Below are positions 1 to 64,000 of a DNA stretch of 64,000 nt, one piece after another. The notes beneath the pieces were generated by a model, which did no database searches, was not told the DNA's origin, and saw only the letters and a list, made by a program, of their open reading frames with translations. This DNA comes from Archangium lipolyticum (GTDB lineage Bacteria > Myxococcota > Myxococcia > Myxococcales > Myxococcaceae): the NCBI RefSeq assembly GCF_024623785.1, contig NZ_JANKBZ010000024.1, forward strand, positions 1 through 64,000, in the 5' to 3' direction. Both the position numbers and the translations under genes were made by a program. Each line of letters starts with the position of its first letter. Positions within the stretch are counted from its first letter, which is position 1.

Positions 1-482
1 TCTCCTCGTGCGCAGCGCGCCGCTCCCAGCAACAGGTGGAAGAAGAACATCTCCAGCTCGCGCGAGAGGTCCACCGTCCGAGCCGCGCTCTGTTGCTGGA
101 TTCGCGCCAGTGATTGCGAGACGCCACCGGAGCGCTCGAACAACACACGGTAGTCATTGACCTTCGCGAGGAACAGCTCCTGCTCGTCGAAGATGGCGAA
201 CTCGAGCACGTGCCCGTCGTCGTACAGCACCTTGAGGCCATGTGCCGTCTCCCGCACGCGCAGGGCGATGCGGCTGGCCTCTGGCAGCCACGACACGTCC
301 TGGCGGAACTGCTCCTGCACTCCGGGGATGGTGATCACGAAGAAGTCGTGGTCCGACCACTCGTCCGGAGCGCGGCGCACCTCCGCCATGGAGCCCAGCG
401 CGACGAGCGCCAGGACGCGTGGATCGGCTTCCAGGCGGACCCGCAGGTTCTGGGTGAACTGGTGGTAGGCGTCCAGGTGCAT
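1..482 (-). CDS. Nucleotidyltransferase-like protein, 3' end outside the window
   Basis: Reading leftward from an ATG at 482 the frame stays open to the window edge, giving 160 residues without a stop. Near residue 30 the protein reads GSMAEVRRAPDEWSDHDFFV. The GS followed by a D-x-D pair matches the metal-binding strand of Pol-beta-type nucleotidyltransferases, as in aminoglycoside or lincosamide nucleotidyltransferases and MNT toxins. A second acidic patch (HVLEFAIFDEQELF) near residue 95 could supply the third carboxylate. The C-terminus is cut off, so the subfamily cannot be decided; antibiotic modification is only one option. The 94-bp gap to the next, divergent gene is the likely promoter region. 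Confidence 0.7.
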   Translation of the reverse strand, partial: MHLDAYHQFTQNLRVRLEADPRVLALVALGSMAEVRRAPDEWSDHDFFVITIPGVQEQFRQDVSWLPEASRIALRVRETAHGLKVLYDDGHVLEFAIFDEQELFLAKVNDYRVLFERSGGVSQSLARIQQQSAARTVDLSRELEMFFFHLLLGAARCARG

Positions 483-576
483 GGGAATGCTCCAGTGAGG
501 GAGGGCACTGGAGCATAGAAGTCATCCCTTCACCACACCGTCGAAGGCACCGTAGCCGCCAGGTAAGGTAGGTGGC

Positions 577-1431
577 ATGCCGCAGACGCCGTCCCTCCCC
601 TCCGCCCGAGACCTGGAGTTGCACGCGGCGGGCGCGCCGCCCGCGCCGAGGACGCTGCTGCAACCCGGAGGCGAGGCCCTGGCCATGCTGGCGCGCCGGG
701 GCTTCACCGCGACCGTGGCGCCGCTGGACCTGCCCTTCCCCGCCGACCTGGAGGCCCAGGCGGCCGAGCGGCTCGCCGAGCGGCTCGGCCACTACGCGTT
801 CCGCCTCTTCCTGCGTGGCGCCATCCTGCGCCGGGCCCCCTTCACGCCAGAGGAGGCCACGCGCTACGTGGATGTCGAGCAGGCCCGGGGCTTCGCGGAG
901 GAGCTGGTGGCGCTGGACCTGGCGGCGCGCGAGGACGGTGGGCGCTACCGGCTGCGCTACCCGGCGAACAACTTCGGCGGCACGCTGGAGTGGTACGTGG
1001 CACGCGAGCTGCGCGGGCGGCTGGGCTTCGACGTGGCGGCGGGCGTGAAGTTCCACGCGCGTGACGTGGGCGGCGACCTGGACGTGGTGGCCTCCGCTGA
1101 AGGCAAGCTGCTCTACCTGGAGATGAAGTCCTCGCCCCCCAAGCACCTGGCGCCGGACGAGGTGGGTGCCTTCTTCCGGCGCGTGCGCACGCTGCGTCCG
1201 CACCTGGCCGTCTTCGTCATGGACACCGCGCTGCGCCTGTCCGACAAGGTATTGCCGCTGCTCCAGGCCGAGCTGTCCACCCAACCCCCGCCCGAGCCCC
1301 GGCGCGTGGTGCGCGAGGTGTGGGCCCTCACCCCGTACCTCTACGTCGTCAACGCGCGGCAGGATCTGCTCGGCAACATCGGCGTGGCCATCGCGGAGGG
1401 CTTCCGCGCGCTCGCGCCGCCTCCTCCCTGA
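577..1431 (+). CDS. Orphan PD-(D/E)XK nuclease-fold protein
   Basis: A 284-residue cytoplasmic protein with no signal peptide or membrane segment. The N-terminal half is a helical, Ala/Leu-rich region that could hold a winged helix. Around residues 165-190 it reads GGDLDVVASAEGKLLYLEMK: an Asp on one strand and, about 14 residues later, E-x-K. That spacing is characteristic of the PD-(D/E)XK nuclease fold, with D, E and K as the expected metal and catalytic residues. The following strand (LAVFVMDT) also fits the fold. No partner methylase or helicase is adjacent, so a restriction or repair role is not supported by context. The fold call is inferred from motif spacing; the specific function is unknown. 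Confidence 0.7.
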   Translation: MPQTPSLPSARDLELHAAGAPPAPRTLLQPGGEALAMLARRGFTATVAPLDLPFPADLEAQAAERLAERLGHYAFRLFLRGAILRRAPFTPEEATRYVDVEQARGFAEELVALDLAAREDGGRYRLRYPANNFGGTLEWYVARELRGRLGFDVAAGVKFHARDVGGDLDVVASAEGKLLYLEMKSSPPKHLAPDEVGAFFRRVRTLRPHLAVFVMDTALRLSDKVLPLLQAELSTQPPPEPRRVVREVWALTPYLYVVNARQDLLGNIGVAIAEGFRALAPPPP

Positions 1432-1467
1432 GCGGCCGGCCGAATCGTAGGGGACAAGGCGTCGGCT

Positions 1468-1516
1468 GACACGTCGTTGGCGCTGGCTGACATGTCGGAA
1501 ACGCCGAGGACATGTC
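1468..1516. promoter_or_regulatory. Array of three GACATGTC-type palindromes
   Basis: GACACGTC at 1468-1475, GACATGTC at 1489-1496 and GACATGTC at 1509-1516; the last lies in a perfect 10-bp palindrome, GGACATGTCC. Start-to-start distances are 21 and 20 bp, about two helical turns, so dimers would bind the same DNA face. The array lies about 210-260 bp upstream of the diheme/LodA/LodB operon and is the best operator candidate for it. The binding protein is not identifiable from the sequence. Confidence 0.5.
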
Positions 1517-1588
1517 CTTTCCGTGGCCGCGGGCCCGGGAGAACCGTGGCCAGGAAAGGCCTGTTTCCCCTCTGGGCGCGAGCTCCGG

Positions 1589-1623
1589 GCAACAACCACG
1601 CTTATGACAGGCATGGTTGTTGC
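1589..1623. promoter_or_regulatory. Perfect 10-bp inverted repeat in the lod operon leader
   Basis: GCAACAACCA (1589-1598) and TGGTTGTTGC (1614-1623) pair perfectly around a 15-nt spacer. This is AT-richer than its surroundings and lies about 105 bp before the first operon start codon. It may be a regulator site or a leader hairpin; no T-tract follows, so it is not an obvious terminator. Confidence 0.45.
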
Positions 1624-1727
1624 TTGGACACTTCACCAGGGGGGCCACGCACCTTGATGAGGCACCGTCTTTTCGTCCCAAAGAAACATGGGTTCCCCGG
1701 GTCGCGTCCGCAACCACAGGAACAGAA

Positions 1728-3731
1728 ATGAAAATGTTCGCATTTCCTTCGTCGCGTCTCCGTCGAAGCTCCCTCCTCACCTTCGGCGTATTGCTGGCGG
1801 CCCTGCAGGCGTCGCCTGGCTTCGCACAACGCACTCTTCCCACACCTGCCCCCGCGCTCCCCACTGCTCCACCTGCAAAGCCGAGCGCCCTCAACAACGG
1901 CAGCGCGGCGGAAGCGTCCAAGTACTACAAGGAGCTCTCCGAGAAGCTGGGGTTTCTCACGCCAGCGACAATCGAAACACAGGCCAACCTGAAAGTGATG
2001 TTGGACTACCTCGGGTATCAGGCCCTCACCCCGGATGACATCGAATTCGCGACGCCAGAGTCGTTGATGGCGCCGGCCCCGCAGAAGCCAGGCAACATCT
2101 CTCAGGTGTTGTCTCCCGGGAGCAAGGTGTCGCTCCAGGCGGATACGGGCACGTTCTTCTCCCGCTGCAACAACTGCCAGCAGACCGTGAACAACGGTGC
2201 TCCGGACTCTGTCACCACCCACATCAACAACACGGCCTCCGCGCCCTTCGCCATCTTCGAGGTGGTCGACGCGGGCAACGGCAAGATCGCCCTCAAGGCG
2301 GACACCGGCAAGTTCGTGGCCCGGTGCAGGTTCTGCATCATCGGCGGGACCGCCCCGGACTTCGCGACGGTCCATGTGGCCGGACCGACACCGCCGGAGT
2401 TCGCCAAGTTCATCCCGGAGCTGCTGCCAAACGGAAAGATCGCCCTCAAGGCGGACACGGGGAAGTACATGAACCGGTGCCGCAACTGCTCACCCGGCGC
2501 CAGCACTCCCGACACGGTCGCGATCAACGCCACCGATCCCCGGAGCGATGCCACGGCCCAGTGGTCCGTCGTTTCGAGCAGCCCCGCCCCTACCCAGCGA
2601 GAGGGGGAGATCCTCGTCTCGCGCTTCTTCGCGCCGAAGATCGTCAACTTCGCTGTTCCTCCCGAGCAGCGAGAGATCGGCTGGCGCCGCCTGGTGCGCA
2701 TCAACGCGCGCCCCGGTTCCGAGGCGCAGAAGCACTTCGTGGAGAGCGCCTGGATCCTCTTCAATCACTTCACCAAACCCCCTACCCACAGCCCTTTTGG
2801 TGGCAGCAACGTGCCCGCCCAGGAAGTGAAGCCTTCCCCCTGGGGCAACGTGGTGGTCTCCACCACGCCGCCGTCGAAGAAGAATGGCTCCGTCAACACG
2901 CAGGTGGCCCTCGTCACCCACTGCCCGCCGTCCCGCCCCCAGTGCCAGGAGGAGAAGCTGAACAGCATCTACTGGTTGGACTTCGGCCCTTCGGACAAGG
3001 GCTCCAAGCTCTCCTACCAGCTCGATGCGTTCTTCGATGCCGGCGCCCTGGCGGGCGCCGCGCCCTACTTCGTCCCCAACGGGTGTGATACCTGCCATGG
3101 CTCCCTGCGCGGGAATGCCGTGCTCAACCACCTCGACACGGACCACTGGTTGGATCGCCTCACGGACGGGGACTTTCCCGCCCTCGCCAGGCCCGACGCT
3201 CCCGCCCCGCTCTTCGATGCCGGCAAGGATACCCGGTCGGCCCAGTACACCGCGGCCTTCGGAATCCTGCGCAAGCTGAACCAGGAGATCGCGACCATGC
3301 AGCAGCGCACGAATCCGAATGCCTTCCACCTCGCCGCCACCCGGAAGTGGTTGGACATGCACAAGAGCTCGGCGCAGCCGGAGCTGGATCTCGTCAAGCG
3401 CTCCGTCGACTTCTTCAACACCGGCCACCCCCTCAAGAAGGACCGCAAGCCGGCCAACGGCACACTGAACTGGACGGCGAGCGCCGAGGATCGGGAGCTG
3501 CTGGGTCTGATGAACAAGTATTGCTATCGCTGCCACGGAGCGATCCGCTTCGACGTCTTCAGCAAGGACATGGTCGCGGATCAGAGCAGCCCCATCCTCG
3601 ACCGGATCGATCCCAATCCCACCCAGCAGAAGATCCTCGGCTTCAAGATGCCGATCGATCGCGACATGGACCCCAAGGACAAGCAGCGCCTGCTCGAGCT
3701 CGTAGAGAAGCTGTACGACCAGACCCACTGA
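1728..3731 (+). CDS. Secreted diheme c-type protein with fascin/trefoil-like repeats
   Basis: A 667-residue exported protein. The ATG at 1728 gives a signal peptide (basic start, hydrophobic LLTFGVLLAALQ, cut near ASPGFAQ). Residues about 125-285 hold three beta-trefoil-type repeats built on 'K(I/V)(A/S)L(K/Q)ADTG', each followed by a Cys pair (CNNC, CRFC, CRNC). The C-terminal half has two CxxCH haem c motifs, CDTCH at residues 453-457 and CYRCH at 599-603. The gene is followed after 20 bp by the LodA-type quinoprotein and then LodB. This resembles the diheme-plus-CTQ partnership of quinohemoprotein amine dehydrogenase, so I infer that it takes electrons from LodA or anchors it. I know of no standard lod operon with such a subunit. 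Confidence 0.75.
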   Translation: MKMFAFPSSRLRRSSLLTFGVLLAALQASPGFAQRTLPTPAPALPTAPPAKPSALNNGSAAEASKYYKELSEKLGFLTPATIETQANLKVMLDYLGYQALTPDDIEFATPESLMAPAPQKPGNISQVLSPGSKVSLQADTGTFFSRCNNCQQTVNNGAPDSVTTHINNTASAPFAIFEVVDAGNGKIALKADTGKFVARCRFCIIGGTAPDFATVHVAGPTPPEFAKFIPELLPNGKIALKADTGKYMNRCRNCSPGASTPDTVAINATDPRSDATAQWSVVSSSPAPTQREGEILVSRFFAPKIVNFAVPPEQREIGWRRLVRINARPGSEAQKHFVESAWILFNHFTKPPTHSPFGGSNVPAQEVKPSPWGNVVVSTTPPSKKNGSVNTQVALVTHCPPSRPQCQEEKLNSIYWLDFGPSDKGSKLSYQLDAFFDAGALAGAAPYFVPNGCDTCHGSLRGNAVLNHLDTDHWLDRLTDGDFPALARPDAPAPLFDAGKDTRSAQYTAAFGILRKLNQEIATMQQRTNPNAFHLAATRKWLDMHKSSAQPELDLVKRSVDFFNTGHPLKKDRKPANGTLNWTASAEDRELLGLMNKYCYRCHGAIRFDVFSKDMVADQSSPILDRIDPNPTQQKILGFKMPIDRDMDPKDKQRLLELVEKLYDQTH

Positions 3732-3751
3732 TTCCCGGAGGAGCACACGTC

Positions 3752-5998
3752 ATGACCCGATTCTTCAGAATCCACCCCGCCGTGGGCGTTGCGCGTGTCG
3801 GCAACTCCCCTGATGAGTTCTTCGTCGGTCCCGAGCGGCCCGGAGAGCCCCCCAACTTCGACCTGGCCCAGAAGAAGTTCCGGCCCTTCAAGGACAGCCA
3901 GGGCCGCATCAAGCGGCAGGCGGCCCGCTTCCGCGTCTTCGAGTACGAGCAGAAGAACGGGGTGATCTTCCCCGTGCGCGAGGTGACCGCGGGCGGTAAC
4001 GGCGTCGTCAGCATCAAATGGAAGGTTCACCTGGCCAACCGCAAGGCGGCCTTCTTCACGTTCGACGGGCAGGATGGCGCGGACGGCAACTGGAAGGGTC
4101 CAGAGCCGGAGGAGGGCCAGCCTCGGGTCAACCTGCGCAATGCCCATGTCAAGGGCGCGGCCGAGCGGGAGCGGTTGCTCGTCATCGATCCTGGGCTCAA
4201 GACCGTCTCGGGCCGCAACCAGCCGCCCGTGCCCTTCACCAATACCAAGACCCACATTCCCATCGCCACGCTGGGAGAGCTGCGCACGGATGAGAATGGC
4301 AACCTGCTCGTGCTGGGCGGGCTGGGGCAGGCCAACGTGCTCCCCCAGGGCAAGCTCATCGACGACTACGTGAACAACGATCACTGGTTCGATGACATGT
4401 CGGATGGCCCGGTGAGCGCCGAGGTCACCTACACGGAGGGAGGCACGACCCAGACGGCGACGCTGGAGGGGGCCACCGGCTCCTGGGTGCTGGTGGGCCC
4501 GCCGGACTTCGCGCCCTCGGTGAGCAACGTCGTGCGCCTCATCGACACCATGTGGGACGTGGCGGTGCGCTTCCCCCAGGTGGACCTGTTCGAGACGGAC
4601 GGCCTCTTCAGCCAGGGCCTGCTCGCCCGGCTCAGGCAGCAGCGGAAGGACTGGGATGAGCCGACGAAGTCCTTCAAGACGTACAAGCCCTCCTTCCGGC
4701 TGGAGATCTACCCGATTCTCGACCGCGCCCTGCAACACCGGCATGTCCACAACCCCGAGGCTTCCAAGGCCTTCCACGGAACCTTCGCGGGCATCGAGCT
4801 GGACCTGGGAACGGTGAGCTCCACCAAGGGCAAGCGCCTGCGCAAGACGATCTTCAACTACATGCGCGATCCCTCCAACAACAACAACGAACCCCTGCTG
4901 ATGCCCAAGGGACTGGGCGACAACTACTCGGACTTCGAGGGGCCCAGGCCGGGCTACTTCATGACCCTCACGAGCGTGCAGTACGCACTGCTCAAGCGGT
5001 GGTCCGAGGGGGCGTTCGAGGAGGACTGGAACGAGCTGGCGCACAAGACCATCGATCCGGCCATCACCGCCGAAGGGCTGGAGCGGGCCGCGCTGGAGAA
5101 CAGCGTGGGAGGCCCCTTCTTCCCCGGCATCGACTGCAGTTGGATGGTGCGCCTGCCCGAGCTGTACGCTTCACCCTTCCGCATCAAGCACTCGGGGGTG
5201 GCGTTCCCCAACACCGCCAGACTCCCCATCGGCCCGGGGTTCTTCTCCCAGCAGATGGCGCTGCCCTGGCAGGCGGACTTCTTCCAGTGCAAGAAGCAGT
5301 TCTTCCCCCAGGCGCATGTCAAATACGAGGGCGAGGGCATGTACCACATGTGGTGGTCCGCCCACCGCCCAGATGACGTCTACGAGAAGAAGGGGGACTT
5401 CCAGATGGTCTCCTGGACTCGCACGCTGGAGACGGTTGCCGCGGTCGAGGCGAAGAAACCGGAGCTGCAGAAGAGCGCGACCGAGGATGTGCCCGCCCTC
5501 GACCTGGCCATGTACATCCAGATGCTGAGGAACTGGCCGCAGCTCGGCTTCGTCATCAGCGAGGGAGACGCTCACTTCGAGACCCAGGAGCGCAGCGCCC
5601 CGACAGGGATTGCCGCCGTACGCAACGCGACCCGGATCCGGCTCAAGTCCTGGAAGACGGACTACCTGCAGCGCACCGACGCGGCTCAAGGCGTCACCAC
5701 CTCGACCAGCGGAGCCGGCACGGAGTGGCTCGTGGAGTGGGTGGGCAACAACACGCTCAGGCTCAAGTCGTCGAAGGGAGACTACCTGCAGCGCACCGAC
5801 GCGGCTCAAGGCGTCACCACCGGAGCCACCGGGGTCAACACGGTGTGGATCATCGAGGCCAACACCGACAAGTTCACGTTGAAGTCCTCGAAGGGCGACT
5901 GCCTGCACCGGCCCGATGCGGCTCCCAGTGTCACCACCTGGGGCGAGGGCATTGGCAACCTGTGGCACATCGAAGTGCTGGCGCCCACCAAGGTCTAG
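3752..5998 (+). CDS. LodA-type CTQ amino-acid oxidase/dehydrogenase with C-terminal trefoil domain
   Basis: A 748-residue protein; the start is set by CCCGGAGG about 10 bp upstream of the ATG. The N-terminus (RIHPAVGVARVGNSPDEFF) is the signature of the LodA family (L-lysine epsilon-oxidase, glycine oxidase GoxA), enzymes with a cysteine tryptophylquinone cofactor made from their own Cys and Trp. Family-typical segments are FPGIDCSW (Cys462), LPWQADFFQC (Trp506, Cys513) and MWWSAHRPDDV (Trp534/535); which pair forms CTQ needs an alignment. There is no signal peptide, as is usual for LodA. Residues about 625-748 are an extra module of three trefoil repeats with the motif '(L/R)LKS(S/W)K(G/T)D(Y/C)L', matching the style of the upstream protein. 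Substrate not predictable. Confidence 0.88.
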   Translation: MTRFFRIHPAVGVARVGNSPDEFFVGPERPGEPPNFDLAQKKFRPFKDSQGRIKRQAARFRVFEYEQKNGVIFPVREVTAGGNGVVSIKWKVHLANRKAAFFTFDGQDGADGNWKGPEPEEGQPRVNLRNAHVKGAAERERLLVIDPGLKTVSGRNQPPVPFTNTKTHIPIATLGELRTDENGNLLVLGGLGQANVLPQGKLIDDYVNNDHWFDDMSDGPVSAEVTYTEGGTTQTATLEGATGSWVLVGPPDFAPSVSNVVRLIDTMWDVAVRFPQVDLFETDGLFSQGLLARLRQQRKDWDEPTKSFKTYKPSFRLEIYPILDRALQHRHVHNPEASKAFHGTFAGIELDLGTVSSTKGKRLRKTIFNYMRDPSNNNNEPLLMPKGLGDNYSDFEGPRPGYFMTLTSVQYALLKRWSEGAFEEDWNELAHKTIDPAITAEGLERAALENSVGGPFFPGIDCSWMVRLPELYASPFRIKHSGVAFPNTARLPIGPGFFSQQMALPWQADFFQCKKQFFPQAHVKYEGEGMYHMWWSAHRPDDVYEKKGDFQMVSWTRTLETVAAVEAKKPELQKSATEDVPALDLAMYIQMLRNWPQLGFVISEGDAHFETQERSAPTGIAAVRNATRIRLKSWKTDYLQRTDAAQGVTTSTSGAGTEWLVEWVGNNTLRLKSSKGDYLQRTDAAQGVTTGATGVNTVWIIEANTDKFTLKSSKGDCLHRPDAAPSVTTWGEGIGNLWHIEVLAPTKV
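5661..5820 (+). repeat. Exact 40-bp direct repeat within the LodA trefoil domain
   Basis: The 40 bases at 5661-5700 recur exactly at 5781-5820, a 120-bp period equal to one trefoil repeat (encoding DYLQRTDAAQGVTT). Identity at wobble positions points to recent duplication or gene conversion of the module rather than old divergence. Confidence 0.85.
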
Positions 5999-6005
5999 AA
6001 CCCTC

Positions 6006-7169
6006 ATGACCCTCCATCCCACCTCCACCCCAGCGGATCCGATGAACCCCATTTCCTCCGACGCGCGGGACTCGCGAGCCTCCTATGGAGTCGTGGTGGT
6101 GGGAGGCGGCGTAGCGGGCCTGAGTGCCGCCCTCACCCTGGTGAGGGCGGGCGTGTCCGCCTGCGTGCTGGAACGCACGGACTACTCACCCTGGCGCCCC
6201 GGGGAGACCCTCTCCCCGGTGGCCTACGCCGAGCTCCGGCAATTGCTGGCACCCGAGCCCTTGGAGACAGAGGGGTTCCTGGCATCGCATGGCCTGGAAG
6301 CCATCTGGGGCTCGGAGCAGCCTCACCACCACTCCTTCCTCACCAACCCCTACGGGGGCGGCTGGCATGTGGAACGCCGGCACCTGGATGCGCTGTTGGC
6401 CCGCCGCGCCCAGGCCCTCCAGGTGCCGCTGTGGCAGCGAACTTGTGTCACCCACCTGGAGCGTGAGGGGCACGGGTGGCGGGTACTGGCCAGCACGCCC
6501 CAGGGCCCGCTGGAGCTGCGATGCGAGGCCCTGGTGGATGCGACCGGGCGCTCGGCCCAGGTGGCACGGCACTGTGGCGTGCGGCGCCACGACCGGGATG
6601 CGCTGTGCAGCGTGTCGGCGATCGTGGACAGGCCGCCGGGCTTCCAGGAGCAGCAACTGGTGGTGGAGGCCACGTCCCTGGGCTGGTGGTACGCCGCGCC
6701 GCTGCCCCAGGGGCGCCTCATTCTCACGCTGATGAGCGACATGGATGTGTTGACGCGCCACGGTGCCTTCCAACCCGCGGGATGGAGCGCGCTCTTCACC
6801 ACCACCCGGCACCTGGCCGACAAGGTGGGCCAGCTCCCGGCGGTGGGGCGGCTGCATGTCCGCCGCTGCGAGACGAGCAGTCTGGAGCAGGCGGCGGGGG
6901 CGGACTGGGTGGCGGTGGGGGACGCCGCGGCCATGTGGGATCCGCTCTCCTCGAGCGGCATCCTCAAGGGGCTGCGCACCGGGCGCGAAGCGGCGCGTGC
7001 CCTGTGTGCCACGCTGGGAGGAGATGGCGGAGCACTGAAGCAGTACGCCCAGCGGCGGACGGAGGAGTTCAACCGCTACCTGTCCGCGCGCCAGTCCCAC
7101 TACGCCCTGGAGCAACGCTGGGCGGGAGAGGAGTTCTGGCGGCGCCGGGTGGAAGCAACGGAGGTGTGA
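6006..7169 (+). CDS. LodB-type FAD-dependent oxidoreductase (CTQ maturation)
   Basis: A 387-residue flavoprotein. The Rossmann FAD motif VVVVGGGVAGLSAALTLVRA lies at residues about 25-45, with the acidic ribose-binding ER shortly after. The motif WVAVGDAAAMWDPLSSSG near residue 305 is the second FAD site of the group 2 monooxygenase/halogenase-like flavoproteins to which LodB belongs. LodB-type enzymes are needed to build the CTQ cofactor of LodA, which fits the position 7 bp after the lodA-like gene. There is no clear Shine-Dalgarno before the ATG, so translation probably depends on coupling. An alternative start is at 6042. The order diheme protein, LodA, LodB suggests one transcript. Confidence 0.85.
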   Translation: MTLHPTSTPADPMNPISSDARDSRASYGVVVVGGGVAGLSAALTLVRAGVSACVLERTDYSPWRPGETLSPVAYAELRQLLAPEPLETEGFLASHGLEAIWGSEQPHHHSFLTNPYGGGWHVERRHLDALLARRAQALQVPLWQRTCVTHLEREGHGWRVLASTPQGPLELRCEALVDATGRSAQVARHCGVRRHDRDALCSVSAIVDRPPGFQEQQLVVEATSLGWWYAAPLPQGRLILTLMSDMDVLTRHGAFQPAGWSALFTTTRHLADKVGQLPAVGRLHVRRCETSSLEQAAGADWVAVGDAAAMWDPLSSSGILKGLRTGREAARALCATLGGDGGALKQYAQRRTEEFNRYLSARQSHYALEQRWAGEEFWRRRVEATEV

Positions 7170-7239
7170 GCTGGGAGAACCCAACAGGACCCATCATGCG
7201 CCTTGACTCAAGGGGTCAAATCCGCTCCCCTGTGCACGC

Positions 7240-8025
7240 GTGAAGCGCGCATGCACGAAGGGGCAGCTCTTGGCGAACGAGAAGACAGACAAGGACGGTG
7301 GGACGGGGCCATTCCAGCTCGGCAGGAGCTACGACGGGGTAGGGCCCGACCTGGGGAGCCTCCACGAGGCGCGGCATGAGGGCACGGGCAGGGCGGCACT
7401 GACACTGCTGCCCAGCGAGCGCGTGGACTGGCAACCCGAGGGTCCCTGGCGGGTACGGCTCTCCTGCGAGCCGGAGACCCCCTCGGTGACGCTGGAGGTG
7501 GAGCAGGCGCCCGCCTCGGCTCAGGTGAAGGAGCTGGCGGACATCCTCGTGCTGATGACCGCCGCGGTCGAACGCGTGGAGGACAATCCCCAGGTGCAGG
7601 CCCACCTCGCGCGAGGCCGGGTCAGCCCCTGGGAGCGCTGGGGCCCGCGAGCCGTCGCGGCCCTCGCCGTGCTCGCATTGGGCCTGGGTGTCTGGCCGCA
7701 TCTGGCGCGCGCTCCCGAACGCCTGGAGCCCACCTCGATTGGCGTGGACTCCGGGAGACCGTCACAGAGCGATGCACCGGGGTTGATCAACACGGATGAT
7801 TCACAGGCAGCGCCCATCACCTACCCGCTGCCCTGGGAGCCCTTCCGCAACCAGGCGAAGGCTCCCTGCCGGACCAAATCGGGTGAGGTCGAGATCAACG
7901 GAGGTTGCTGGGTGGCGCTCGAACGGCGACCGCCTTGCACCGATATCCAGGCCGAGTACCAGGGCAAGTGCTACATGCCCGTCTCGAAGGACCGGGGCCG
8001 TCCGCCCCAGTCCGTCGACCCCTGA
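7240..8025 (+). CDS. Single-pass membrane protein resembling the tail of myxobacterial Ser/Thr kinases
   Basis: A 261-residue protein from a GTG start; no strong Shine-Dalgarno is visible, so a start a few codons later is possible. The N-terminal part (FQLGRSYDGVGPDLGSLHEA) looks like a degenerate first strand and glycine loop of a kinase N-lobe, but no catalytic HRD or DFG motif follows. One membrane segment (AVAALAVLALGLGVW) lies near residues 147-162. The outer C-terminus has four cysteines in PCRTKSG...GGCW and PPC...GKCYMPV, a tail seen on many myxobacterial Hanks kinases as I recall them. It is best called a kinase-derived protein without catalytic activity; function unknown. Confidence 0.65.
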   Translation: MKRACTKGQLLANEKTDKDGGTGPFQLGRSYDGVGPDLGSLHEARHEGTGRAALTLLPSERVDWQPEGPWRVRLSCEPETPSVTLEVEQAPASAQVKELADILVLMTAAVERVEDNPQVQAHLARGRVSPWERWGPRAVAALAVLALGLGVWPHLARAPERLEPTSIGVDSGRPSQSDAPGLINTDDSQAAPITYPLPWEPFRNQAKAPCRTKSGEVEINGGCWVALERRPPCTDIQAEYQGKCYMPVSKDRGRPPQSVDP

Positions 8026-8043
8026 GCACGCGGGGAAGCGGGC

Positions 8044-8295
8044 TCACTCGACCGTGCAGGTGTCATCGCAGAGGCAAGCGCTCCCGGAGCGATGGCATTT
8101 GATGATGCAGGTGCACTCCGAATCGAGGCAGTAGTTCGAACAGATCAAGGAAGCGGCCTCCGCCTCCCTGGTGGAAAGTCCTCCCACGACGCCTCCGACC
8201 ACGACGCCCAGGACAAAGACAACCTTCACGATTCCCTTGCGCACGATGACCTCCTTCACGATGGACTGCACGGGTGGCGAGCTCATCTCATCCAC
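8044..8295 (-). CDS. Small secreted or anchored Cys-rich protein
   Basis: An 83-residue protein (a shorter start exists at Met4). It has a basic N-terminus, a hydrophobic segment (VVFVLGVVVGGVVGGL, about residues 25-42) and a probable cleavage site after EAEA. The remaining 35 residues contain eight cysteines, consistent with four disulfides in an exported mini-protein. It converges on the preceding gene with an 18-bp gap. I recognise no family. A second Cys-rich short protein of similar plan lies at 22939-23112, which supports both being real. Confidence 0.6.
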   Translation of the reverse strand: MDEMSSPPVQSIVKEVIVRKGIVKVVFVLGVVVGGVVGGLSTREAEAASLICSNYCLDSECTCIIKCHRSGSACLCDDTCTVE

Positions 8296-8316
8296 CCCCT
8301 GCTATTACTTCACTTC

Positions 8317-10038
8317 TCAGGGGAGGTCGTCCAGGCCCAGGAGCCGGCCCAGCATCGCGTTGACCGCGGACTGGTGCTCGACGGGGACGCCGGAGAACAC
8401 GTCGGTGAGGACGTTGTCGAAGAGCTCGCCCATCCTGTTCTGATCGTCCTTGAGGCCGCTGTTGAGGAAGTCGATCAGCGCCTCCTTGCCCGTTTTGGAG
8501 ATCTCCCCGGCCAGCAGCCCCGCCGCGGGACCGCCAGCGGCCGTGGCCGCTCCCGTGAGCTTGCCCTCGAGGGGCTTGAAGATCATGTTCACCAACGCGG
8601 CGCGCGCCTCCTGCGAGTCCTTGTTCGCATCATAGGCGCCCTCGTAGCCCAGCGCGGCGGTGCCGACCAGGTAGCCCAGGAAGCCGCCGACGCGGTTGCG
8701 CTCGTCCTGGGTGGACGCACCGAGGAGCTCGCCTTTCAGCTCGCCCACCAGCGTGTTGACCTGTTGGACCACGGCGCCGTTGGGGTCGGGGTTCTCGAAG
8801 ACGGACTCGCGGAAGTAGAGGGAGAGCGCCTCGCCCTTGGCGTCCATCGCCGGGTTGGCGCGCCGTCCCGAGGCAGGCAGGCCGGCCTCATCGGGCCGGG
8901 TGCCATCCGAGAGCCACTCGACGATGCCGCGGCTGTCCGAGAGGAAGAGCTGATCCAACCCGGCCCGCAGGCTCGCGTTGTCGTTGCCCTGCTCATCCAG
9001 GGTCCTGGCCGCGGTGCCGAACACCTGCGCCTTGTGCAGCTGGGCATCGGGTCCGTTGTAGTTGGCCATCATCCCGACGACCTGCTCCAGGCCGTCATGC
9101 TGCATGGAGGCAAAGCCACTGTGGAACGAGTCCCGGCTGTGGGGCGGGAGGTCGCCCAGGCCCTTGTCGAGCATGGAGAGGAAGTCGTCACCCCACGCCT
9201 GCGCGTACTCGTTGACCAGGGTCTGGCTGCCCGCCAGGACGTTGCCGGCGGCGCGCGCCATGAAGGGGTCGCTCCTGGCCTGCTCCCTGGCCGCGTCGAG
9301 GTAGCCGCGCCGGGCCGCATCCAGCCCGGGTCCCCCCTGCCGCAGCAGGAGCGAGGCCTCGGCGTTGCCCTCGCGCGCCAATCGCGTGCCCACCTCGGTC
9401 TGGAAGCTCGCGGGCATCGTCCCCAGGGCCGTGGCGATCGAATTGAAGGAGCTCCGCAGCGCCGCGTCATTGGGGAAGAACTGGGAGTTGTCGTTGAAGG
9501 TCCCGTTCACCGTGTCGGCGACCAGCTCAGAGGTCTCCTCGGGACCGAGGGCGTTGAAGACCTCGGGAAGCTTCTCTGGGCCATTGGCCGCGAGCCAGGC
9601 CATGTCCTGGGACCGGAGCTGCGTGCCATTGAATCCCTCGTAACGGGCGTTGTTCGGATCGGACAGCCACTCCGCCGCCTGCTCCGGGCTCTCTGGAGGG
9701 GGACCCGCGTAGAAGGAGGGGTCGACGCCCGTCGCGGGAGGAATGGTCGTGCTGCCAGCGGCGCCCCCAGTGGCGGTCACGGAGGCCGGAGTGCCGCCCG
9801 TTGCCGCCGTGGTGTTTTGTTGGGGAACCTGCCGCTGAGCGTTCAGTGGCGTGCCGCTGAGCGTGGACCCCAGGTCCACCGGCCGGGCCCGTGGCGGATC
9901 AAACCCGTCAGACACCTGCGTCGGAGAGGTCCTGGAGGGCGGAGGCGGAGGCGGAGGCGGTTTGACTTCCTTCTGCTGGACTTCCTTCTTCGGAAGCGCA
10001 GCGGAAGTGGAGGAGTTTCCAGTCAGTTTCACGGCCAT
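8317..10038 (-). CDS. Hypothetical protein with Pro-rich N-terminal linker
   Basis: A 573-residue protein starting MAVKLTGNSS. Residues about 15-35 carry lysines and a run of eight prolines, followed by a Ser/Thr/Gly/Gln-rich stretch to about residue 105. The rest is a largely helical, acidic domain containing many Asn and Asp (for example AEWLSDPNNARYEGF and YEGAYDANKDS) and a Gly/Ala-rich patch near residue 505. There is no signal peptide. A disordered Pro-rich head on a compact domain is common in substrates of specialised secretion systems and in myxobacterial effectors, but no catalytic motif can be seen, so this remains a hypothetical. The frame was chosen over longer overlapping open frames because of its normal protein composition. 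Confidence 0.75.
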   Translation of the reverse strand: MAVKLTGNSSTSAALPKKEVQQKEVKPPPPPPPPSRTSPTQVSDGFDPPRARPVDLGSTLSGTPLNAQRQVPQQNTTAATGGTPASVTATGGAAGSTTIPPATGVDPSFYAGPPPESPEQAAEWLSDPNNARYEGFNGTQLRSQDMAWLAANGPEKLPEVFNALGPEETSELVADTVNGTFNDNSQFFPNDAALRSSFNSIATALGTMPASFQTEVGTRLAREGNAEASLLLRQGGPGLDAARRGYLDAAREQARSDPFMARAAGNVLAGSQTLVNEYAQAWGDDFLSMLDKGLGDLPPHSRDSFHSGFASMQHDGLEQVVGMMANYNGPDAQLHKAQVFGTAARTLDEQGNDNASLRAGLDQLFLSDSRGIVEWLSDGTRPDEAGLPASGRRANPAMDAKGEALSLYFRESVFENPDPNGAVVQQVNTLVGELKGELLGASTQDERNRVGGFLGYLVGTAALGYEGAYDANKDSQEARAALVNMIFKPLEGKLTGAATAAGGPAAGLLAGEISKTGKEALIDFLNSGLKDDQNRMGELFDNVLTDVFSGVPVEHQSAVNAMLGRLLGLDDLP

Positions 10039-10169
10039 GGTGCCCACCTGCCTTCGCGCTGGAGGCGTTCGCTCCAGAGGGTTCAGGGGAATTATCCATA
10101 CCGGTTCGTATGGAGTTTCCCCGGGCGGCCATTCGACCGATGGGCTGACATCGGTGGATGTCGCACCCG

Positions 10170-11687
10170 TCAAACCGGAGCGCCGTGCTGGGCCGCGAGC
10201 GAGCGCCGATCGACCTTCCCCGCGCTGGTGCGCTGCAGGGCCGCCAGGAAGCGGACGGAGCGGGGCTGCTTGTAGCGGGCGAGCCGGTCCTGGCAGAACT
10301 CGAGCAGCTTCGCCTCGGTGAGGTCCGCTCCGGGCCGCATCACCACGAGGGCCCGGGGCACCTCGCCCCACTTGGGGTCGGGCACGCCAATGACACACAC
10401 CTCGGAGACCTCGGGGTGGGCGGCGAGCACGTTCTCCACCTCGGAGGGGTAGATGTTCTCTCCGCCGGAGATGATGAGGTCCTTGCTGCGTCCGATGATG
10501 GTGAAGCACCCGTCCGCGTCGCGCCGGGCGAGGTCTCCGGTGTGAAGCCAGCCGCCCGCGAAGGTCTTCGCGGTCTCCTCCGGGCGGCGCCAGTAGCCGG
10601 CGCACAGGTGGGGTCCGCGCAGGAGCAGCTCGCCCTCCTCGCCATCACCTTCGAGGCGCGCCTCCACATGGAACAGGGGCACGCCGACGGAGCCTGGCTT
10701 GCGGTGCACGTCACCCGAAGGGAGCCAGAAGTTGTTGGGCCCGGCCTCGGTGAGCCCGTAGCCCGTCTTGAAGTCCACGCCGCGAGCGAAGAAGCGCTCG
10801 AAGACGGGCTGGGGGCACGGGGCGCCACCGCTGATGAGCAGCTTGAGGCGGGAGAAGTCCACCGAGTCGAAGCGCGGATGGCGCTGCATCTCGATGAACA
10901 TGGTGGGCACGCCGAAGAAGAGGTTGATGGCGCCGCGATGGATGAGATCGAAGACCTGCTCGATGGAGAAAGAGCGGGCGACGATGGTGGTGCCGCCCAC
11001 GTAGACGAGGGGCGTGGTGAAGACGTTGAGGCCGCCGGTGTGGAAGAGGGGCGCGTTGAGGAGCGCGGTGTCCTCGGAGGAGAGGCCCCAGCTGACGACG
11101 GTGTTGGCGGCGTTGGCGGTGATGGAGCGGTGGGTGAGGATGGCGGCCTTGGGGATGCCGGTGCTGCCGCCGGTGTAGCAGAGCACCCAGGGGTCCTCGG
11201 GCTCGAGGTCCACGGAGGGCAGCGGCGCGTCCGAGAGGGAGTCGCGGAAGCTGAACGGGATGTCCTCGGGGCGCGAGGCCGGGTCTTCCAGATGGACGAA
11301 GTGCCGGACGCAGGAGGCGAGCGGGCGAACGGCCTCGACCTGGGATTGGAAGTCGGGACCGTGGACGAGGACGACGGGCTCGGCGTCGGCGAGGAGGGCG
11401 GCGAGCTCGGAGGAGCTGAGACGCCAGTTGAGGGGCTGGAGGATGGCGCCGAGCTTGCCGCAGGCGAAGAGGAGATCGAGGAACCCGGTGCAGTTCATGG
11501 CGAGCACGGCGACGCGGTCACCACGGCGGACACCGAGGACATCGTGAAGGAGACGGGCGGTGCGATTGGCGGAGGAGTTCCACTCGCGCCAGGAGATGGG
11601 GCGGTCGCCGTGGAGGGCGTCGATGAGGGCGATGCGCTCGGGGGCGAGGGAGGCGCGGCGGGCGAGCCAGTCGTGGACGATGGGCAC
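10170..11687 (-). CDS. AMP-forming acyl-CoA synthetase
   Basis: A 505-residue member of the ANL adenylating family, which activates a carboxylic acid with ATP and then forms the CoA thioester. The P-loop-like motif CYTGGSTGIPKAAILTH (about residue 190) is present, as are the adenylate motif GYGLTEAGPNNFW (about residue 315), the hinge HTGDLARRDADG (about residue 385) and the A8 loop GRSKDLIISGGENIYPSEVE. The catalytic C-terminal lysine probably lies in RTSAGKVDRR near the end. The full length matches medium- and long-chain fatty acyl-CoA ligases; chain length cannot be told. A second paralogue lies at 30884-32431. The gene stands alone, with REP repeats directly upstream. Confidence 0.92.
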   Translation of the reverse strand: MPIVHDWLARRASLAPERIALIDALHGDRPISWREWNSSANRTARLLHDVLGVRRGDRVAVLAMNCTGFLDLLFACGKLGAILQPLNWRLSSSELAALLADAEPVVLVHGPDFQSQVEAVRPLASCVRHFVHLEDPASRPEDIPFSFRDSLSDAPLPSVDLEPEDPWVLCYTGGSTGIPKAAILTHRSITANAANTVVSWGLSSEDTALLNAPLFHTGGLNVFTTPLVYVGGTTIVARSFSIEQVFDLIHRGAINLFFGVPTMFIEMQRHPRFDSVDFSRLKLLISGGAPCPQPVFERFFARGVDFKTGYGLTEAGPNNFWLPSGDVHRKPGSVGVPLFHVEARLEGDGEEGELLLRGPHLCAGYWRRPEETAKTFAGGWLHTGDLARRDADGCFTIIGRSKDLIISGGENIYPSEVENVLAAHPEVSEVCVIGVPDPKWGEVPRALVVMRPGADLTEAKLLEFCQDRLARYKQPRSVRFLAALQRTSAGKVDRRSLAAQHGAPV

Positions 11688-11710
11688 GAGACACTCCGGC
11701 AGGCAACAAC

Positions 11711-11745
11711 CCCTCTCCCTCCGGGAGAGGGACGGGGTGAGGGTA
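11711..11745 (+). repeat. REP-like palindromic repeat, copy 1
   Basis: Stem CCCTCTCCC/GGGAGAGGG with 'TC' between the arms, followed by the invariant tail CGGGGTGAGGGTA. It lies upstream of the acyl-CoA synthetase start. Confidence 0.85.
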
Positions 11746-11765
11746 GATTCGGATCCCAGGTTGGA

Positions 11766-11800
11766 CCCTCTCCCTCTGGGAGAGGGACGGGGTGAGGGTA
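11766..11800 (+). repeat. REP-like palindromic repeat, copy 2
   Basis: Same 35-bp unit and orientation as the copy 55 bp upstream, with 'TC' to 'TT'-type variation only at the centre. Together they form a tandem pair. Confidence 0.85.
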
Positions 11801-11909
11801 GACCGGAGCCACTCAGGAAGAAACCCGTCCCCGTTCCCCCGCCATACCGAGCGCCGCTGGGCCAAAGCCCCCACCCGGAATACCGTGCGCTCCCCCACCC
11901 GGAGCCCCG

Positions 11910-13265
11910 ATGCGCCCCTCCGCGCTCTGCCTCGCCCTGCTGCTGACCACGACCGCCGCGGCCAAACCCCAGGCCCGGAATCCCGTCTCCCCCACCCGTT
12001 CACGCAGTCTGGAGACAGAGCTCCTGCGAGCGGTACGCGAGGTGGGCTTCGAACGGGTACGCGACTGGAGACACAAGGGCGAGCGCATCGCGCACATGCC
12101 GAACGTGGACGTGGCGGTCATCGAGCTGGACGCGGAGGGAAAGCCGGTGGCGGCGGCGAACGTGCTGTTGTCGAGGGACTACCCGAAGGGCCGGGCGGTG
12201 CCGCTGGACGGGAAGACCCTGGGGACGAAGGCGGTGCGCTTCACGAAGTGGGACCTGGAGCGCTGGGACGGCAAGAAGGGCTGGGCGGACGCGCCGGCCG
12301 AGGACGACCTGGTGCCGGGACGAAGGAAGGCGCCGTTGCGCTTCATGGCGCCCTACCCCGCGTCACTCTTCAAGATCCTCATCGCGTACCGGGTGATGAA
12401 GCTGGTGGACCGAGGGGAGCTGACGCTGGACACGCCGTACCGCTTCATGAGGGACACGGAGGACAAGGGCGAGCGGCCAGTGCGGGACTGGCTGGAGCCG
12501 ATGATCGTCGAGTCGAACAACGGCGCGACGGAGGCACTGGTGAAGCTGCTGCACGAGCGGGGGGCGATGGAGGGGCTGAACGCGGAGTACGCGGCACTGG
12601 GACTGGGGACGCTGCAGGTGAACGGGACATCTCCGGTGACGGGGAGGAACTGGCAGCCGGGGAGCATCCACATGACGGCGCTGGACACGGCGAAGCTGTT
12701 CCTGCTCATCGAGGGAGGGCCGGGGGTGCTGTGGAAGACGCCAGCAGGGCGCGAGGTGAAAGCGACTGAGCTGTCCGAACCGTCGAGAACCTTCCTGAAG
12801 GGACTGTTGGCGGACCAGGGATACGCGGAGGGCCTGAGCTCGACGCTGGTGTGCGGAGACCCGAATGCACGGCCGGGACTACCCGTGGCGGTACCGGCGA
12901 GGTGGCTGGCGGAGGACGGAACGGCGACGGTGGGGAGCACAGCGTTCAAGAGGGACACGCGGCCGTGCAACGCGGTGGCGGAGGTGGAGTTCCTGCACAA
13001 GACGGGGCAGACGGAGAACTACGGGAGCGACGCGGGAATCGTGCGAGCGCTGCCAGGCAAGGAGCCGAGACACTACGTCATCGCGTTCCTGTCGAACCTG
13101 GGCTACCGCTACTACGACGAGGGAGTCGCGGGCACGGCGAACTTCGAGGACGAGGAGAACGGCTTCCCCGGGACGGTGACGGCGATCGGCTTCACGCAGA
13201 GCATCGCGGAGCTGGGCCGCCGCATCGACGAGACCATGAAGCGACGGGGCCTCGTGAAGCGGTAG
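11910..13265 (+). CDS. Class A beta-lactamase-like serine hydrolase, secreted
   Basis: A 451-residue protein with a signal peptide (ALCLALLLTTTAAA). The three motifs of penicillin-recognising serine enzymes are visible in order: S152-L-F-K155 (SxxK nucleophile and base), S202-N-N (in place of the usual SDN) and K364-T-G. The order and spacing fit a class A-like fold, but the protein is about 150 residues longer than a typical class A enzyme, with roughly 130 residues before SxxK and a long insert before KTG. It may act on peptidoglycan or another amide/ester rather than antibiotics. No regulator is adjacent; the BlaI-type regulator of this window is 47 kb away. The neighbouring genes are unrelated. 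Confidence 0.85.
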   Translation: MRPSALCLALLLTTTAAAKPQARNPVSPTRSRSLETELLRAVREVGFERVRDWRHKGERIAHMPNVDVAVIELDAEGKPVAAANVLLSRDYPKGRAVPLDGKTLGTKAVRFTKWDLERWDGKKGWADAPAEDDLVPGRRKAPLRFMAPYPASLFKILIAYRVMKLVDRGELTLDTPYRFMRDTEDKGERPVRDWLEPMIVESNNGATEALVKLLHERGAMEGLNAEYAALGLGTLQVNGTSPVTGRNWQPGSIHMTALDTAKLFLLIEGGPGVLWKTPAGREVKATELSEPSRTFLKGLLADQGYAEGLSSTLVCGDPNARPGLPVAVPARWLAEDGTATVGSTAFKRDTRPCNAVAEVEFLHKTGQTENYGSDAGIVRALPGKEPRHYVIAFLSNLGYRYYDEGVAGTANFEDEENGFPGTVTAIGFTQSIAELGRRIDETMKRRGLVKR

Positions 13266-13401
13266 CCGCACAGGAAGAAACGCCAACGAAGAAGCATGAC
13301 TCCAACCACCCCACCGCAGCAGTCACTTCCCAGGGCATGACGATTCAGGTTGTCATGAGGGGTGGGACTCCGCTATCCAGAGGCTGAGGCAGGAGGGAGT
13401 C

Positions 13402-13845
13402 ATGGACGAGGAGTCACTGCGGAGAAAGCTGGCCGCCATCGAGGCACTCTTCGCTGGGGCCACCACCACGGGAGAGCGAGAGGCAGCAGAAGCCGCGCGC
13501 GAACGCATCCTCGCCAGGTTGAAGGCCGCCACCGAGACGCAGCCTGCGGTGGAGTACAAGTTCTCTCTGGCGGACGAATGGCAGCGCAGGCTGTTCGTGG
13601 CCTTGTTGCGCCGGTACGGTCTGGAGCCCTACCGCTACCGGGGGCAGCGGTACACCACGGTCATGGTGCGGGTTCCCAAACGTTTCGTCGATGAGACACT
13701 CTGGCCTCAGTACCAGCAGCTCGCCGCGACCCTGCGTGGCTGGTTGGACGAAGTGGCCGAGCGCGTCATCCGTGAAGTGCTTCAAGCGGAAGGCGGCAAC
13801 GTCGAGGAGAAGACCGCCAGTCCACAATTGGAGCCTGGCTCGTAA
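13402..13845 (+). CDS. Hypothetical protein, possibly DUF2786-like
   Basis: A 147-residue soluble protein with a good ribosome site (AGGAGGGAG, 7 bp before ATG). The N-terminal RRKLAAIEALFAGATTTGE, followed by an Ala/Glu-rich helix, resembles the DUF2786 start 'KIRKLLALA...'. The remainder has an SLADEWQRRLFVALLRRYGL helix and a YRYRGQRYTTVMVRVP hairpin. It converges on the oxidoreductase gene with a 21-bp gap. The family link is tentative and no function can be inferred. Confidence 0.65.
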   Translation: MDEESLRRKLAAIEALFAGATTTGEREAAEAARERILARLKAATETQPAVEYKFSLADEWQRRLFVALLRRYGLEPYRYRGQRYTTVMVRVPKRFVDETLWPQYQQLAATLRGWLDEVAERVIREVLQAEGGNVEEKTASPQLEPGS

Positions 13846-13866
13846 GCCCGAAGCACTCCACGCTCC

Positions 13867-14898
13867 TCACGGCACGAGCACGAGCTTGCCCACGGTGGAG
13901 CCGGACTCCAATGCGCGGTGCGCGTCGGCGACCTGGTCGAGCGGGAAGCGTGTAACGGGTGGCGCCGTGATTCGCCCCTCCTCCACCCACGCGAGCAACC
14001 GCCCCATGGCCTCGGCGAGCACGTCCCGCTGCTCGAAGAGATAGGACAGGTTGAAGGCCATCACGCTCGCGTTCGCGTTGGTGAGCGAGAGCGGGTCGAA
14101 GCGCGGGGTGCGCAGGAAGTCCGCGGCGAGCTTCACCCAGTTGGGCCGGCCACCCTCGCGCGGCAACATGGAGTGGAAGCCATAGATGACGAGCTTGCCG
14201 GGACGGGCGAGGTGCTCGTAGCTCTGGCGGAGCGTCGAGACGCCATTGGCATCGAGCACCACGTCATAGCCACGGGGAGCGGCCCGCTCGGCGGCGCGCC
14301 AGAGGTCCTCGCGGCTCTTGTCGATGACGACCTCGGCGCCGAGCGCCCGCGCGGTCTCCACCTTGTGACTGGAACCGACGACGCCCACGGTGCGGCAGCC
14401 CGCGATGCGCCCCAGTTGCAGCAGCGCCCCGCCCACGCCACCCGCGGCCGAGTGCACGAGCAACGTGTTCCCCGGGCGCGGGTGGGCCAGTTCGAAGAGG
14501 GCGTAGTACGCGGTGAGGAAGACGGTGGGAAAGCCAGCGGCCTGGGCCATGTCGAAGCGCGCGGGCAGCGAAAACACCTGGTGCCGGGGCACGGCGACAT
14601 GGGTGGAGTAGCCCCCGAAACGGGTGACCCCGAACACCCGGGCACCCGGCGTCAGGTCCGTGACGGCCGAGCCCACCGAGGACACGGTGCCAGCGAACTC
14701 GAAGCCCGGGGTGATGGGCCAGCCCACGTACTCCTTGGCCGAGGCATACAGCCCCATGCGGATGACGCAGTCGGCGTAGTTGACGCCGATGGCCTCCGTG
14801 GTGACGACGACCTCCTCGGGAGCGGGAGTCGGATCCGGCTGCGTCTGGAGCGTGAGCCGGTCGTAACCGCCGGCACGGGGGATGACCACCTTGCGCAT
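13867..14898 (-). CDS. Medium-chain quinone reductase/VAT-1-like oxidoreductase
   Basis: A 343-residue member of the zinc-free quinone oxidoreductase branch of the MDR superfamily, NADPH-dependent. GVNYADCVIRMG near residue 40 is the family's substrate-domain signature. The Rossmann motif HSAAGGVGGALLQLGR (AxxGGVG type) lies near residue 150. The Cys/Glu zinc ligands of alcohol dehydrogenases are absent. The insert with DFLRTPRFDPLSLTNANASVMAFNL resembles VAT-1-type proteins. Substrate unknown. A perfect 25-bp palindrome about 75 bp upstream of the start suggests dedicated repression. Confidence 0.88.
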   Translation of the reverse strand: MRKVVIPRAGGYDRLTLQTQPDPTPAPEEVVVTTEAIGVNYADCVIRMGLYASAKEYVGWPITPGFEFAGTVSSVGSAVTDLTPGARVFGVTRFGGYSTHVAVPRHQVFSLPARFDMAQAAGFPTVFLTAYYALFELAHPRPGNTLLVHSAAGGVGGALLQLGRIAGCRTVGVVGSSHKVETARALGAEVVIDKSREDLWRAAERAAPRGYDVVLDANGVSTLRQSYEHLARPGKLVIYGFHSMLPREGGRPNWVKLAADFLRTPRFDPLSLTNANASVMAFNLSYLFEQRDVLAEAMGRLLAWVEEGRITAPPVTRFPLDQVADAHRALESGSTVGKLVLVP

Positions 14899-14972
14899 GG
14901 TCCAGACATAACCCCACCCCTCCCGCGCCGGGCTCCTGAAAAGAGGGGGACCTCCCGGGCGCGTTCTTCAGC

Positions 14973-14997
14973 AACTGGTCCGACCATCGGACCAGTT
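14973..14997. promoter_or_regulatory. Perfect 25-bp palindrome, FadR/GntR-type operator candidate
   Basis: Arms AACTGGTCCGA (14973-14983) and TCGGACCAGTT (14987-14997) pair perfectly around CCA. The embedded TGGTCCGACCA (14976-14986) matches the TGGTNNGACCA core of FadR-subfamily GntR operators. The site lies 75-99 bp before the VAT-1-like gene. A TetR-type repressor is the other possibility; neither regulator is encoded next to it. Confidence 0.6.
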
Positions 14998-15030
14998 CGC
15001 GCGAAATGCGACCGGACCCCAGACCTTCCC

Positions 15031-15996
15031 TCAGCCCTGGGTGCCCGACCCGCCCTCGTCGAACGGAAGCGCCACGGTGGCGGAAGTCTCGGCCTCTTGC
15101 TGCTCGATCGCGGGGGCCGGCGTCGCGGCGGCCTCGTCATCGAACGGGAGCACCACGGACTGCGCCACCTGCCCCCGCGCAGCAACGGGAGGAGGCTCGA
15201 CATGAACCTGCGCGGGCGCCGGAGCCGAGGTGGCCACCTGCTCCGCGACGATCACGGAGGGCTCGCCCGCGACCGGCTCCGCCGCACCCGGGCCCGCGAC
15301 CTCTGCGTCCAACCCGGGCACGAGGTGGGCGATGTCATCCAGGCTGGCGAGGAACGAGTCTCCCCCTGAGTCCCCGAAATCCCCCCCGCCCTCCTCCAGG
15401 TTCGCGATGTCATCCAGGCTGGCGAAGAACGTCTCCGCGCCCGGGTCGCTGTAGGCCTCCTCCGCCTCCTCGACGCCGCCAGCCTCATCCAGTTCCTCCT
15501 GGAGCGCGGAGAGCTCCGCCTGCATCCAGTCGTCCTCCCCGGCGACGGCGCCGGTCCCTGCCTCCACGGAAGCCGCCTCGGCCTGCTCCGCCGCGACACG
15601 CTCCTCCCGCGCCACCGCCGCGTACGCACTGGCCCTCGCCAGCTGCGCGAGCAGGACGCCCGAACCGGCCTCGGCGCCCGGGAGCGGGCCCTTCTTCGCG
15701 TCCGCGCCCCCCTTCAGGTCCACGAGCTCGCGCTGGGCGGTCTCATATCCATCCTTGAGCGTCAGCTTCGCGCGCAGCTCGGTGCTCTGGCGCTCCTGCG
15801 CGGCCCGCTCCGCCTCGAGTGCCTCCAGCTCGGCCTGGTGCTGGGCATTGAGCGCCTCCAGCACCTCCTCCTCGGACTTCAGCTCCGTGTCCTCGGTGCC
15901 AATGGGCTTCTCGACGGCATCGACGCGCCGCTGCCCCTGGATGAGGCCAGGGGTCTGGACGAAGGGGTTGAAGCTTCCAATCCGCCGGATGCTCAT
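15031..15996 (-). CDS. Acidic coiled-coil protein with repeated short motifs
   Basis: A 321-residue protein; the ATG at 15996 is preceded by AAGGA and preferred to a GTG 21 bp earlier. Residues about 35-95 form a charged coiled coil (Glu/Gln/Ala heptads). The C-terminal half is very acidic and low-complexity, with two copies of an (F/L)ASLDDIA(N/H)L motif about 25 residues apart and two copies of V(V/A)LPFD(D/E) near the end. There is no signal peptide or membrane segment. The repeated motifs look like docking sites for a partner protein. I recognise no family. Confidence 0.65.
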   Translation of the reverse strand: MSIRRIGSFNPFVQTPGLIQGQRRVDAVEKPIGTEDTELKSEEEVLEALNAQHQAELEALEAERAAQERQSTELRAKLTLKDGYETAQRELVDLKGGADAKKGPLPGAEAGSGVLLAQLARASAYAAVAREERVAAEQAEAASVEAGTGAVAGEDDWMQAELSALQEELDEAGGVEEAEEAYSDPGAETFFASLDDIANLEEGGGDFGDSGGDSFLASLDDIAHLVPGLDAEVAGPGAAEPVAGEPSVIVAEQVATSAPAPAQVHVEPPPVAARGQVAQSVVLPFDDEAAATPAPAIEQQEAETSATVALPFDEGGSGTQG

Positions 15997-16308
15997 GAAC
16001 GGTCCTTGCTTGGGCACACGGGGGGTGCCTCGTCGTTGGATTGTCGCAACAAGACGGCCCGGGTTGCGAACACCCCGGGAGAGAGACCCGCCGCATCACC
16101 GGCTCCCTCGCTTGTCTTCGTTTCGGACAGGCGACTGTCGCGTTTCAGGACACATCGACCTTCTTCTCAACCCCTTGTTTTCCAAGGAAAAAAGAGCCGA
16201 AGTGTCAAGGCCTTTGACGCACAACGACATTGTCGCATGGAGTCAGGGGGCACCAGGACGCCTCGTGGGAGCTGGCCCAACCTACGGGAATCATTGAGCA
16301 ATCGGCCC
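15997..16308. other. Intergenic region between divergent genes, no gene seen
   Basis: The region is AT-richer than its surroundings near 16140-16200. It contains the nonamer ATTGTCGCA at 16040-16048 and again at 16229-16237; the second copy is part of the dyad CGACA-T-TGTCG (16225-16235). It also has a CCTTG/CAAGG hairpin near 16176-16190. These may be regulator sites for either flanking gene; no open frame of normal composition is present. Confidence 0.4.
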
Positions 16309-16324
16309 TGGCACGGAGGCTGCT
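16309..16324 (+). promoter_or_regulatory. Sigma54 (RpoN) promoter candidate
   Basis: TGGCACGGAGGCTGCT matches the -24/-12 consensus TGGCACG-N4-TTGC(A/T) except C for the first T of the -12 element. The spacing of the GG and GC dinucleotides is correct. Transcription would start near 16335, leaving a 23-nt leader that contains AAAGG 7 bp before the protease ATG. Confidence 0.65.
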
Positions 16325-16357
16325 TCAGGAGGGTCCATTCCATTGAAAGGAACTCTG

Positions 16358-17170
16358 ATGATCAAGTCCCGTTCCGTCGCGTTGCTGGCTGGTGTGACCC
16401 TCCTTGGAACCGCGTGTGGTGGCTCCGACGAGTCCACGACTCCCGAGCCCATGATGTCGTGGGAGGAGTTCCGCGCGAACGTCTTCCAGGAGCCGGAGAC
16501 CGGCGCCTTCATCTTCGCGGGTGACCAGAAGGTGGACAGCGAGCAGGAGCTGCGCGACGCGTACCAGCAGATGGCCAACGGGGACGTGGGCCAGCTGGCG
16601 GGTGGCCTGGCCGTGTACAGCTCGGGCGGCAAGGACATCAAATGGACGGCGAGCCAGGCGCTCAACATCACCTACTGCGTGAGCACGAAGTTCGGGAGCA
16701 ACTACAGCAAGGTGGTGAGCTCCATGAACACCGCGGCGGGCGCCTGGGAGGGCGCGGGCAAGGTGAACTTCATCCACGTGTCGGCGCAGGACAGCAACTG
16801 CACCAGCCGTAACAGCAACGTGGTGTTCGACGTGAACCCGGTGAATGTGAGAGGCCAGTACCTGGCGCGCGCGTTCTTCCCGAACTCGAGCCGCAGCAGC
16901 CGCAACGTGCTCATCGACAACTCGGCCTTCCAGCCGGGCGCGCCGGGCCTGGACGGGATTCTGCGGCACGAGCTGGGCCACACCCTCGGCTTCCGCCACG
17001 AGCACACCCGTCCCGAGGCGGGCGCGTGCTACGAGGACGGCCAGTGGCGTGCGCTGACGGCGTACGACAGCAGCTCGGTGATGCACTACCCGCAGTGCAA
17101 CGGCACCAACACGTGGAACCTGACGCTGACGAACCTGGACAAGCAGGGCACCAGCATCCTCTACCCGTAA
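16358..17170 (+). CDS. Metzincin (M57-type) zinc protease, lipoprotein
   Basis: A 270-residue lipoprotein: the signal peptide ends in LLGTAC, a lipobox, so the mature protein is anchored to a membrane or the cell surface. H204-E-L-G-H208-T-L-G-F-R-H214 is the HExxHxxGxxH zinc site, and SSVMHYP about 35 residues later is the Met-turn, so this is a metzincin. The overall layout resembles peptidase family M57 (myxobacterial 'protease B' type). Two Cys in the catalytic domain region could form a disulfide. The gene is monocistronic, bounded by a sigma54-type promoter and a strong terminator. Sigma54 control suggests starvation or developmental expression, by analogy with myxobacteria. Confidence 0.9.
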   Translation: MIKSRSVALLAGVTLLGTACGGSDESTTPEPMMSWEEFRANVFQEPETGAFIFAGDQKVDSEQELRDAYQQMANGDVGQLAGGLAVYSSGGKDIKWTASQALNITYCVSTKFGSNYSKVVSSMNTAAGAWEGAGKVNFIHVSAQDSNCTSRNSNVVFDVNPVNVRGQYLARAFFPNSSRSSRNVLIDNSAFQPGAPGLDGILRHELGHTLGFRHEHTRPEAGACYEDGQWRALTAYDSSSVMHYPQCNGTNTWNLTLTNLDKQGTSILYP

Positions 17171-17203
17171 TCCAGCCGGCGCGAGCGCCAGGTTGAGAGG
17201 ACC

Positions 17204-17241
17204 ACGGGCGGCTCCGGAAAGGGGCCGCCCGTCGTCGTTTT
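17204..17241. terminator. Bidirectional intrinsic terminator
   Basis: ACGGGCGGC (17204-17212) and GCCGCCCGT (17224-17232) form a perfect 9-bp stem, followed on the + strand by CGTCGTTTT. It sits between the convergent protease and VOC genes. Confidence 0.85.
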
Positions 17242-17633
17242 CACGGAGCGGGGCGGTAGGTGCCGAAGCTCCAGACGTGGCCCTCCGGGTCTCGCGCGGC
17301 GTACTCGCGGCTGCCGTAGCTGGTGTCATGGGGCTCCATGACGATGACGGCGCCGGCGGCCCGCGCCCGGGCGCAGTGAGCGTCCGGATCGCGCACGTGG
17401 ACATAGGGACCCATGCCCGAGCCGCCGAACACGTCATCCTTGATGCTGCCCATCATGAGGATGCCGTTGCCGAAGCGCAGCTCGGCGTGGGCGATGGTGT
17501 CGTTCGGGCCGGGCACCACCATGTGCGACTCGAAGCCGAAGGCCTGGGCCAACCACTTGAGGGCAGCGGGCGCGTCCTTGTAGCGCATGCAGGGATAGAA
17601 GGTCGGGGCGGTCTCGGGATTGGACGGGGTCAT
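17241..17633 (-). CDS. VOC-family (glyoxalase/PhnB-like) protein
   Basis: A 130-residue protein covering one vicinal-oxygen-chelate unit pair. It starts with FYPCMRYKDAPAALKWLAQAFGFE, the usual first beta-alpha unit, and ends with REYAARDPEGHVWSFGTY, the family's metal-site strand with a Glu/His pattern. It resembles PhnB-like/glyoxalase superfamily proteins of unknown substrate. It lies 63 bp downstream of the AraC-type gene on the same strand, so it probably belongs to the same transcript. Confidence 0.88.
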   Translation of the reverse strand: MTPSNPETAPTFYPCMRYKDAPAALKWLAQAFGFESHMVVPGPNDTIAHAELRFGNGILMMGSIKDDVFGGSGMGPYVHVRDPDAHCARARAAGAVIVMEPHDTSYGSREYAARDPEGHVWSFGTYRPAP

Positions 17634-17696
17634 GGCGGTCTCCTGAGGTATCGAGAAGAAGGTAGACCCCGGCGGCGCCGCCGTATTGGACGGATT

Positions 17697-18566
17697 TCAC
17701 CTCATCATCCCGTCGGGGTCCGCCATGCGCTGACGCAGGAATTCTCCGGGGCTGGAGCCGGTGAACTGGCGGAACTCGCGGATGAAGTGGGCCTGGTCAT
17801 AGTAGCCAAGCGAGAGCGCGAGCGAGCCCCAGTCAGGCGTGGCACCGGCCTTCAACTGGCGGATGGCTCCCTCGAAGCGGCAGATGCGGGAGAACAGCTT
17901 GGGCGGTACACCCACGTGCTCGCGGAAGCGGGCGATGACGTGCTTGTGGCTGTAGCCGAGCTCGTCGGCGAGCGCGCCCGCCTCGACCCGGCCGCCAGTC
18001 TCGACGAGCCGGCGGACGGCCCAGTCGACCCACTCCGGCACCGCGCGCGTGGCATGGATGCGGGTGGCGATGACCCGGTCGAGCAGGTCGAAACGGGCCT
18101 CCCATTCTGGGAGCCCGAGCAGCTGCTCCCGGAGCAGGGAGCCCTCGGCGCCCATGACGTCCTCGAGCCCCACCACCCGGTGGGCCAGCTCATCCATGGG
18201 AAGCCCGAAGAACAGACGGGCGCCGAGCGGCGTGAAGTTCACCTGCAGGCCGGACATGGCGCCCGGGGTCTCGGTGAGGGAGTAGGTTTCGTGCAGGCCG
18301 GCGACGAAGCCGGCGGTGTGCCGCGCCGCCAGCGAGCCGTCTCGCGCGTCGAGCAGGTGGAGGGGCGGCCCGAAGTCGATGATGAGCACGACCTGGGGTG
18401 CGGAGAGCTCGCGGCGGCGCAGGGGATGGGGGGTCTTCTCGAAGTAGCCGCAGTAGTCGCGCACATAGCCCGCCAGGCGCGGAGCGGGCTGGCCGAGCGC
18501 CAGCATCCAACCGCCGCTCGGCGACTCCTGACGCACGACCTGGACGCGAGAGCCGGGCGCGAGCAT
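17697..18566 (-). CDS. AraC-family transcriptional regulator
   Basis: A 289-residue regulator. The C-terminal ~100 residues contain the two helix-turn-helix units of AraC proteins. GALADELGYSHKHVIARFREHVGVPPKLFSR is the first with its linker, and WGSLALSLGYYDQAHFIREFRQFTG the second, followed by the typical SPGEFL end. The N-terminal domain (about 1-180) resembles the ligand domain of DUF6597-type AraC proteins. It starts 4 bp after the amidohydrolase stop and is followed by the VOC gene, so it probably controls this small cluster. Confidence 0.92.
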   Translation of the reverse strand: MLAPGSRVQVVRQESPSGGWMLALGQPAPRLAGYVRDYCGYFEKTPHPLRRRELSAPQVVLIIDFGPPLHLLDARDGSLAARHTAGFVAGLHETYSLTETPGAMSGLQVNFTPLGARLFFGLPMDELAHRVVGLEDVMGAEGSLLREQLLGLPEWEARFDLLDRVIATRIHATRAVPEWVDWAVRRLVETGGRVEAGALADELGYSHKHVIARFREHVGVPPKLFSRICRFEGAIRQLKAGATPDWGSLALSLGYYDQAHFIREFRQFTGSSPGEFLRQRMADPDGMMR

Positions 18567-18570
18567 GTCC

Positions 18571-19857
18571 CTACCGACGATACACAGTGCCGTTCTTCAT
18601 GACGAAACGAACCCGCCGCAACGAGGAGATGTCCTGGGTGGGATCTCCCTGGACGGCGACGAGGTCGGCGAGGAGGCCCTGCTTCACCTGACCGATGCGG
18701 TCCTCCATGTGGAGCATGCGCGCGTTGACGGAGGTGGCGGCCTTGAGCGCCTGCAAGGGGGGCATGCCGTAGGCGACCATCAACTCCAGCTCGCGGACGT
18801 TGTCCCCGTGGGCGAACACCCCCACGTCACTGCCGTTGCAGATCTGCACCCCCGAGTCGAGGGCGGCGCGGAAGCTGGCGCGCTTCTGCTGGATGGAGGC
18901 GGGCTCGGGGTCGGAGCCCTTCTTCCAACCGCCGTACTGCTGGATGGCATCACCGGCGGCGACCGTGGGGCAGAAGAAGACGCCGTACTGGGCCATGAGC
19001 TTGAAGACCTCCGGGGTACCACCGTCACCGTGCTCGATGGTCTCGACCCCGGCGAGCACGGCGCGACGCATGCCCTCGGCGGTGCTGGCGTGGACGACGA
19101 CGGGGCGGCCACCGTCGCGAGCGGTCTGGACGATGAGCTTCAGCTCCTCGAGGGAGAAGGTGGGGAGCGCCTCGCCCCTGGGACCCCAGCGGTAGTCGCC
19201 ATAGACCTTGATCCAATCGGCGCCCCGGCCCATCTGCCCGCGGACGGCGCGGATGAGGCCATCGGACCCATCGGCCTCCTCGGCGCCCTGGGGGACGTGC
19301 CACTCGGGCGCATAACCCTTGGGAGCATAGGAGCCGGTGGCGACGATGGCGCGGGTGGTGGCGAGCACGCGGGGCCCGGGGATGATGCCCTGCTGGATGG
19401 CCTGCTTGAGACCCACGTCGGCGTCGGCGGCGCCCTCGGTGCCGAGGTCCCGCACGGTGGTGAAGCCGGCGAGCAGGGTGTCATGGGCATGGCGGGTGGC
19501 GCGGGCGACGCGGAGGGCGAGCGACTCACGGAGCACCTGATCATTCCAGGACGTCTCGTTGTAGGGGTGGAGGAGCAGATGCGAGTGCCCCTCGATGAGA
19601 CCAGGAAGCAGGGTGGTGCCAGGAAGGTCGATGCGCTCGGTGCCCGAGGGGGCTGACACCTGGGAGGCGGGACCGACGGCGGCGATGCGGTCACCGCGAA
19701 CGAGCACGACCCAGCCCTCCTGGGGCTTGGCGGAGACGCCGTCGAAGACGCGAGCGGGCCGCAGGAGGAACGAGGTGGAGGGAGCCGAGGCCTGTGCGGA
19801 CGCCATGGAAGGCACGACACAGAGGAGCGCGACGAAGAAGGCGAGCAGGTGGCGCAT
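18571..19857 (-). CDS. Secreted amidohydrolase-family metal-dependent hydrolase
   Basis: A 428-residue enzyme with a signal peptide ([19 protein letters not shown]). [15 protein letters not shown] carries the HxH metal pair after strand 1. [11 protein letters not shown] and ETIEHGDGG supply two further histidines, and [12 protein letters not shown] supplies the catalytic Asp near residue 330. The order matches the imidazolonepropionase/prolidase-like branch of amidohydrolases, enzymes often acting on dipeptides or cyclic amides. It is the first gene of a probable amidohydrolase-AraC-VOC unit. Substrate not predictable. Confidence 0.9.
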
Positions 19858-19932
19858 GGAGGGCGAGGAGAAGAACGAGAGACAGGCCAGCGACCTATCA
19901 CAAATACGCCCGCTCCCCTCCTCCCCTTCCCA

Positions 19933-19967
19933 CCCTCTCCCGCCGGGAGAGGGCCGGGGTGAGGGTA
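19933..19967 (+). repeat. REP-like palindromic repeat, copy 3
   Basis: Stem CCCTCTCCC/GGGAGAGGG with a GCC centre and tail CCGGGGTGAGGGTA. It lies between the amidohydrolase start and a small gene. Confidence 0.85.
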
Positions 19968-19996
19968 CGTGTCACCGTGCTCCACCCCGTGAGCCG

Positions 19997-20191
19997 CTAC
20001 TCGTCCTCTTCGACCGAGGAAGCATCCTTGCCATAAGGAGGACCGGACACACCGGAGAGCTGCCGTTCCTTGAGCTCCTTGTCGCGTTCGAGGTCGGCGT
20101 AGGTCATGCCCGGGGACTCGGGACCGGGGCGCCGTGCCTCGTCCCCGGAGTGGCCGCGGAAGCGAGAAGAGAGCTTCTGCCAGAGGCTCAT
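19997..20191 (-). CDS. Small hydrophilic hypothetical protein
   Basis: A 64-residue protein, MSLWQKLSSRF at the start and rich in Gly, Pro, Arg and acidic residues (ending VEEDE). No signal or membrane segment. It is divergent from the alanine racemase gene across about 218 bp. Its composition is plausible for a small conserved protein, but the coding assignment rests on the intact frame alone and no function is visible. Confidence 0.4.
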   Translation of the reverse strand: MSLWQKLSSRFRGHSGDEARRPGPESPGMTYADLERDKELKERQLSGVSGPPYGKDASSVEEDE

Positions 20192-20409
20192 GGACGATCT
20201 CCCATGCGGCGAAGGGCCGCGTACCCGGAGAAGATGGGACGCCGGAGCGAAGCGTGAGGAGGTGAACCGAGCGAGCCCTTCCCGCGCGGAGCATCGTGCG
20301 CTCCCATGCCTGGAAGCTCGGAAGGCACGTGCAAAGAGGCGGACTTTGGCGCAGAACGCGAGGGGAGAACGAGCGCGCGCCGTATGGCGCGAGGACGGAC
20401 AGGCGGCAG

Positions 20410-21615
20410 ATGCACGAAGTGACTGCGGGAGCATCGGGGAAGGTGGCGTCGTGGTTGGAGCTGTCGGCGGGGGCACTCGCCGCGAACGTGACCACGCTGC
20501 GCAAGCTGTCCGCGGACACGGGGGGGCCGAAGGCACTGGGCGCGGTGCTGAAGGGCAACGCGTACGGACACGGCCTGACGCAGATGCTGCCGCTGGTGCA
20601 CCCGCTGGTGGACATCCTCTATTTCATCACGCCGGGGGACGCGCTGACGGCGCGGGCCTTCGAGCAGGCGCGGGGCCTGCCGCGCAAGCAGGTGTTGGTG
20701 ATTGGCGCCATGGACGCGGAGGAGGCGGTGGCGCTGGCGCGGGCGGGGGTGGAGGTGGTGGTGGGGGACGGCGCGTGGGAGCACATCGTGGGGGAGCTGC
20801 GCCGCGCGAAGCTGGAGCACCCGCTGCGGGCGCACGTGCACGTGGACACGGGGCTGGGGCGCGAGGGCTTCACCCCGGGGCAGATCGCTGGAGGCGAGCT
20901 GGACTTCCTGCGGGAGGCGTCGGACGTGCTGAAGGTGGTGGGGGCGCTGAGCCACTTCGCCAACACGGAGGACGTGACGGAGCAGACCTACGCGGAGACA
21001 CAGGTGGACGTCTTCGAGGGAGGGCTGATGGCGTTGCGCGCGAGCCTGCCGGTGCAGGAGCCGTTGCAGCGGCACATGGCGGCGAGCGCGGCGACGCTGG
21101 TGCTGCCGAGGGCGAGGTACGACGCGCAGCGGGTGGGCATCTCGCTGTACGGGCTGTGGCCCTCGACGGAGACGAGGCTGTCGGCGCGGCTGGTGCTGGG
21201 CCGGGTGCCGGAGCTGAGGCCGGTGTTGTCGTGGCGATGCCCGAGCCAGGTGGTGAAGTGGCTGCCGGCGGGGAGCTACGTGGGGTACGGGTGCACGTAC
21301 CGGTGCCCCGAGGCGACGAGGGTGGCGGTGCTACCGGTGGGCTACTTCGACGGCTATCCCCGGTTGTTGTCGGGGAAGGCGCACGTGCTGGTGAACGGCC
21401 GGAGGTGCCCGGTGCTGGGGCGCGTGATGATGAACCACATCATCGTGGACGTGACGCGGGCCACGCACGACGAGCGGCCGGTGACGGCGACGCTCATCGG
21501 CAAGGACAGCGACGAGCACCTGCACGTGGAGAACCTGGCGGACTGGGCACAAACCATCAACTACGAGCTGGCGACGAGACTGGGAGCGCACCTGAGAAGG
21601 GTCGTGGTCCCCTGA
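20410..21615 (+). CDS. alr: Alanine racemase
   Basis: A 401-residue PLP enzyme interconverting L- and D-alanine for peptidoglycan. AVLKGNAYGHG contains the PLP lysine (K48; family consensus VKANAYGHG). The second catalytic tyrosine lies in the VGYGCTY motif of the C-terminal domain near residue 293. RVGISLYGLWPS and VLGRVMMNHIIVDVT are further family blocks; the usual 'MD' of the latter is 'MN'. The ATG at 20410 is chosen because upstream sequence is not protein-like; a clear Shine-Dalgarno is lacking. Gly for Ala in the lysine motif is unusual, so it could be a second, specialised racemase. Confidence 0.88.
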   Translation: MHEVTAGASGKVASWLELSAGALAANVTTLRKLSADTGGPKALGAVLKGNAYGHGLTQMLPLVHPLVDILYFITPGDALTARAFEQARGLPRKQVLVIGAMDAEEAVALARAGVEVVVGDGAWEHIVGELRRAKLEHPLRAHVHVDTGLGREGFTPGQIAGGELDFLREASDVLKVVGALSHFANTEDVTEQTYAETQVDVFEGGLMALRASLPVQEPLQRHMAASAATLVLPRARYDAQRVGISLYGLWPSTETRLSARLVLGRVPELRPVLSWRCPSQVVKWLPAGSYVGYGCTYRCPEATRVAVLPVGYFDGYPRLLSGKAHVLVNGRRCPVLGRVMMNHIIVDVTRATHDERPVTATLIGKDSDEHLHVENLADWAQTINYELATRLGAHLRRVVVP

Positions 21616-21648
21616 TCGCCCACCTCTCAGAGGACCCCTGGTCGAACC

Positions 21649-22797
21649 CTACCGTTGCATATCCGGGCTGCACCCGAACACAGACATATCCTCCGTCACC
21701 GTGGAACACACCCAACCCGGGCCACAGGAATTCAAGTCCCCGGGGTCGCACTTGCGAAAGCAGGTGCTGACGGTGGGGCTGCCCACGCCGCAGACATCGC
21801 CCGAGGGACAGCTCTCGGAGCGAAGCGGATTGCAGACCCGGGCGCACCAGAAGACGGCGCGGCCACGGGACATGCGCATGTTGCAGCGCTCGCCCTCGGC
21901 GCACGGGTTCTCGCGGCAATCCCCCTGGGAGTCCACGAGACACTGATACTGCCCCTCCGGGATGCGGGTGCAGCGCTGCCCATCGGGACAGCCGAGGCGC
22001 TGACAGTCCGGGGCACACCCGGGACCCTGGAGACTGTCGGAACAAACGAAGCCCGAGGCACAGCGCGCGGAACCATCGAGTGAACAGGGCTCGGAGCACA
22101 CCTGATTCACACACCGCAGCCCCTCGCGACAGGAGCTGGCGGGCGAGACGGCGATGGAGTCACACGGCTCACCCGCGCTTCGCTGTCCCTCGGGGGTACA
22201 GCGGCGGATGACGGAGCCGGTGGCGCCCGTCGTCACGGGGCGGCAGACCGAGCCGGGGAAACAGTGCGTGTCCTCCTCGCACTCGGAGGCCATGCATTCG
22301 AAGCGGCGCGTCTCGCGATTGGCGACACATCCCTGACCGGCCGGACAGTCCCCATCGACACGGCAGCTGCCACAGTCGAGCCCATTCGCCGTCCGTTTGC
22401 AGCGCATCGCCGCGGCCGGGAGCCCATCGGGTGAACGCTCCTGGGAAACCAGGGGAAGAACCGAGACAGGGGGAGGCGAAGCGGAGGAGACCTGGGGCTC
22501 GGGCTCGGGAGCAGGCTCGGGCGGGCTCTGTAATACCGGCCGGGAGTGGGCCCAGGGGACGGCCGCGACGATCCGCGAGGCGGAGGAGGCGGCGAAGCTG
22601 GCATCGACGACGGAGGCGCCACCGGGGAGGGCGCGATGCCGGGGACGTTCGCGAGGGTCCTCGGGGGAAGGGACGAAGAGCCCCGCGAGAAACGGAGCGG
22701 GTGAGGCAGTGGCGAGCTGCCAGCAGACGAACACCGCCACAACGACCAGGGTGACCTTGAGGATCACCCTCCTCGGGCGTGTCGGCTCACGCCACAT
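21649..22797 (-). CDS. Membrane-anchored or exported Cys-rich repeat protein
   Basis: A 382-residue protein. A basic start precedes an N-terminal hydrophobic segment (VILKVTLVVVAVFVCWQLA), which may be a signal anchor. Residues about 30-125 form a Pro/Ser-rich stalk. From about residue 130 on there are more than 30 cysteines in repeats of the type CxxDxDCxxGxxC (for example CRVDGDCPAGQGC and CEEDTHCFPGSVC), as in Dickkopf/EGF-like disulfide modules of myxobacterial surface proteins. It converges on alanine racemase with a 33-bp gap. Its function is unknown; adhesion or protein binding is plausible. Confidence 0.8.
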   Translation of the reverse strand: MWREPTRPRRVILKVTLVVVAVFVCWQLATASPAPFLAGLFVPSPEDPRERPRHRALPGGASVVDASFAASSASRIVAAVPWAHSRPVLQSPPEPAPEPEPQVSSASPPPVSVLPLVSQERSPDGLPAAAMRCKRTANGLDCGSCRVDGDCPAGQGCVANRETRRFECMASECEEDTHCFPGSVCRPVTTGATGSVIRRCTPEGQRSAGEPCDSIAVSPASSCREGLRCVNQVCSEPCSLDGSARCASGFVCSDSLQGPGCAPDCQRLGCPDGQRCTRIPEGQYQCLVDSQGDCRENPCAEGERCNMRMSRGRAVFWCARVCNPLRSESCPSGDVCGVGSPTVSTCFRKCDPGDLNSCGPGWVCSTVTEDMSVFGCSPDMQR

Positions 22798-22938
22798 GTC
22801 CTGCGCCTCTCATGTCATCCCCTCCGTGACGGCCATTGCATTCACGGTGCGACGGGCCCCTGGGGGCCCTCCTCCCTCATTGTCCGAGGGAGGAGTGACG
22901 CGGTTTCCGCACCAGGCTTCACATCCGTACCGCTTCCG

Positions 22939-23112
22939 TCAGCAGGCGTAGGTCGAGCAACACATGAGGTAGCCACCATCCTCCGCGCAACCGCACGGGA
23001 GGCAGTTCCAACACTCCCTGCCGATAGCATAGGCCGATCCGCCCCCGATAGCGGCGGCGACAGCAATGGCCAGCAGCCAACGACGCAAATGGGTCTTCTT
23101 GTCCGGTTTCAT
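22939..23112 (-). CDS. Small secreted Cys-rich peptide
   Basis: A 57-residue protein. A basic N-terminus (KPDKKTHLRR) precedes a hydrophobic segment (WLLAIAVAAAIGGGSAYA) with an AYA cleavage site. The remaining 27 residues hold seven cysteines (ECWNCLPCGC and CCSTYAC). The plan matches the 83-residue Cys-rich protein at 8044-8295. It is transcribed toward the large Cys-rich protein gene with DUF2381 upstream on the same strand. It could be a disulfide-stabilised secreted peptide; no family recognised. Confidence 0.6.
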   Translation of the reverse strand: MKPDKKTHLRRWLLAIAVAAAIGGGSAYAIGRECWNCLPCGCAEDGGYLMCCSTYAC

Positions 23113-23152
23113 GACGTCCTCCTTCGGGCTCACCACTGCGGAACGACATCCC

Positions 23153-23959
23153 TCACAGCGCGACGCCCTCGGGTGGTGCCAGGAAGGCCCCACTCCGTCC
23201 GCGCAGCTGCAACTCGAATCGGGCCCGCCCATCCCTCGGCAGGGCCCGGGTGATGACGACGAGCCACCCCCACCCTCCGGGCGGGAGTGACACGGGCCCC
23301 ATGCGGAGGGCCAGCACCTCCACCTCCTCCCCTCCCTCCGCATGACGCACCCGCACGTCGCCGGGCTCCCAGCGCCGCGACGGCTCCGGGTCGCGCACCC
23401 TCACCACGAAGCCGGACAGCCCTCCGGCATGGAACAGCCGCCGCTCCCCCTCGAACCCCGCCCGCGACTCCGCCAGCCGCGCGGCCCACACCTCGGACAC
23501 CAGCAACGCCACCTCGCGTGCGTCCGGAGCCAGAGACGGGGTCGGTGCGGACCTGGAGACCCGCACCTGCACATCCACCTCGGAGGAGCTGCGGGCGAGG
23601 ACGAAGGGCACCTCGGTCCCATCCGAGAGCACGACCTTCAAGGACACCCGCTCGCCGTGGGGAAGCTCCTCGCGCGGGGTGACGACGAGGAAGCCATTGC
23701 CCACCAGCAGGGGCTCGAAGTGGGCGTGCCCGTCGTCCTCCAGACGGGTGCGCACCGCATCGAGCGCGGTGTCGAAACGGAGTCGCGTCGCCGTCCTGGG
23801 GGCCACGCGTACCTCCTCGGTCCCACCCGACACCGTCACGGCCCGGAGCCTCGGCTTCTTCGCCATCGGCTGCGCCGCTTCCACCGCCCCCACCGCGGAG
23901 AGACACATGGCCAGGATGGGCATGACGCGGAGAGTCATCCCGGCGTGTCCTGACCTCAT
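23153..23959 (-). CDS. DUF2381 family protein (TIGR02268), exported
   Basis: A 268-residue protein with a signal peptide (MPILAMCLSAVGAVEAA). It has the all-beta layout of the Myxococcus paralogous family TIGR02268/DUF2381. This shows as a first strand block with RAVTVSGG, a middle GNGFLVVTPREELPHGERVSLKVVL-type block, and an end with PPGGWGWLVVITRAL. In myxobacteria this family often sits near Ser/Thr kinase genes; none is adjacent here. Function unknown, probably periplasmic. A later start at Met8 is possible. Confidence 0.85.
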   Translation of the reverse strand: MRSGHAGMTLRVMPILAMCLSAVGAVEAAQPMAKKPRLRAVTVSGGTEEVRVAPRTATRLRFDTALDAVRTRLEDDGHAHFEPLLVGNGFLVVTPREELPHGERVSLKVVLSDGTEVPFVLARSSSEVDVQVRVSRSAPTPSLAPDAREVALLVSEVWAARLAESRAGFEGERRLFHAGGLSGFVVRVRDPEPSRRWEPGDVRVRHAEGGEEVEVLALRMGPVSLPPGGWGWLVVITRALPRDGRARFELQLRGRSGAFLAPPEGVAL

Positions 23960-24071
23960 GCGTTACCCAACCTAAGCAGGGGGAGAATTCTTGGGGAGGG
24001 CTGAAGTCGGTTTTCCGTGAACCGCCCGACTCCGACGCAAGTACGAGTCTCCCGTGCGGACACGCACGCTC

Positions 24072-24082
24072 ACGCAATGCGT
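24072..24082. promoter_or_regulatory. ACGCAATGCGT dyad, candidate TetR operator
   Basis: ACGCA-A-TGCGT is a perfect 5-1-5 inverted repeat. The identical 11-mer, on the other strand, lies in the TetR/SDR intergenic region at 34232-34242. Here it is 16 bp upstream of a -35-like TTGACC. Confidence 0.45.
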
Positions 24083-24097
24083 CACGAATTCGCGTGT

Positions 24098-24127
24098 TTG
24101 ACCGGCGTGAAACGTCTGGGCTATCAA
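24098..24127 (+). promoter_or_regulatory. Sigma70-type promoter candidate
   Basis: TTGACC (24098-24103), an 18-bp spacer and TATCAA (24122-24127), about 50 bp before the hydrolase ATG. It is a reasonable housekeeping-type promoter in GC-rich DNA, with the dyad at 24072 just upstream. Confidence 0.4.
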
Positions 24128-24178
24128 ACCTGAAACTTGAATCAGTCATCATCTCCCAACTCCGAAGGAGCGGCGCAA

Positions 24179-25234
24179 ATGAGCGAACAGGGCCGGGTCG
24201 TGGAGCAGCGCAACATCCAGACGAAGCGGCTCACCGTGCACACGCGGATGACTGGCACGGAGGGCTTTCCGGTGGTGTTCGTGCACGGCAACTGCTCGTC
24301 CTCGGCCTTCTTCGACTCGCTGCTCGAGCGACTTCCCACGGGGCTGCGAGGCATCGCGCCGGACCTGCGCGGCTACGGCGAGACGGAGCCCAAGCCCATC
24401 GACGCCACGCGCGGCATGCGTGACTTCAGCGACGACGTGGCCTCGCTGCTGGACGCGCTGAACATCCAGAAGGCGCTCTTCGTGGCCCACTCGGCGGGCG
24501 CGGGCGTGGTGATGCAGCTGACGCTCGACCACCCCTCGCGCGTGGCCGGCCTGGTGCTGGAGGCGCCCGTGTCCCCGTATGGCTTTGGCGGCACGCGCGA
24601 CGCGGATGGCACGCCCTGCTGGTCCGACTTCGCGGGCTCGGGCGGCGGCACCGCCAACCCCGACTTCGTGCAGCGCCTGGCGAAGAAGGACCGCTCGACG
24701 GAGAGCCAGACGTCTCCGCGCAACGTGATGAACGGCTGCTACGTGAAGCCGCCCTTCAAGTCGCCCCGGGAGGAGGCGCTGCTGGACTCGGTGCTCTCCA
24801 CGCGCATCTCGGACGCGCACTACCCCGGCAACTTCGAGAAGAGCCCCAACTGGCCCGGCGTGGCCCCCGGCACCACGGGGATGAACAACGCCTTCGCGCC
24901 CAAGTACTTCAACCTCGGCGCGTTCGCCTCCCTGTCCATCAAGCCGGACGTGCTGTGGATCCGCGGCGCGGATGACGTCATCGTCTCGGACACCTCGCTC
25001 TTCGACTTCGGCTACCTGGGCAAGCTGGGCGCCATCCCCGGCTGGCCCGGCGACGAGAAGTACCCGCCGCAACCGATGATCAGCCAGACGCGCCGGCTGT
25101 TCGAGCGCTACGCCGCCAACGGTGGCCGCTTCCGCGAGGAGGTGCTCACGGACACCGGCCACAGCCCGCATATCGAAAAGCCCCAGGAGTTCGAGCGGCT
25201 CGCCTTCCCGTTCCTCCTCGAGCACGCCCGCTGA
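24179..25234 (+). CDS. Alpha/beta hydrolase
   Basis: A 351-residue cytoplasmic hydrolase; CGAAGGAGCGG just before the ATG fixes the start. VVFVHGNCSSS is the oxyanion HG loop, AHS105AG the nucleophile elbow (AxSxG variant of GxSxG), and DTGH328SPH the catalytic histidine. The acid is probably in the RGADDVIV segment. A cap insertion (residues about 140-240) is larger than in simple esterases. It belongs to the epoxide hydrolase/esterase group by pattern; the substrate is unknown. It is followed by a secreted lipase-like enzyme, and its promoter region carries the dyad shared with the SDR gene. Confidence 0.9.
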   Translation: MSEQGRVVEQRNIQTKRLTVHTRMTGTEGFPVVFVHGNCSSSAFFDSLLERLPTGLRGIAPDLRGYGETEPKPIDATRGMRDFSDDVASLLDALNIQKALFVAHSAGAGVVMQLTLDHPSRVAGLVLEAPVSPYGFGGTRDADGTPCWSDFAGSGGGTANPDFVQRLAKKDRSTESQTSPRNVMNGCYVKPPFKSPREEALLDSVLSTRISDAHYPGNFEKSPNWPGVAPGTTGMNNAFAPKYFNLGAFASLSIKPDVLWIRGADDVIVSDTSLFDFGYLGKLGAIPGWPGDEKYPPQPMISQTRRLFERYAANGGRFREEVLTDTGHSPHIEKPQEFERLAFPFLLEHAR

Positions 25235-25327
25235 GCGCGAGCTCCGGCGCACCGGCCCCGCTGGCGCGCCTCCTTCCCCGTTTCCCCCCACGTCGTAGGA
25301 CTCACCTCATGTGTTGATGGAGGTCGT

Positions 25328-27271
25328 ATGAAGACGTCGTTGAAGTTGTCGCTCTCGGCCGCGGCCCTGCTCACCGCCCCCGTTGCCGGAGCCGCCCTGC
25401 CCACGGACCTGGCTCCGTATTTCGATGCGAACGCCGCGCCCGCCAACACCTACCGGGTCGTCGGCACGTACACGCCGCCCACCTGGTCCTGGGGGCAGAT
25501 CGAGCTGCTCGAGGGCCAGCAGCTCTACCGCACCGAGTATTACAACAAGCGCACGGAGAAGCTGCGCGACCAGGACACCTACCAGTCCTCGAGCTATCCG
25601 GTGCGCACCTACTACGGCTCGCTCAACCAGCAGCTCGTGAACGCGTTCAACCTCCATTACAAGAACGCCTGTGCGACAACGGCGGGGAGCACCTGTCCGG
25701 TGCCGGGCCCGACGCGCCCCGAGGCGCGCTTCGTGCTGCTGCACAAGGGCCGGAAGACGGCGGCGCGCACCTGCAACGTGAACCTGACGCCCACGCTGCT
25801 GGTGCACGGGGCCATGCAGGACGGCAACGTGTGGCTCTTCCCCAACGGCAATGACGGGACGGGCAGCGCGTACGGCGGCGCCTCGCAGGTGACGGGCTTC
25901 GTGCAGGACCTGGAGAGCAAGAACCGCTGCGTGTACGCGGTCACCTTCGGCTCCTTCCACGGAGACAACTTCAGCCAGGCCATCAACGTGTCCAACGCGG
26001 TCAAGCGCATCAAGGCGCTGCACCCGGGCGTGGCGCGCGTGGACGTGGTGGGGTGGAGCAAGGGCGTGCTGTCGGTGGACGCGTGGCTGAGCAACGCGCC
26101 CACGTGGACGGGCTTCAGCACCACGCGCTTCTTCGAGCGCATGGCGGCGGAGCAGGCCAAGGCGGTGCCGGCGTATGACGACTCGGTGCGCACGTACGTG
26201 GCGCTGAGCGGTCCGCACCGGGGCATCGACCTGAACTTCCGCCACCCCATCCACACGCTGACGATCGCCAGCACGTCGAACAACGCGCCGGTGGGCCGCG
26301 GCCCGATGCCGTGGACGTACTTCTCCGCCTTCCAGTGCGTGAACTGGGGCCCGGACGTGCCCTGGTACAACAACCCCTACGCGGAGAGCGTGTGCGAGGG
26401 CTCCGGCGGCACCTGGCCGGACTACTTCCGCCGCATCTACGTGTCCAACATCACCAGCCTGGACTCCACGGGCAAGCCTGTCACCGGCGGCACGCTCAAG
26501 ACGCTCAACGTGAACCAGGGTGTCTCGTCGACCTCGTTCAACTTCGACGAGTATAACATGAGCATGTTCGGCAGCGTGGACGACACGGGCAAGTACGTGA
26601 ACGCCTACGTGGGCCAGCTGCAGACGTCGGATGACCTGCGGGGCCTCTACCCCATCCCGGACCGCAGCGCCTACGAGTGGTCGGACGTGGACCAGGACGA
26701 GGCGCGCTTCTTCCCGTGGGTGGACCAGAAGCTCATCTACAACCCGTACAACCCGGCCATCGCCGCGGGCTACCTGAGCAGCACGAATACCCAGTGCAAG
26801 GCGACGGCGTTCGATCCGGTGGGCAGCCCCTGCTACGCCTACCACGCCTACAACACGAACCAGAACCGCGAGGCCTACGACGCGCTGGGCTACGGCAAGT
26901 ACCGCATCATCCAGAGCCTGGGCATCGCGGCGGCCAAGGAGATGGGCGGCAAGTTCATCACCCGGCTGTCCGAGCGCGGACTGGACCCGCGGCTGCCCTC
27001 GCTCTACGTGCTGTACGGCACCACGTACGGGGCGAGCACGGACGCGCGCTACGAGACGGACGGCATGAGCTGCCCCACCTGCTCGGTGAACGGTGACGGC
27101 GTGCTGTTCAACGCGAGCATCGCGGCGGTGAACCAGCTCACCCAGGGCTGGACGTCCACCAAGAAGACCGCGGACGCCAAGCAGGAGGGCGTGCCCTACG
27201 GCCACCTGGAGGTGGGTGTCACCCCGGCCGTCTGGGCCAAGATGACGGCTCACTTCGCCTCGCGCGACTGA
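25328..27271 (+). CDS. Secreted lipase/esterase-like alpha/beta hydrolase
   Basis: A 647-residue exported enzyme with a signal peptide (LKLSLSAAALLTAPVAGAA). TPTLLVHGAMQDG gives the HG oxyanion motif, VVGWS244KGVLS the GxSxG nucleophile, and a late histidine in YGHLEVG may complete the triad. The layout resembles secreted triacylglycerol lipases of the class 2 type, with a large Tyr/Asn-rich extra region in between. Many Cys (CATTAGSTC, CPTCSVNG) suggest disulfides outside the cell. It lies 93 bp after the intracellular hydrolase gene and ends at a stem-loop. Confidence 0.85.
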   Translation: MKTSLKLSLSAAALLTAPVAGAALPTDLAPYFDANAAPANTYRVVGTYTPPTWSWGQIELLEGQQLYRTEYYNKRTEKLRDQDTYQSSSYPVRTYYGSLNQQLVNAFNLHYKNACATTAGSTCPVPGPTRPEARFVLLHKGRKTAARTCNVNLTPTLLVHGAMQDGNVWLFPNGNDGTGSAYGGASQVTGFVQDLESKNRCVYAVTFGSFHGDNFSQAINVSNAVKRIKALHPGVARVDVVGWSKGVLSVDAWLSNAPTWTGFSTTRFFERMAAEQAKAVPAYDDSVRTYVALSGPHRGIDLNFRHPIHTLTIASTSNNAPVGRGPMPWTYFSAFQCVNWGPDVPWYNNPYAESVCEGSGGTWPDYFRRIYVSNITSLDSTGKPVTGGTLKTLNVNQGVSSTSFNFDEYNMSMFGSVDDTGKYVNAYVGQLQTSDDLRGLYPIPDRSAYEWSDVDQDEARFFPWVDQKLIYNPYNPAIAAGYLSSTNTQCKATAFDPVGSPCYAYHAYNTNQNREAYDALGYGKYRIIQSLGIAAAKEMGGKFITRLSERGLDPRLPSLYVLYGTTYGASTDARYETDGMSCPTCSVNGDGVLFNASIAAVNQLTQGWTSTKKTADAKQEGVPYGHLEVGVTPAVWAKMTAHFASRD

Positions 27272-27282
27272 GTCCACCCGCC

Positions 27283-27320
27283 AGGGACAGGCAGCGGTGA
27301 GGAGCCCGCCGCCTGTCCCT
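27283..27320. terminator. Stem-loop between convergent genes
   Basis: AGGGACAGGC (27283-27292) and GCCTGTCCCT (27311-27320) pair perfectly, with further GCGG/CCGC pairing inside the loop. No T-tract follows, but the position between two convergent stops supports a terminator. Confidence 0.6.
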
Positions 27321-27335
27321 CCGCGGGGGGGCTCC

Positions 27336-28370
27336 CTACTTCCCGGAGCCCCCGGACTCCAGCCCCTTCAGGAACGCGAGCACCTGCTCGTTGTACTCCT
27401 GGGGGCAATCCATCTGGACGGTGTGGCCGCAGCCCTTCAGGCCCACCAGCTGCGAGCGCCGGATGTGCTCGTGCCCGTACATCATGATGTCGCTCACCTC
27501 GCCCCCGTGCAGGTATGGGTTGGGGATGAGGCGGTCGTCCTCTCCGTAGACGATGAGCGTGTTCACCGTGATGTGGCCCAGGCTGTCGCGCACGAAGTCG
27601 TCATGCGCGAGCCCGTCCACCGTGCGCACGTTGGCGTAGGCGTAGGAGTCGAACTCGGGGCTCTTCGCCACCCGCACGCGCTCCTCGATGAGCCACTCGA
27701 GCTCGGGGCGCCAGCGCTCGAAGTTGGACTGGCGCACGCTGCCCCAGATGCCGTACTCGGGCGCGCTCTTGATGAGCTGCGTGCTGAAGGAGCGCTTGAA
27801 CCACGCCTGCTCCTTGCGGCTGAACTTCTCGAAGCCCGCGGGCGACGTGAGCACGAGCCCCGACAGGTCCTCCGGGTAGCGGATGGCATACGAGAGCGCC
27901 GTCTGCCCTCCCATGGAGTGTCCCACGAGGATGGGCTTGTCGATGCACACCTTGCTCGCGAGCTCGTGCACCGCGTCGGCCATGGCCTCCATGGTGTACG
28001 GGAACGAGGCGGGCTTGTCGGACTTGCCGTAGCCCGGCAGGTCCACGGCGATGACGCGGTAGCCCTGCGCGGCGATGGCGTCGAGCTGGTAGCGCCAGAA
28101 CTTCAGGTACGAGCCCAGCCCGTGGATGAAGATGATGGTCCGCTGGCCCTCGGGGTTGAGCTCGACGTAGGCCATCTCCGGCACGCGCGCCAGGCCGAGG
28201 GCGGCGGCGGTGTCGGCCAGGGCGAGCCGCTGGAGCGGCCAGGGCTTGCCCTCGAGCGAGGAGTAGTCGAGGTCCTGGAAGGACAGCGGCGGGCGCGAGG
28301 CGTACGAGGTGGCGCACCCGGTAGAGAGGCCCGCGAGCAGGAGCAGGCTCAGCGCACTCGAAGTCTTCAT
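27336..28370 (-). CDS. Alpha/beta hydrolase lipoprotein
   Basis: A 344-residue lipoprotein: the signal peptide LSLLLLAGLSTGC ends in a lipobox. IIFIHGLGSYLKFW is the oxyanion loop, LVGHSMGGQTA the GxSxG elbow, YGEDDRLIPN holds the likely acid and LKGCGHTVQMD the histidine, so the triad is complete. It starts 2 bp after the stop of the outer-membrane barrel gene, implying translational coupling. As a surface or periplasmic esterase it may process what the barrel admits. Confidence 0.92.
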   Translation of the reverse strand: MKTSSALSLLLLAGLSTGCATSYASRPPLSFQDLDYSSLEGKPWPLQRLALADTAAALGLARVPEMAYVELNPEGQRTIIFIHGLGSYLKFWRYQLDAIAAQGYRVIAVDLPGYGKSDKPASFPYTMEAMADAVHELASKVCIDKPILVGHSMGGQTALSYAIRYPEDLSGLVLTSPAGFEKFSRKEQAWFKRSFSTQLIKSAPEYGIWGSVRQSNFERWRPELEWLIEERVRVAKSPEFDSYAYANVRTVDGLAHDDFVRDSLGHITVNTLIVYGEDDRLIPNPYLHGGEVSDIMMYGHEHIRRSQLVGLKGCGHTVQMDCPQEYNEQVLAFLKGLESGGSGK

Positions 28371-28372
28371 GG

Positions 28373-30028
28373 TCAGAACGCGTACCAGGTGAAGGTGGTG
28401 AAGCCAGCCCACGGGTTGGTCGTGACGCGCGGATTGCCGTTGTAGAAGTTGCCGCGGAACATGTAGCCGCCGTGCAGACCCACCGTCATGAGGTAACGGA
28501 TGGTGTAGCGGAGCTCGGCGTTGATCTCCGTGCCAATCACCCGGCCGCGCCCCACGCCCGGGGTGTTCTCCGGAGGCGTGACGGTGCTCTCCGCGTAGCC
28601 CGCGCCCAGCTTGAGGTTGAGCTTGTTCGGGATGAGGTCATACGCGCCGGTGGCCAGGACCGTCTTCAGGCCAAAGCCCTGGTTGGAGATGTCCGTCACC
28701 GCGCCCGTGTAGTTGTTCGCCGTGCTGGAGAAGGGGAACAGCAGCAGCATCTTGTGGTTGAACCACACCGCGCCCGGCAGGCCGTACTGGTTGAGCGTGA
28801 AGGCGCTCGTGTAGAGGCGATCCTCCAGGTTCTTGTCGCCGGTGGAGAACATGCCCTCCAGCGTCACCAGGTCGTTCGACGTGCGCCCGAAGTTGTAGAG
28901 CAGCTCCAGGTTGGCCGACAGGCCACTGATCTCCACCTCGCGGTTGAACGTGGTCTCCGGATTGGTGCTGGTGTAGCGGCCCCCGTTGTACATGGCGAAG
29001 CCCGAGGCTCCGAAGGGACCCGTGCGGAAGTCGATGTTGTGGTGGAAGTTGAGGCCCAGCCAGCCCACCCAACCGCTGGGCCGCTCGATGTTGAAGCGGG
29101 ACGTGCCCACGAAGGACGGCAGGCCCGTGGACGAGGGTCCGCTCCGGATGAGGCCCTCGAAGGCATAGGCCTCGCCCTTGGTCTCGTCGCGCAGGTACCA
29201 GGCCGACAGGCCCACGTTCGTCCCCGGCGCCACCGGGTACGCGTAATCGGCCATGCCCAGCACGGCGTACTTCAGCCGCGGGTCGTCCTGCAGCGCCTTG
29301 TCCGCCTGCGCGCTGCCCAGCGGCAACAGGCTCAGCCTCGCGTGGCCCTTGGCGTTGCTGAAGACGGACAGGCCCGTGGCGTCACTGCCCAGGAACGCCA
29401 GCTTGTAGCCGGTGCGGATGATGTCGTTGAGCGGCGTGCGCGTCGGGTCGAAGTAGGCGTCGTAGACCGGCTGCGTGCCCACCACGATGGCCAGCTCGTT
29501 GGGGTTCTTCGTCGGGTAGAGCGCGACGTTGACGTTCTTCGTCTGGATGTTGACCTGGTCGGCGTTGAAGCCGCCGCCCTCGTTCTGCTGCGACGCATTG
29601 GCCGCGCGCCCCCAGAGGTAGTCCACCTCGAGCTGCGCGCGGAAGCTGGCCAGCCCGTCCACGAACACCGGGCTGTATTCGATGACCGGAATCCAGCGCT
29701 GCTCGACGTAGAAGGCCGGGCGCCGCTCCACGCGCACCGCGCTGCCCGCGGGCATGCCGATGGGGCCCAGCGTCACGCCCTTGAGGCCGGACGGATCCGC
29801 GATCTCATTGGTCGCGGTGGCTCGCGTGAAGAAGTAGTTGATGAGGATGAACTCGCGCGGCTCCGCGTCCTCGTCGCGGTTCTTCGCATCGTACCATCCA
29901 GCGTAGGCCCCCGGCAGGGGCGTGCTCCCTTGCGCCCAGGCGGGCCACGCGAGCCCCGCCGTTCCCAGGGCCAGCGCCAGCGCGCTCCCTCGCAGCCGCC
30001 TATCTGTCTCGGACAACCGCCACTTCAT
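28373..30028 (-). CDS. Outer-membrane beta-barrel protein
   Basis: A 551-residue protein with a signal peptide (LALALGTAGLAWPAWAQ). It has many alternating amphipathic strands and ends in an aromatic strand with terminal Phe (FTTFTWYAF), the outer-membrane insertion signal. Strand-rich blocks such as GWVGWLGLNFHHNIDF and NLELLYNFGR fit a large pore of the alginate-export/DUF1302-like type, although I cannot name the family. It is the middle gene of a lipoprotein-barrel-hydrolase unit, so uptake or export of a hydrophobic or polymeric substrate is plausible. Confidence 0.8.
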   Translation of the reverse strand: MKWRLSETDRRLRGSALALALGTAGLAWPAWAQGSTPLPGAYAGWYDAKNRDEDAEPREFILINYFFTRATATNEIADPSGLKGVTLGPIGMPAGSAVRVERRPAFYVEQRWIPVIEYSPVFVDGLASFRAQLEVDYLWGRAANASQQNEGGGFNADQVNIQTKNVNVALYPTKNPNELAIVVGTQPVYDAYFDPTRTPLNDIIRTGYKLAFLGSDATGLSVFSNAKGHARLSLLPLGSAQADKALQDDPRLKYAVLGMADYAYPVAPGTNVGLSAWYLRDETKGEAYAFEGLIRSGPSSTGLPSFVGTSRFNIERPSGWVGWLGLNFHHNIDFRTGPFGASGFAMYNGGRYTSTNPETTFNREVEISGLSANLELLYNFGRTSNDLVTLEGMFSTGDKNLEDRLYTSAFTLNQYGLPGAVWFNHKMLLLFPFSSTANNYTGAVTDISNQGFGLKTVLATGAYDLIPNKLNLKLGAGYAESTVTPPENTPGVGRGRVIGTEINAELRYTIRYLMTVGLHGGYMFRGNFYNGNPRVTTNPWAGFTTFTWYAF

Positions 30029-30073
30029 ATGCGTCTCGTCTCCGGGTGAGGGGCGCGCCGGGGAGGCCGCTCC

Positions 30074-30691
30074 TTACTGGATGGTGTAGGTCTGCACCGC
30101 GTTTCCAGTAAAGGGCTGCTTGTTGAAGATGACCGTCGGCGCCCCCACATCCCCATCCGCGCAGCGGCTGCCGGTGGCCTGGTTCTCGAAGTACAGCTCC
30201 ACCTTCAGCGTCTTGCCGTCCTGGCTCACCTGGCCTCGCCCCAGCTGCTTGAAAATCCCGAAGTTGTACGTCACATCGAAGCAGCTCCCGTCCTCCCTCA
30301 CGTTCTCGATGAGCACCGTCTGCGTGGTGAAGTCCGACTGGCCCGACTTCGTCGTGCGGTCACACTTCCGCACCCCTGGCGAGGTCTCGCGCAGCGTCCC
30401 CAGGTCGCTGATGACGCGGTAGTCGCCACCCGCCACCGTCATCGTCACGAGCACGTAGCACTGGGTGCCCTGACCCAGGTCCAGGTCCTCGCTGTAGCCG
30501 TTGGGATGGCTGGGGATGTCGTTCCCCGTCATCACCAGCGTCTTCCCCTCGAGGTACGTGCTGATCTTGTCCGCCGCGTTGTACTTCGGCCCGGTGTTCG
30601 TGTTGTTGCCCGGGTTGGGAGTGGTGTCGTCACCGCAGCCCCCCAGCCCCAGCGCGCACAGCATCACCGCCGACAGCAGTTGCTTCTTCAT
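30074..30691 (-). CDS. Hypothetical lipoprotein
   Basis: A 205-residue lipoprotein: MKKQLLSAVMLCALGLGGC ends in a lipobox Cys, followed by an Asp/Asn/Thr linker. GAGAGGGA provides a ribosome site. The mature part has four Cys (likely two disulfides) and is beta-rich. The gene lies 45 bp before the barrel gene on the same strand and probably shares its transcript. No family recognised. Confidence 0.8.
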   Translation of the reverse strand: MKKQLLSAVMLCALGLGGCGDDTTPNPGNNTNTGPKYNAADKISTYLEGKTLVMTGNDIPSHPNGYSEDLDLGQGTQCYVLVTMTVAGGDYRVISDLGTLRETSPGVRKCDRTTKSGQSDFTTQTVLIENVREDGSCFDVTYNFGIFKQLGRGQVSQDGKTLKVELYFENQATGSRCADGDVGAPTVIFNKQPFTGNAVQTYTIQ

Positions 30692-30776
30692 TTGACAGTC
30701 CCTCTCCCCACGGCTCGTGCCGGCTCCTACTGATTTCGAGATGGCTGGGATTGCCCCGCGTGGTTTCGCGGGACGA

Positions 30777-30809
30777 CCCTCACCCTGGCCCTCTCCCAGA
30801 GGGAGAGGG
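30777..30809 (-). repeat. REP-like palindromic repeat, copy 4
   Basis: Inverted orientation: tail CCCTCACCCTGG, then the stem CCCTCTCCC/GGGAGAGGG around AGA-type centre bases. It is paired with copy 5 downstream of the acyl-CoA synthetase stop. Confidence 0.85.
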
Positions 30810-30839
30810 GATTGACTCGGGTTCAACCCGGGGCCCTGG

Positions 30840-30874
30840 TACCCTCACCCCGTCCCTCTCCCGGAGGGAGAGGG
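30840..30874 (-). repeat. REP-like palindromic repeat, copy 5
   Basis: TACCCTCACCCCG followed by the CCCTCTCCC/GGGAGAGGG-type stem. It lies 10 bp past the acyl-CoA synthetase stop, where the hairpin could act in 3'-end formation. Confidence 0.85.
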
Positions 30875-30883
30875 GAGTTGGGC

Positions 30884-32431
30884 TCAACTCTTGTCGGAGG
30901 CGATCGCCCGCTCTCGCAGCTCTCGCTTGAGAATCTTTCCCGCCGCCGACACCGGCAGCGCCTCCACCAGCTCCACCTTCTTCGGCACCTTGTAGCGCGC
31001 TACCCGGTTGCGCAGGTGCTCCAGCAGTGCATCCGGCGTCGCCGATGCCCCTGGCTTGAGCACCACGAAGGCTCGCCCCACCTCGCCCCACTTCGCGTCG
31101 GGCACCCCCACCACCGAGCAGGCCTGCACCGCCGGGTGCTCGTACAGCACCGTCTCCAGCTCCAGCGGGTACACGTTCTCTCCCCCGGAGATGAACATGT
31201 CCTTCTTGCGCCCCACGATGAAGTAGAAGCCGTCCGCGTCCCGCCGCGCCAGGTCCCCCGTGTGGAACCAACCCCCCGCGTCGATCGCCTCCGCCGTCGC
31301 CTCCGCGTTCTCGAAGTACCCCGAGCACATCGACGGCGCCTTGAGGATGAGCTCCCCCGTGCCCCCCTCGGGCACGTCCCGCCCGTCGTCATCCACCAGC
31401 CGCGCGTCGATGAAGTAGTTGGGCCGGCCGATCGAGCCCGCCTTCGACTCCGCGAACTCCGGACCCATGCTGAAGATGCCGGGCCCGAACTCCGTCATGC
31501 CGAAGCCCTGCTTGAAGGGCACCCGGTGCACCGCCTGCCACGCCTGCAACAACGGCACAGGCAGCGGCGCTCCACCGCTCGTCACGAAGCGCACGCTCGA
31601 CAGGTCCGTCGTCCGGAAGCGCGGCGAGTCGTACATCTGCTGGTACTGCGTCGGCACCGCGAAGAAGAGCGTTACCTTCTCGCGCTCCACCAGCCGCAGC
31701 ATCTCGTCCGCGTCCCAGCGGCGCATCAGCACCACCGTGCCCCCACACGTGAGCATCGGCACCGTGTAGACCAGCAGTCCGCCCGTGTGGAACATCGGCG
31801 TGTGCGTCACCGTCACGTCCCCGGGCCGCACCTCGTGGATGAGCGTGTTGAGCGTGTTCCACGCCACCATCCGGTAGCTGATGCGCGCACCCTTCGACTT
31901 CCCCGTCGTCCCGCCCGTGAAGAGCAGGCAGATGATGTCCTCCTCGCTCACCTGCTCGTTCGTCACCTTCGACGTGGACACGTGCGCCAGCACCTCGGCG
32001 TACGGGCGGCTCTCCGGCAGACCCTGTCCCTCCAGGTGCACGAGCTTCAGCGAGTCCCCCACCTGCCTGTGCACCGCCGCCACGTTGTCGCGGAAGTCGT
32101 CGCTGAAGAGCAGCACGCGCGGGCCCGTGTCGCGCACCAGGTCCGTCAGCTCCTGCGCGTGCAGGCGCCAGTTGAAGGGGACGAAGATGGCGCCCAGCTT
32201 CCCGCAGGCGAAGAACACATCCAGGTTCTCCACCCCGTTGTGGGCCACCAGCCCCACCCGGTCACCCCTCGACACGCCGGCCACGTCCCGCAGCCAGCCC
32301 GCGAGCGCCTCGGCGCGCGCGTTCATCGCCCGGTAGGTGAAGCGGCCCGACTCTCCCCTGGCCACATCCACCACCGCCGTGTGCTCCGGCCAATACATGG
32401 CCCCACGACCCATCCAGTCGCCGATGAACAT
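30884..32431 (-). CDS. AMP-forming acyl-CoA synthetase, second paralogue
   Basis: A 515-residue ANL-family ligase. LLFTGGTTGKSKGARIS is the phosphate loop, QGFGMTEFGPGIF the adenylate motif, FHTGDLARRDADG the hinge, and GRKKDMFISGGENVYPLELE the A8 block. The C-terminal PVSAAGKILKRELRE carries the catalytic lysine. It activates a carboxylic, probably fatty, acid to acyl-CoA. The order TetR, FabH-like protein, acyl-CoA synthetase on one strand and an SDR on the other fits a lipid-modifying or degrading pathway. It shares the general layout of the synthetase at 10170-11687 but is clearly diverged. Confidence 0.93.
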   Translation of the reverse strand: MFIGDWMGRGAMYWPEHTAVVDVARGESGRFTYRAMNARAEALAGWLRDVAGVSRGDRVGLVAHNGVENLDVFFACGKLGAIFVPFNWRLHAQELTDLVRDTGPRVLLFSDDFRDNVAAVHRQVGDSLKLVHLEGQGLPESRPYAEVLAHVSTSKVTNEQVSEEDIICLLFTGGTTGKSKGARISYRMVAWNTLNTLIHEVRPGDVTVTHTPMFHTGGLLVYTVPMLTCGGTVVLMRRWDADEMLRLVEREKVTLFFAVPTQYQQMYDSPRFRTTDLSSVRFVTSGGAPLPVPLLQAWQAVHRVPFKQGFGMTEFGPGIFSMGPEFAESKAGSIGRPNYFIDARLVDDDGRDVPEGGTGELILKAPSMCSGYFENAEATAEAIDAGGWFHTGDLARRDADGFYFIVGRKKDMFISGGENVYPLELETVLYEHPAVQACSVVGVPDAKWGEVGRAFVVLKPGASATPDALLEHLRNRVARYKVPKKVELVEALPVSAAGKILKRELRERAIASDKS

Positions 32432-32461
32432 GCTCCGTCCCCTCCGTCGGTTGTGTTCTCA

Positions 32462-32475
32462 GTCGCCCGGGCGAC
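32462..32475. promoter_or_regulatory. Perfect 14-bp palindrome
   Basis: GTCGCCCGGGCGAC lies in the 47-bp gap between the FabH-like stop and the acyl-CoA synthetase start. With no loop it is a better DNA-binding site than RNA hairpin; function unproven. Confidence 0.3.
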
Positions 32476-32478
32476 CGA

Positions 32479-33474
32479 TCAGGCCGTCCAGCGGTACAGC
32501 GCCGAGGCCATCGCCAGGCCACCGCCGCTCGCGCACAGGGCCACCAGGTCGCCCTTCTTCACCCGGCCCTCCACCACCGCGTCATCCAGCGTCATCGGGA
32601 TGCACGCCGAGCCCGTGTAGCCCCACTTGTCCATCGTCCAGTTCGTCTTGGACATGGGCTGCTCCAGCGCCTTCATCGTCGCCTCGATGGTGCGCAGGTT
32701 CAGCTGCGTGAAGACGAAGTGGTCCACGTCGTTCATCGTCAGCTTCGCCCGCTCCAGCAACTGCTTGAGCAGCATGGGCCAGCGCTCGGTGTTGAAGGTC
32801 GCCGGGAACTTGCGCACGAACTGCACCGCCGGCTTGCCGTTCGTCAGCGCCAGCGTCTCCGCCGTGGCCGGCCGGTACGTGCCGCCCGTGTAGACCCCCA
32901 GCGCGTCGTGGTACTCGCCCGCCGCCAGCAGCTTCGCGCCCAGGAAGCCCGGCTTGTCACTCGCGCCCAGCACCACCGCGCCCGCCCCGTCCGCGAAGAG
33001 CGTGCACGTCTTCTTGTCCTTCCAGTTGATGTACCGGGACATCCCGTACGCGCCCACCACCAGCACGCGCTGGTAGCTCTCGTCCGCGGCGATCGTCTTG
33101 CTCGCCACGTCCAGCGCCGTCACCCAGCCCGCGCACGCGGCGTTGATGTCGAACGTGCCCGCGTTGCTCGCGCCCAGCTTCGCCTGCACCACCGAGGCCG
33201 TCGCCGGGCTCAGGTAGTCCGGCGTGTCCGTGGAGATGATGATGAGATCCAACTCCTGGGGCTTCACGCCCGCGCGCTCCATCGCCTGCTTCGCGGCGGC
33301 CACGCACAAATCGCTCGTCACCTGGTCATCCGCCATCAGGTGGCGCTGCTTGATGCCCACGTTCTGCTGCAACCACGCATCCACCGGCTCGCCGATGATG
33401 CGCTCCACGTCGGCGTTGGTGAGGACCTTCTCGGGGACATAGCGGCCAGTGGCCAGGATGTTGGCGTACCTCAT
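32479..33474 (-). CDS. FabH-like (KAS III) protein lacking the catalytic His and Asn
   Basis: A 331-residue thiolase-fold protein of the 3-oxoacyl-ACP synthase III family. The nucleophile is present: INAACAGW, C114. The block that is normally HQAN reads TQLN (T256), and the block normally GNTSAASIP reads GYTGSACIP (Y286), so both the His and the Asn needed for decarboxylative condensation are replaced. The remainder (DYLSPATASVVQAKLG, CTLFADGAGAVVLG, the GDLVALCASGGGL end) is typical. It may therefore be an acyl transferase, thioester carrier or sensor rather than a condensing enzyme. Its ATG overlaps the TetR stop as ATGA, so the two are translationally coupled. Confidence 0.88.
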   Translation of the reverse strand: MRYANILATGRYVPEKVLTNADVERIIGEPVDAWLQQNVGIKQRHLMADDQVTSDLCVAAAKQAMERAGVKPQELDLIIISTDTPDYLSPATASVVQAKLGASNAGTFDINAACAGWVTALDVASKTIAADESYQRVLVVGAYGMSRYINWKDKKTCTLFADGAGAVVLGASDKPGFLGAKLLAAGEYHDALGVYTGGTYRPATAETLALTNGKPAVQFVRKFPATFNTERWPMLLKQLLERAKLTMNDVDHFVFTQLNLRTIEATMKALEQPMSKTNWTMDKWGYTGSACIPMTLDDAVVEGRVKKGDLVALCASGGGLAMASALYRWTA

Positions 33475-34154
33475 CGGCTCCTGCTCCGCGGGACCCGGGG
33501 CTTGCGGCGCCCCTTCCCGCTCTCGGTGTCTGCCCCGGCAGGACGCGCGTCCATGCCGTGGCGGATGAAATCCATCGCGGTGTCCAACACGTGCTCCAGC
33601 CCGCCCTCCCCCTCCCACAGCACCCAGCGCATCCCCAGGAAGTCCCCCAGCCCCATCAGGCAGTAGGCCAGCGCCTCCGGGTCCATCCGCCGTACCTCGC
33701 CCGCCTCCATGCCCCTCACCAGGCCCGACACGTACCCCTTCGCGAAGCGGTCGTAGTAGCGCCGGTAGCACTCCTCATCGACGAACTCCGCCTGGCGCAC
33801 GATGCGGTACAGGTTGCGGTTGCTCCCCACGAACTGGAAGAAGGCCCGCAATCCCTCCCGCTCCACCTGCATCCGGTCCTCGCACGCCGCCACCGACTCC
33901 GCGATGAGCCGCCGCAGCCGCGCCCCCAGCTCGTCCACCACCTCCACGAAGATGGACTGCTTGTCCGGGAAGTAGACGTAGAAAGTCCCCAGCGCCACCT
34001 CCGCCTCTCGCGTAATATCCGCGATGGAGGCATGCTCGTAGCCCTTCTCCCCGAAGACGGCCTCCGCCGCCCTCAGGAGCTTCTGGCGCGTGCGCTGTCC
34101 TCGCGGGGTCGCGGGCACGATGCGCTCGGTTGGCGAAGTTGAAGACCGATTCAT
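33471..34154 (-). CDS. TetR-family transcriptional regulator
   Basis: A 227-residue repressor. The N-terminal helix-turn-helix (AAEAVFGEKGYEHASIADITREAEVALGTFYVYFPDKQSIF, split across residues about 30-70) is textbook TetR. The C-terminal ligand domain is helical and resembles FadR/acyl-CoA-type TetR regulators; the last 25 residues are a basic tail. It is divergent from the SDR gene over 107 bp that hold the ACGCATTGCGT dyad, the probable operator. The downstream FabH-like and acyl-CoA synthetase genes suggest a lipid or acyl-CoA ligand. Confidence 0.93.
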   Translation of the reverse strand: MNRSSTSPTERIVPATPRGQRTRQKLLRAAEAVFGEKGYEHASIADITREAEVALGTFYVYFPDKQSIFVEVVDELGARLRRLIAESVAACEDRMQVEREGLRAFFQFVGSNRNLYRIVRQAEFVDEECYRRYYDRFAKGYVSGLVRGMEAGEVRRMDPEALAYCLMGLGDFLGMRWVLWEGEGGLEHVLDTAMDFIRHGMDARPAGADTESGKGRRKPRVPRSRSR

Positions 34155-34231
34155 CTTTCAACCTTGCGTAACACCCCCCTCGCGGTATTGTCAAAAGCTG
34201 TCATTCACACGCTGGCGCACACCCCGATGCT

Positions 34232-34242
34232 ACGCATTGCGT
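34232..34242. promoter_or_regulatory. ACGCATTGCGT dyad, candidate TetR operator
   Basis: A perfect 5-1-5 inverted repeat, the exact reverse complement of the site at 24072-24082. It lies 20 bp before the SDR ATG and 78 bp from the TetR start, suitable for repression of the SDR promoter. Confidence 0.5.
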
Positions 34243-34261
34243 CAGCCAGGAGAAGCACCGC

Positions 34262-35008
34262 ATGCAGCTCAAGGACTTGAAGGTCATCGTCACGGGCGGC
34301 GCCCAGGGCATGGGCGCTCACTTCGCCACCCGCCTGCACGAGGCCGGCGCCAAGGTCGCCGTGGGCGACGTCAACGAGGAGCGCCTCGCCGCCCTCCCCG
34401 CCGCCATCCACCGCCGCCGCCTGGACGTCTCCAAGGAGGAGGAGTGTGTCTCCTTCGTCCAGTGGGCCCACGAGTCCATGGGTGGCCTCAACGGCCTCAT
34501 CAACAACGCCGGCATCCTCCGCGACTCGCTGCTGGTGAAGAAGGACAAGACCACCGGTGAGGTGAAGAAGCTGTCCACCGCCGACTGGAACGCCGTCATC
34601 GGCGTCAACCTCACCGGCGCCACCTTCATGGTGCGCGAGGTGGTGGCGAAGATGGTGCAGACGGATCAGCGCCCCGGCGTCATCGTCAACATGAGTTCCA
34701 TCGCCCGGCACGGAAACCGCGGGCAGAGCAACTACGTGTCCGCCAAGGCCGCGCTGGCCGCCAACACCGTCACCTGGTCGCGCGAGTTCGCCCCCTTCGG
34801 CATCCGCGTGGGCGCCGTCGCCCCCGGTATGGTCGAGACGCCCATGACCCAGGGCATGAACCAGAAGGCCCGTGACGCCCTCGTGGCCAACATCCCCGTG
34901 GGCCGCATCGGCCTGCCCGAGGACCTGTGGCTCGCCGTGAAGTTCGTCCTCGAGTGCGACTACTTCAACGGCCGCACCATCGACGTGGACGGCGGCCTCA
35001 ATATGTAG
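34262..35008 (+). CDS. Short-chain dehydrogenase/reductase (FabG-like)
   Basis: A 248-residue NAD(P)-dependent oxidoreductase with a CAGGAG ribosome site. VTGGAQGMGAHFA is the TGxxxGxG cofactor motif, LINNAGIL the NNAG structural motif, VNMSSIA the catalytic Ser and NYVSAKAAL the YxxxK pair; all catalytic residues are present. The end (RTIDVDGGLNM) is like FabG-type 3-ketoacyl reductases and 3-hydroxyacyl-CoA dehydrogenases. It is divergent from TetR and probably works on acyl thioesters made or used by the neighbouring acyl-CoA synthetase. Confidence 0.93.
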   Translation: MQLKDLKVIVTGGAQGMGAHFATRLHEAGAKVAVGDVNEERLAALPAAIHRRRLDVSKEEECVSFVQWAHESMGGLNGLINNAGILRDSLLVKKDKTTGEVKKLSTADWNAVIGVNLTGATFMVREVVAKMVQTDQRPGVIVNMSSIARHGNRGQSNYVSAKAALAANTVTWSREFAPFGIRVGAVAPGMVETPMTQGMNQKARDALVANIPVGRIGLPEDLWLAVKFVLECDYFNGRTIDVDGGLNM

Positions 35009-35482
35009 GCTGGCCAACGCGCGCCCCCGGGCAGCGCACGCCACCCAACGAGCCGGTGCGGAGGGGCCGTCAGACCCTTTCGCCCGGCTCGTTCGTTTCA
35101 GTCGTATGGAGGCGGAACCCGGCCCAGCGGCGTCGCCCGGCAGGCAGGCGGGCAGACCCTCACCCCAGCCCTCTCCCAGGGGGAGAGGGGGCATCCACGG
35201 ACCTGTCCTGGGGTCCGAAGGGAAAAAGCGTGCAAGGTGGGACTTCTTCCCGTGGATGCAAGCGCAACGGCCGTTCAGGGGGTTGCCACTTGGAAGTCAA
35301 GTGAGTAAATCATTTCCAGTCGGGAATAGTCGGGACGCTCGGAAGGTCGGAGAAGGCAGGCGAGGCAACGCCCCCCCAGGAGGCGAGCCGCCAAGAGCCG
35401 GGCGAACCAGAAGCTGTAGGGAAGTCCCGACCTTCGAGGGGAACCTCGAGCCCCGCTCAGGTGTCCATCCTGAGGGGCTGGC
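35009..35482. other. Intergenic region with a candidate structured RNA
   Basis: No convincing gene. Besides a REP-like repeat (35156-35189), the stretch 35329-35448 carries interlocking inverted repeats. GTCCCGAC (35424-35431) can pair with GTCGGGAC (35329-35336), and the overlapping CGACCTTC (35428-35435) can pair with GAAGGTCG (35342-35349), so the two pairings exclude each other. Next to them CGAGG-GGAA-CCTCG (35435-35448) is a hairpin closed by a GNRA tetraloop. This looks like a folded RNA or attenuator; no known family fits by eye. Confidence 0.4.
35156..35189 (-). repeat. REP-like palindromic repeat, copy 6
   Basis: Tail ACCCTCACCCCAG, then CCCTCTCCC/GGGAGAGGG with an AGG-type centre. 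It lies downstream of the SDR gene. Confidence 0.85.
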
Positions 35483-35881
35483 TCAGGTGTACATCTCGAG
35501 ACCCGCGGTGCGCCCCGCCTCGAACTCCGGCGCGCGCTGCAGCTGCTCCAACACCCGGGGCGTGCAGTAGAGCGTCACCATGGGCGTGGAGCCGGGCTCG
35601 CTGATCCACCTCACGGCGCCCATGAGATGGTGCGCCTGGAGGAAGCTCAGCACCGAGTCCCGAAACTGCTTGCTCTGCTCGCAAGCGGCTTTGTGGACGA
35701 GCGAGCGGTCTCGCTGGATGGACGGGCGCCACGCGGCTCCGGGCTCTTCCCGGGGCATGACCAGGGCCTCGATCCACCCTTGCGCGCTCTCCACCCGGGA
35801 ACCCGGGAGGGGCGTGACGGCGGACATCCGTGGAAAGCGGCCGGAGGCCCGGCGCGGTGAGGTGGCTGTCTTCCTGCTCAT
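35483..35881 (-). CDS. Small protein downstream of the subtilase, possible propeptide-like partner
   Basis: A 132-residue protein with a strong ribosome site (GGAGGAAG before ATG). The basic N-terminus has no hydrophobic signal. The C-terminal part, ending with VTLYCTPRVLEQLQRAPEF then E-rich residues, resembles the last strand and helix of an I9-type subtilisin propeptide or inhibitor. It starts 57 bp after the subtilase stop on the same strand. A role as separate chaperone, inhibitor or immunity partner for the protease is inferred; direct homology cannot be shown here. Confidence 0.6.
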   Translation of the reverse strand: MSRKTATSPRRASGRFPRMSAVTPLPGSRVESAQGWIEALVMPREEPGAAWRPSIQRDRSLVHKAACEQSKQFRDSVLSFLQAHHLMGAVRWISEPGSTPMVTLYCTPRVLEQLQRAPEFEAGRTAGLEMYT

Positions 35882-35938
35882 CCCACTTCCTCCTCGACAG
35901 GCCCGGCGCTCACCTGGCGCCGGCCCTGGCTGCCGCCA

Positions 35939-37357
35939 CTACTTGAAAACCGCCAGACCCCTGCCAGCACGTCCGGCAGGCGTCTTGGGCAGCTTCAGCG
36001 TATTGTCCAGAATCAAATCCCTGACTTCTTCCGCCGTCAAGTCGGGGGAACGGCAGCGATATAGCGCGGCCAGACCCGCGACGTAAGGGGCGGCCATGCT
36101 CGTTCCGCTCATTCGTTCATAGAACGCCTGGTTGTTACACCTTCGTTCTGTGCTCGAGTAGACGTTCACGCCATAACCCATCACGTCGGGAACAGGTCGC
36201 TGTCCCACCACGCCGCTGGCCGAGAAGCTGGCCACGCGCCTCGAGAAGTCGACCGCCCCCACGGAGAGGGCCTCGGGGAAGGCCGCTGGGTAACCAGCCG
36301 TCCCAGCGCCTCCGTTACCAGCCGCCACCACGGGCAGGACGTTGGAGTCCACCAGGCGGCGCACCAGCGTCTGCAGGGCCCGGATGTTCAGGCGGTACTC
36401 CATGTCGCTGACTCCGGGCGGAGGCTGCACGGGGAACCCCAGGGACATGTTCACCACCGCGGGACGCGTGGCGTTCTCGGGACGCGAGAACTGGTGTAGC
36501 AGCCATTCCATGCCGGCGGCCACCCGTCCCAGGCTGGTGCGTATGGTTTCGGACTCGATGACCGAGGCGACGTAGAGGTCCACCTCCGGAGCGACGCCGT
36601 GGTTGAGGCCCGCGGCGATGCCGGCCACGTGGGTGCCATGCCCATCCGGGTCGAAGCCGCGCACGTCACGCGCCGGGTTGTGCGGCGAGTTGGGGAAGAG
36701 CGAGACGTAGCGGAACTGGATGAGGCGCCCCATGTGCTCCGGGTGGTCCGCGTCCACGCCCGTGTCGAGGATGCCGAGCATCACGCCCGCGCCCCGGATG
36801 CCCTGGGCGTGAGCGGAGAGGACACCGCACTCCTCGGGCCACTCGCGGTGCTGGAGCGAGGAGAGGCCCTGGTTGCGCGGCCCCATCTGCCCGGCGGACA
36901 CCGGCCCCGGGAAGGTGAGCTGCACCGTGTCCGGGATGAACTCGAAGTCGCGCCCGAGCTCCTCCCGGGCGATGCGCTCGGCCTGCTCCGTGTTGAAGTG
37001 GGCCATGGTGGCGCCGATGAGCGGCATGTGCCGGTAGGTGCCCACCTCCGAGGCGGACGCCGACTCCATCATCACCGGCCCTTCCGAGGCCGAGGCCGCC
37101 ACGTCGACCTCGTTCTTGCGGCCGCGGCCCCGCCCCTTGCGGCTCTTGGTGGGAGGGGTGCTCACCTCGGGCAGCCGCCCCGGCAGCGTCGCGGAGCGCA
37201 ATCCCAGGCTCCGCAGCATGTCTGGCGCCCGCCCGCTGATCATGAACTGCAGGGCGGTGCTGCGCTGCAGCACCCGCTCTCCCTGCTCCGTGCCCCGCAC
37301 GCCCGGATGGGCTTGGGTCTCGATCGACTCCTTCGGAACCAGGAGATAGGACTTCAT
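35939..37357 (-). CDS. S8 subtilisin-like serine protease
   Basis: A 472-residue protease with AAAGGAG 8 bp before the ATG. The catalytic triad is complete: D198 in LGILDTGVDADHP, H240 in DGHGTHVAGIAAG and S420 in SGTSMAAPYVAG, with oxyanion Asn348 in VVAAGNGG. The first ~170 residues are a prodomain-like region containing a basic KSRKGRGRGRK linker. No signal peptide is visible, unlike most myxobacterial subtilases, so it acts inside the cell or is exported by another route. The small gene after it may encode a partner. Confidence 0.92.
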   Translation of the reverse strand: MKSYLLVPKESIETQAHPGVRGTEQGERVLQRSTALQFMISGRAPDMLRSLGLRSATLPGRLPEVSTPPTKSRKGRGRGRKNEVDVAASASEGPVMMESASASEVGTYRHMPLIGATMAHFNTEQAERIAREELGRDFEFIPDTVQLTFPGPVSAGQMGPRNQGLSSLQHREWPEECGVLSAHAQGIRGAGVMLGILDTGVDADHPEHMGRLIQFRYVSLFPNSPHNPARDVRGFDPDGHGTHVAGIAAGLNHGVAPEVDLYVASVIESETIRTSLGRVAAGMEWLLHQFSRPENATRPAVVNMSLGFPVQPPPGVSDMEYRLNIRALQTLVRRLVDSNVLPVVAAGNGGAGTAGYPAAFPEALSVGAVDFSRRVASFSASGVVGQRPVPDVMGYGVNVYSSTERRCNNQAFYERMSGTSMAAPYVAGLAALYRCRSPDLTAEEVRDLILDNTLKLPKTPAGRAGRGLAVFK

Positions 37358-37840
37358 GATGGGTTCGCTCCTTTACAGAATAACGACGGCACTGACTGCG
37401 CGCGGGACCTGGGTGGACGCCGGCCGCGCCCTGGCGGAAGGCGGGGTGGGACACCGTCGTCGTTCACACGTCCGGCTCACAGTGCGACTAGAGCGGTCCC
37501 CCCTGACATGGACCGGTGGAGTTCCCGCTGTGGACACCTCGGACGCTCCGGGGGGTTCCACTGGACGACTTTCACAACGTACGAAACCGGAAAGCATTCA
37601 CAGGTAGGAAGCGTAATACGGATCGTGACAGGTCGGGAAATAGCCGCCCGGTCCCGGGCGAGCCCGAGAATCCGGCCCGGAACGCTCCCGCGCCCCGGCG
37701 CAATGGGGTACCGGTGGAAATCGACGGCTTCCTACCCGCTCCCCGGACGGCCACGGGAAGGCCCACCCCCCCATGATTTGTTCGCCACCCTGGCGGCAGG
37801 CGGACTATGGGTGTCTTCCGTCCGCCCGCCGGAGAGCCTC
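37358..37840. other. Intergenic region between divergent genes, no gene seen
   Basis: This 483-bp region holds the promoters of the subtilase (leftward) and the Lgt-like gene (rightward). The AT-richer part, about 37570-37640, is the best place for promoters, but I see no clear -35/-10 pair, palindrome or plausible small gene. Open frames here have shuffled, Arg/Pro-rich composition. Confidence 0.5.
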
Positions 37841-38653
37841 GTGATTCCCTACCTGCACGTTCCTTCCATCAAGCTCGGCCCCCTCACCATCGAGCCCTTC
37901 GGCATCTTCGTGGCGATGGGCATCCTCCTCGCCGCACGCCTCCTGGCACGCCAGGCCGAGCGCGAGGGGCTCGATTCCACGCCCCTCCAGGACTATGCCC
38001 CCTGGGGCGTCGGTGTGGGTGTCGTCGTCGGCCACCTCTTCCACCTCTTCGCCTACCACCCCGAGGAGCTCTCCAAGAGCCCGTTCCAGATCTTCAAGGT
38101 GTGGGATGGCCTCTCCTCCTTCGGCGGGCTGATCGGCGGCATCCTCGCCGCCGTGGTCTTCTTCCGGGTGCGCAAGCTGCGCTTCCGCGACTACGCCGAT
38201 GCCTTCGCGCTCTCCGTCGCCCCCGGCTGGGCCGTCGCCCGGCTCGGCTGCTTCGCCGTGCACGACCACCCCGGCGTCCGCACCGACTTCTTCCTCGCCA
38301 TCGACTTCCCCCTCCCCCTGGGGCCCCGTCATGACCTGGGCCTCTACGACGCCGCCTTCCTCTTCGCCATCTCCGCCCTGCTCTGGGGTCTGCGCAACGC
38401 CGGCAAGCTGCGTGGGAAGCTCCTGCCCCTGCTCTCCCTCCTCTACGCCTTCGGCCGCTTCTTCTTCGACTCCCTGCGCGCCACCGACCTGTCCTATGTC
38501 GACTCCCGCTACCTCGGCCTGACACCCGCCCAGTTCGGGTGCTTCGCGCTCGTCGCCTTCGGCCTCTGGGGGCTCGTGAAGTGGGATGCCCCCGCCAGGA
38601 AGCCCACGCCCGCCTCGGGCTCGGGGGGCGGAAGCGTCCAGGCCGCCCGGTAG
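37841..38653 (+). CDS. Lgt-like (prolipoprotein diacylglyceryl transferase family) membrane protein
   Basis: A 270-residue protein with about seven membrane segments; a GTG start with GGAGAG upstream is chosen because earlier codons are not protein-like. Its plan follows Lgt: PFGIFVAMGILLAARL, then SSFGGLIGGILAAVVFF, ARLGCFAVHDHPG and LYAFGRFFFDSLR. However, the block equal to S-F-H-G-G of true Lgt lacks the His, and R-x-G-N reads RLGCF, losing the Asn. It is therefore likely a divergent paralogue, not the essential enzyme. The signature arginines of both later blocks are kept. Confidence 0.78.
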   Translation: MIPYLHVPSIKLGPLTIEPFGIFVAMGILLAARLLARQAEREGLDSTPLQDYAPWGVGVGVVVGHLFHLFAYHPEELSKSPFQIFKVWDGLSSFGGLIGGILAAVVFFRVRKLRFRDYADAFALSVAPGWAVARLGCFAVHDHPGVRTDFFLAIDFPLPLGPRHDLGLYDAAFLFAISALLWGLRNAGKLRGKLLPLLSLLYAFGRFFFDSLRATDLSYVDSRYLGLTPAQFGCFALVAFGLWGLVKWDAPARKPTPASGSGGGSVQAAR

Positions 38654-38679
38654 GCCCCCGAGTGATAGGAAGGGGAGCC

Positions 38680-39255
38680 ATGACCGCCAGGGCCCTGCTC
38701 TACGACGCTTTCATGACTCCCCTCGGATGGCTCGGGCTCGACCGCGCCCGGCACAGGCTCGTCGAGGGGCTCTCCGGTGACGTCCTCGAGGTGGGCACCG
38801 GCACCGGGCTCCTCCCCTCCTACCCGCCCTCGGTCGCCTCCACCGTCGCCATCGACATCGACCCCGACATGCTCGCCCGCGCGCGCCTCCGCCGCCCCGG
38901 CGTCACGCTCCTCCAGGCCGATGTCCAGCAGCTCCCCTTCCCCGACCGCTCCTTCGACGCCGTCGTCTCCTGCCTCGTCTTCTGTAGTGTGGAGGAGCCC
39001 GCCCGTGGCCTCGCGGAGATCCGCCGCGTCCTCCGACCCGGCGGCCAGCTCCGCATGCTCGAGCACGTCCGCTCTCCTCGCCCCGCGCTCGCTCACCTTC
39101 AGGATGGGCTCAATCCTGTCTGGTGCCGGATGTCCGGTGGGTGTCGTCTCAATCGGGAGACCGTTCCCCTCGTCGAGGCCGCCGGCTTCCGCATCGTCCA
39201 GCGCGCACAGCACCTGCGCGAGGTCGTCGAGGAGCTCGTCGCCGTTCCCGTGTGA
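38680..39255 (+). CDS. Class I SAM-dependent methyltransferase
   Basis: A 191-residue enzyme with a GGAAGGGGAG ribosome site. DVLEVGTGTGLL is SAM motif I, VAIDIDPDMLARARL motif II, and ADVQQLPFPDRSFDAVVS motifs III/IV of the methyltransferase 11 (UbiE-like) type. LRPGGQLRMLEHVRSPRP is the following strand. It lies 26 bp after the Lgt-like gene and may be co-transcribed; a lipid substrate would be consistent but is not shown. Confidence 0.92.
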   Translation: MTARALLYDAFMTPLGWLGLDRARHRLVEGLSGDVLEVGTGTGLLPSYPPSVASTVAIDIDPDMLARARLRRPGVTLLQADVQQLPFPDRSFDAVVSCLVFCSVEEPARGLAEIRRVLRPGGQLRMLEHVRSPRPALAHLQDGLNPVWCRMSGGCRLNRETVPLVEAAGFRIVQRAQHLREVVEELVAVPV

Positions 39256-39272
39256 CTCGGGCGGGGCGGAAG

Positions 39273-39306
39273 ACCCTCACCCTAACCCTCTCCCAGAGGG
39301 AGAGGG
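39273..39306 (-). repeat. REP-like palindromic repeat, copy 7, overlapping the sigma factor 3' end
   Basis: Tail ACCCTCACCCTAA and the CCCTCTCCC/GGGAGAGGG stem. The last codons of the minus-strand sigma factor gene (ESPLPLGEG and its TAG stop) are inside this repeat. Confidence 0.9.
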
Positions 39307-40247
39307 GATTCACGCAGGTTCCCGAGCTTGCGGCTCGCCAGTACCGAGTGCACCTCGGTGATACGTCCATCCGGCCCTGTTTCCACCCGCATCACGATCC
39401 TCGCGGCGTTGCGCGGCTCGCAGTTCCTCCACTCCGCCACCACCGCCGGCAGGCCGTTGAACATCCGCAACTCCACCGCGTCCGCCGGGCCTCGCAGCTC
39501 CATCAGCCGACGGTAGAGCAGCGCCACCCTCCTCACCCCCACCACCGGTACCTTCGCCGCGTAGAACTCGCCTCCTCCATCCGACAACGCCCTCACCGGC
39601 TCCGCCAGCAACGCCTCCGCCGCCGCCACGTCCCCTGTCGCCAGCGCCCCCAGGAATCCCATCAGCGCACCCCTCGTCCGCTCCTGGAGCTCCCGCGTCG
39701 GCACGCACCTCCCCCGGTCGTACGTCTCCATCGCCTCTCTCGCCCGATGGTGCGTCACCTTCACGTTCGTCTCACTCATCCCCAGGCTCTCCCCCACCTC
39801 CTTCACCGAGTAGTCGAATACGTCCCTCAGCAGCAGCACCGCCCTCTGCCTCGGCGTCAGCGCCTCCAGCGCCAGCAGGAACGCGAAGGACACGCTCTCC
39901 AATAGCTCGTAGCGCCCCTCCGTCGTCCCTCCCCCAGGCAGCTCCGCCTCCACCGACGGCACCGCCTCCTCCCCCGTCTCCACCGGCGAGGGCAGCCACG
40001 GGCCCTCGTACCCCTCCCGCTTCCTCCTCCTCAGCCTGTCCCGCGCCAGGTTCAGCGCCACCCGCGTCAGCCACGGGCGCAGCTCCTCCGGCCGCGCCGG
40101 TTGCTTCGTGAGCGCTCGCGCGTACGTCTCCTGCACCAGCTCGTCCGCGTCCGCCGCCACCCCCGTCATCCGGTAGCAGAGGCCCCAGAGGAACTTCTCG
40201 TTCTCCCTCGCCGCTCTCTCCAGCGCCTCGTGTGCCGCCGACGTCAT
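39282..40247 (-). CDS. ECF sigma factor of the ECF41 group, with SnoaL-like C-terminal domain
   Basis: A 321-residue sigma factor. The sigma2 region (NEKFLWGLCYRMTG, ADELVQETYARAL) spans about residues 10-80, and the sigma4 region (LTPRQRAVLLLRDVFDYSVKEVGESLGMS) about 130-190. A GPWLPSP motif in the linker and SDGGGEFYAA in the C-terminal domain match the conserved WLPEP and DGGG signatures of ECF41 factors, whose fused SnoaL-like domain regulates activity in place of an anti-sigma factor. Its ATG overlaps the upstream oxidoreductase stop (ATGA). Known ECF41 genes neighbour oxidoreductases, decarboxylases or epimerases. The last nine residues are encoded by a REP-like repeat. Confidence 0.92.
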   Translation of the reverse strand: MTSAAHEALERAARENEKFLWGLCYRMTGVAADADELVQETYARALTKQPARPEELRPWLTRVALNLARDRLRRRKREGYEGPWLPSPVETGEEAVPSVEAELPGGGTTEGRYELLESVSFAFLLALEALTPRQRAVLLLRDVFDYSVKEVGESLGMSETNVKVTHHRAREAMETYDRGRCVPTRELQERTRGALMGFLGALATGDVAAAEALLAEPVRALSDGGGEFYAAKVPVVGVRRVALLYRRLMELRGPADAVELRMFNGLPAVVAEWRNCEPRNAARIVMRVETGPDGRITEVHSVLASRKLGNLRESPLPLGEG

Positions 40248-41536
40248 GCCGCTCTCGCTCCCGCCTCTCTCAGCAGCTCCCGAGCCACCGTCTCGGCGCT
40301 CGCCAGCGAGGCGTCCACCAGCATCCCCTCCCTCCCCACCCAGTCTCCCACCACGTACAGGCCTCGCACGTGCCCCACCCCGGGCCCCGGCCTCCCCGCC
40401 AGCCCCTTCTCCTTCGTCGGCAGCGCGTTCATCACCGTCAGCCCCGGCAGGAAGCGCTTCGTCACCACGTGCTCGCGCCAGCCCGGTTGCAGCAGCTCCA
40501 ACACCTCCTCCAACTCCCTCTCGCTCGCCTCCGTGTCCTTCCCCCCCAGGTACTTCGCCACGTGCACCAACGCGCCTCCCTCCGGCGCCAGCTTCGCCCA
40601 CCCCGTGTGCACCGACGCGTACCACGGGCCGTCCACCCCGAGCGCGAACAGCGCCCTCGGCCTCGTCAGCCTCGAAAGGCCCACGTCCAGCGACGCCGCC
40701 TTCACCGGCACCGACTCCGCCGCCCACCCCGCCAACACCTCGTCTCCGGGGAGCAGCTCCGCCACCTCCCTCGGCGACCCCGCCACCACCACCGCCTCCG
40801 CCTCGTACTCCGTCCCGTCCGCCAACCGCAGCCCTCGCACCCGGGACGACCCCCCTCCCGTCTCCCGCTCCACCGTCTCCACCCGCGCCGACGTCACCAC
40901 CTCGACCCCCGCGCTCCCCGCCAACGCGACGAGTCCGTTCACCAGCTCCTTCCAGCCGCCGTCGATGTAGCGCACCCCCTTCCTCGCCACCTGGTACTGC
41001 GCCACCGCCGCGTCCGCCCCCAGCTCCCTCGTGTCCGCGCAGTACGTCGACAGCCGGAAGACGGCCTCCACCACCTCCCTCACCTCCGCTCTCGAGACGT
41101 GCCCCTCCAGCCACTCGCGCAGGCTCGTGCCCTCCAGCTTCGCGGCGTCCTCCTTCATCAGCCCCGTCATCACCCTCCCCAACTCCAGCTTGCCCGCCGC
41201 CCCCAGCAGATCCGTCATCAGCAGCGACACCGCCCCCGAGGGCAGTGCGTGCAGGCGGCCATCTCGCAGCGCCAGGCTCCCTTCCCCTGTCGGGCCCCGC
41301 CCTCGCATCGGCACCCCCAGCGCCCCCAGCACCCGCGCCGCCGCCCCTCCCATGTACAGCGCGTGCGGCCCCAGGTTGAGCTGGTAGCCCTCCACCACCG
41401 TCGTCTGCGCTCGCCCCCCCAGGTGCCTCGACTTCTCGAAGAGCGTCACCTTCCGCCCTCCTCTCGCCAGCAGCACCGCCACCGCCAGACCCCCCATCCC
41501 TCCTCCCACCACCGCCACTTCCGTCGTCTTCTTCAT
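40244..41536 (-). CDS. Phytoene-desaturase-like FAD oxidoreductase
   Basis: A 430-residue flavoprotein. VAVVGGGMGGLAVAVLLARGG is the dinucleotide-binding motif at the N-terminus, with FEKSRHLGGRAQT the ribose-binding and GGRA block typical of the amine oxidase/phytoene desaturase group. GLYVVGDWVGREGMLVDASLASAE is the C-terminal FAD motif. No carotenoid genes are nearby, so carotenoid desaturation is unsupported. It is translationally coupled to the ECF41 sigma factor, which likely controls it. Confidence 0.9.
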   Translation of the reverse strand: MKKTTEVAVVGGGMGGLAVAVLLARGGRKVTLFEKSRHLGGRAQTTVVEGYQLNLGPHALYMGGAAARVLGALGVPMRGRGPTGEGSLALRDGRLHALPSGAVSLLMTDLLGAAGKLELGRVMTGLMKEDAAKLEGTSLREWLEGHVSRAEVREVVEAVFRLSTYCADTRELGADAAVAQYQVARKGVRYIDGGWKELVNGLVALAGSAGVEVVTSARVETVERETGGGSSRVRGLRLADGTEYEAEAVVVAGSPREVAELLPGDEVLAGWAAESVPVKAASLDVGLSRLTRPRALFALGVDGPWYASVHTGWAKLAPEGGALVHVAKYLGGKDTEASERELEEVLELLQPGWREHVVTKRFLPGLTVMNALPTKEKGLAGRPGPGVGHVRGLYVVGDWVGREGMLVDASLASAETVARELLREAGARAA

Positions 41537-41658
41537 CTCCGGTCCCCTTCCGAGCCGCCCTTTTCCTCGGGCTCACCCGGTCCACGCCGGAGGGGTTTCA
41601 AAGGTTACACGGCGCTTTTTCCCGGCTCGTCGCACGGTGGGGTGCCTTGGGTACTCGA

Positions 41659-41693
41659 TACCCTCACCCCGACCCTCTCCCGGAGGGAGAGGG
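41659..41693 (-). repeat. REP-like palindromic repeat, copy 8
   Basis: TACCCTCACCCCGA followed by the CCCTCTCCC/GGGAGAGGG-type stem. It sits between the divergent oxidoreductase and hydrolase genes. Confidence 0.85.
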
Positions 41694-41759
41694 AGGAGTG
41701 GGTCCGGTGTCAGGGGGCTTCGTTAGGGTCGGCTCCCTACCTTTCGAGGGATCCTCCGC

Positions 41760-42680
41760 ATGAAGGCTCATCTGCTCCTGCTCTTCGCCTCCACCGCTCT
41801 CGGCGCCCCCACCGCTCTCGCCGCGCAGACGGTCCTCCCTTCCTCACCGCTCGAGGCCCCTGACTCCTCCGCCTCCTTCCGCGAAGGCACCGTCCAGCTC
41901 TCCACCGGCGTCCAGCTCCACTACGTCGAGCAGGGTCGTCAGGACGGCCCCGTGCTCGTCCTCCTCCACGGCTACACCGACTCGTACCTCTCCTTCGACC
42001 GCGTCCTCCCCATCCTCCCCCGCCGCTTCCACGTCTACGCGCTCGACCAGCGCGGCCATGGTGATTCGTCACGCCCCGCCTGCTGCTACTCGCAATCCGA
42101 TTTCGCCGCCGACGTCGCCGCCTTCCTCGACTCCCAGGGCATCCAGCGCGCCGTCCTCGTCGGCCACTCCATGGGCAGCTTCATCGCCCAGCAGGTCGCC
42201 CTCCAATACCCCGACCGCGTCCAGGCCCTCGTCCTCATCGGCTCGGCCCCCACCGTCCACGGCAACCCCGTCGCCGCCGACCTCATGTCCTACGTCGACA
42301 CCCTCTCCGATCCCATCGACCCCGCCTTCGTCCGCGACTTCCAGGCCAGCACCTTCTTCCGCCCCATCCCTCCCTCCTTCCTCGACACCGCCGTTTCCGA
42401 GAGCCTCAAGGTCCCCGCTCGCGTCTGGCAGGCCTCCCTCGCCGGCCTCATCGCCGAGGACCACTCCGCGCGTCTCGGCGAAATTTCCGTGCCCTCCCTC
42501 GTCGTCGGTGGCGATCAGGATGGGTTCTTCCCCGTCTCCGAACAGCGGGCCCTCGCCGATGCCCTCCCCCAGGGCTCCTTCGCCCTCTACTCGCGGACCG
42601 GCCACGCTCCCCACGTCGAGCAGCCCCACCGCTTCGTCCATGACGTGATGCGCTTCCTGCGCGGCCTGCATCCGCGGTGA
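41760..42680 (+). CDS. Exported alpha/beta hydrolase
   Basis: A 306-residue enzyme with a signal peptide (MKAHLLLLFASTALGAPTALAAQ). VLLHGYTDSYLSF is the oxyanion loop, LVGHSMGSFIA the GxSxG elbow, VVGGDQDGFFP carries the acid and SRTGHAPHVEQP the histidine. It resembles haloalkane dehalogenase/lactonase-like hydrolases and is expected in the periplasm or medium. Substrate unknown. REP-like repeats flank it on both sides. Confidence 0.92.
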   Translation: MKAHLLLLFASTALGAPTALAAQTVLPSSPLEAPDSSASFREGTVQLSTGVQLHYVEQGRQDGPVLVLLHGYTDSYLSFDRVLPILPRRFHVYALDQRGHGDSSRPACCYSQSDFAADVAAFLDSQGIQRAVLVGHSMGSFIAQQVALQYPDRVQALVLIGSAPTVHGNPVAADLMSYVDTLSDPIDPAFVRDFQASTFFRPIPPSFLDTAVSESLKVPARVWQASLAGLIAEDHSARLGEISVPSLVVGGDQDGFFPVSEQRALADALPQGSFALYSRTGHAPHVEQPHRFVHDVMRFLRGLHPR

Positions 42681-42720
42681 GCGGATTGTCCCGACGACTC
42701 CAGTGGGCCACGGGGCTCCA

Positions 42721-42755
42721 TACCCTCACCCCGACCCTCTCCCAGAGGGAGAGGG
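42721..42755 (-). repeat. REP-like palindromic repeat, copy 9
   Basis: TACCCTCACCCCGA plus CCCTCTCCC/GGGAGAGGG-type stem, nearly identical to copy 8 one kilobase away. It lies between the convergent hydrolase and rhodanese genes. Confidence 0.85.
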
Positions 42756-42779
42756 AGGAGTTGCTCGGGTTGCCCGGCC

Positions 42780-43061
42780 CTACCAGTTGTTCACCGACCT
42801 CAGGTCGAAGATGTCCGTGAAGCCGTGCGCACGGAGGATCTGCACCGCCATCGCGCTCCGACCCCCCGCCTGGCAGTACACCACCACCTTCGTCTGCGGC
42901 GGTCCTACCTCCCCCACCCGCTGCGGCAGCTCCTGCACCGGAATGTTCCTCGCCGGCTCCGGGTGCCCCTGCCGGTACTCCTCCGGCGTCCTCACGTCCA
43001 ACAACACCCACCCCTGCCCCACCAGCTCCCGGGCCTTCTCCGACAGTTCTTTCGGCGTCAT
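42780..43061 (-). CDS. Single-domain rhodanese-like sulfurtransferase
   Basis: A 93-residue protein starting MTPKELSEKARELV. VLLDVRTPEEYRQGHPEPARNIP is the typical rhodanese entry, and VVYCQAGGRSAMA is the active-site loop with the catalytic Cys that accepts sulfur. The size matches GlpE/PspE-type single-domain rhodaneses. No signal peptide. It is divergent from the GreA-like gene across about 64 bp. Confidence 0.92.
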   Translation of the reverse strand: MTPKELSEKARELVGQGWVLLDVRTPEEYRQGHPEPARNIPVQELPQRVGEVGPPQTKVVVYCQAGGRSAMAVQILRAHGFTDIFDLRSVNNW

Positions 43062-43125
43062 GGGCCACGGACTGTAGCCGGAAACTGGAGCCCTCACGCC
43101 ACGGAGCTACAGTCCTGTCGCACCC

Positions 43126-43644
43126 ATGCCACTGCTGGACAAAGAAGAGTTGCTGGCCCAGCTCGCCGAGCGTCTCCGTCAGAGCGACCGCGTCGCCCAT
43201 CGCGCCGAGCTCGAGGCCCGCGAGGCCGCTCGCTCCCTGGCCACCGAGTCCGAGAAGAAGGAAGACGGCCGCGCCGTCATCGAGTACGGCAGCCTCGCCT
43301 CCGGCCAGGCCCAACGCGCCCGCCGCGTCCAGGAGGAGCTCAAGGCCCTCTCCGACTTCCAGGACGCCGGCCTCCCCCGCTTCTCGCGCAAGGGCCCCGT
43401 CGCCCTCGGCGCCATCATCGACGTCTCCACCGAGGACGAGGATGGTTTCGCCGAGCGCACCTTCTTCCTCCTCCCCGTCGGCGCCGGCACCGAGCTCACA
43501 GGCCCCGGCGGCGATGGTTTCCTCTCCGTCATCACCCCCGCTTCCCCCGTCGGCCGCGCCCTCATGGGACGTCGGGCGGGCGACACCATCGAGGTCACCC
43601 TGGCCGGCGAGGTACGCGAGTGGACGGTCCTCGAAGTCGTTTGA
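43126..43644 (+). CDS. GreA/GreB-family transcript-cleavage-like factor
   Basis: A 172-residue protein. The N-terminal ~80 residues form a charged coiled coil (LDKEELLAQLAERLRQ, then KKEDGRAVIEYGSLASGQ at the turn, which keeps acidic residues as in Gre tips). The C-terminal FKBP-like domain shows GVALGAIIDVSTED-style strands and SVITPASPVGRALMGRRAGD, the RNA-polymerase-contacting block of Gre proteins. It is a Gre paralogue; whether it rescues stalled polymerase or modulates initiation cannot be told. It stands alone before the kinase cluster. Confidence 0.88.
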   Translation: MPLLDKEELLAQLAERLRQSDRVAHRAELEAREAARSLATESEKKEDGRAVIEYGSLASGQAQRARRVQEELKALSDFQDAGLPRFSRKGPVALGAIIDVSTEDEDGFAERTFFLLPVGAGTELTGPGGDGFLSVITPASPVGRALMGRRAGDTIEVTLAGEVREWTVLEVV

Positions 43645-43737
43645 CTCCCCCAGCTTGATCGCCGCCACGCTTCATTCCACGATTTCCCGTGAAGAGCAGG
43701 CGCTGGGGGGTCCTGCGCCAGTAGGAGGTCGCCAGCC

Positions 43738-45405
43738 ATGGCCATGCTCCGTGCCGCCATGAAGAGCATCCCGGAGGAGCCGGACGAGGTCTCCGCCTCG
43801 GCCTCCCACCAGGAGGAGTGGGCCCTCGTCGCGGACCACCCCGACGGCTTCATGGCGCTCTCCCCCGTGCGCGACCCCTCCGGCGAGCTGGTGGACTTCC
43901 ACTGGCAGTACGCCAACCCCGCCTCCGAGTCCATGCTGGGCATGGGTCTGACCCACATCCGGGGCCGGGGCCTCTCGGAGCTGCTCCCGGACGTGCGCGC
44001 CCGCGGCATCCTCGCGCGCTACGTGCGCGTGGTGGAGAGCGGCGAGCCCTACATCGACGAGGTGTGCTTCCCCCTGGCCAACCGCTCGCGCTGGTTCCGC
44101 GTCGTCGCCCTCAAGCGCCGGGAGATGCTCACCCTCTGGTTCAGCGAAATCACCCGCCGCAAGCGCGAGGAGCTGGAGACGGGCTTCCTCGCCGAGGTCA
44201 GCCACCTGCTCACCGCCTCGCTCGACGTGGAGAGCGCCCTGCACGAGCTGGCGCGCCGGTGCGTCCCCACGCTCGGCGAGGGCTGCGTCCTCCAGGTGCT
44301 CGACAGCAGGGGCCAGCCGCTGCTGCTCGAGACGGTGGCCAGCGAGCCCGCCCAGGAGACGTTGCTCGTCGAGGTGATGCGGCACTGCACCCAGTCCTCC
44401 GCCGAGCCCGGCCCCATGGGGCTGCTGCTGCCCCAGGACACTCCCCAACTGCTCACCGGGGTGACGCCCGCCCTCCTCTCCTCCCTCACCCGCGACCCCG
44501 AGCACCTGCGCCTCATGCGCATGATGGGGCCCCGCTCCCTCATGGCCGTGCCCCTGCGCGCGCGCGGGCGCACCCTGGGCGTGCTCGTCCTCCTCACCTT
44601 CTCCGAGCGCGCCTATGAGCCGGAGGACCTGCGCTTCGCCGAGGACCTGGGAGACCGGGTGGCCCTCTCCGTCGACAACGTGCTGCTCTTCCGCGAGGCC
44701 CGCCACGCCGTCGCCCAGCGTGACGAGTTCTTCACCGTGGCCGCGCACGAGCTGCGCACCCCCACCACCTCCCTCAAGCTCAACGTCCAGTCCCTGCTGC
44801 GCGGCGCCCGCCGCGGGGAGGCCGGCACGCTGCCCGCCTCGCTCATGTCCAAGCTGGAGAACGTCGACCGCAACGCCGGCCGCCTCAACGCGCTCGTCAA
44901 CGAGCTGCTCGACGTCACCCGCATCCACGCCGGCCGGCTGCGCCTGGACCTGGAGGAGGTGGACCTCACCGCGCTCGTCCAGGACGTGGCCGCCCGCTTC
45001 GAGCTGCCCGCCACCCAGTCCCAGAGCCCCATCCTCCTCCACCTCCCCGGCCCCGCCCGGGGCATGTGGGACAGGCTGCGCCTGGAGCAGGTGGTGACGA
45101 ACCTGCTGTCCAACGCGCTCAAGTACGGCGCGGGCAAGCCCGTGGTGGTGCGGGTGGAGGCCGACGCCGAGCGCGTCCGCCTGGTGGTGCGCGACGAGGG
45201 CATCGGCATCGCCCCGGAGAGCCTGCCGCGCCTCTTCGGCCGCTTCGAGCGCGCCGTGTCGGACCGACACTACGGCGGCCTGGGCCTGGGCCTCTACATC
45301 ACCCGTCAAATCATCGAGGCCCTGGGCGGCACGGTGAGCGTCCTGAGCACCCCCGGCGCCGGCGCCACCTTCACCGTGGAGCTGCCCCGCGAAGCCAGCG
45401 CCTGA
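43738..45405 (+). CDS. Cytoplasmic sensor histidine kinase (PAS-GAF-HisKA-HATPase)
   Basis: A 555-residue kinase; AGGAGG precedes the ATG. A PAS-like domain covers about residues 30-145, and a GAF-like domain about 160-325. The HisKA domain has H337 in VAAHELRTPTTS, and the ATPase domain about 435-553 has VVTNLLSNALKYG (N box), VRDEGIGI (G1) and GGLGLGLYI (G2). No membrane segment, so the signal is intracellular. No response regulator is adjacent. It is the first of three consecutive kinases on this strand and ends 102 bp before the second. Confidence 0.93.
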   Translation: MAMLRAAMKSIPEEPDEVSASASHQEEWALVADHPDGFMALSPVRDPSGELVDFHWQYANPASESMLGMGLTHIRGRGLSELLPDVRARGILARYVRVVESGEPYIDEVCFPLANRSRWFRVVALKRREMLTLWFSEITRRKREELETGFLAEVSHLLTASLDVESALHELARRCVPTLGEGCVLQVLDSRGQPLLLETVASEPAQETLLVEVMRHCTQSSAEPGPMGLLLPQDTPQLLTGVTPALLSSLTRDPEHLRLMRMMGPRSLMAVPLRARGRTLGVLVLLTFSERAYEPEDLRFAEDLGDRVALSVDNVLLFREARHAVAQRDEFFTVAAHELRTPTTSLKLNVQSLLRGARRGEAGTLPASLMSKLENVDRNAGRLNALVNELLDVTRIHAGRLRLDLEEVDLTALVQDVAARFELPATQSQSPILLHLPGPARGMWDRLRLEQVVTNLLSNALKYGAGKPVVVRVEADAERVRLVVRDEGIGIAPESLPRLFGRFERAVSDRHYGGLGLGLYITRQIIEALGGTVSVLSTPGAGATFTVELPREASA

Positions 45406-45507
45406 GAAACAGCCTCCTCGCGCCCACACCCGCTCCTGTCGGGCGATGGACGATGCACACACAGCATGTGGATTTAGTCCGGGCAAGCTGCTTGGAAGGA
45501 GGGTCCC

Positions 45508-48039
45508 ATGCGCTCGTCCCCCGAGCCGGGCCCGGAAGCCGAGCCCGCGCGCACGCCCCCGTTGCCCCTCACCTGGCCCGCCGCGCTGTTCGGTCTCATC
45601 TTCGGCGTGGCGATGACGTACGCGCCGTACGAGTTCCACGCCGCCGCCTTCCGGCCCCTCTACCCGTACGTGCGCGCCATGGGCCTGGCGTACCTGGCCA
45701 GCAGCATCGTGCTCATGGCCACGCTCCTCTATCCGCACGCCCCGCGCTGGTTGGACGTGCTGGGCCGCGTGGGCTTCGGCGCCGTCACCGGCCTGTACTG
45801 GTGGGTGCTCAACGTGCGCACCGGGGGCCTCACCGGCGCCATCCTCTACCCGCTGCTGCTGGCGGGGCTGGCGCTGGAGACGTCCCCCGCGTGGCGGCGG
45901 CGCGAGGTATTCCGCGGCGTGGTGGCGCTCATCGCGCTGTGCTTCGGGCTCCTCATGCTGGGGGCCCACCAGCACCTGCCCACCGTCTTCTACGCCGCGC
46001 TCGCCCCGCTGCTGGTGCCCATGGGGCTCGTCTTCCTGGTGAGCGGGGCGGGGCTGCTGGCCCCGGCGAGCACGCGCTGGCCCTGGCTGCCCCGCGTCTA
46101 CTTCGGCCTGCTGGCGGTGGACTTCGCCCTGCTGGCCTGGGGCCTGGGCCGCAGCGGCTCCGGACCCGCCGCCTGCATCTACCTCATCCTCACCTTCACC
46201 TGCGCCCTCATGGCCGCTGGCCTCCGGCCCCGCGCCCCTCGCACCGTGGCCTTCAAGCTGCTGCGCGGGCTGGCCTTCGCCGGGCTGGTGCCACTGCTGG
46301 CGCTGGGCGGCTTCGGCGCCTGGCTCGCCCAGCGCGCCATCGAGAACCAGGTGCGCGACGACACCGTGCGCGCCGCGGCCGGCGAGGCGGACTTCCTCGT
46401 GCGCTACCTGGACGACGCGCGCGAGTCCCTCCAGCTGCTGCTCGAGTCCCCCGGCTTCCGCAGCGCCTTCGCCTCGCGCGACACGAAGCTGCTGGAGCTC
46501 TACCTGCGCAACCTCCCCGCCCAGGCGCGCGCCTTCGACGCCGCGCTCGCCGTGGACAAGGAGGGCGTGGGGCTCGCCACCTCCTACGGCCACGAGCAAA
46601 TGGGCAGCTTCGCCCACCGCGACTACTACGCCGGCGTGCTGAGCACCGGCGCCCCCTATGTCTCGCGCCCCTACGTCAGCCAGCTCGGCCTGCCCCACGT
46701 GGCCGTCGCCCTCCCCTTCAAACAGGACGGGAAGCTGGAGGGCATGCTCGTGGGCCTGCTGTCCCTGGAGCGCCTGTCCGCCGCGGTGACGCCCGCCGCC
46801 CAGCGCTTCCGCGTGCAGGTGCTCGACAGGCGCGGCCTGCTGCTGCTGCGCGACACCCAGCCCGGCGCCCCGCTGCTGAGCGAGGCCCTGCTCCCCAGCG
46901 CCCTTCGCCTGCACCTCACCAACATCGACGAGGGCGTGGTGGAGACGTTCGACGCGGAGGACCGGCACATCCTCCTGGCCGCCGACGCGCCCGTGCCCGG
47001 CACCGAGTGGAGCGTCGTCGTCACCCAGGACCTGGGGGTGGCCTACCGCGCCATCACCCGCACCAGCGCGGCCTTCGTCGCCATGCTGGCCGTGGGCGTG
47101 CTGCTCACCCTGGCCCTCTCCCAGTTCGTCGCGAGGGACCTGATGCGCCGCCTGGACACGCTGGTGGAGGCCACCGCCGCCATCGCCCGGGGCGAGCTCA
47201 GCCGGCGCGTGCCCGAGGACGACGAGGACGAGCTGGGCGGGCTGTGCCGCGGCTTCAACGAGATGGCCTCGCGCACCGAGGCCGCCCAGGGCGAGCTGCG
47301 CGAGGCGGTGCGCCTGCGCGAGGAGTTCCTCTCCGTGGCCAGCCACGAGCTGCGCACGCCCCTCACCCCCCTCAAGGGCTTCGCCGCCCTCACCCTCAAC
47401 CGCATGGAGAAGGGCGGCGACTTCCCCGAGCGCGAGCGCACCCTCAAGGCCCTGCGCTCCATGGCCCGGCAGACGGACCGCCTCACCCGCCTGGTGGACG
47501 ACCTGCTGGACACCTCGCGGATTCAAGCCGGCCGCTTCGAGCTGGAGCGCGCCCGCGTGGACCTGGTGCCCCTGGTGCGCGAGGTCATCGAGCGCTTCGA
47601 GCTGAGGGGGGACGAGGGCCTGCGCTTCACCTTCGAGGCCCCCCAGGAGCCCGTGGAGGGCGTCTGGGACGGCCCCCGCCTGGAGCAGGTGGTGACGAAC
47701 CTGCTGTCCAACGCCGTGCGCTACTCCCCCCAGGGCGGCACGGTGCGCGTGGGCTTCCATCTCACCCCCGAGTCCGTGGAGCTGCGCGTGCGCGACGAGG
47801 GCATCGGCATTCCGCCCGAGAGCCTCGCCTCCCTCTTCCAGCCCTTCGCCCGCGCCTCCAACGCCACCTCGCGGCACTTCGGCGGCCTGGGGCTGGGCCT
47901 CTTCATCTGCCGGGAAATCGTCCAGCGCCACGGCGGCACCATCTGGGCCGAGAGCCCCGGCGCCCAGCAGGGCAGCTGCTTCCACGTCCGGCTGCCCCGA
48001 GAGGCGCCAGCCATCGCCCCCATCGCCGCCGCCGGTTAG
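45508..48039 (+). CDS. Membrane sensor histidine kinase with multi-TM head, Cache-like and HAMP domains
   Basis: An 843-residue kinase, ribosome site GGAAGGAGGG. Residues about 20-245 hold seven or eight hydrophobic segments. A further segment near 255-275 is followed by an extracytoplasmic region (about 276-510) with a double-Cache look (LAVDKEGVGLATSYGHEQMG, HRDYYAGVLSTG). A membrane segment near 520-540 leads to HAMP, then H613 in VASHELRTPLTPL and the ATPase domain (NLLSNAVRYSP, RDEGIGIPPES, GGLGLGLFI). The many-TM head plus Cache is an uncommon pairing. Its immediate neighbours are also kinases, without a stand-alone response regulator. Confidence 0.93.
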   Translation: MRSSPEPGPEAEPARTPPLPLTWPAALFGLIFGVAMTYAPYEFHAAAFRPLYPYVRAMGLAYLASSIVLMATLLYPHAPRWLDVLGRVGFGAVTGLYWWVLNVRTGGLTGAILYPLLLAGLALETSPAWRRREVFRGVVALIALCFGLLMLGAHQHLPTVFYAALAPLLVPMGLVFLVSGAGLLAPASTRWPWLPRVYFGLLAVDFALLAWGLGRSGSGPAACIYLILTFTCALMAAGLRPRAPRTVAFKLLRGLAFAGLVPLLALGGFGAWLAQRAIENQVRDDTVRAAAGEADFLVRYLDDARESLQLLLESPGFRSAFASRDTKLLELYLRNLPAQARAFDAALAVDKEGVGLATSYGHEQMGSFAHRDYYAGVLSTGAPYVSRPYVSQLGLPHVAVALPFKQDGKLEGMLVGLLSLERLSAAVTPAAQRFRVQVLDRRGLLLLRDTQPGAPLLSEALLPSALRLHLTNIDEGVVETFDAEDRHILLAADAPVPGTEWSVVVTQDLGVAYRAITRTSAAFVAMLAVGVLLTLALSQFVARDLMRRLDTLVEATAAIARGELSRRVPEDDEDELGGLCRGFNEMASRTEAAQGELREAVRLREEFLSVASHELRTPLTPLKGFAALTLNRMEKGGDFPERERTLKALRSMARQTDRLTRLVDDLLDTSRIQAGRFELERARVDLVPLVREVIERFELRGDEGLRFTFEAPQEPVEGVWDGPRLEQVVTNLLSNAVRYSPQGGTVRVGFHLTPESVELRVRDEGIGIPPESLASLFQPFARASNATSRHFGGLGLGLFICREIVQRHGGTIWAESPGAQQGSCFHVRLPREAPAIAPIAAAG

Positions 48040-48123
48040 AGGGGGTCCAACCGATACCCGGTTTCTCAGTGTTTGATGCAGGAGAGGAGGCGGACGGGGT
48101 ATCCTCCGGAAGGTTTTCCCCCC

Positions 48124-50601
48124 ATGCATTCGAAGCCTCAGCCGACCGACGCCTCCCCCCGTCCCCCCGAGCTGCACGGCGCGACGGCCGCGCTGGCCCG
48201 GCGTGAGCGCTACCTGACCGCGCTGGTGGAGATTCAGCAGCGGCTGCTGGCGGCCTCGCCCGCGGAGAGCCTGTTCGAGGAATTGGTGGAGCCGCTGGGA
48301 GAGGCCTCGGGAGCCAGCCGGGCCTACCTCTTCGAGGCCCACCGCTCCCCGGACGGCAACCTGCTCTTCAGCCAGCGCGCCGAGTGGTGCGCCCCCGGAG
48401 TGAAGCCCGAGCTCGAGAACCCGGAGCTGCAGGACATGCACCTGGAGCGGCAGCTGCCGCACGTCTACGAGCTGCTGTCGCGAGGGCAGATCCTCTCCGC
48501 GCTGGTGAAGGACCTGCCCTCCGAGGAGCGAAGGCTCCTGGAGTCGCAGGACATCCTCTCCGTGCTCACGCTGCCGCTGTGGGTGCACGGCACGCTGTCG
48601 GGCTTCATCGGCTTCGACAACTGCGTGGAGGCGCGGGAGTGGGAGAAGCTGGAGGTGGACCTGCTGTGGGCGGCGGCCGGAGCCATCGCGCTGGCGATGG
48701 AGCAGCGGCAGTCGGCGCGGTCGCTGCGCGAGCGGGAGCTGCGCTTCCGGCGCATCGCGGAGAACGCCTCGGACGTGCTGTACCGCTACCAGCTGGCGGG
48801 CACGCGCAGCTTCGCCTTCGTCAGCGGCGTGGTGACGAAGAACCTGGGCTTCACCCCGGAGGAGCACTACAGGGATCCCGAGCTGTGGCACCGGCAGATG
48901 CACCCGGAGGACCGGGAGGTGCTGGAGCAGTTGCTGGCCGAGCCCGAGAAGCATGACTCGCCGGTGGTGGTGCGCTTCACCCGGCGGGACGGGCGCACGG
49001 TGTGGCTGCAACACGTGGTGACGCCGGTGATGGACGCCTCGGGGCTGTGCGTGGCGGTGGAGGGCATCGCCCGCGACATCACCGAGCGGCGCCAGTTCGA
49101 GGAGGCCCTCAAGCTGTCCGAGGCCAGCTTCCGCATCCTCCTGGAGGGCGTGCCGGACCCGGCGGCCATCCAGCGCGACGGGCGCATCATCTACGCCAAC
49201 GCGGCGCTGGTGTCCTCGCTGGGCTTCGCGCGCCCGCAGGAGCTGATGGGGCGGCGGCTGCGGGAGTTCGTGCTGGACGATCCGCCCACGCCCGAGGGCT
49301 CGGTGGCGCTGGTGACGGGCGAGCGGCGATTGATGCGGCGGGACGGAAAGGTGCGCGTGGCGGAGTTCGCCTCGCTGCCCCTGCTCTTCGATGGCGAGCC
49401 GGCCGTGGTGTCCATCGCGCGCGACGTCACCGAGCAGAGGCAGTTGCAGAGCCGCCTGTCGCTGGCGGACCGGATGGCCTCCATGGGGACGCTCGCGGCG
49501 GGCATCGCCCATGAAATCAACAACCCGCTGGCCTTCGTCATCTCCAACCTGGGCTTCCTGGCGGAGGAGATGAGCCGCTCGCCCGTGCTCGCGCGAGGCC
49601 CTGAGGAGTGGCGCTCGGTGCTGGCCGAGGCGCGCGAGGGCGCCGAGCGCGTGCGCCAGATCGTCCGCCAGCTCAAGGCCTTCTCGCGGCCGGACGAGGA
49701 GCGGGTGGAGCCGGTGGACGTGCACGCGGTGCTGGAGTCGGCGGTGACGCTGGCCGACAACGAAATCAAGCACCGTGCGCGGCTGCGGCGCGAGTTCGGG
49801 CCCGTGCCGCGCGTCATGGGCAACGAGGGCCGGCTGTGCCAGGTGTTCCTCAACCTGGTGGTGAACGCGGCCCAGGCCATCCCCGAGGGCGCGGCGGAGA
49901 GGAATGAGATCCGCCTGGTGACACGCCTGGGACAGGATGGGCGGGTGGTGGTGGAGGTGCAGGACACGGGCTCGGGCATCCCCCGGGAGGCGCTCGGGCG
50001 CATCTTCGACCCCTTCTACACGACGAAGCCGGTGGGCGTGGGCACGGGCCTGGGCCTGTCCATCTGCCACGGCATCATCACGAGCCTGGGCGGGGACATC
50101 TCCGTGGAGAGCGAGCCGGGCCAGGGCACCGTGGTGCGGGTGGTGCTGCCGGTCGCCGAGGAGTGCGCCCGGGTGGAGAAGCCGGTGCAGGCCCCGCAGC
50201 CGGCACCCACGGCCCAACGTGGACGGGTGCTCATCGTGGACGACGAGCCCGCGGTGGGCCGCTCGCTGCGGCGGATCCTCCGCGAGCACGACGTGGAGCT
50301 GGCCACCAGCGGGCGGCAGGCGCTGGAGCGGCTGACGGCGGACGGGCGATTCCACGTCATCCTGTGCGACGTGATGATGCCGGATTTTGGGGGCAAGGAC
50401 CTGTACGAGGCCATCCAGCAGGGCGGCTCGGGATTGGAGCAACGCTTCGTCTTCGTCTCCGGCGGGGCGTTCACCCAGGGGGCGAGGGACTTCCTGGCGC
50501 GGGTGCCCAACCCCACCCTGGAGAAGCCCTTCGACGAGGCCGCGGTGAAGCGCGTGGTGCGCGAGTTCGTGCTGCGCAACGCGGAGGCCGTGAGGAGCTG
50601 A
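48124..50601 (+). CDS. Hybrid histidine kinase (GAF-PAS-PAS-HisKA-HATPase-REC)
   Basis: An 825-residue kinase; an ATG at 48076 is possible, but the one at 48124 has GGAAGG upstream. GAF covers about residues 25-205, followed by two PAS domains (about 215-340 with the FTRRDGRTVWLQHV and DITERR ends, and about 340-455). H463 lies in GIAHEINNPLAFV, the NtrB-like H box. The ATPase domain includes NLVVNAAQAIP, DTGSGIP and GTGLGLSI. A C-terminal receiver has VDDEP and phospho-acceptor D749 in LCDVMMPDFGG. This is the only receiver domain in the three-kinase cluster. Confidence 0.93.
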   Translation: MHSKPQPTDASPRPPELHGATAALARRERYLTALVEIQQRLLAASPAESLFEELVEPLGEASGASRAYLFEAHRSPDGNLLFSQRAEWCAPGVKPELENPELQDMHLERQLPHVYELLSRGQILSALVKDLPSEERRLLESQDILSVLTLPLWVHGTLSGFIGFDNCVEAREWEKLEVDLLWAAAGAIALAMEQRQSARSLRERELRFRRIAENASDVLYRYQLAGTRSFAFVSGVVTKNLGFTPEEHYRDPELWHRQMHPEDREVLEQLLAEPEKHDSPVVVRFTRRDGRTVWLQHVVTPVMDASGLCVAVEGIARDITERRQFEEALKLSEASFRILLEGVPDPAAIQRDGRIIYANAALVSSLGFARPQELMGRRLREFVLDDPPTPEGSVALVTGERRLMRRDGKVRVAEFASLPLLFDGEPAVVSIARDVTEQRQLQSRLSLADRMASMGTLAAGIAHEINNPLAFVISNLGFLAEEMSRSPVLARGPEEWRSVLAEAREGAERVRQIVRQLKAFSRPDEERVEPVDVHAVLESAVTLADNEIKHRARLRREFGPVPRVMGNEGRLCQVFLNLVVNAAQAIPEGAAERNEIRLVTRLGQDGRVVVEVQDTGSGIPREALGRIFDPFYTTKPVGVGTGLGLSICHGIITSLGGDISVESEPGQGTVVRVVLPVAEECARVEKPVQAPQPAPTAQRGRVLIVDDEPAVGRSLRRILREHDVELATSGRQALERLTADGRFHVILCDVMMPDFGGKDLYEAIQQGGSGLEQRFVFVSGGAFTQGARDFLARVPNPTLEKPFDEAAVKRVVREFVLRNAEAVRS

Positions 50602-50615
50602 GCGGACGGAACCGG

Positions 50616-51425
50616 TCAGTGAAGTGGCTGGCCAGGTGTGTCCAGGACGGGGCGGCGGGTGGGGAGTGTATGGCGCTCGTGGTCGTAGAAGCACTCGGGG
50701 CCGAGCAGGGAGATGAGCTCGCGCTCGCGGGCGATGCCCGCCTCGGTGCCCGCTTCAGTGGGCAGCTCGTAGGGCTGGACGAGGACGAGGTCCTCACCGA
50801 AAGACTCGCGGCACTCCGAGGGCAGAGTTTCGAGCCGCTGGCCGAACATGCGCACGAAGGGCGGCCCGTAGAAGTTGCGCCAGACGAGGCCCGTGAGGCC
50901 CTCGCTGTAGTCGCGCACGGTGAACTCCTCTTCCGAATAGGTGAAGTCCTTTCCCTCATCCGTGGGGAGGCTCTTGTGCACGAGCCTCCAGTGTTTGCCG
51001 TGAAGATCCGTATCCAACCCGGCCAGGGCCAGCGGAGACTGGACGAGGCGCATGAGCTCGACCACCTGCTGTGCATGGGCCGCGCGCCACGAGGCTTTCG
51101 AGGCCGAGCTCGCGGACGTCAGCCAGGAGATCATCCCTGTGTATGGCGGGGCACCGGTCGTGACGGGATAAATCGAGATGAAGTCCCGATCGGTGCGTGC
51201 CGCCACGTGCAAGTTGCCATGCTTTTCGTAGTAGGCGACGAGCGCACCAAGGTCGAGGCGGTGCGGGTCGATGGGTTCTCTCAAGGATGCATAGCCATAA
51301 CGCCTGGGTTCGAACCAACGGAATTCGCGAAGGACGAGGGAGAGAAACTCTCCAATCACCGAGGGAGAAGGGCGGCCTGGGGGCAGTCCGATCTGAGTAT
51401 CAAAATACTTGATAGCCATATCCAT
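50616..51425 (-). CDS. Immunity protein, Imm52-like, paired with the upstream nuclease toxin
   Basis: A 269-residue soluble protein from the ATG at 51425; a GTG at 51461 would add 12 residues. No signal peptide. The composition is alpha/beta, with motifs such as WRNFYGPPFVRMFGQRLETL and an end with LISLLGPECFYDHERH. From memory this matches the Imm52 group, which accompanies Tox-REase-5 toxins. It lies 57 bp (or 21 bp with the GTG) downstream of the toxin stop on the same strand, the usual toxin-immunity order. It should protect the producer's cytoplasm. Base composition is slightly lower in GC near its start than the flanking genes. Confidence 0.75.
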   Translation of the reverse strand: MDMAIKYFDTQIGLPPGRPSPSVIGEFLSLVLREFRWFEPRRYGYASLREPIDPHRLDLGALVAYYEKHGNLHVAARTDRDFISIYPVTTGAPPYTGMISWLTSASSASKASWRAAHAQQVVELMRLVQSPLALAGLDTDLHGKHWRLVHKSLPTDEGKDFTYSEEEFTVRDYSEGLTGLVWRNFYGPPFVRMFGQRLETLPSECRESFGEDLVLVQPYELPTEAGTEAGIARERELISLLGPECFYDHERHTLPTRRPVLDTPGQPLH

Positions 51426-51482
51426 CTTGAGTGGAAAACACCACGTTGGGGAACGTAACACCCGGCCTGTCGGAAAAGAGGG

Positions 51483-54400
51483 TCACGGATAAGGTTTCAC
51501 CGCTGCCTTTCCTTGTGTTTTCAACCTGTTCAAGACGCGAAGAAGCGGCTTCGAAAGGTGCGTAGCTCCATCAGGGTGCCGGGAGGAACGGACCCAGAGT
51601 TCGATGTGACCGCCATATGTCTCCACATACCCAAGCATCGCCTCGAGGTTCCCGGACAGGGATAACACCTTTCGTGCTTTGGCCTCGACGAAGGGGTAGG
51701 GCTGACCCCATACCAGCTCCACCGGGCTGCCCTTCACCGAGTCGGGCATGAAGCCCCGGGCGCCGCTCCCCGGCGGCGGCAACATCATCGCGGTGTTGCG
51801 CTCGTACTTCCCTGCCTGGAGGATGGCGTCCTCGAAGGCGTTGCCCGCCGGCCGGTTCTCGAGAATGGTCTCGTACATGCGCGCCCAGTCCGCGTCCGGC
51901 TGGAAGGAGAAGTGACGGTACTTCTCGGGGTGACGGAACTGATAGTCAATCCAGCGCTGTGCCTTGTGGGAGGGGCTGCCGGGCAGCAGCCTGCTTCCGT
52001 CCGCCAGCGTACGCGCTCCCAGCAACGGCACCTTCTGGCCTGCCCTCAGGGCCTCGGCGGCCTCGCGCAGCGGCGCCTCCAGGCCATGCGCTACACGCTG
52101 AAGGAACTGCATCTCCTCCTCCGTGAAGGTGTGCCCCTTGGAGGCAGCCACCATCAGGCGCTCCACTTCCCTGGCGTTCTCGGGCGAGAGGCGCGCGGCC
52201 ACGCGCGAGAGCACCCGCACCTCATCCAGACTCCGCCCCGTGAGCAGGGCGAAGCGCTGAAGGCCCGCCTCTCCGGCATCCTTCAGCACCTTGCCGGTGA
52301 CGAAGGGCAGCAGCACGCCCACCGCGCACAGCACGCGCTCGGTCGGGCTGAGCTGGTGGCCCGTGAGGCTGCGTCCGCTGAAGGCCGCATGTGCGTCCGT
52401 CACCTCGCCCGCGCCCGGCGCGAGGCCCACCAGCAGCTCCAGCACCAGCTCGTCGGTGGTGTACACCTCCGGATCGAAGGCCTCGGTGTAGTCCAGGTGC
52501 ACCGGCGCCATGCGTCCCAGGTGCACCACGGTGGCCAGGGCCGAGCGGCTCGCCAGCAGGTACAGGGCCACCTGGTCGGGAGTGCGCTCGAGGAAGTCAG
52601 GGTCCTCCGTATGCGCGTAGGCCCAGGCGAGCGTTGCATCACCCAGGGCCCGCAGGGACCGCTCGCGCAGGGGTGACTCGCTGACGAGGTAGCCCGGCGC
52701 CACCCGGTGCGGAGGCGCGGAGTACGTGGCCAGCAGGCGTTTTCCCCACTGCTCGTACTCGGCCAGCTTGCGCTGCACCGCCCGCCAGCGCACCTCGCGC
52801 TGCCTCTCCTCCTCCATCAGCTCCGCGTACCGCGTCAGGGGAGAGCCGGTCCTCTCCAGCGCCGAATCCGGTTGAAGGAGCAACCAGCCCTCCAGCTTCT
52901 TCAATGCCGTGAGCCCCTCGCGACGTGCCTCTTCGGAGACAGTGCCCACCTGGAGCTTCTCTCTCTGGTTGCGCAGGAAGACTTCGTGGGGCGCCTGGAG
53001 CGTGGTGGCCTGAAGCACCGGGCCGGTGGACTCCTCCTCCTCCGTCCACATGACCAGACCCCGCCGCAGTGTCAGCACCACCTCGCCCTCCCGCCCCCGC
53101 GCGTATCGGTACAGAGCCCATTCCAGCAGGGGGCGCACGTCCTCCGCCTTCACCGCCCCCACCTCGGCGCCCGAGCCCTCGTGCGCGCGGACACGTAGCA
53201 ACCGCACCCGCTCGCCTTCCACGCGCAGGCCCAGCGCCAGCCACGCCCCCAGCCGCGTCAACCCGCGCGCCGCCGCCCACGCCCGGGTGCGTACCTCCTT
53301 CGTCCCCTCCATTTCCCAGGCGGGAGACGGCGTGCTGGTATCCGCCTCGTGAGTGCAGGGAGGCAGCGGCCCGCTCCCGGACTCCACGACGAACTCCAGG
53401 TGTTGGCCCGTGTCTCCCTCCCACCGCTCGCGCGTGCGGCCCACCGCGCACAGCCGCTCCTCCGCGACACCGCTGTCCAGCAGGTGGCGTCGCACGGTGG
53501 CGGCCCGGCGGTGAGCGAGCGCCAGTGCCAGTGCCCCGCTGTCTCCAGGGTCCGTCGTCGCCACCACCCGCACGCGTCGCACCTCCGGGCGGGAGAGCAG
53601 CACCGCCGCCACCTCCTCCAGCACGGGGACCGAGTCGGGCAGCAACACCTCCTGCCCCGTGGCGAAGCGCACCGGCCCCCGTGTCACCAACCGCCCATCC
53701 TCCTCTCGGACCCGGGGACAGCCCTCACGTCCACCTGGACCCGCCGCATGGCGGGGGCAGACGTCCCGCCTGTCCACCACGCCGTCCCCGTCCGAGTCCT
53801 CCCCGTCCACGTCCAGGAGCAGGGGTGGCATGGAGGCTGGCGGTGCTGGACGAGGCGGCCGTTTGTAGCGTTCCAGGGCATGCCACTCGGAGCCCCGGTA
53901 GGGGACCCAGACCACCGAGGAGAAGAGGCGCAAGGTGGGTGCCGTCAGCGAGCAGCCGCAACCGCCACCTCCACCTACCGTGACGGTGAGACCCAAAGGG
54001 CTGTACCAGCGCAACCCCACCAGCCCCTCCACGGGCACCTGCCTCGCCAGCCCCGGCTGTCCCACCAGCGGAGTACTCCCGGTGAGAGTGCCCACGGCCG
54101 TCACGCCCAGACCGCGCAACACGGGCACTTCCGCGCCCAGGCCCACGGTGGCTGCATTGCCCCAGCGCACGCCGAGGAACTCATGCGTGGGGCGCAGCCA
54201 CAACCCGGCATCCAGCGCCAGCAGCGCCCCCGAGTCGAAGCGGTAGTCCACCACCGCTCCCGGCATCCACGTGAGCGCGCCCTCCCCGGCGAACGCCTCG
54301 CGCGAACCGGTGGGCAGTCCCACGCCGAGCGTGAGCGCGGCGCCCCACCCCGAGTCCTCCGCGCGCCGGCGCAGACCGGGCACGGCCACCTTGCCGCGCA

Positions 54401-54806
54401 GCCGCACGTCTCCCAGGGCGAAGGAGCGCACGGTGCCCTCTGAGCTGATCGCCTCCAGGTTGTCCGAGCCCTGTGCCAGCACCAGCGGCACGGTGAGACC
54501 CGCTTCCACCCCGTCGGCCACCCCCACCGAGGCCAGCAGGTCCAATTGCAGCCGGGGACCCACCACGCTCAGCGCCTTCACGTCACTGCCGTGCACCCGG
54601 AGCACCAGCGGGTCCAACGCGAAGTGGAGGAAGACCCCCGCCGACGCGGAGTGAGGCGAGAGCGCGCGGGACTGGTCCACTCCCACCACGTCCTGAGGCG
54701 AGCCCAGGGGCCGGAAGGCCTGCACATCGAAGCGCTCCTCCTGGGCCGAGGCGGCCCTCGTGGACAGCGCCACCAGCACGACCGCGAAGAGGGAGGGCAT
54801 CCGCAT
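51483..54806 (-). CDS. Outer-membrane barrel-OmpA protein with C-terminal restriction-endonuclease-fold toxin
   Basis: A 1107-residue exported protein. After the signal peptide (SLFAVVLVALSTRAASA), residues about 25-320 are a strand-rich region with an outer-membrane barrel look. At about 332-352 lies a Ca-binding thrombospondin-3-like stretch (DVDGEDSDGDGVVDRRD) and at about 365-490 an OmpA-like peptidoglycan-binding domain. A helical region of about 300 residues leads to a pre-toxin-TG-like block (FSGRSLTGHQLSPTERVL, about 805-825). The last ~150 residues match the Tox-REase-5 plan: D1022, then E1041-x-K1043 in FVEAKAR. The immunity gene follows. No lipobox, unlike SitA toxins. Confidence 0.85.
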   Translation of the reverse strand: MRMPSLFAVVLVALSTRAASAQEERFDVQAFRPLGSPQDVVGVDQSRALSPHSASAGVFLHFALDPLVLRVHGSDVKALSVVGPRLQLDLLASVGVADGVEAGLTVPLVLAQGSDNLEAISSEGTVRSFALGDVRLRGKVAVPGLRRRAEDSGWGAALTLGVGLPTGSREAFAGEGALTWMPGAVVDYRFDSGALLALDAGLWLRPTHEFLGVRWGNAATVGLGAEVPVLRGLGVTAVGTLTGSTPLVGQPGLARQVPVEGLVGLRWYSPLGLTVTVGGGGGCGCSLTAPTLRLFSSVVWVPYRGSEWHALERYKRPPRPAPPASMPPLLLDVDGEDSDGDGVVDRRDVCPRHAAGPGGREGCPRVREEDGRLVTRGPVRFATGQEVLLPDSVPVLEEVAAVLLSRPEVRRVRVVATTDPGDSGALALALAHRRAATVRRHLLDSGVAEERLCAVGRTRERWEGDTGQHLEFVVESGSGPLPPCTHEADTSTPSPAWEMEGTKEVRTRAWAAARGLTRLGAWLALGLRVEGERVRLLRVRAHEGSGAEVGAVKAEDVRPLLEWALYRYARGREGEVVLTLRRGLVMWTEEEESTGPVLQATTLQAPHEVFLRNQREKLQVGTVSEEARREGLTALKKLEGWLLLQPDSALERTGSPLTRYAELMEEERQREVRWRAVQRKLAEYEQWGKRLLATYSAPPHRVAPGYLVSESPLRERSLRALGDATLAWAYAHTEDPDFLERTPDQVALYLLASRSALATVVHLGRMAPVHLDYTEAFDPEVYTTDELVLELLVGLAPGAGEVTDAHAAFSGRSLTGHQLSPTERVLCAVGVLLPFVTGKVLKDAGEAGLQRFALLTGRSLDEVRVLSRVAARLSPENAREVERLMVAASKGHTFTEEEMQFLQRVAHGLEAPLREAAEALRAGQKVPLLGARTLADGSRLLPGSPSHKAQRWIDYQFRHPEKYRHFSFQPDADWARMYETILENRPAGNAFEDAILQAGKYERNTAMMLPPPGSGARGFMPDSVKGSPVELVWGQPYPFVEAKARKVLSLSGNLEAMLGYVETYGGHIELWVRSSRHPDGATHLSKPLLRVLNRLKTQGKAAVKPYP

Positions 54807-55046
54807 GTTCCGCTCCGGCCTGCTTCACGACGTCACAGGGGTGGTCAGAATCGCCCTGAAGGCCAGCCGCTGGCCAGGGAGGGACAGGCGAGGGCGCCCT
54901 ACCCGCCCGACCGTCCCAGAACGAGTAGGATGGGGAACCGAGGGCATCGGTCGATTGCCGGACCCTCCTCCTCCTGACGGATGGGGTGGGCGCACCACTT
55001 GGGACAGGCTGAGCTCCTGTCCTCCCCCGCATTCCGAGGTCCCTCG

Positions 55047-56453
55047 ATGAACCGGACAACGCTGCTGCTGGCCACCACCGCGCTGCTCGCCCTCGCGGCG
55101 GGGGTGGTGGGCCTGCCCCGCCAGAAGGACACGAGCCACACGGTGGCCCAGCCCGGCGAGGCTCCCACGGGCGTGGTGCTGCAACCCGTCGCGGCCAGCA
55201 GCGGCGTGCTGACGCTGGAAGGCAAGCTGTCCGGGGCCTACCTGATGGCGGGGCCGAGCGAGGCCTACGCCGCCCTCACCGTGCGCGCGGACAAGGCCCG
55301 GAACACGGAGACGCGGCAGCCGGTGAGCCTGGCGCTGGTCATCGACCGCTCGGGCTCCATGCGCGGGCAGAAGCTGGTGGACGCCAAACACGCGGCACGC
55401 ATGCTCGTGGAGCGCCTGGGCCTGGAGGACCGGCTGGCCCTGGTGCACTACGGCACGGACGTGAGCGTCTTCCCCAGCACCGCGGTGTCGGAGGACGCAC
55501 GCGCGCGGATGCTGGACTTCGTGGACGCCATCGAGGACGAGGGCTCCACCAACATCAGCGGAGGCCTGGAGGCGGCGGCCCAGGAGCTGCGGCCGTACGC
55601 GAGGAGCTTCCGGGTGAGTCGCATCGTGCTGCTGAGCGACGGGCAGCCCACCGCGGGACTCACCGAGGATGGGGAGCTGCGGCGGCTCGCGGGCAACTTC
55701 CAGCGCGAGGGCATGGCGGTGAGCGCCCTGGGCGTGGGCGAGGACTTCAACGAGCGGCTGATGCGGGGCATGGCCGAGGAGGGCGGCGGCTTCTACGGCT
55801 ACATCCAGGACTCGGAGCAGCTGGCGGACATCTTCCGGCGCGAGTTGGAGCAGGCGGCGGGCACGGTGGCGCGCGGGGTGGAGCTGCGGCTGAATCTACC
55901 CGAGGGCGTCACGGACGCGGAGGCCATGGGCCTGCCGGCGCGGCGCGAGGGCCGCACCCTGGTGGTGCCACTGTACGACCTGGCCGGTGGCCAGGACACG
56001 CGGGTGGTGGTGAAGCTGACCCTCTCGCTGGAGCCCACCGAGGCCCCCCGGGGGGTGCTGAGCGCGCGGCTGCGGTACTGGGACGTGCTGGCCGAGCGCC
56101 AGACGGAGGTGGACCTGGGCCTCACGGCGAAGGTGACGGACGACGAGGCCCTGGTGCGGGCCAACCTGGACCAGGAGGTGCGGGTGCACGCGGTGCGGGC
56201 GCTCGGGGCCCGGGAAATGCAAGCGGCGGCCGAGCAGATGAAGCAGGGCAACCGGGAGAAGGCCCTGGGCATGCTGGACAATGCCCGGCGGCTCTTCGGC
56301 TCGTCGGCCGAGGCGCTGGCGGGGGAGGTTGCGGACGTGGACCGGACGAAGGCAGCCTATCTCAACGCCCAGGATGAAACCGCCGTGCGGCGTGAGGCGT
56401 TACAGCTTCATCGCAAGTCGCTGAAGACCTTCGGACAGAACAACGCCTACTGA
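55047..56453 (+). CDS. Exported VWA-domain protein
   Basis: A 468-residue protein with an N-terminal signal or anchor (TTLLLATTALLALAAGVVG). The von Willebrand A domain spans about residues 90-270; the MIDAS metal motif DRSGSM is complete, with later GSTNISGG and LLSDGQPT supplying the other metal contacts. The C-terminal part is beta-rich and then helical (REMQAAAEQMKQGNREKAL). It resembles bacterial VWA/VIT-type surface proteins that bind ligands through a divalent cation. It is followed after 13 bp by a membrane coiled-coil protein, likely in the same operon. Confidence 0.9.
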   Translation: MNRTTLLLATTALLALAAGVVGLPRQKDTSHTVAQPGEAPTGVVLQPVAASSGVLTLEGKLSGAYLMAGPSEAYAALTVRADKARNTETRQPVSLALVIDRSGSMRGQKLVDAKHAARMLVERLGLEDRLALVHYGTDVSVFPSTAVSEDARARMLDFVDAIEDEGSTNISGGLEAAAQELRPYARSFRVSRIVLLSDGQPTAGLTEDGELRRLAGNFQREGMAVSALGVGEDFNERLMRGMAEEGGGFYGYIQDSEQLADIFRRELEQAAGTVARGVELRLNLPEGVTDAEAMGLPARREGRTLVVPLYDLAGGQDTRVVVKLTLSLEPTEAPRGVLSARLRYWDVLAERQTEVDLGLTAKVTDDEALVRANLDQEVRVHAVRALGAREMQAAAEQMKQGNREKALGMLDNARRLFGSSAEALAGEVADVDRTKAAYLNAQDETAVRREALQLHRKSLKTFGQNNAY

Positions 56454-56466
56454 AAGGCCCGTCGTC

Positions 56467-57564
56467 ATGCCCCTGTCGGTGCAGCTCCAGGAACGCGAGG
56501 ACTTCGAGGTACGCACGCTGCGGGCGTTGGGAGGAGGCGCGCTGGCGGGCGTGTGCGCGGTGGTGGCCGCCCGGCTGCGCGTGCCCGTGGACATGGGTTT
56601 CCTCGCGGTGACGGGGGCCGCCCTCGCCAGCGCCCGGGTGGACTGGAAGGCGCGGGTGGGGATGCTGGTGGGCCTGCCCGTGCTCCTCAACCTCCCGGAT
56701 GTGTTGAACATACCGACCCCGCTGGCCGAGTCCTGCATGGGCGCGCTGGCGGCCGGGGTGGTGGGCTGGCTGGGGACGAAGTGGCGGCCGAAACCCTCGC
56801 AGGTGCTGGCCGGAGCAGTGGGCGCCGGAGCGCTGGTGCCGCTGGGACTCTTCGTGAAGCAGGTGATGGACGTGCGGCTGTTCGACGGCCGGCTCGGGGC
56901 GCTGGGCGCGGTGGTGGGACTGGCGGCGGTGGCCCTCTTCTGGAGCGTGGGGACGCTGGCGGCGCACGTGCAGGTGCACGGGGACGCGCTGGAGGCGCGG
57001 GGCATGGGGCTGGAGAAGCAGCTCTCCGGCGAGGCCCAGGAGCTGGTGTCTCGCGCGGTGGAGCTCTACCGGCAGTGCCAGAAGGAGGCGGGGCGGCTGA
57101 CGGCCGGGCCGGGGAAGACGGAGCTGGTGGGCGTGCTGGAGAAGATGGCACGAGAGGTCTTCTCCCTGGCGGAGACGCACGCGGGGCTGGAGGCGCAGCT
57201 CAAGGCGGTACAGAAGGGCAGCGTGGACGCGCAGGTGAAGGAGCTGCGGGCGAAGGCAGCCGCGGCGACGGACGCGGTGGCACGGCGGCAGCTGGAGCTG
57301 GCCGCGTCGTCCCTGGGCGAGGAGCTCAACAACCTGGACGTGCTGGGGCGCAAGCGGGAGCGCCTGCTGGCGCAGCTGCACGCACAGGTGGCGCTGCTGG
57401 AGCGGGCGCGGGTGTCGCTGGTGGGCGTACAGGGCGGAGACCTGGGCTCGAAGGGCGCGCAGGCCGCGCAGCTCGCGCGCAAGCTGGCCGCACTGGGAGA
57501 GGAAGGCTCGGGTGAATCGGCTCCGGCGGCCCCGGTGCCCGAGTCCACCAAGGTCATGAGCTGA
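56467..57564 (+). CDS. Membrane protein with cytoplasmic coiled coil
   Basis: A 365-residue protein. Residues about 18-170 contain four to six membrane segments (LGGGALAGVCAVVAARL, VLAGAVGAGALVPLGLFV, LGAVVGLAAVALFWSVGTLA). From residue about 180 to 345 it is a long Ala/Glu/Leu/Gln coiled coil, ending in a Pro/Ser tail. It probably works with the VWA protein encoded just upstream, perhaps as membrane scaffold. No family recognised. Confidence 0.75.
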   Translation: MPLSVQLQEREDFEVRTLRALGGGALAGVCAVVAARLRVPVDMGFLAVTGAALASARVDWKARVGMLVGLPVLLNLPDVLNIPTPLAESCMGALAAGVVGWLGTKWRPKPSQVLAGAVGAGALVPLGLFVKQVMDVRLFDGRLGALGAVVGLAAVALFWSVGTLAAHVQVHGDALEARGMGLEKQLSGEAQELVSRAVELYRQCQKEAGRLTAGPGKTELVGVLEKMAREVFSLAETHAGLEAQLKAVQKGSVDAQVKELRAKAAAATDAVARRQLELAASSLGEELNNLDVLGRKRERLLAQLHAQVALLERARVSLVGVQGGDLGSKGAQAAQLARKLAALGEEGSGESAPAAPVPESTKVMS

Positions 57565-57642
57565 CCCGAGAATTGAAGCCACAGCGTACTTAATAAGTTG
57601 TAACACAACGCGCCGGATCTTCTTCCGATAATCTCGGAAGGT

Positions 57643-57667
57643 GAGAGCGGGTCCCCACCCCGCTCTC
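57643..57667. terminator. Hairpin in the leader before the EEP-family gene
   Basis: GAGAGCGGG (57643-57651) and CCCGCTCTC (57659-57667) form a perfect 9-bp stem with a 7-nt loop. It lies 79 bp past the membrane-protein stop and 51 bp before the next ATG. It could end the VWA operon or act as a leader hairpin; there is no T-tract. A second dyad, GTTGT-AAC-ACAAC, lies at 57597-57609 in an AT-rich patch. Confidence 0.45.
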
Positions 57668-57717
57668 GTCCCACCCCCACCGCTCCAGCTCCCGGAGCAG
57701 GGATCCGACCCGTGCGC

Positions 57718-59415
57718 ATGACAGAACCCTCCCCGAGGTACACGCTCCTCGGTCGCCTTCTGGCGGCCATGCTCTCCCTCACCCTGGCGGCCTGCGGCGT
57801 ACCGCAGGACGGGGTGGTCGATGACACCACCGGCACCCAGGAAGCGCCGCTGGCCAGCGTGCGGCTGCGGTTGATGGCGGCCAACACCACCAGCGGCAAC
57901 CTGCAGAGCTACGACCCGGGCGAGGGCATCCGCATCTTCCAGGGCACGAAGCCGGACGTGGTGATGATCCAGGAGTTCAACTACGGGGACAACTCGGCCA
58001 CCGCCATCCGCAACTTCGTCAACACCGCGTTCGGCTCGAGCTTCTATTACTACCGCGAGGCGGGCGCGCAGATTCCGAACGGCATCATCAGCCGCTACCC
58101 CATCATCGCCTCGGGCGAGTGGGACGATACACAGGTCACCAACCGCGACTTCGCCTGGGCGCGCATCGACGTGCCGGGGCCCAAGGACCTCTGGGTGGTG
58201 AGCGTGCACCTGCTCACCTCCAGCAGCACCACGCGCAACACGGAGGCCACCAACCTCGTCAACTTCATCAAGACCCACGTGCCGACGGGGGACTACCTGG
58301 CCATCGGCGGTGACTTCAATACCAGCAGCCGCTCCGAGTCCTGCTTCACCACCTTCTCACAGGTGGTGACGACGAGCAGCCCGTACCCGGCGGACAGGAA
58401 CGGCAACACCAACACCAACGCGAGCCGTGGCAGCCCGTACGACCACGTCCTCGTCGACAGCGATCTGCGCGCCTACCAGACGTCCACCGTCATCGGATCC
58501 AGCTCGTTCAGCGCGGGCCTGGTGGTGGACACGCGCGTGTACTCGCCCCTGTCGGACATCTCCCCCGCGCTGAGCGCGGACAGCGGCGCCACCAACATGC
58601 AGCACATGGCCGTCATCAAGGACTTCCTCATCCCCAGTGACACCACCACCGCGAGCATCACGGTGACCTCACCCAACGGCGGCGAGAGCTGGGTGGGCGG
58701 CAGCAGCCGCGCCATCACCTGGACGGCCTCGGGCGTGACGAACGTGAAGGTGGAGTACACGCTCAACGGCTCCACCTGGACCCCCCTCACCTCCAGCACC
58801 TCGGCCTCCACGGGCAGCTACACCTGGACGGTGCCGAGCAGCGCCACCACCACCGCCCGCGTGCGCGTGAGCGATGCCTCCGACTCCACCGTCACCGACA
58901 CGAGCAACGCGGCCTTCACCATCACCACGTCCACCGGCGGCGGCTCCGCCGTGGTGTTCATCAACGAGGTGCTCGCCAACGAGGCGGGCTCGGACGTGAA
59001 CGGTGAGTTCGTCGAGCTCGTCAACTCGGGCGGGACGGCGGCGGACCTCTCCGGCTGGACCATTTCCGACAGCACCGGCGTGCGCCACACCTTCACCAGC
59101 GGCACCACGCTGGCGGCGGGCGCGGCGATCGTCGTGTTCGGTGGCTCCACGGGGATTCCCTCGGGCCTGGCCAACGCGGTGGCCGCCTCCACGGGCACCC
59201 TGGGCCTGGGCAACAGCGGCGACACCGTGGCGGTGAAGAACTCGGCGGGGACGACGGTGAACTCCACCACCTATCCCTCGTCGCTCTCGGGCACGGACGG
59301 CGTGTCGATGAACCGCAGCCCGGACGCCAGCAGCGGCGGCTCCTTCGTGCTGCACACCACCCTGTCGGGCCTGGCGGCCTCGCCCGGCAAGCGCGTGAGC
59401 GGCTCCGCCTTCTGA
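57718..59415 (+). CDS. Secreted EEP-family nuclease/phosphatase with Ig-like and lamin-tail domains, lipoprotein
   Basis: A 565-residue lipoprotein (GTG at 57712 also possible); LTLAAC is the lipobox. Residues about 50-310 form an endonuclease/exonuclease/phosphatase domain: VVMIQEFNYG gives the catalytic Glu, AIGGDFNTSS the DxN pair and SPYDHVLVD the DH motif, as in DNase I-like enzymes. Residues about 315-410 are a Ser/Thr-rich beta sandwich resembling the yeast Kre9/KNH-type domain (VTSPNGGESW...ITWTASG). The last ~150 residues are a lamin-tail domain (FINEVLANEAGSDVNGEFVE). Such combinations are typical of extracellular nucleases. Confidence 0.9.
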   Translation: MTEPSPRYTLLGRLLAAMLSLTLAACGVPQDGVVDDTTGTQEAPLASVRLRLMAANTTSGNLQSYDPGEGIRIFQGTKPDVVMIQEFNYGDNSATAIRNFVNTAFGSSFYYYREAGAQIPNGIISRYPIIASGEWDDTQVTNRDFAWARIDVPGPKDLWVVSVHLLTSSSTTRNTEATNLVNFIKTHVPTGDYLAIGGDFNTSSRSESCFTTFSQVVTTSSPYPADRNGNTNTNASRGSPYDHVLVDSDLRAYQTSTVIGSSSFSAGLVVDTRVYSPLSDISPALSADSGATNMQHMAVIKDFLIPSDTTTASITVTSPNGGESWVGGSSRAITWTASGVTNVKVEYTLNGSTWTPLTSSTSASTGSYTWTVPSSATTTARVRVSDASDSTVTDTSNAAFTITTSTGGGSAVVFINEVLANEAGSDVNGEFVELVNSGGTAADLSGWTISDSTGVRHTFTSGTTLAAGAAIVVFGGSTGIPSGLANAVAASTGTLGLGNSGDTVAVKNSAGTTVNSTTYPSSLSGTDGVSMNRSPDASSGGSFVLHTTLSGLAASPGKRVSGSAF

Positions 59416-59448
59416 GCCAAGGCCACGCGCGTCGGACGCGCTCGCCCT

Positions 59449-59481
59449 CGTGGCGCTCCTCTTTTCACGAGGAGCGCCATG
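59449..59481. terminator. Strong stem-loop between convergent genes
   Basis: TGGCGCTCCTC (59451-59461) and GAGGAGCGCCA (59469-59479) form a perfect 11-bp stem with the loop TTTTCAC, extended by an outer C-G pair. It sits 34 bp past the EEP gene stop and before the convergent basic protein gene. Confidence 0.7.
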
Positions 59482-59511
59482 TCACCCGACACGGCGTGCT
59501 GGACCGGGCGC

Positions 59512-59871
59512 CTACTTCGAGTGCTTCGACGAGCGGCCCGTCTTCGCGCTCTTCTCATGCGGCTCGGGCGGCTTGAGCGCGCGCAACCGGGCCCGGGCCG
59601 TCAGCTGGGAGAGGAGCGTGCTGGCCTCGTTCTCCTCTTCCGCCAGCCGCTGGTCGATGCGCTTCTCGATGTCCTCGCGCATCCGCCGGCCCTCGGCGAG
59701 CGCGGCGTCGATGCGCTCACGTACCTCTCCGACGAATTCCTCCGAGGCGGCGCGACGATACGGCGCCGTATCCCGGCGCACCGCGAGCCGGCCCGCCGTG
59801 CCGCCCTTCGCCGCCCGGCGCCGCCTCACCACCGTGCGCTTGCCCGTCCCAGTCTTGCGCTTGTCCGCCAT
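59512..59871 (-). CDS. Small basic coiled-coil protein
   Basis: A 119-residue protein with GGGAGGCTGGG before the ATG. The first ~40 residues are strongly basic (KRTVVRRRRAAKGG), suggesting nucleic-acid binding. Residues about 45-95 form a charged helix (EVRERIDAALAEGRRMREDIEKR...), and the tail is Lys/Ser-rich. It is convergent with the EEP gene and divergent from the BlaI-like gene. No family recognised. Confidence 0.6.
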   Translation of the reverse strand: MADKRKTGTGKRTVVRRRRAAKGGTAGRLAVRRDTAPYRRAASEEFVGEVRERIDAALAEGRRMREDIEKRIDQRLAEEENEASTLLSQLTARARLRALKPPEPHEKSAKTGRSSKHSK

Positions 59872-60005
59872 CCCAGCCTCCCGCTGCACATTCCGATCTC
59901 CCCGGAAGGTGGAGCGTGCGCCCTCGGGCCGGAAGTCCCCTTCCAGGGCAGTCCCCCTGCGGCCAGGCAGACAATCGGACCACCTCCCGCCCGTCATCCC
60001 CCATC

Positions 60006-60047
60006 TACGAAGACCTTCGTTGACATCTACGAATCCCTTCGTATACC
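60006..60047 (+). promoter_or_regulatory. Promoter of the BlaI-M56 operon overlapped by two operators
   Basis: TTGACA (60020-60025) and TATACC (60042-60047) with a 16-bp spacer make a good sigma70-type promoter. Two inverted repeats cover it: TACGAAG-AC-CTTCGTT (60006-60021) and TACGAA-TCCC-TTCGTA (60028-60043), centres 22 bp apart, about two turns. The pattern is that of tandem BlaI/MecI dimer sites. The ATG is at 60080. Confidence 0.8.
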
Positions 60048-60079
60048 TTGCCGGGAGAAGCTGACGGGAGGGAAGCGCG

Positions 60080-60475
60080 ATGAGCGAGACGAAGCTGCCG
60101 CGGCCGACGGACGCGGAGCTGGGCATCCTGCAGGTGCTGTGGGAGCGAGGCCCGAGCACGGTGCGCGAGGTGCACGAGGCCCTCAACAAGGGCGCGGAGG
60201 GCACCGGCTACACCACGGTGCTCAAGCTGATGCAGATCATGACGGACAAGGGGCTCGTGGAGCGCGACGAGTCCCAGCGGGCCCACGTGTACCGGACGCG
60301 GGTGACGCAGCAGAAGACGCAACGGCAACTGGTGACGGACCTGCTGGACCGTGCCTTTGGAGGCTCACCGGCCCAGCTGGCGATGCAGGCGCTGTCGACG
60401 AAGAAGGCCTCGGCGCAAGAGCTGGCCGAGCTGCGCAAGCTGCTGGACACCCTCGAGGGGGAGGAGGAGTCATGA
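60080..60475 (+). CDS. BlaI/MecI/CopY-family repressor
   Basis: A 131-residue winged-helix repressor. LPRPTDAELGILQVLWERGPSTVREVHEAL is the family's N-terminal helix-turn-helix entry. GYTTVLKLMQIMTDKGLVERDE is the wing block containing the Thr/Val-Leu recognition stretch, and the following helical part provides dimerisation and the proteolysis site. In BlaI systems the partner M56 protease triggers cleavage of the repressor. Its stop overlaps the start of the M56 gene (ATGA), showing coupling. It should repress its own operon through the dyads just upstream. Confidence 0.93.
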   Translation: MSETKLPRPTDAELGILQVLWERGPSTVREVHEALNKGAEGTGYTTVLKLMQIMTDKGLVERDESQRAHVYRTRVTQQKTQRQLVTDLLDRAFGGSPAQLAMQALSTKKASAQELAELRKLLDTLEGEEES

Positions 60476-62466
60476 GCGGAGCCGTGTCGCAGTCCCTGGG
60501 TTGGGCGTTGCTGCACCTGCTGTGGCAGGGCGCGCTGGTGGCGGCGGCGCTGGCGGTGGCGCTGCGCGTGCTCGACCGGCGCGCGGCCTCCCTGCGCTAC
60601 CTGCTGGCGTGTGGCGCGCTGGCGCTGATGCTCGTGCTGCCCGTCCTCACCGGCTGGCACCATTACACCTCGAGCCAGGAGGCGGAGCCGCTCCCGATGG
60701 CTCCCGCGCTGGAGCCGGTCTCCCCGGAGATGGCGGCCCCCGGACTCGGGGTGACACAGGCGGTGGTGTCCACCCCGGAAGCCGCGCGAGCCACCGAGCC
60801 GGCCCCCGTGTTGGAGCGGGTGCTGGCACCGCTGGGCGAGCACATGCACTGGCTGGTGCTGGCGTGGAGCCTGGGCGTGGCGGTGTCGTCGCTGCGGCTC
60901 CTGTCCGGATGGCTGAAGCTGCGCCGGCTGGTGCGGGAGGCGGAGCCCGCGCCCGCCGAGTGGCAGCGGACGCTGGAGCGGCTGGCGGAGCGGCTGGGGA
61001 TGACGCGCCCGGTACGGCTGCTGCGCTCGGCGGCGCTGGACGTGCCCGCGGCGGTGGGCTGGCTGCGGCCGGTGGTGCTGCTGCCCATGTCGGCGCTTAC
61101 CGGACTGTCGGCGCGCCAGCTGGAGATGGTGCTGGCGCATGAGCTGGCCCACATCCGCCGCTACGACTACGCGGTGAACCTGGTGCAGACGCTGGTGGAG
61201 ACGCTCTTCTTCTACCACCCGGCGGTGGGCTGGATGTCGCGCGTCATCCGCGTCGAGCGCGAGCACTGCTGCGACGACATCGCCGTGGGCACCAGCGGCA
61301 ACGCGGTCTCGTACGCCCGGGCCCTCACCGCGCTGGAGTCCCTGCGGGTGACGCCGCTCGAGTCCGGGAGCCCGGCGATGTCCGCCCTGGGAGGCTCGCT
61401 CACGGAGCGTGTCCGCCGGCTGGTGGTGGCGCCCGCGGCGCGCTGCTCCTCGCGGTGGGCGGCGGGTGCCTCGGTCCTTACATTGATGAGCGGCATGGCG
61501 GTGGCTGCCCCCCTGGCGGCCCTCATGGTCCCCGAGCGTTCCACGACGGTGTCCGAGGCCCCCGCGGCCCCCGTTCCCGCGAGCGCCCCGGCAATCACCT
61601 CCATCGTGACCCCGGTCGTGGGGGGTGTGCTCGAGGCCGTCCTCGCGCAGGCTCCCGTGCCCCCACCTGCTCCCGCGCCCGTTCCCGCGCCCAGGCCGAT
61701 GCCGGCTCCGCGCCCCCGGGGCGAGGACGTGGACGTACCGGACGTGGACGAGGACACCACCCGCGTGGGCGACAAGCAGCTCTCGGTGGACCAGCTCATC
61801 GGGCTCAAGGTGGCCGGAGTCACGCCGGAGCGGGTGAAGGAGCTGGAGTCGCTCGGCTACGAGCCCACGGTGGGCAACCTGGTGCAGTTCGGCCACGCCC
61901 ACGTGACGCCCGAGTACGTGAAGGAGATGACGGGTGCGCTGGGCCGCAAGCCCTCCGCTGACGAGCTGGTGCAGATGAAGCACCTCGGGGTGTCACCGGA
62001 GCGCGTGAAGGCGCTCGAGGCGGCCGGGTACGGCAAGCTCTCGGGAGACGAGCTGACGCAGGCGGCGGCGCTCGGGGTGGACGCGCGCTTCATCAACGAG
62101 CTGAAGGCCGCCGGCTACGACAAGCTGTCCTTCGATGACCTCGTCCAGCTGCGCGCCCTGGGCGTGAATGGCCAGTACGTACAGGCGCTGAAAGACGCGG
62201 GCTACGACAAGCTCCCGGCGGACGACCTGGTGCAGTTCAAGGCGCTCGGCGTCAACGCGGAGTACCTCCGCTCGCTGCGCGAATCGGGACTGGACAAGCT
62301 GCCCGCGGACGACGTGGTGCAGTTGCGCGCCCTGGGCGTGAACGCGGACTTCATCCGCAAGCTGCGCGACGAGGGGCTGGACAAGCTCTCCGTCGAGGAG
62401 CTGGTGCGCCTGCGCGCCAGCGGCGTGGACGCGGACTTCATCCGCGAGCTGCGCAAGAAGAAGTAA
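60472..62466 (+). CDS. BlaR1/MecR1-type M56 metallopeptidase with C-terminal 29-residue repeats
   Basis: A 664-residue membrane protease. N-terminal membrane segments (LGWALLHLLWQGALVAAALAV and others) match BlaR1 sensors. VLAH223ELAH227IRRYD is the HExxH zinc motif, and RVEREHCCDDIAV supplies the Glu ligand. A further membrane segment follows near residue 330. Then comes a Pro-rich linker (about 395-425). In place of the penicillin-binding domain of BlaR1 there are about seven and a half copies of a 29-residue helical repeat with the theme 'LGVxxxFIxxLxxxGYxKLxxDDLVxL'. So the inducer is not expected to be a beta-lactam. The same repeat occurs in the next gene. Confidence 0.9.
   Translation: MSGAVSQSLGWALLHLLWQGALVAAALAVALRVLDRRAASLRYLLACGALALMLVLPVLTGWHHYTSSQEAEPLPMAPALEPVSPEMAAPGLGVTQAVVSTPEAARATEPAPVLERVLAPLGEHMHWLVLAWSLGVAVSSLRLLSGWLKLRRLVREAEPAPAEWQRTLERLAERLGMTRPVRLLRSAALDVPAAVGWLRPVVLLPMSALTGLSARQLEMVLAHELAHIRRYDYAVNLVQTLVETLFFYHPAVGWMSRVIRVEREHCCDDIAVGTSGNAVSYARALTALESLRVTPLESGSPAMSALGGSLTERVRRLVVAPAARCSSRWAAGASVLTLMSGMAVAAPLAALMVPERSTTVSEAPAAPVPASAPAITSIVTPVVGGVLEAVLAQAPVPPPAPAPVPAPRPMPAPRPRGEDVDVPDVDEDTTRVGDKQLSVDQLIGLKVAGVTPERVKELESLGYEPTVGNLVQFGHAHVTPEYVKEMTGALGRKPSADELVQMKHLGVSPERVKALEAAGYGKLSGDELTQAAALGVDARFINELKAAGYDKLSFDDLVQLRALGVNGQYVQALKDAGYDKLPADDLVQFKALGVNAEYLRSLRESGLDKLPADDVVQLRALGVNADFIRKLRDEGLDKLSVEELVRLRASGVDADFIRELRKKK
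61783..62460 (+). repeat. Tandem 87-bp coding repeats
   Basis: About 7.5 tandem units of 29 codons. Each encodes A(L/S)GV, then a (F/Y)(I/V) helix, then G(Y/L)(D/E/G)KL and (D/E)(D/E)L(V/T)(Q/R). Units 4-7 are the most alike in both protein and DNA, pointing to expansion from the C-terminal end. Confidence 0.85.
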
Positions 62467-62571
62467 CCCGCCCCTCCCCTCCCCTCACCTCCCACGGGCC
62501 CACGGCCGCGCTCCCCGCGCGCGCCGCCGGGCCCTCTCTTGCCCGAAGTGTCCCGAGAAGGAGCCCGAACC

Positions 62572-63273
62572 ATGCGAACCACCCGACTGCCGTACCTCCC
62601 CGCCGCCGCCGTCCTGCTGTGGAGCCTCTCCGCGATGGCCGCGCCGCTCGCCAGCACATGGACGGGCAAGGTGCTCGATGACCGCGTGAGCCTCAACCTC
62701 CGCTTCGAGGAGCGCGGGCAGATGGGCTTCACCGTTCCACGCTCCGCCTTGAAGGGGCTGAGCACGGCGGAGGGCGACACGAAGTTCCAGCTCGTGCGCG
62801 AGGCGGGCACCGTGAGCTTCGAGGGCCGCTTCTCCGGAGGCGAGGGCGCGGGCCACTACCGCTTCGAGCCGGACGCCGCCTGGCCCCGGGACATGGCGAA
62901 GCTCGGCTACCCGGACCTCTCCCAGGAGGAGCAGTTCCAGTTCGCCCTCTTCGACATGGGGCCCACGCGGGTGAAGGCGCTGGCGGAGCTCGGCTACACG
63001 AAGATTCCGCACGACCAGCTCCTCCAGGTGGCCATCTTCCAGGTGACGCCCGAGCACATCCGCGAGCTGGCCGCGCTAGGATTCCAGAAGCTGGACCTCG
63101 ACGACCTGGTGGCGACGCGCATCCACGGCGTCACCCCCCGGTACATCCGGGAGATAAGGGAAGCGGGCTACCCGGGTGTCACACTCGAGCAACTGGTACA
63201 GATGCGCATCCATGCAATCGACGCGAACTACATCCGTTCCTTCTCGGGGAACAAGAACGGAAGCCAGAAGTAG
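62572..63273 (+). CDS. Exported protein sharing the 29-residue repeats of the M56 peptidase
   Basis: A 233-residue protein with AGAAGGAG before the ATG and a signal peptide (LPAAAVLLWSLSAMAAP). Residues about 25-100 form a beta-rich domain (STWTGKVLDDRVSLNLRFEE). Residues about 105-225 contain four diverged copies of the repeat found in the upstream membrane peptidase (ELGYTKIPHDQLLQVAIFQVT, ALGFQKLDLDDLVATRIHGVT). It starts 105 bp after the peptidase gene in the same direction. I infer that it is the extracytoplasmic ligand or co-sensor of the peptidase. Confidence 0.8.
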   Translation: MRTTRLPYLPAAAVLLWSLSAMAAPLASTWTGKVLDDRVSLNLRFEERGQMGFTVPRSALKGLSTAEGDTKFQLVREAGTVSFEGRFSGGEGAGHYRFEPDAAWPRDMAKLGYPDLSQEEQFQFALFDMGPTRVKALAELGYTKIPHDQLLQVAIFQVTPEHIRELAALGFQKLDLDDLVATRIHGVTPRYIREIREAGYPGVTLEQLVQMRIHAIDANYIRSFSGNKNGSQK

Positions 63274-63301
63274 GAACAGCCCACGAGGGGGGGCCTTCCA
63301 C

Positions 63302-64000
63302 ATGCCGCGCGCGTGGGCGCTGACCGCGGGATTGCTGTGGGCGGGGGTGGCAGCGGCGGCCGTCGAAGGTCCGGGCCGGGACCAGTTCCTCCGGGCGGCG
63401 CGGGCCAGTGGCCCGGTGGCGGTGGACGGCAGGCTGGACGAGGAGACGTGGGCCAGGGCCCCGGTGTTCGACGCCTTCGTGCAGCGCTTCCCGGAGGCGG
63501 GCAAGACGCCCAGCGAGCGCACCGAGCTGCGCGTCCTCTACGACGACCGGAACGTCTACTTCGCCATCACCTGCCACGACTCGGAGCCGGCGCTCATCAA
63601 CCGCAACCTGGGGCGGCGGGACAGCGACCTGTACTCGGACCGGGTGAAGGTGCTGCTGGACACGACGCACGACCACCGCACGGCCTACGTCTTCTCGGTG
63701 AACGCGGGGGGCGTGCAGGAGGACGGGCTGCACTACGACGACCAGAACTACACCGCGGACTGGGACGGGGTGTGGGACGGGGCGGCGGGCCGCTTCGAGG
63801 GGGGCTGGGTGGCCGAGCTCGCCATTCCCCTGTCGCTGCTGCGCTTCCCCGAGTCGCCGATGCAGACGTGGGGCTTCTCGGTGCGCCGGGACATCGCGCG
63901 CCGCAACGAGGAGCTGGAGTCAGTGCTCAACCCGCGCACCAGCGGCGCCATCGTCTCGCGCCTGGGGCACCTGACGGGGATGGAGGTGAGGCCCTACCGG
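63302..64000 (+). CDS. Exported CBM9-like/DUF5916-type protein, 3' end outside the window
   Basis: The first 233 residues of a longer protein, with a signal peptide (ALTAGLLWAGVAAAAVEG). VAVDGRLDEETWARAPVFDAFVQ begins a family 9-type carbohydrate-binding fold, as in the N-terminus of DUF5916 proteins. It continues with VYFAITCHDSEP and the block around residue 175 (WVAELAIPLSLLRFPE). In that family a C-terminal outer-membrane-barrel-like domain of about 500 residues follows, which is outside the window. Binding or handling of surface carbohydrate is inferred. Confidence 0.82.
   Translation, partial: MPRAWALTAGLLWAGVAAAAVEGPGRDQFLRAARASGPVAVDGRLDEETWARAPVFDAFVQRFPEAGKTPSERTELRVLYDDRNVYFAITCHDSEPALINRNLGRRDSDLYSDRVKVLLDTTHDHRTAYVFSVNAGGVQEDGLHYDDQNYTADWDGVWDGAAGRFEGGWVAELAIPLSLLRFPESPMQTWGFSVRRDIARRNEELESVLNPRTSGAIVSRLGHLTGMEVRPYR

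Follow-up and report, generated by a model that had tools for sequence, protein, structure and literature searches.

A TraB-derived protein joined to a SitA-like toxin body beside an immunity gene in Archangium lipolyticum

In outer-membrane exchange (OME) of myxobacteria, related cells merge their outer membranes and swap their contents; TraA serves as the kin receptor and TraB is its partner, needed together with it for exchange and adhesion. The SitA toxins are reportedly divided, in a paper of 2019, into six published families defined by their escort domains. According to the parts of the OME literature that were consulted, bulk outer-membrane proteins and lipids are transferred and some proteins are not exchanged (PMC6626042), and SitA toxins are lipoprotein cargo of this process that enters the recipient by means of the escort domain (PMC8546572). 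In the same sources, TraA is described as not transferred in M. xanthus, which the authors ascribe to the binding of TraB to the cell wall (PMC5562445, PMC6626042); TraB-GFP is described as functional and membrane-fluid, and as gathering in clusters with TraA where cells touch (PMC6626042). From the consulted part of one further paper, which cites another for both points, TraA:TraB complexes are 1:1, and TraB without OmpA still gives foci and adhesion but does not support OME (PMC12045341). A different pairing, that of Imm52 with Tox-REase-5, is listed for polymorphic toxins in the part of the source consulted (PMC3482391).

The window, i.e., the whole stretch of 64,000 nucleotides of Archangium lipolyticum DNA that was analysed, contains a gene in which features of these systems are joined. 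Compared with TraB (NCBIfam exchanger_TraB, NF033763), its product has a signal peptide, a 66%-identical barrel, a TSP3 linker, an OmpA domain, and a tail up to the conserved PPC; in contrast to TraB, the linker is shortened, the OmpA domain is eroded, a toxin body of about 610 residues takes the place of the tail after PPC, the gene lies outside the traA operon, and its score of 597.8 bits (E 1e-179) falls below the model’s cut-off of 700. With SitA/SitI it shares a C-terminal nuclease-type toxin placed after a long N-terminal region, an adjoining immunity gene, presence or absence between relatives, and nearest body relatives that are lipoproteins, but it has no lipobox and carries a barrel instead of the lipid anchor. 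The likeness to Tox-REase-5/Imm52 pairs (e.g., TseT–TsiT) consists of ExK with a possible restriction-endonuclease-type fold in the toxin and of an immunity model closest to TsiT, PA0821, and BPSL2088 (Z 10.9–13.1); the motif of the fusion’s family is, however, D(S/A)V...ExK and not (F/Y)DG...(E/D)xK, and neither the Pfam models nor the profile–profile comparisons match. Proteins with PT-TG (PF14449) also place this domain ahead of a toxin, but among the members of the toxin family that were read, none other than the fusion has a TraB front end.

The cassette and its site

At the level of sequence, the analysis confirmed the fusion and the adjoining immunity gene; they form an unusual pair, known from one genome only. 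The parts of the locus are given below, residue numbers being those of the fusion protein.

51483–54806, minus strand: TraB–toxin fusion gene, 1107 amino acids, an open frame with 597.8 bits to exchanger_TraB and with PT-TG and OmpA above the Pfam cut-off
54741–54806, minus strand: signal peptide, residues 1–22, ending ...RAASAQ, without a lipobox cysteine (read by eye; position as in canonical TraB)
53862–54743, minus strand: TraB beta-barrel domain, residues 22–315, assigned as a barrel by homology, 66% identical to TraB of the same genome
53691–53861, minus strand: shortened TSP3 linker, residues 316–372, in which alignment shows 14 of 25 near-invariant TraB sites retained and eight deleted
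53355–53690, minus strand: OmpA-like domain in an eroded state, followed by the TraB tail as far as the conserved PPC, residues 373–484, with 22 of 42 invariant sites retained over 373–478 and PPC aligned
53313–53354, minus strand: fusion junction, residues 485–498, where TraB homology stops and homology to mature lipoprotein toxins starts
52446–53312, minus strand: N-terminal region of the toxin body, possibly escort-like, residues 499–787, 69–74% identical to the closest Archangium toxins
52275–52445, minus strand: PT-TG pre-toxin domain, residues 788–844 (PF14449; genome search 36.2 bits, whole protein 31 bits)
51486–51929, minus strand: predicted PD-(D/E)xK nuclease-fold toxin domain, residues 960–1107, with D1022, E1041, and K1043 invariant and moderate fold matches
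50616–51425, minus strand: immunity gene, 269 amino acids from the ATG at 51425 or 267 from 51419, with linked homologues and an Imm52-like model
50607–54932, minus strand: inserted two-gene cassette; the flanks 48073–50601 and 55047–56453 are conserved and homology breaks at its ends

The frame of the fusion continues for 1107 codons without a stop. Its signal peptide, read by eye, ends in ...SAQ-E, and neither a pattern search nor reading revealed a lipobox in it. The Pfam matches of OmpA (residues 381–458, E 5.7e-7) and PT-TG (788–844, E 2.4e-7, 31 bits against a gathering score of 23.5) lie above the cut-off, and those of TSP3 (E 0.012) and of the barrel-like Phenol_MetA_deg (E 0.0057) under it. 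The sequence-only reading had described a barrel followed by a TSP3-like linker, OmpA, a PT-TG-like block, and a nuclease-fold end; this layout was borne out, with moderate fold matches for the end, and its front could be named TraB by the exchanger_TraB match. The homology to TraB extends to PPC at residues 482–484; from about residues 494–499 onwards the protein is instead homologous to the toxin relatives, the toxin body starting at about 495.

The source genome is a draft of 12.6 Mb in 75 contigs. Both genes flanking the cassette (48073–50601 and 55047–56453) are present in all six Archangium genomes, and the cassette is missing at the same site in all five of the others. In the nearest genome, whose flanks are 93–95% identical, flank homology ends at 50606 and restarts at 54933, and a gene of a matrixin-type protease occupies the same spot; in the other four, the points at which homology is lost differ from these by no more than about 25 bp, and the aligned flank parts lie 110–129 bp apart. 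No similarity to TraB, the toxin, or the immunity protein was found at that site in these congeners by tblastn (E ≤ 1e-3). The GC content is 62–63% in the toxin and immunity parts and 71–75% in the TraB and middle parts. The 126-bp upstream stretch gave only short, chance-like matches to DNA upstream of the toxin relatives or of traB. PADLOC gave no match, plasmids gave none at E ≤ 1e-10, and viral contigs held no relative of the toxin body or the TraB barrel. The flanking gene 48073–50601 itself reads as a putative sensor kinase.

The TraB-derived front

The barrel–TSP3–OmpA front of the fusion is, on its homology, TraB-derived; this homology is clear, and full membership in the model’s family is not. 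An assignment as a generic OmpA protein was rejected, as the second-best NCBIfam model scores 40.1 bits against 597.8 for exchanger_TraB. The parts follow one another in the TraB order. The same genome encodes canonical TraA (1100.3 bits) and canonical TraB (976.8 bits) in overlapping genes on contig C4, so the exchange machine exists without the fusion copy, and the fusion is an extra, orphan TraB. No overlapping operon with traA is present at the fusion, the cassette having room for two genes only; since it sits between two conserved Archangium genes and traA is on C4, the gene represents a TraB-derived fusion and not the TraB of the operon. The sequence-only reading had connected the locus with TraA/TraB because of the organism; with a TraB-derived barrel, the link to this exchange rests on homology as well. 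Its further suggestion, that an integral outer-membrane protein with a toxin would be a natural cargo, does not follow automatically, because published TraB is presumed to be tethered to peptidoglycan, and because TraA, in the parts of the literature consulted, is not transferred.

The constraint acting on the front was examined in an alignment of the fusion with 50 canonical TraBs, a subset of those found in the genome searches, and a distant outgroup (L103) that was excluded from the invariant-site counts. Of the barrel sites invariant in the 50 canonical proteins, the fusion retains 83 of 87, against 90 of 207 variable sites (Fisher p 3e-19, with sites taken as independent). This retention is within the canonical range, in which the lowest canonical TraB in a leave-one-out comparison keeps 94.6%. 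The OmpA region (residues 373–478) presents a different picture, with 22 of 42 invariant and 27 of 65 variable sites retained (p 0.32), and its invariant-site retention is below that of the barrel (p 2e-8, sites again taken as independent). In the leave-one-out comparison of residues 373–465, the fusion keeps 65.6% of 32 sites and the lowest canonical TraB 91.4%. Among the positions lost are N and S within YN..LS.RRA and the stretch NRRVEF, whereas TD and RRA are retained; the Pal model gives the fusion 21.8 bits compared to 62.5 for canonical TraB. Simple pairwise NG86 estimates of dN/dS between the fusion and five canonical TraBs are 0.33–0.43 for the barrel (five canonical pairs, 0.31–0.67) and 0.65–0.81 for OmpA (canonical pairs, 0.34–0.56). 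Thus, in the sequence, the barrel is strongly conserved and the wall-binding OmpA domain is eroded. Since the TD and RRA stretches remain, wall binding by this domain may persist.

In a tree of the same 50 canonical TraBs, the outgroup, and the fusion, the latter groups (support 86/90) with the six Archangium TraBs and four from a single neighbouring genus, 11 sequences in all. Its branch length is 1.12 compared to a median end branch of 0.019, and because of this long branch and an odd letter make-up, flagged by the program, its place in the tree is unsure. Scoring in the TraB searches of whole genomes covered the best first-look candidates, at most 13 per genome in one search and 7 in the other. 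With at most the best seven scored per genome, a TraB-profile match at E ≤ 1e-60 was obtained in 71 of 195 Myxococcota genomes, and among the 63 places listed above 400 bits, only that of the window (1113) lies in an open frame longer than 715 residues. No second TraB of this toxin-fused kind was seen among the best candidates scored in the 195 genomes. In the fusion’s own genome, the three TraB matches at E ≤ 1e-70 are two pieces of the canonical gene and the fusion. A TraB–toxin fusion was not recognised in the consulted parts of the literature on TraB, OME, and SitA toxins, nor in that on pre-toxin lipoproteins among the matches listed.

The toxin body and its immunity partner

Relatives of the toxin body were found with the PT-TG profile in 15 of 96 genomes of the family and with the middle region in 30 of 92; they occur in Archangium and neighbouring genera and are mostly lipoproteins. 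A home-made rule, applied without a control, identified a lipobox signal in 24 of the 34 relatives read, and the signal was read by eye in eight more; in the remaining two (L105 and L110) the open frame is shortened at the N-terminus. The main alignment (A1) consists of the window’s body and 29 of the 34 relatives, was assembled from matches to this body, and leaves out L105 together with near-duplicates (one or two copies per locus) at L104, L115, and L120; two others (A3 and A4) omit short or truncated pieces. In the midpoint-rooted body tree, the fusion and six Archangium relatives form a clade of seven (100/100), the six being grouped at 88/94, and a lipobox was found for five of these six, the sixth being L110. 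As the fusion’s body is nested among lipoproteins on this tree, the lipoprotein state looks ancestral, and the lipid anchor of a lipoprotein toxin body seems to have given way to TraB. The sequence-only reading had held that the toxin is not of the SitA type. This stands for the anchor, in which the lipobox is absent, and fails for the body, the closest relatives of which are SitA-like lipoproteins. These share about 70% of the body sequence with the fusion, and other aligned body copies from the same genome are 60–62% identical to it. A model that is common in all six Archangium genomes and that may be a mark of SitA proteins, TIGR02269, does not match the fusion gene at E ≤ 0.001. An escort role for residues 499–787 is possible by analogy.

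All 30 sequences of A1, that of the window among them, share the three catalytic-type C-terminal residues singled out earlier (D1022, E1041, and K1043), and PT-TG is matched by 29 of the 30. The same toxin domain is present in all 30, i.e., the toxin end is not swapped among the lipoprotein relatives found. The structural model of the body (residues 485–1107) is weak overall (mean pLDDT 67.9, pTM 0.38), with pLDDT from 89 to 96, averaged in blocks of ten, over its last 73 residues. For its C-terminus (model residues 505–623), the three best matches are PD-(D/E)xK nucleases (2vld, Z 6.5; 5gke, Z 6.2; 9ibq, Z 5.7), all below Z 8; at Z 4.9 and below, the same stretch is matched by further nucleases, among them FokI, SfsA, and MspJI, but also by non-nucleases, including RNA polymerase subunit E and CD38. 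Foldseek with the 623-residue body model gave no match at E ≤ 0.001, and the PDB sequence search with the body gave nothing better than E 0.12. TseT was absent among the 50 structural matches listed for the body model, which excludes nothing. These matches are suggestive of a PD-(D/E)xK fold of the restriction-endonuclease type. The family proposed for comparison, Tox-REase-5 (PF15648), was rejected: its search of the same genome at E ≤ 10 gave 11 places, none of them the fusion, and a profile–profile comparison with 11 domains of this genome gave an hhalign E of 0.27 on eight columns. The toxin would thus represent another family with a restriction-endonuclease fold.

The immunity open frame extends over 50616–51461 (minus strand), and alignment with relatives indicates the ATG at 51425 or 51419 as the likeliest start, which leaves 57 or 63 bp between toxin and immunity genes. 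The close linkage claimed at the outset is a property of the family: in the comparison of 30 named loci, immunity homology begins at most 52 bp from 28 of 29 toxin 3′ ends. The exception (L125) has it 1014 bp away, and the toxin frame there is broken. On this linked homology, the gene is presumably the cognate partner, a member of the family found behind these toxins. The model of the immunity protein has a mean pLDDT of 77.0 and a pTM of 0.79 (of the five models, two are at 75 or more and three at about 61–63). Its matches are PA0821 (Z 13.1), four P. aeruginosa entries for TsiT, PA3908, and the Imm52 domain (12.2, 11.6, 11.3, and 10.9), and BPSL2088 (10.9), followed by an immunity protein complexed with a CdiA toxin (7.0) and then by a match at 5.1; with Foldseek at E ≤ 0.001, only PA0821 and BPSL2088 were returned. 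The predicted fold is therefore of the Imm52 type, and in this respect the description of the partner as Imm52-like stands; it does not hold for sequence. Pfam Imm52 (PF15579) was rejected, its 17 genome matches at E ≤ 10 not including the immunity gene; the model matches none of 17 members of the immunity family, profile–profile comparison also gave no match, and the PDB sequence search gave nothing better than E 0.33. As the Pfam models of Tox-REase-5 and Imm52 match other loci and not these genes, the pair belongs to a separate toxin–immunity family with a similar predicted fold.

Delivery, rival explanations, and significance

The fusion most likely serves kin discrimination, as a toxin that is carried by the OME junction or forms part of it, a delivery that we infer. 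The reading we lean towards, with moderate confidence, is that a TraB paralogue was naturally fused to a SitA-like nuclease-type toxin body in a compact cassette with its cognate immunity gene, and that it acts as freed membrane cargo on TraA-matched neighbours. The barrel would seat the fusion in the outer membrane with the toxin hanging in the periplasm, and it is probably still able to meet TraA. With a weakened cell-wall anchor, the protein would be mobile in the membrane and could reach a TraA-matched neighbour upon fusion of outer membranes; the toxin body may then enter the cytoplasm by the same route as its lipoprotein relatives. Nucleic acid would be cut in the recipient unless the immunity protein is present, which would protect the producer and its clonemates. 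Transfer is plausible for the fusion because its OmpA domain is eroded, and with the barrel conserved, the simplest reading is that a membrane-seated toxin meets TraA, has its tie to the wall loosened, and crosses or acts at the junction. A more specific version, in which the paralogue docks with TraA, has shed its wall anchor, and brings the nuclease to the fusion spot so that only TraA-compatible, non-immune partners are hit, is put forward tentatively. Counting against the main reading, the fusion is known from one genome, the toxin end is not swapped among the lipoprotein relatives found, TraA is not transferred, and TraB without OmpA is reportedly non-functional for OME. To these points are added the retained TD and RRA stretches, the weak overall body model with nuclease matches below Z 8, the score under the TraB cut-off, and the unsure place in the TraB tree.

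The non-transfer of TraA leads to the first debatable issue, whether the fusion moves at all. There is a modest chance that it stays tied to the wall, joins TraA at the junction, and is not cargo, the toxin either being cut off (e.g., near PT-TG) and passed on, or penalising only those cells that fuse with the donor. This agrees with the explanation given for M. xanthus TraA by TraB wall binding in the parts of the literature consulted, with the retained TD and RRA of the OmpA motif, and with the conservation of the barrel as TraB; against it, OmpA is the most eroded part and TSP3 is shortened, which is the opposite of what a fixed anchor needs. The decay of OmpA, and a cassette without a traA gene, would also suit a barrel that is just another outer-membrane seat with no role in TraA binding or exchange, the toxin acting after lysis, vesicle release, or through another contact system. 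To this we assign a small chance, since the relatives of the toxin body are lipoproteins, a known class of OME cargo, and the 83 of 87 TraB-invariant barrel residues retained appear to be more than anchoring needs.

The second issue is whether the gene functions. An accidental fusion, defunct both as TraB and as toxin and persisting through chance or because of the immunity gene, has a slim probability of being correct: the single occurrence, a branch length of 1.12 where the median end branch is 0.019, and the OmpA decay are in its favour, whereas 1107 codons have remained without a stop though the barrel is only 66% like the copy of its own genome, the barrel displays a purifying pattern, the nuclease motif is intact, and the end branch of the toxin part (0.19) is near the median of that tree (0.16). 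Finally, a misjoined contig could have set traB beside a toxin gene, as the genome is a draft of 75 contigs and the junction is in no second genome. This is hardly credible, since neither half turned up in the genome as a gene of its own among the TraB matches at E ≤ 1e-70 and the aligned body copies, the frame is kept over the junction, and the insertion is clean, at a site where relatives have no cassette.

A TraB copy joined to a toxin beside an immunity gene suggests a weapon made from the kin-exchange machinery itself. Such an OME toxin would be embedded in the outer membrane as an integral protein instead of being a lipoprotein, a kind that does not appear in the parts of the literature consulted, where the OME toxins described are lipoprotein cargo; if the main reading is true, a toxin made from TraB would be a case of the exchange machinery itself turned directly into a weapon. 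The fusion would also provide a natural probe of whether TraA and TraB escape exchange because TraB binds the wall, of how an integral outer-membrane protein behaves during exchange, and of the path taken by a periplasmic toxin body to the cytoplasm. Comparison with the close lipoprotein relatives makes such questions directly testable.

Signal peptide and insertion site of the fusion

The signal peptide of the fusion of TraB and toxin (window 54741-54806) starts with MRMPSLF, which is closer to the MRTPS with which some lipoprotein toxins of Archangium begin than to the MKRSGSF of the TraB encoded in the same genome, and this MRTPS-like start is possibly a trace of the fusion's origin. The site at which the cassette is inserted looks variable, because in G006, the closest Archangium genome, it is occupied by a gene for a matrixin-type metalloprotease (L163:4026-4883).

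Giant proteins with a TraB-like barrel

TraB-like barrels were also found in three giant proteins (1426-1801 aa), in which Ig-like or DUF11 regions are followed by the barrel and OmpA. These proteins perhaps represent a second, adhesin-type use of such barrels.

Giant proteins with a TraB-like barrel, by locus
L045:6140-10516, partial match below cut-off to gliding-motility AgmC or CglD models
L043:7107-12512, partial match below cut-off to gliding-motility AgmC or CglD models
L049:7448-11728

Related toxin-immunity genes

Three tandem toxin-immunity pairs of the family of the fusion's toxin body lie in one Archangium genome (G005, L104:2614-12053). A tandem pair in another (G004, L108:6328-8333) has its second toxin broken into two overlapping frames, which are followed by an open immunity frame.

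About 4 kb past the window end, the host genome carries a Tox-REase-5 toxin (613 aa, profile match of 50.4 bits), which is followed by an Imm52 gene (G000:C24:68320-69383, locus L194). At E <= 10, 11 matches to Tox-REase-5 and 17 to Imm52 were obtained in this genome, and together they form a large related arsenal.

What the first reader, a model, noticed from the sequence alone, without database searches (positions are those of the whole stretch)
60080..63273. BlaI-M56 sensor system with a repeat-sharing secreted partner
The BlaR1-like peptidase has no penicillin-binding domain; instead it carries 29-residue helical repeats. The next gene encodes an exported protein with the same repeats, suggesting repeat-to-repeat recognition as the inducing signal. 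This is unlike the beta-lactam sensor systems.
Basis: partly seen in the sequence, partly recalled or inferred. Interest (0 to 1): 0.65.

Follow-up and report, generated by a model that had tools for sequence, protein, structure and literature searches.

The report
BlaI–M56 sensor with exported repeat partner
A soil myxobacterium carries a self-regulated gene switch that resembles a penicillin-resistance sensor but has a spring-like protein coil outside the membrane, plus an exported protein built from the same coil; the set of genes recurs across several bacterial phyla, appears to be undescribed, and its signal is unknown.

Summary
The operon is blaI (60080-60475), an M56 protease (60472-62466) whose BlaR1-like core is followed by eight ~29-residue helical hairpins instead of a penicillin-binding domain, and an exported protein (62572-63273): signal peptide, small β-domain, and the same kind of repeats. 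A DUF5916 outer-membrane-type gene follows (63302 onward).

The pairing is not local chance. Among 193 Myxococcota genomes, Sec (the exported protein) and the repeat-bearing M56 occur in essentially the same ~61. The blaI-M56-Sec order recurs in Acidobacteriota, Myxococcota and Eisenbacteria, and with divergent BlaI/M56 in Alphaproteobacteria and Rhodothermia. A tandem TACGAA-N4-TTCGTA dyad overlaps the blaI promoter; in Myxococcaceae it stands, with few exceptions, only before this system's genes. Where Sec has moved elsewhere it keeps the same tandem dyad, so Sec is very probably a BlaI target. One lineage fuses M56, the β-domain and the repeats into one protein.

Best reading: a BlaR1-type proteolytic switch driving a tiny autoregulated envelope response, with Sec as its dedicated output and probable feedback partner. 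"Repeat-to-repeat recognition as the inducing signal" is untested; the wiring makes Sec an output first. No binding, cleavage or induction data exist. New variant of a known kind.

The parts
60006..60020 (+). Operator O1, TACGAAGACCTTCGT; its last base is the first base of the candidate -35 TTGACA (60020-60025)
   Evidence: Read in sequence; same position in 17 orthologous promoters; tandem pattern 0 expected in shuffled window
60028..60043 (+). Operator O2, TACGAATCCCTTCGTA, in the promoter spacer, running into the candidate -10 TATACC (60042-60047)
   Evidence: the same dyad precedes blaI in most Acidobacteriota loci examined. A generic sigma-70 scan did not report the promoter
60080..60475 (+). 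blaI, BlaI/MecI-type repressor, 131 aa (P0003)
   Evidence: PF03965 E 4e-27
60472..62466 (+). M56 sensor protease with periplasmic repeats, 664 aa (P0001); start overlaps the blaI stop
   Evidence: PF05569 E 2e-31; model; BlaR1 VIA Z 20.0
60838..61353 (+). M56 peptidase core (residues 123-294); HELAH at residues 223-227, E264 and D268
61786..62460 (+). Eight two-helix repeats (residues 439-663), predicted periplasmic after the last membrane helix (328-351)
62572..63273 (+). Sec: exported partner, 233 aa (P0002)
62647..62871 (+). Sec N-terminal six-strand beta-domain (residues 26-100), no known family
   Evidence: no Pfam/NCBIfam family over its cut-off for P0002
62878..63258 (+). Sec helical repeats (residues 103-229); several same-genus orthologues have one or two more
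63302..64000 (+). DUF5916/CBM9-like gene, start at 63302, running beyond the window to contig position about 65864; probable fourth operon gene
   Evidence: PF19313 E 5e-37, PF06452 E 3e-7; adjacent to Sec in several relatives, and with its own tandem operator in G008, G028, G116

Best explanation
A BlaR1-type regulated-proteolysis switch controlling a very small envelope regulon. BlaI dimers bind the two dyads over the promoter and silence blaI, M56, Sec and probably DUF5916. The M56 protein sits in the inner membrane with its zinc active site in the cytoplasm and its helical solenoid in the periplasm. When the solenoid is engaged, the protease cleaves BlaI and the operon is derepressed. Sec is exported and acts as the dedicated output in the same compartment. 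Because it carries the same kind of solenoid and tracks the sensor across genomes, it most likely also acts back on the sensor, directly or by taking up the same ligand, closing a homeostatic loop. Shown by sequence or model: gene order, catalytic motif, repeat homology, conserved operator, Sec's operator in trans, co-occurrence, natural fusion. Inferred: BlaI binding and cleavage (by homology with BlaR1/BlaI), periplasmic topology, feedback. Unknown: the ligand.
For: Zinc ligands invariant; BlaR1 VIA Z 20.0; S. aureus BlaR1 cleaves BlaI directly and is Nout/Cout (PMC9834060). Tandem operator in 17/17 orthologous promoters and 61/96 family genomes, usually once, control pattern 0. Lone Sec genes in G146, G142, G113, G091, G085 and G019 carry the same tandem operator. 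Co-occurrence over 193 genomes, 62 Sec hits against 63 repeat hits; G122, G084 and G153 lack Sec, repeat-M56 and operator alike. One operator per genome in 14 of 16 Acidobacteriota genomes. Natural M56-beta-domain-repeat fusions in L097. In the Sec-less G022/G081 lineage the sensor repeats are 12-15 points more diverged than the core predicts (sd 6.3) and number about six, not eight.
Against: No binding, cleavage or expression data. The accelerated repeat divergence rests on one loss event. Sec and M56 repeats differ consistently at position 12 (His 96% in Sec; mostly Gln, Leu or Val in M56), which does not favour an identical ligand site. In several genomes Sec-like proteins occur where no M56 with such repeats was detected, so the module has other uses. 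A generic promoter scan did not call the promoter.
Confidence: 0.62

Rival explanations
1. Shared-ligand model: sensor and Sec do not touch; both bind the same envelope ligand, Sec being the effector. This parallels the bla system, where the BlaR1 sensor domain is related to beta-lactamases.
For: Operon logic with Sec as nearly the sole output; homologous repeats; natural fusion puts beta-domain plus repeats in the sensor's own tail; precedent from the bla system (own knowledge).
Against: Systematic difference at repeat position 12 between Sec and M56; no ligand known.
Confidence: 0.35
2. One reading: Sec is itself the inducing signal, recognised repeat-to-repeat, making a self-reinforcing protein autoinducer switch.
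For: Co-occurrence, operon linkage, fusion, and faster sensor-repeat divergence after Sec loss suggest a functional and perhaps physical link.
Against: Sec lies under the repressed promoter, so it would have to lock itself on; two genomes keep the sensor without Sec.
Confidence: 0.15
3. Negative-feedback brake: Sec binds the sensor's repeats to hold it off, and is titrated away by the stress ligand, in the manner of CpxP with CpxA (own knowledge).
For: Same operon, same compartment, homologous repeats; homeostatic wiring.
Against: No direct evidence; the sensor persists without Sec in G022/G081.
Confidence: 0.25
4. The repeats are TAL-effector-like nucleic-acid-binding superhelices and the system detects nucleic acid in the envelope.
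For: Multi-repeat Sec profile matches solved TALE repeat chains (best E 1.6e-15), reversed control none; TALE/BurrH chains among structural matches.
Against: Single-repeat profiles give no TALE match; the M56 profile picks designed PPR instead; Z 7.8 lies within helical-repeat background; repeats are slightly acidic.
Confidence: 0.05
5. Ordinary beta-lactam-responsive bla operon with a degenerate sensor.
For: BlaI/M56 relationship; a PF00144 serine hydrolase carries the operator in G161 and G143.
Against: No penicillin-binding domain in the sensor; the PF00144 link was seen in only two genomes.
Confidence: 0.05

Closest known systems
BlaR1/BlaI and MecR1/MecI (staphylococci, Bacillus licheniformis)
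   Same: BlaI-family repressor next to an M56 gluzincin membrane protease; extracytoplasmic C-terminal domain; small autoregulated unit (PMC9834060)
   Different: Helical solenoid instead of the penicillin-binding sensor; dyad TACGAA-N4-TTCGTA; exported repeat partner as output; Gram-negative envelope
PetR/PetP (cyanobacteria, copper; PMC7896320)
   Same: BlaI/BlaR1-type pair that does not sense beta-lactams and controls few genes
   Different: Copper-dependent plastocyanin/cytochrome c6 switch; the passages read mention no exported repeat partner
CpxA/CpxP-type sensor with periplasmic accessory protein (own knowledge)
   Same: Envelope sensor with an induced periplasmic protein that may feed back
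   Different: Histidine kinase rather than proteolysis; no shared repeats
Two-helix alpha-solenoids (TALE-like, PPR, mTERF)
   Same: Repeated helical hairpins in a superhelix; weak profile and structure resemblance
   Different: 29-residue unit; no match at single-repeat level; predicted envelope location

Membership tests
BlaI/MecI repressors (PF03965) | Winged-helix Penicillinase_R domain over its cut-off | tested here: met
   95 bits against a cut-off of 22.6
BlaI/MecI repressors (PF03965) | Dyad operator over its own promoter | tested here: met
   Conserved tandem dyad; binding itself not tested
M56 peptidases (PF05569) | HEXXH plus EXXXD gluzincin motif within a membrane-helix fold | tested here: met
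BlaR1/MecR1 beta-lactam sensors | C-terminal penicillin-binding sensor domain | tested here: not met
   No such family in P0001; NCBIfam blaR1_generic 77.5 bits against a cut-off of 400; helical repeats there instead
BlaR1/MecR1 beta-lactam sensors | Cleavage of BlaI on signal | not testable with these tools
   Inferred from intact active site only
TALE-like repeat proteins | Repeats of about 33-35 residues recognisable at sequence level, DNA binding (own knowledge) | tested here: inconclusive
   Unit is 29 residues; multi-repeat profile matches, single-repeat profiles do not
Any Pfam/NCBIfam family for Sec | Match over a curated cut-off | tested here: not met
   P0002: none; 20 family members: only weak, scattered matches

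The most novel reading that the evidence does not exclude
A widely distributed class of BlaR1-type receptors whose input is protein-protein recognition: the receptor's periplasmic solenoid binds the solenoid of its own co-regulated exported partner, as brake or as inducer, with BlaI proteolysis as output.
Probability: 0.35. Interest if true: 0.75.

Novelty: new variant of a known kind. Interest (0 to 1): 0.62.

Why it matters
BlaI/M56 switches are known mainly from beta-lactam resistance. This one recurs in common soil phyla with a conserved operator, an uncharacterised repeat sensor and a dedicated exported protein that no family library names. It gives a compact, cross-phylum and testable case of what such sensors detect besides antibiotics, and of how a receptor and its exported partner share a module.

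Tried and rejected
Other genes under the operator: the only other exact site in the own genome lies inside a kinase coding region, whose encoded motif explains it. TALE homology: single-repeat profiles and the M56 profile do not support it; left as inconclusive. Fold of the Sec beta-domain: only weak matches (Foldseek none at E<=0.001; best VIA Z 5.2 to the RpfR FI domain). Defence link: only weak BlaI matches to HTH models. Rfam: nothing. An alignment spanning all Sec proteins was too diverse for a collection scan, so repeats alone were used. Literature searches found no description of this operon or these repeats; the library is open-access only and phrasing may have missed one.

Full report
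WHAT IS THERE. The window lies in a 12.6-Mb, GC-rich myxobacterial genome with four M56 genes. At 60080-63273 three same-strand genes follow one another: blaI, an M56 gene whose start overlaps the blaI stop, and an exported protein, here called Sec. P0003 is a Penicillinase_R protein and P0001 an M56 peptidase; P0001 matches no penicillin-binding family, and its best NCBIfam match, blaR1_generic, is far under the cut-off. In 58 aligned sequences H223, E224, H227, E264 and D268 are invariant, the motif described for BlaR1 (PMC9834060).

STRUCTURE. AlphaFold2 gives P0001 a BlaR1-like core (VIA Z 20.0, rmsd 4.0 over 250 residues of 8exs), a last membrane helix at 328-351, a disordered Pro/Ala-rich linker, then eight helical hairpins at pLDDT about 97. 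By the known Nout/Cout topology of BlaR1 these lie outside the cytoplasm (inference). P0002 is a signal peptide, a six-strand beta-domain and helical hairpins, mean pLDDT 92. The two arrays are homologous, but differ consistently at repeat position 12: His in 96% of the Sec units extracted, mostly Gln, Leu or Val in M56 units; the Gly at position 13 was fixed by the way units were extracted. Neither the beta-domain nor the repeats has a curated family.

CONSERVATION. In 193 Myxococcota genomes, P0002 found 62 and the P0001 repeats 63, essentially the same genomes. The two queries are homologous and can cross-match, and the genomes are mostly one family, so the counts are not independent. Closer checks: G022 and G081 have blaI-M56-repeat without a Sec gene; G122, G084 and G153 lack Sec, repeat-M56 and operator. 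In 20 loci fetched for Sec, 17 have blaI-M56-Sec in order; in other genomes checked Sec lies far from blaI-M56. A scan of one genome per species with Sec repeats gave 80 loci, including Acidobacteriota, Gemmatimonadota, Chloroflexota, Alphaproteobacteria, Rhodothermia, Krumholzibacteriota and Eisenbacteria. Over all 100 loci, some of which are the same place twice, 67 show all three genes and 5 more M56 plus Sec, mostly where the contig ends. These loci were chosen by Sec repeats, so they show linkage of M56 to Sec, not the frequency of Sec beside M56. The Acidobacteriota and Myxococcota cores group apart from the alphaproteobacterial and Rhodothermia ones, whose blaI promoters show other dyads where a dyad was found. 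L097 (Thermoanaerobaculum) fuses M56, beta-domain and repeats, twice in tandem, with no separate Sec gene at that locus.

OPERATOR. Upstream of blaI, TACGAA-N4-TTCGT and TACGAA-N4-TTCGTA stand 22 bp apart over a TTGACA/TATA-type promoter in the 17 promoters compared, with small deviations in the two most distant. The tandem pattern occurs in 61 of 96 family genomes, usually once, and the control pattern never. In six genomes with an unlinked Sec, the lone gene carries the same tandem dyad. That is the strongest evidence that Sec belongs to the regulon rather than being a passenger. In 16 Acidobacteriota genomes the single dyad occurs once in 14 and twice in two. Other genes with the tandem dyad: DUF5916 (G008, G028, G116), a PF00144 serine hydrolase (G161, G143), and a short exported-type reading frame running into a DEAD-box helicase frame (G008, G028); an S41-type peptidase in G022 has two dyads 17 bp apart. 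DUF5916 is also next to Sec in 11 loci, the window's own included.

MECHANISM. From the anatomy: BlaI represses the operon; the protease, when its periplasmic solenoid is engaged, cleaves BlaI; Sec is the main product. Cleavage is inferred from BlaR1. Whether Sec brakes the sensor, competes for its ligand or induces it cannot be settled here. An operon whose nearly only non-regulatory product is Sec looks like a response, so Sec as effector or feedback partner is more likely than Sec as primary signal. The fusion, and the faster divergence of sensor repeats in the lineage without Sec (12-15 points below expectation, sd 6.3, about six repeats instead of eight), suggest that the two arrays constrain each other, but this is one event. 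Against a universal partnership: several genomes have Sec-like proteins and no detected M56 with such repeats, and Chloroflexota carry the repeats in proteins without an evident signal peptide.

TALE LEAD. A profile of the Sec family matched solved TAL-effector repeat chains and a reversed control matched nothing. Single-repeat profiles did not match them, the M56 profile preferred a designed PPR protein, structural Z was within helical background, and the repeats are slightly acidic. I treat it as resemblance among two-helix solenoids, unresolved.

VERDICT. Observation confirmed; interpretation partly supported. The core belongs to the BlaI and M56 families but the sensor is not a BlaR1 beta-lactam sensor. 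New variant of a known kind.

Noticed in passing
L227 (G182:C599): A blaI-M56 pair under the same tandem operator whose M56 tail is an SLT transglycosylase plus M23 peptidase domain instead of repeats; suggests that the sensor tail is swapped and may point to cell-wall signals.
   Followed up: partly
L083, L098, L113, L119 (Caldilineaceae): The same repeats occur in proteins without an evident signal peptide that begin with a SHOCT-like motif.
   Followed up: no
L002 (G000:C15:109681-110574): Another M56 protein of the same genome has a tail of LGxKQ-type, probably coiled-coil, repeats.
   Followed up: no
L178 and L229 (G008, G028): A tandem operator precedes a short exported-type reading frame that runs into a DEAD-box helicase frame.
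   Followed up: no
window 63302-64000 and on to about 65864: DUF5916/CBM9-like protein of unknown function shares the regulon; no paper in the library mentions DUF5916.
   Followed up: partly
L228 (G119:C222): A blaI-M56 pair under a near-identical tandem operator with a short, different tail and no repeats.
   Followed up: no
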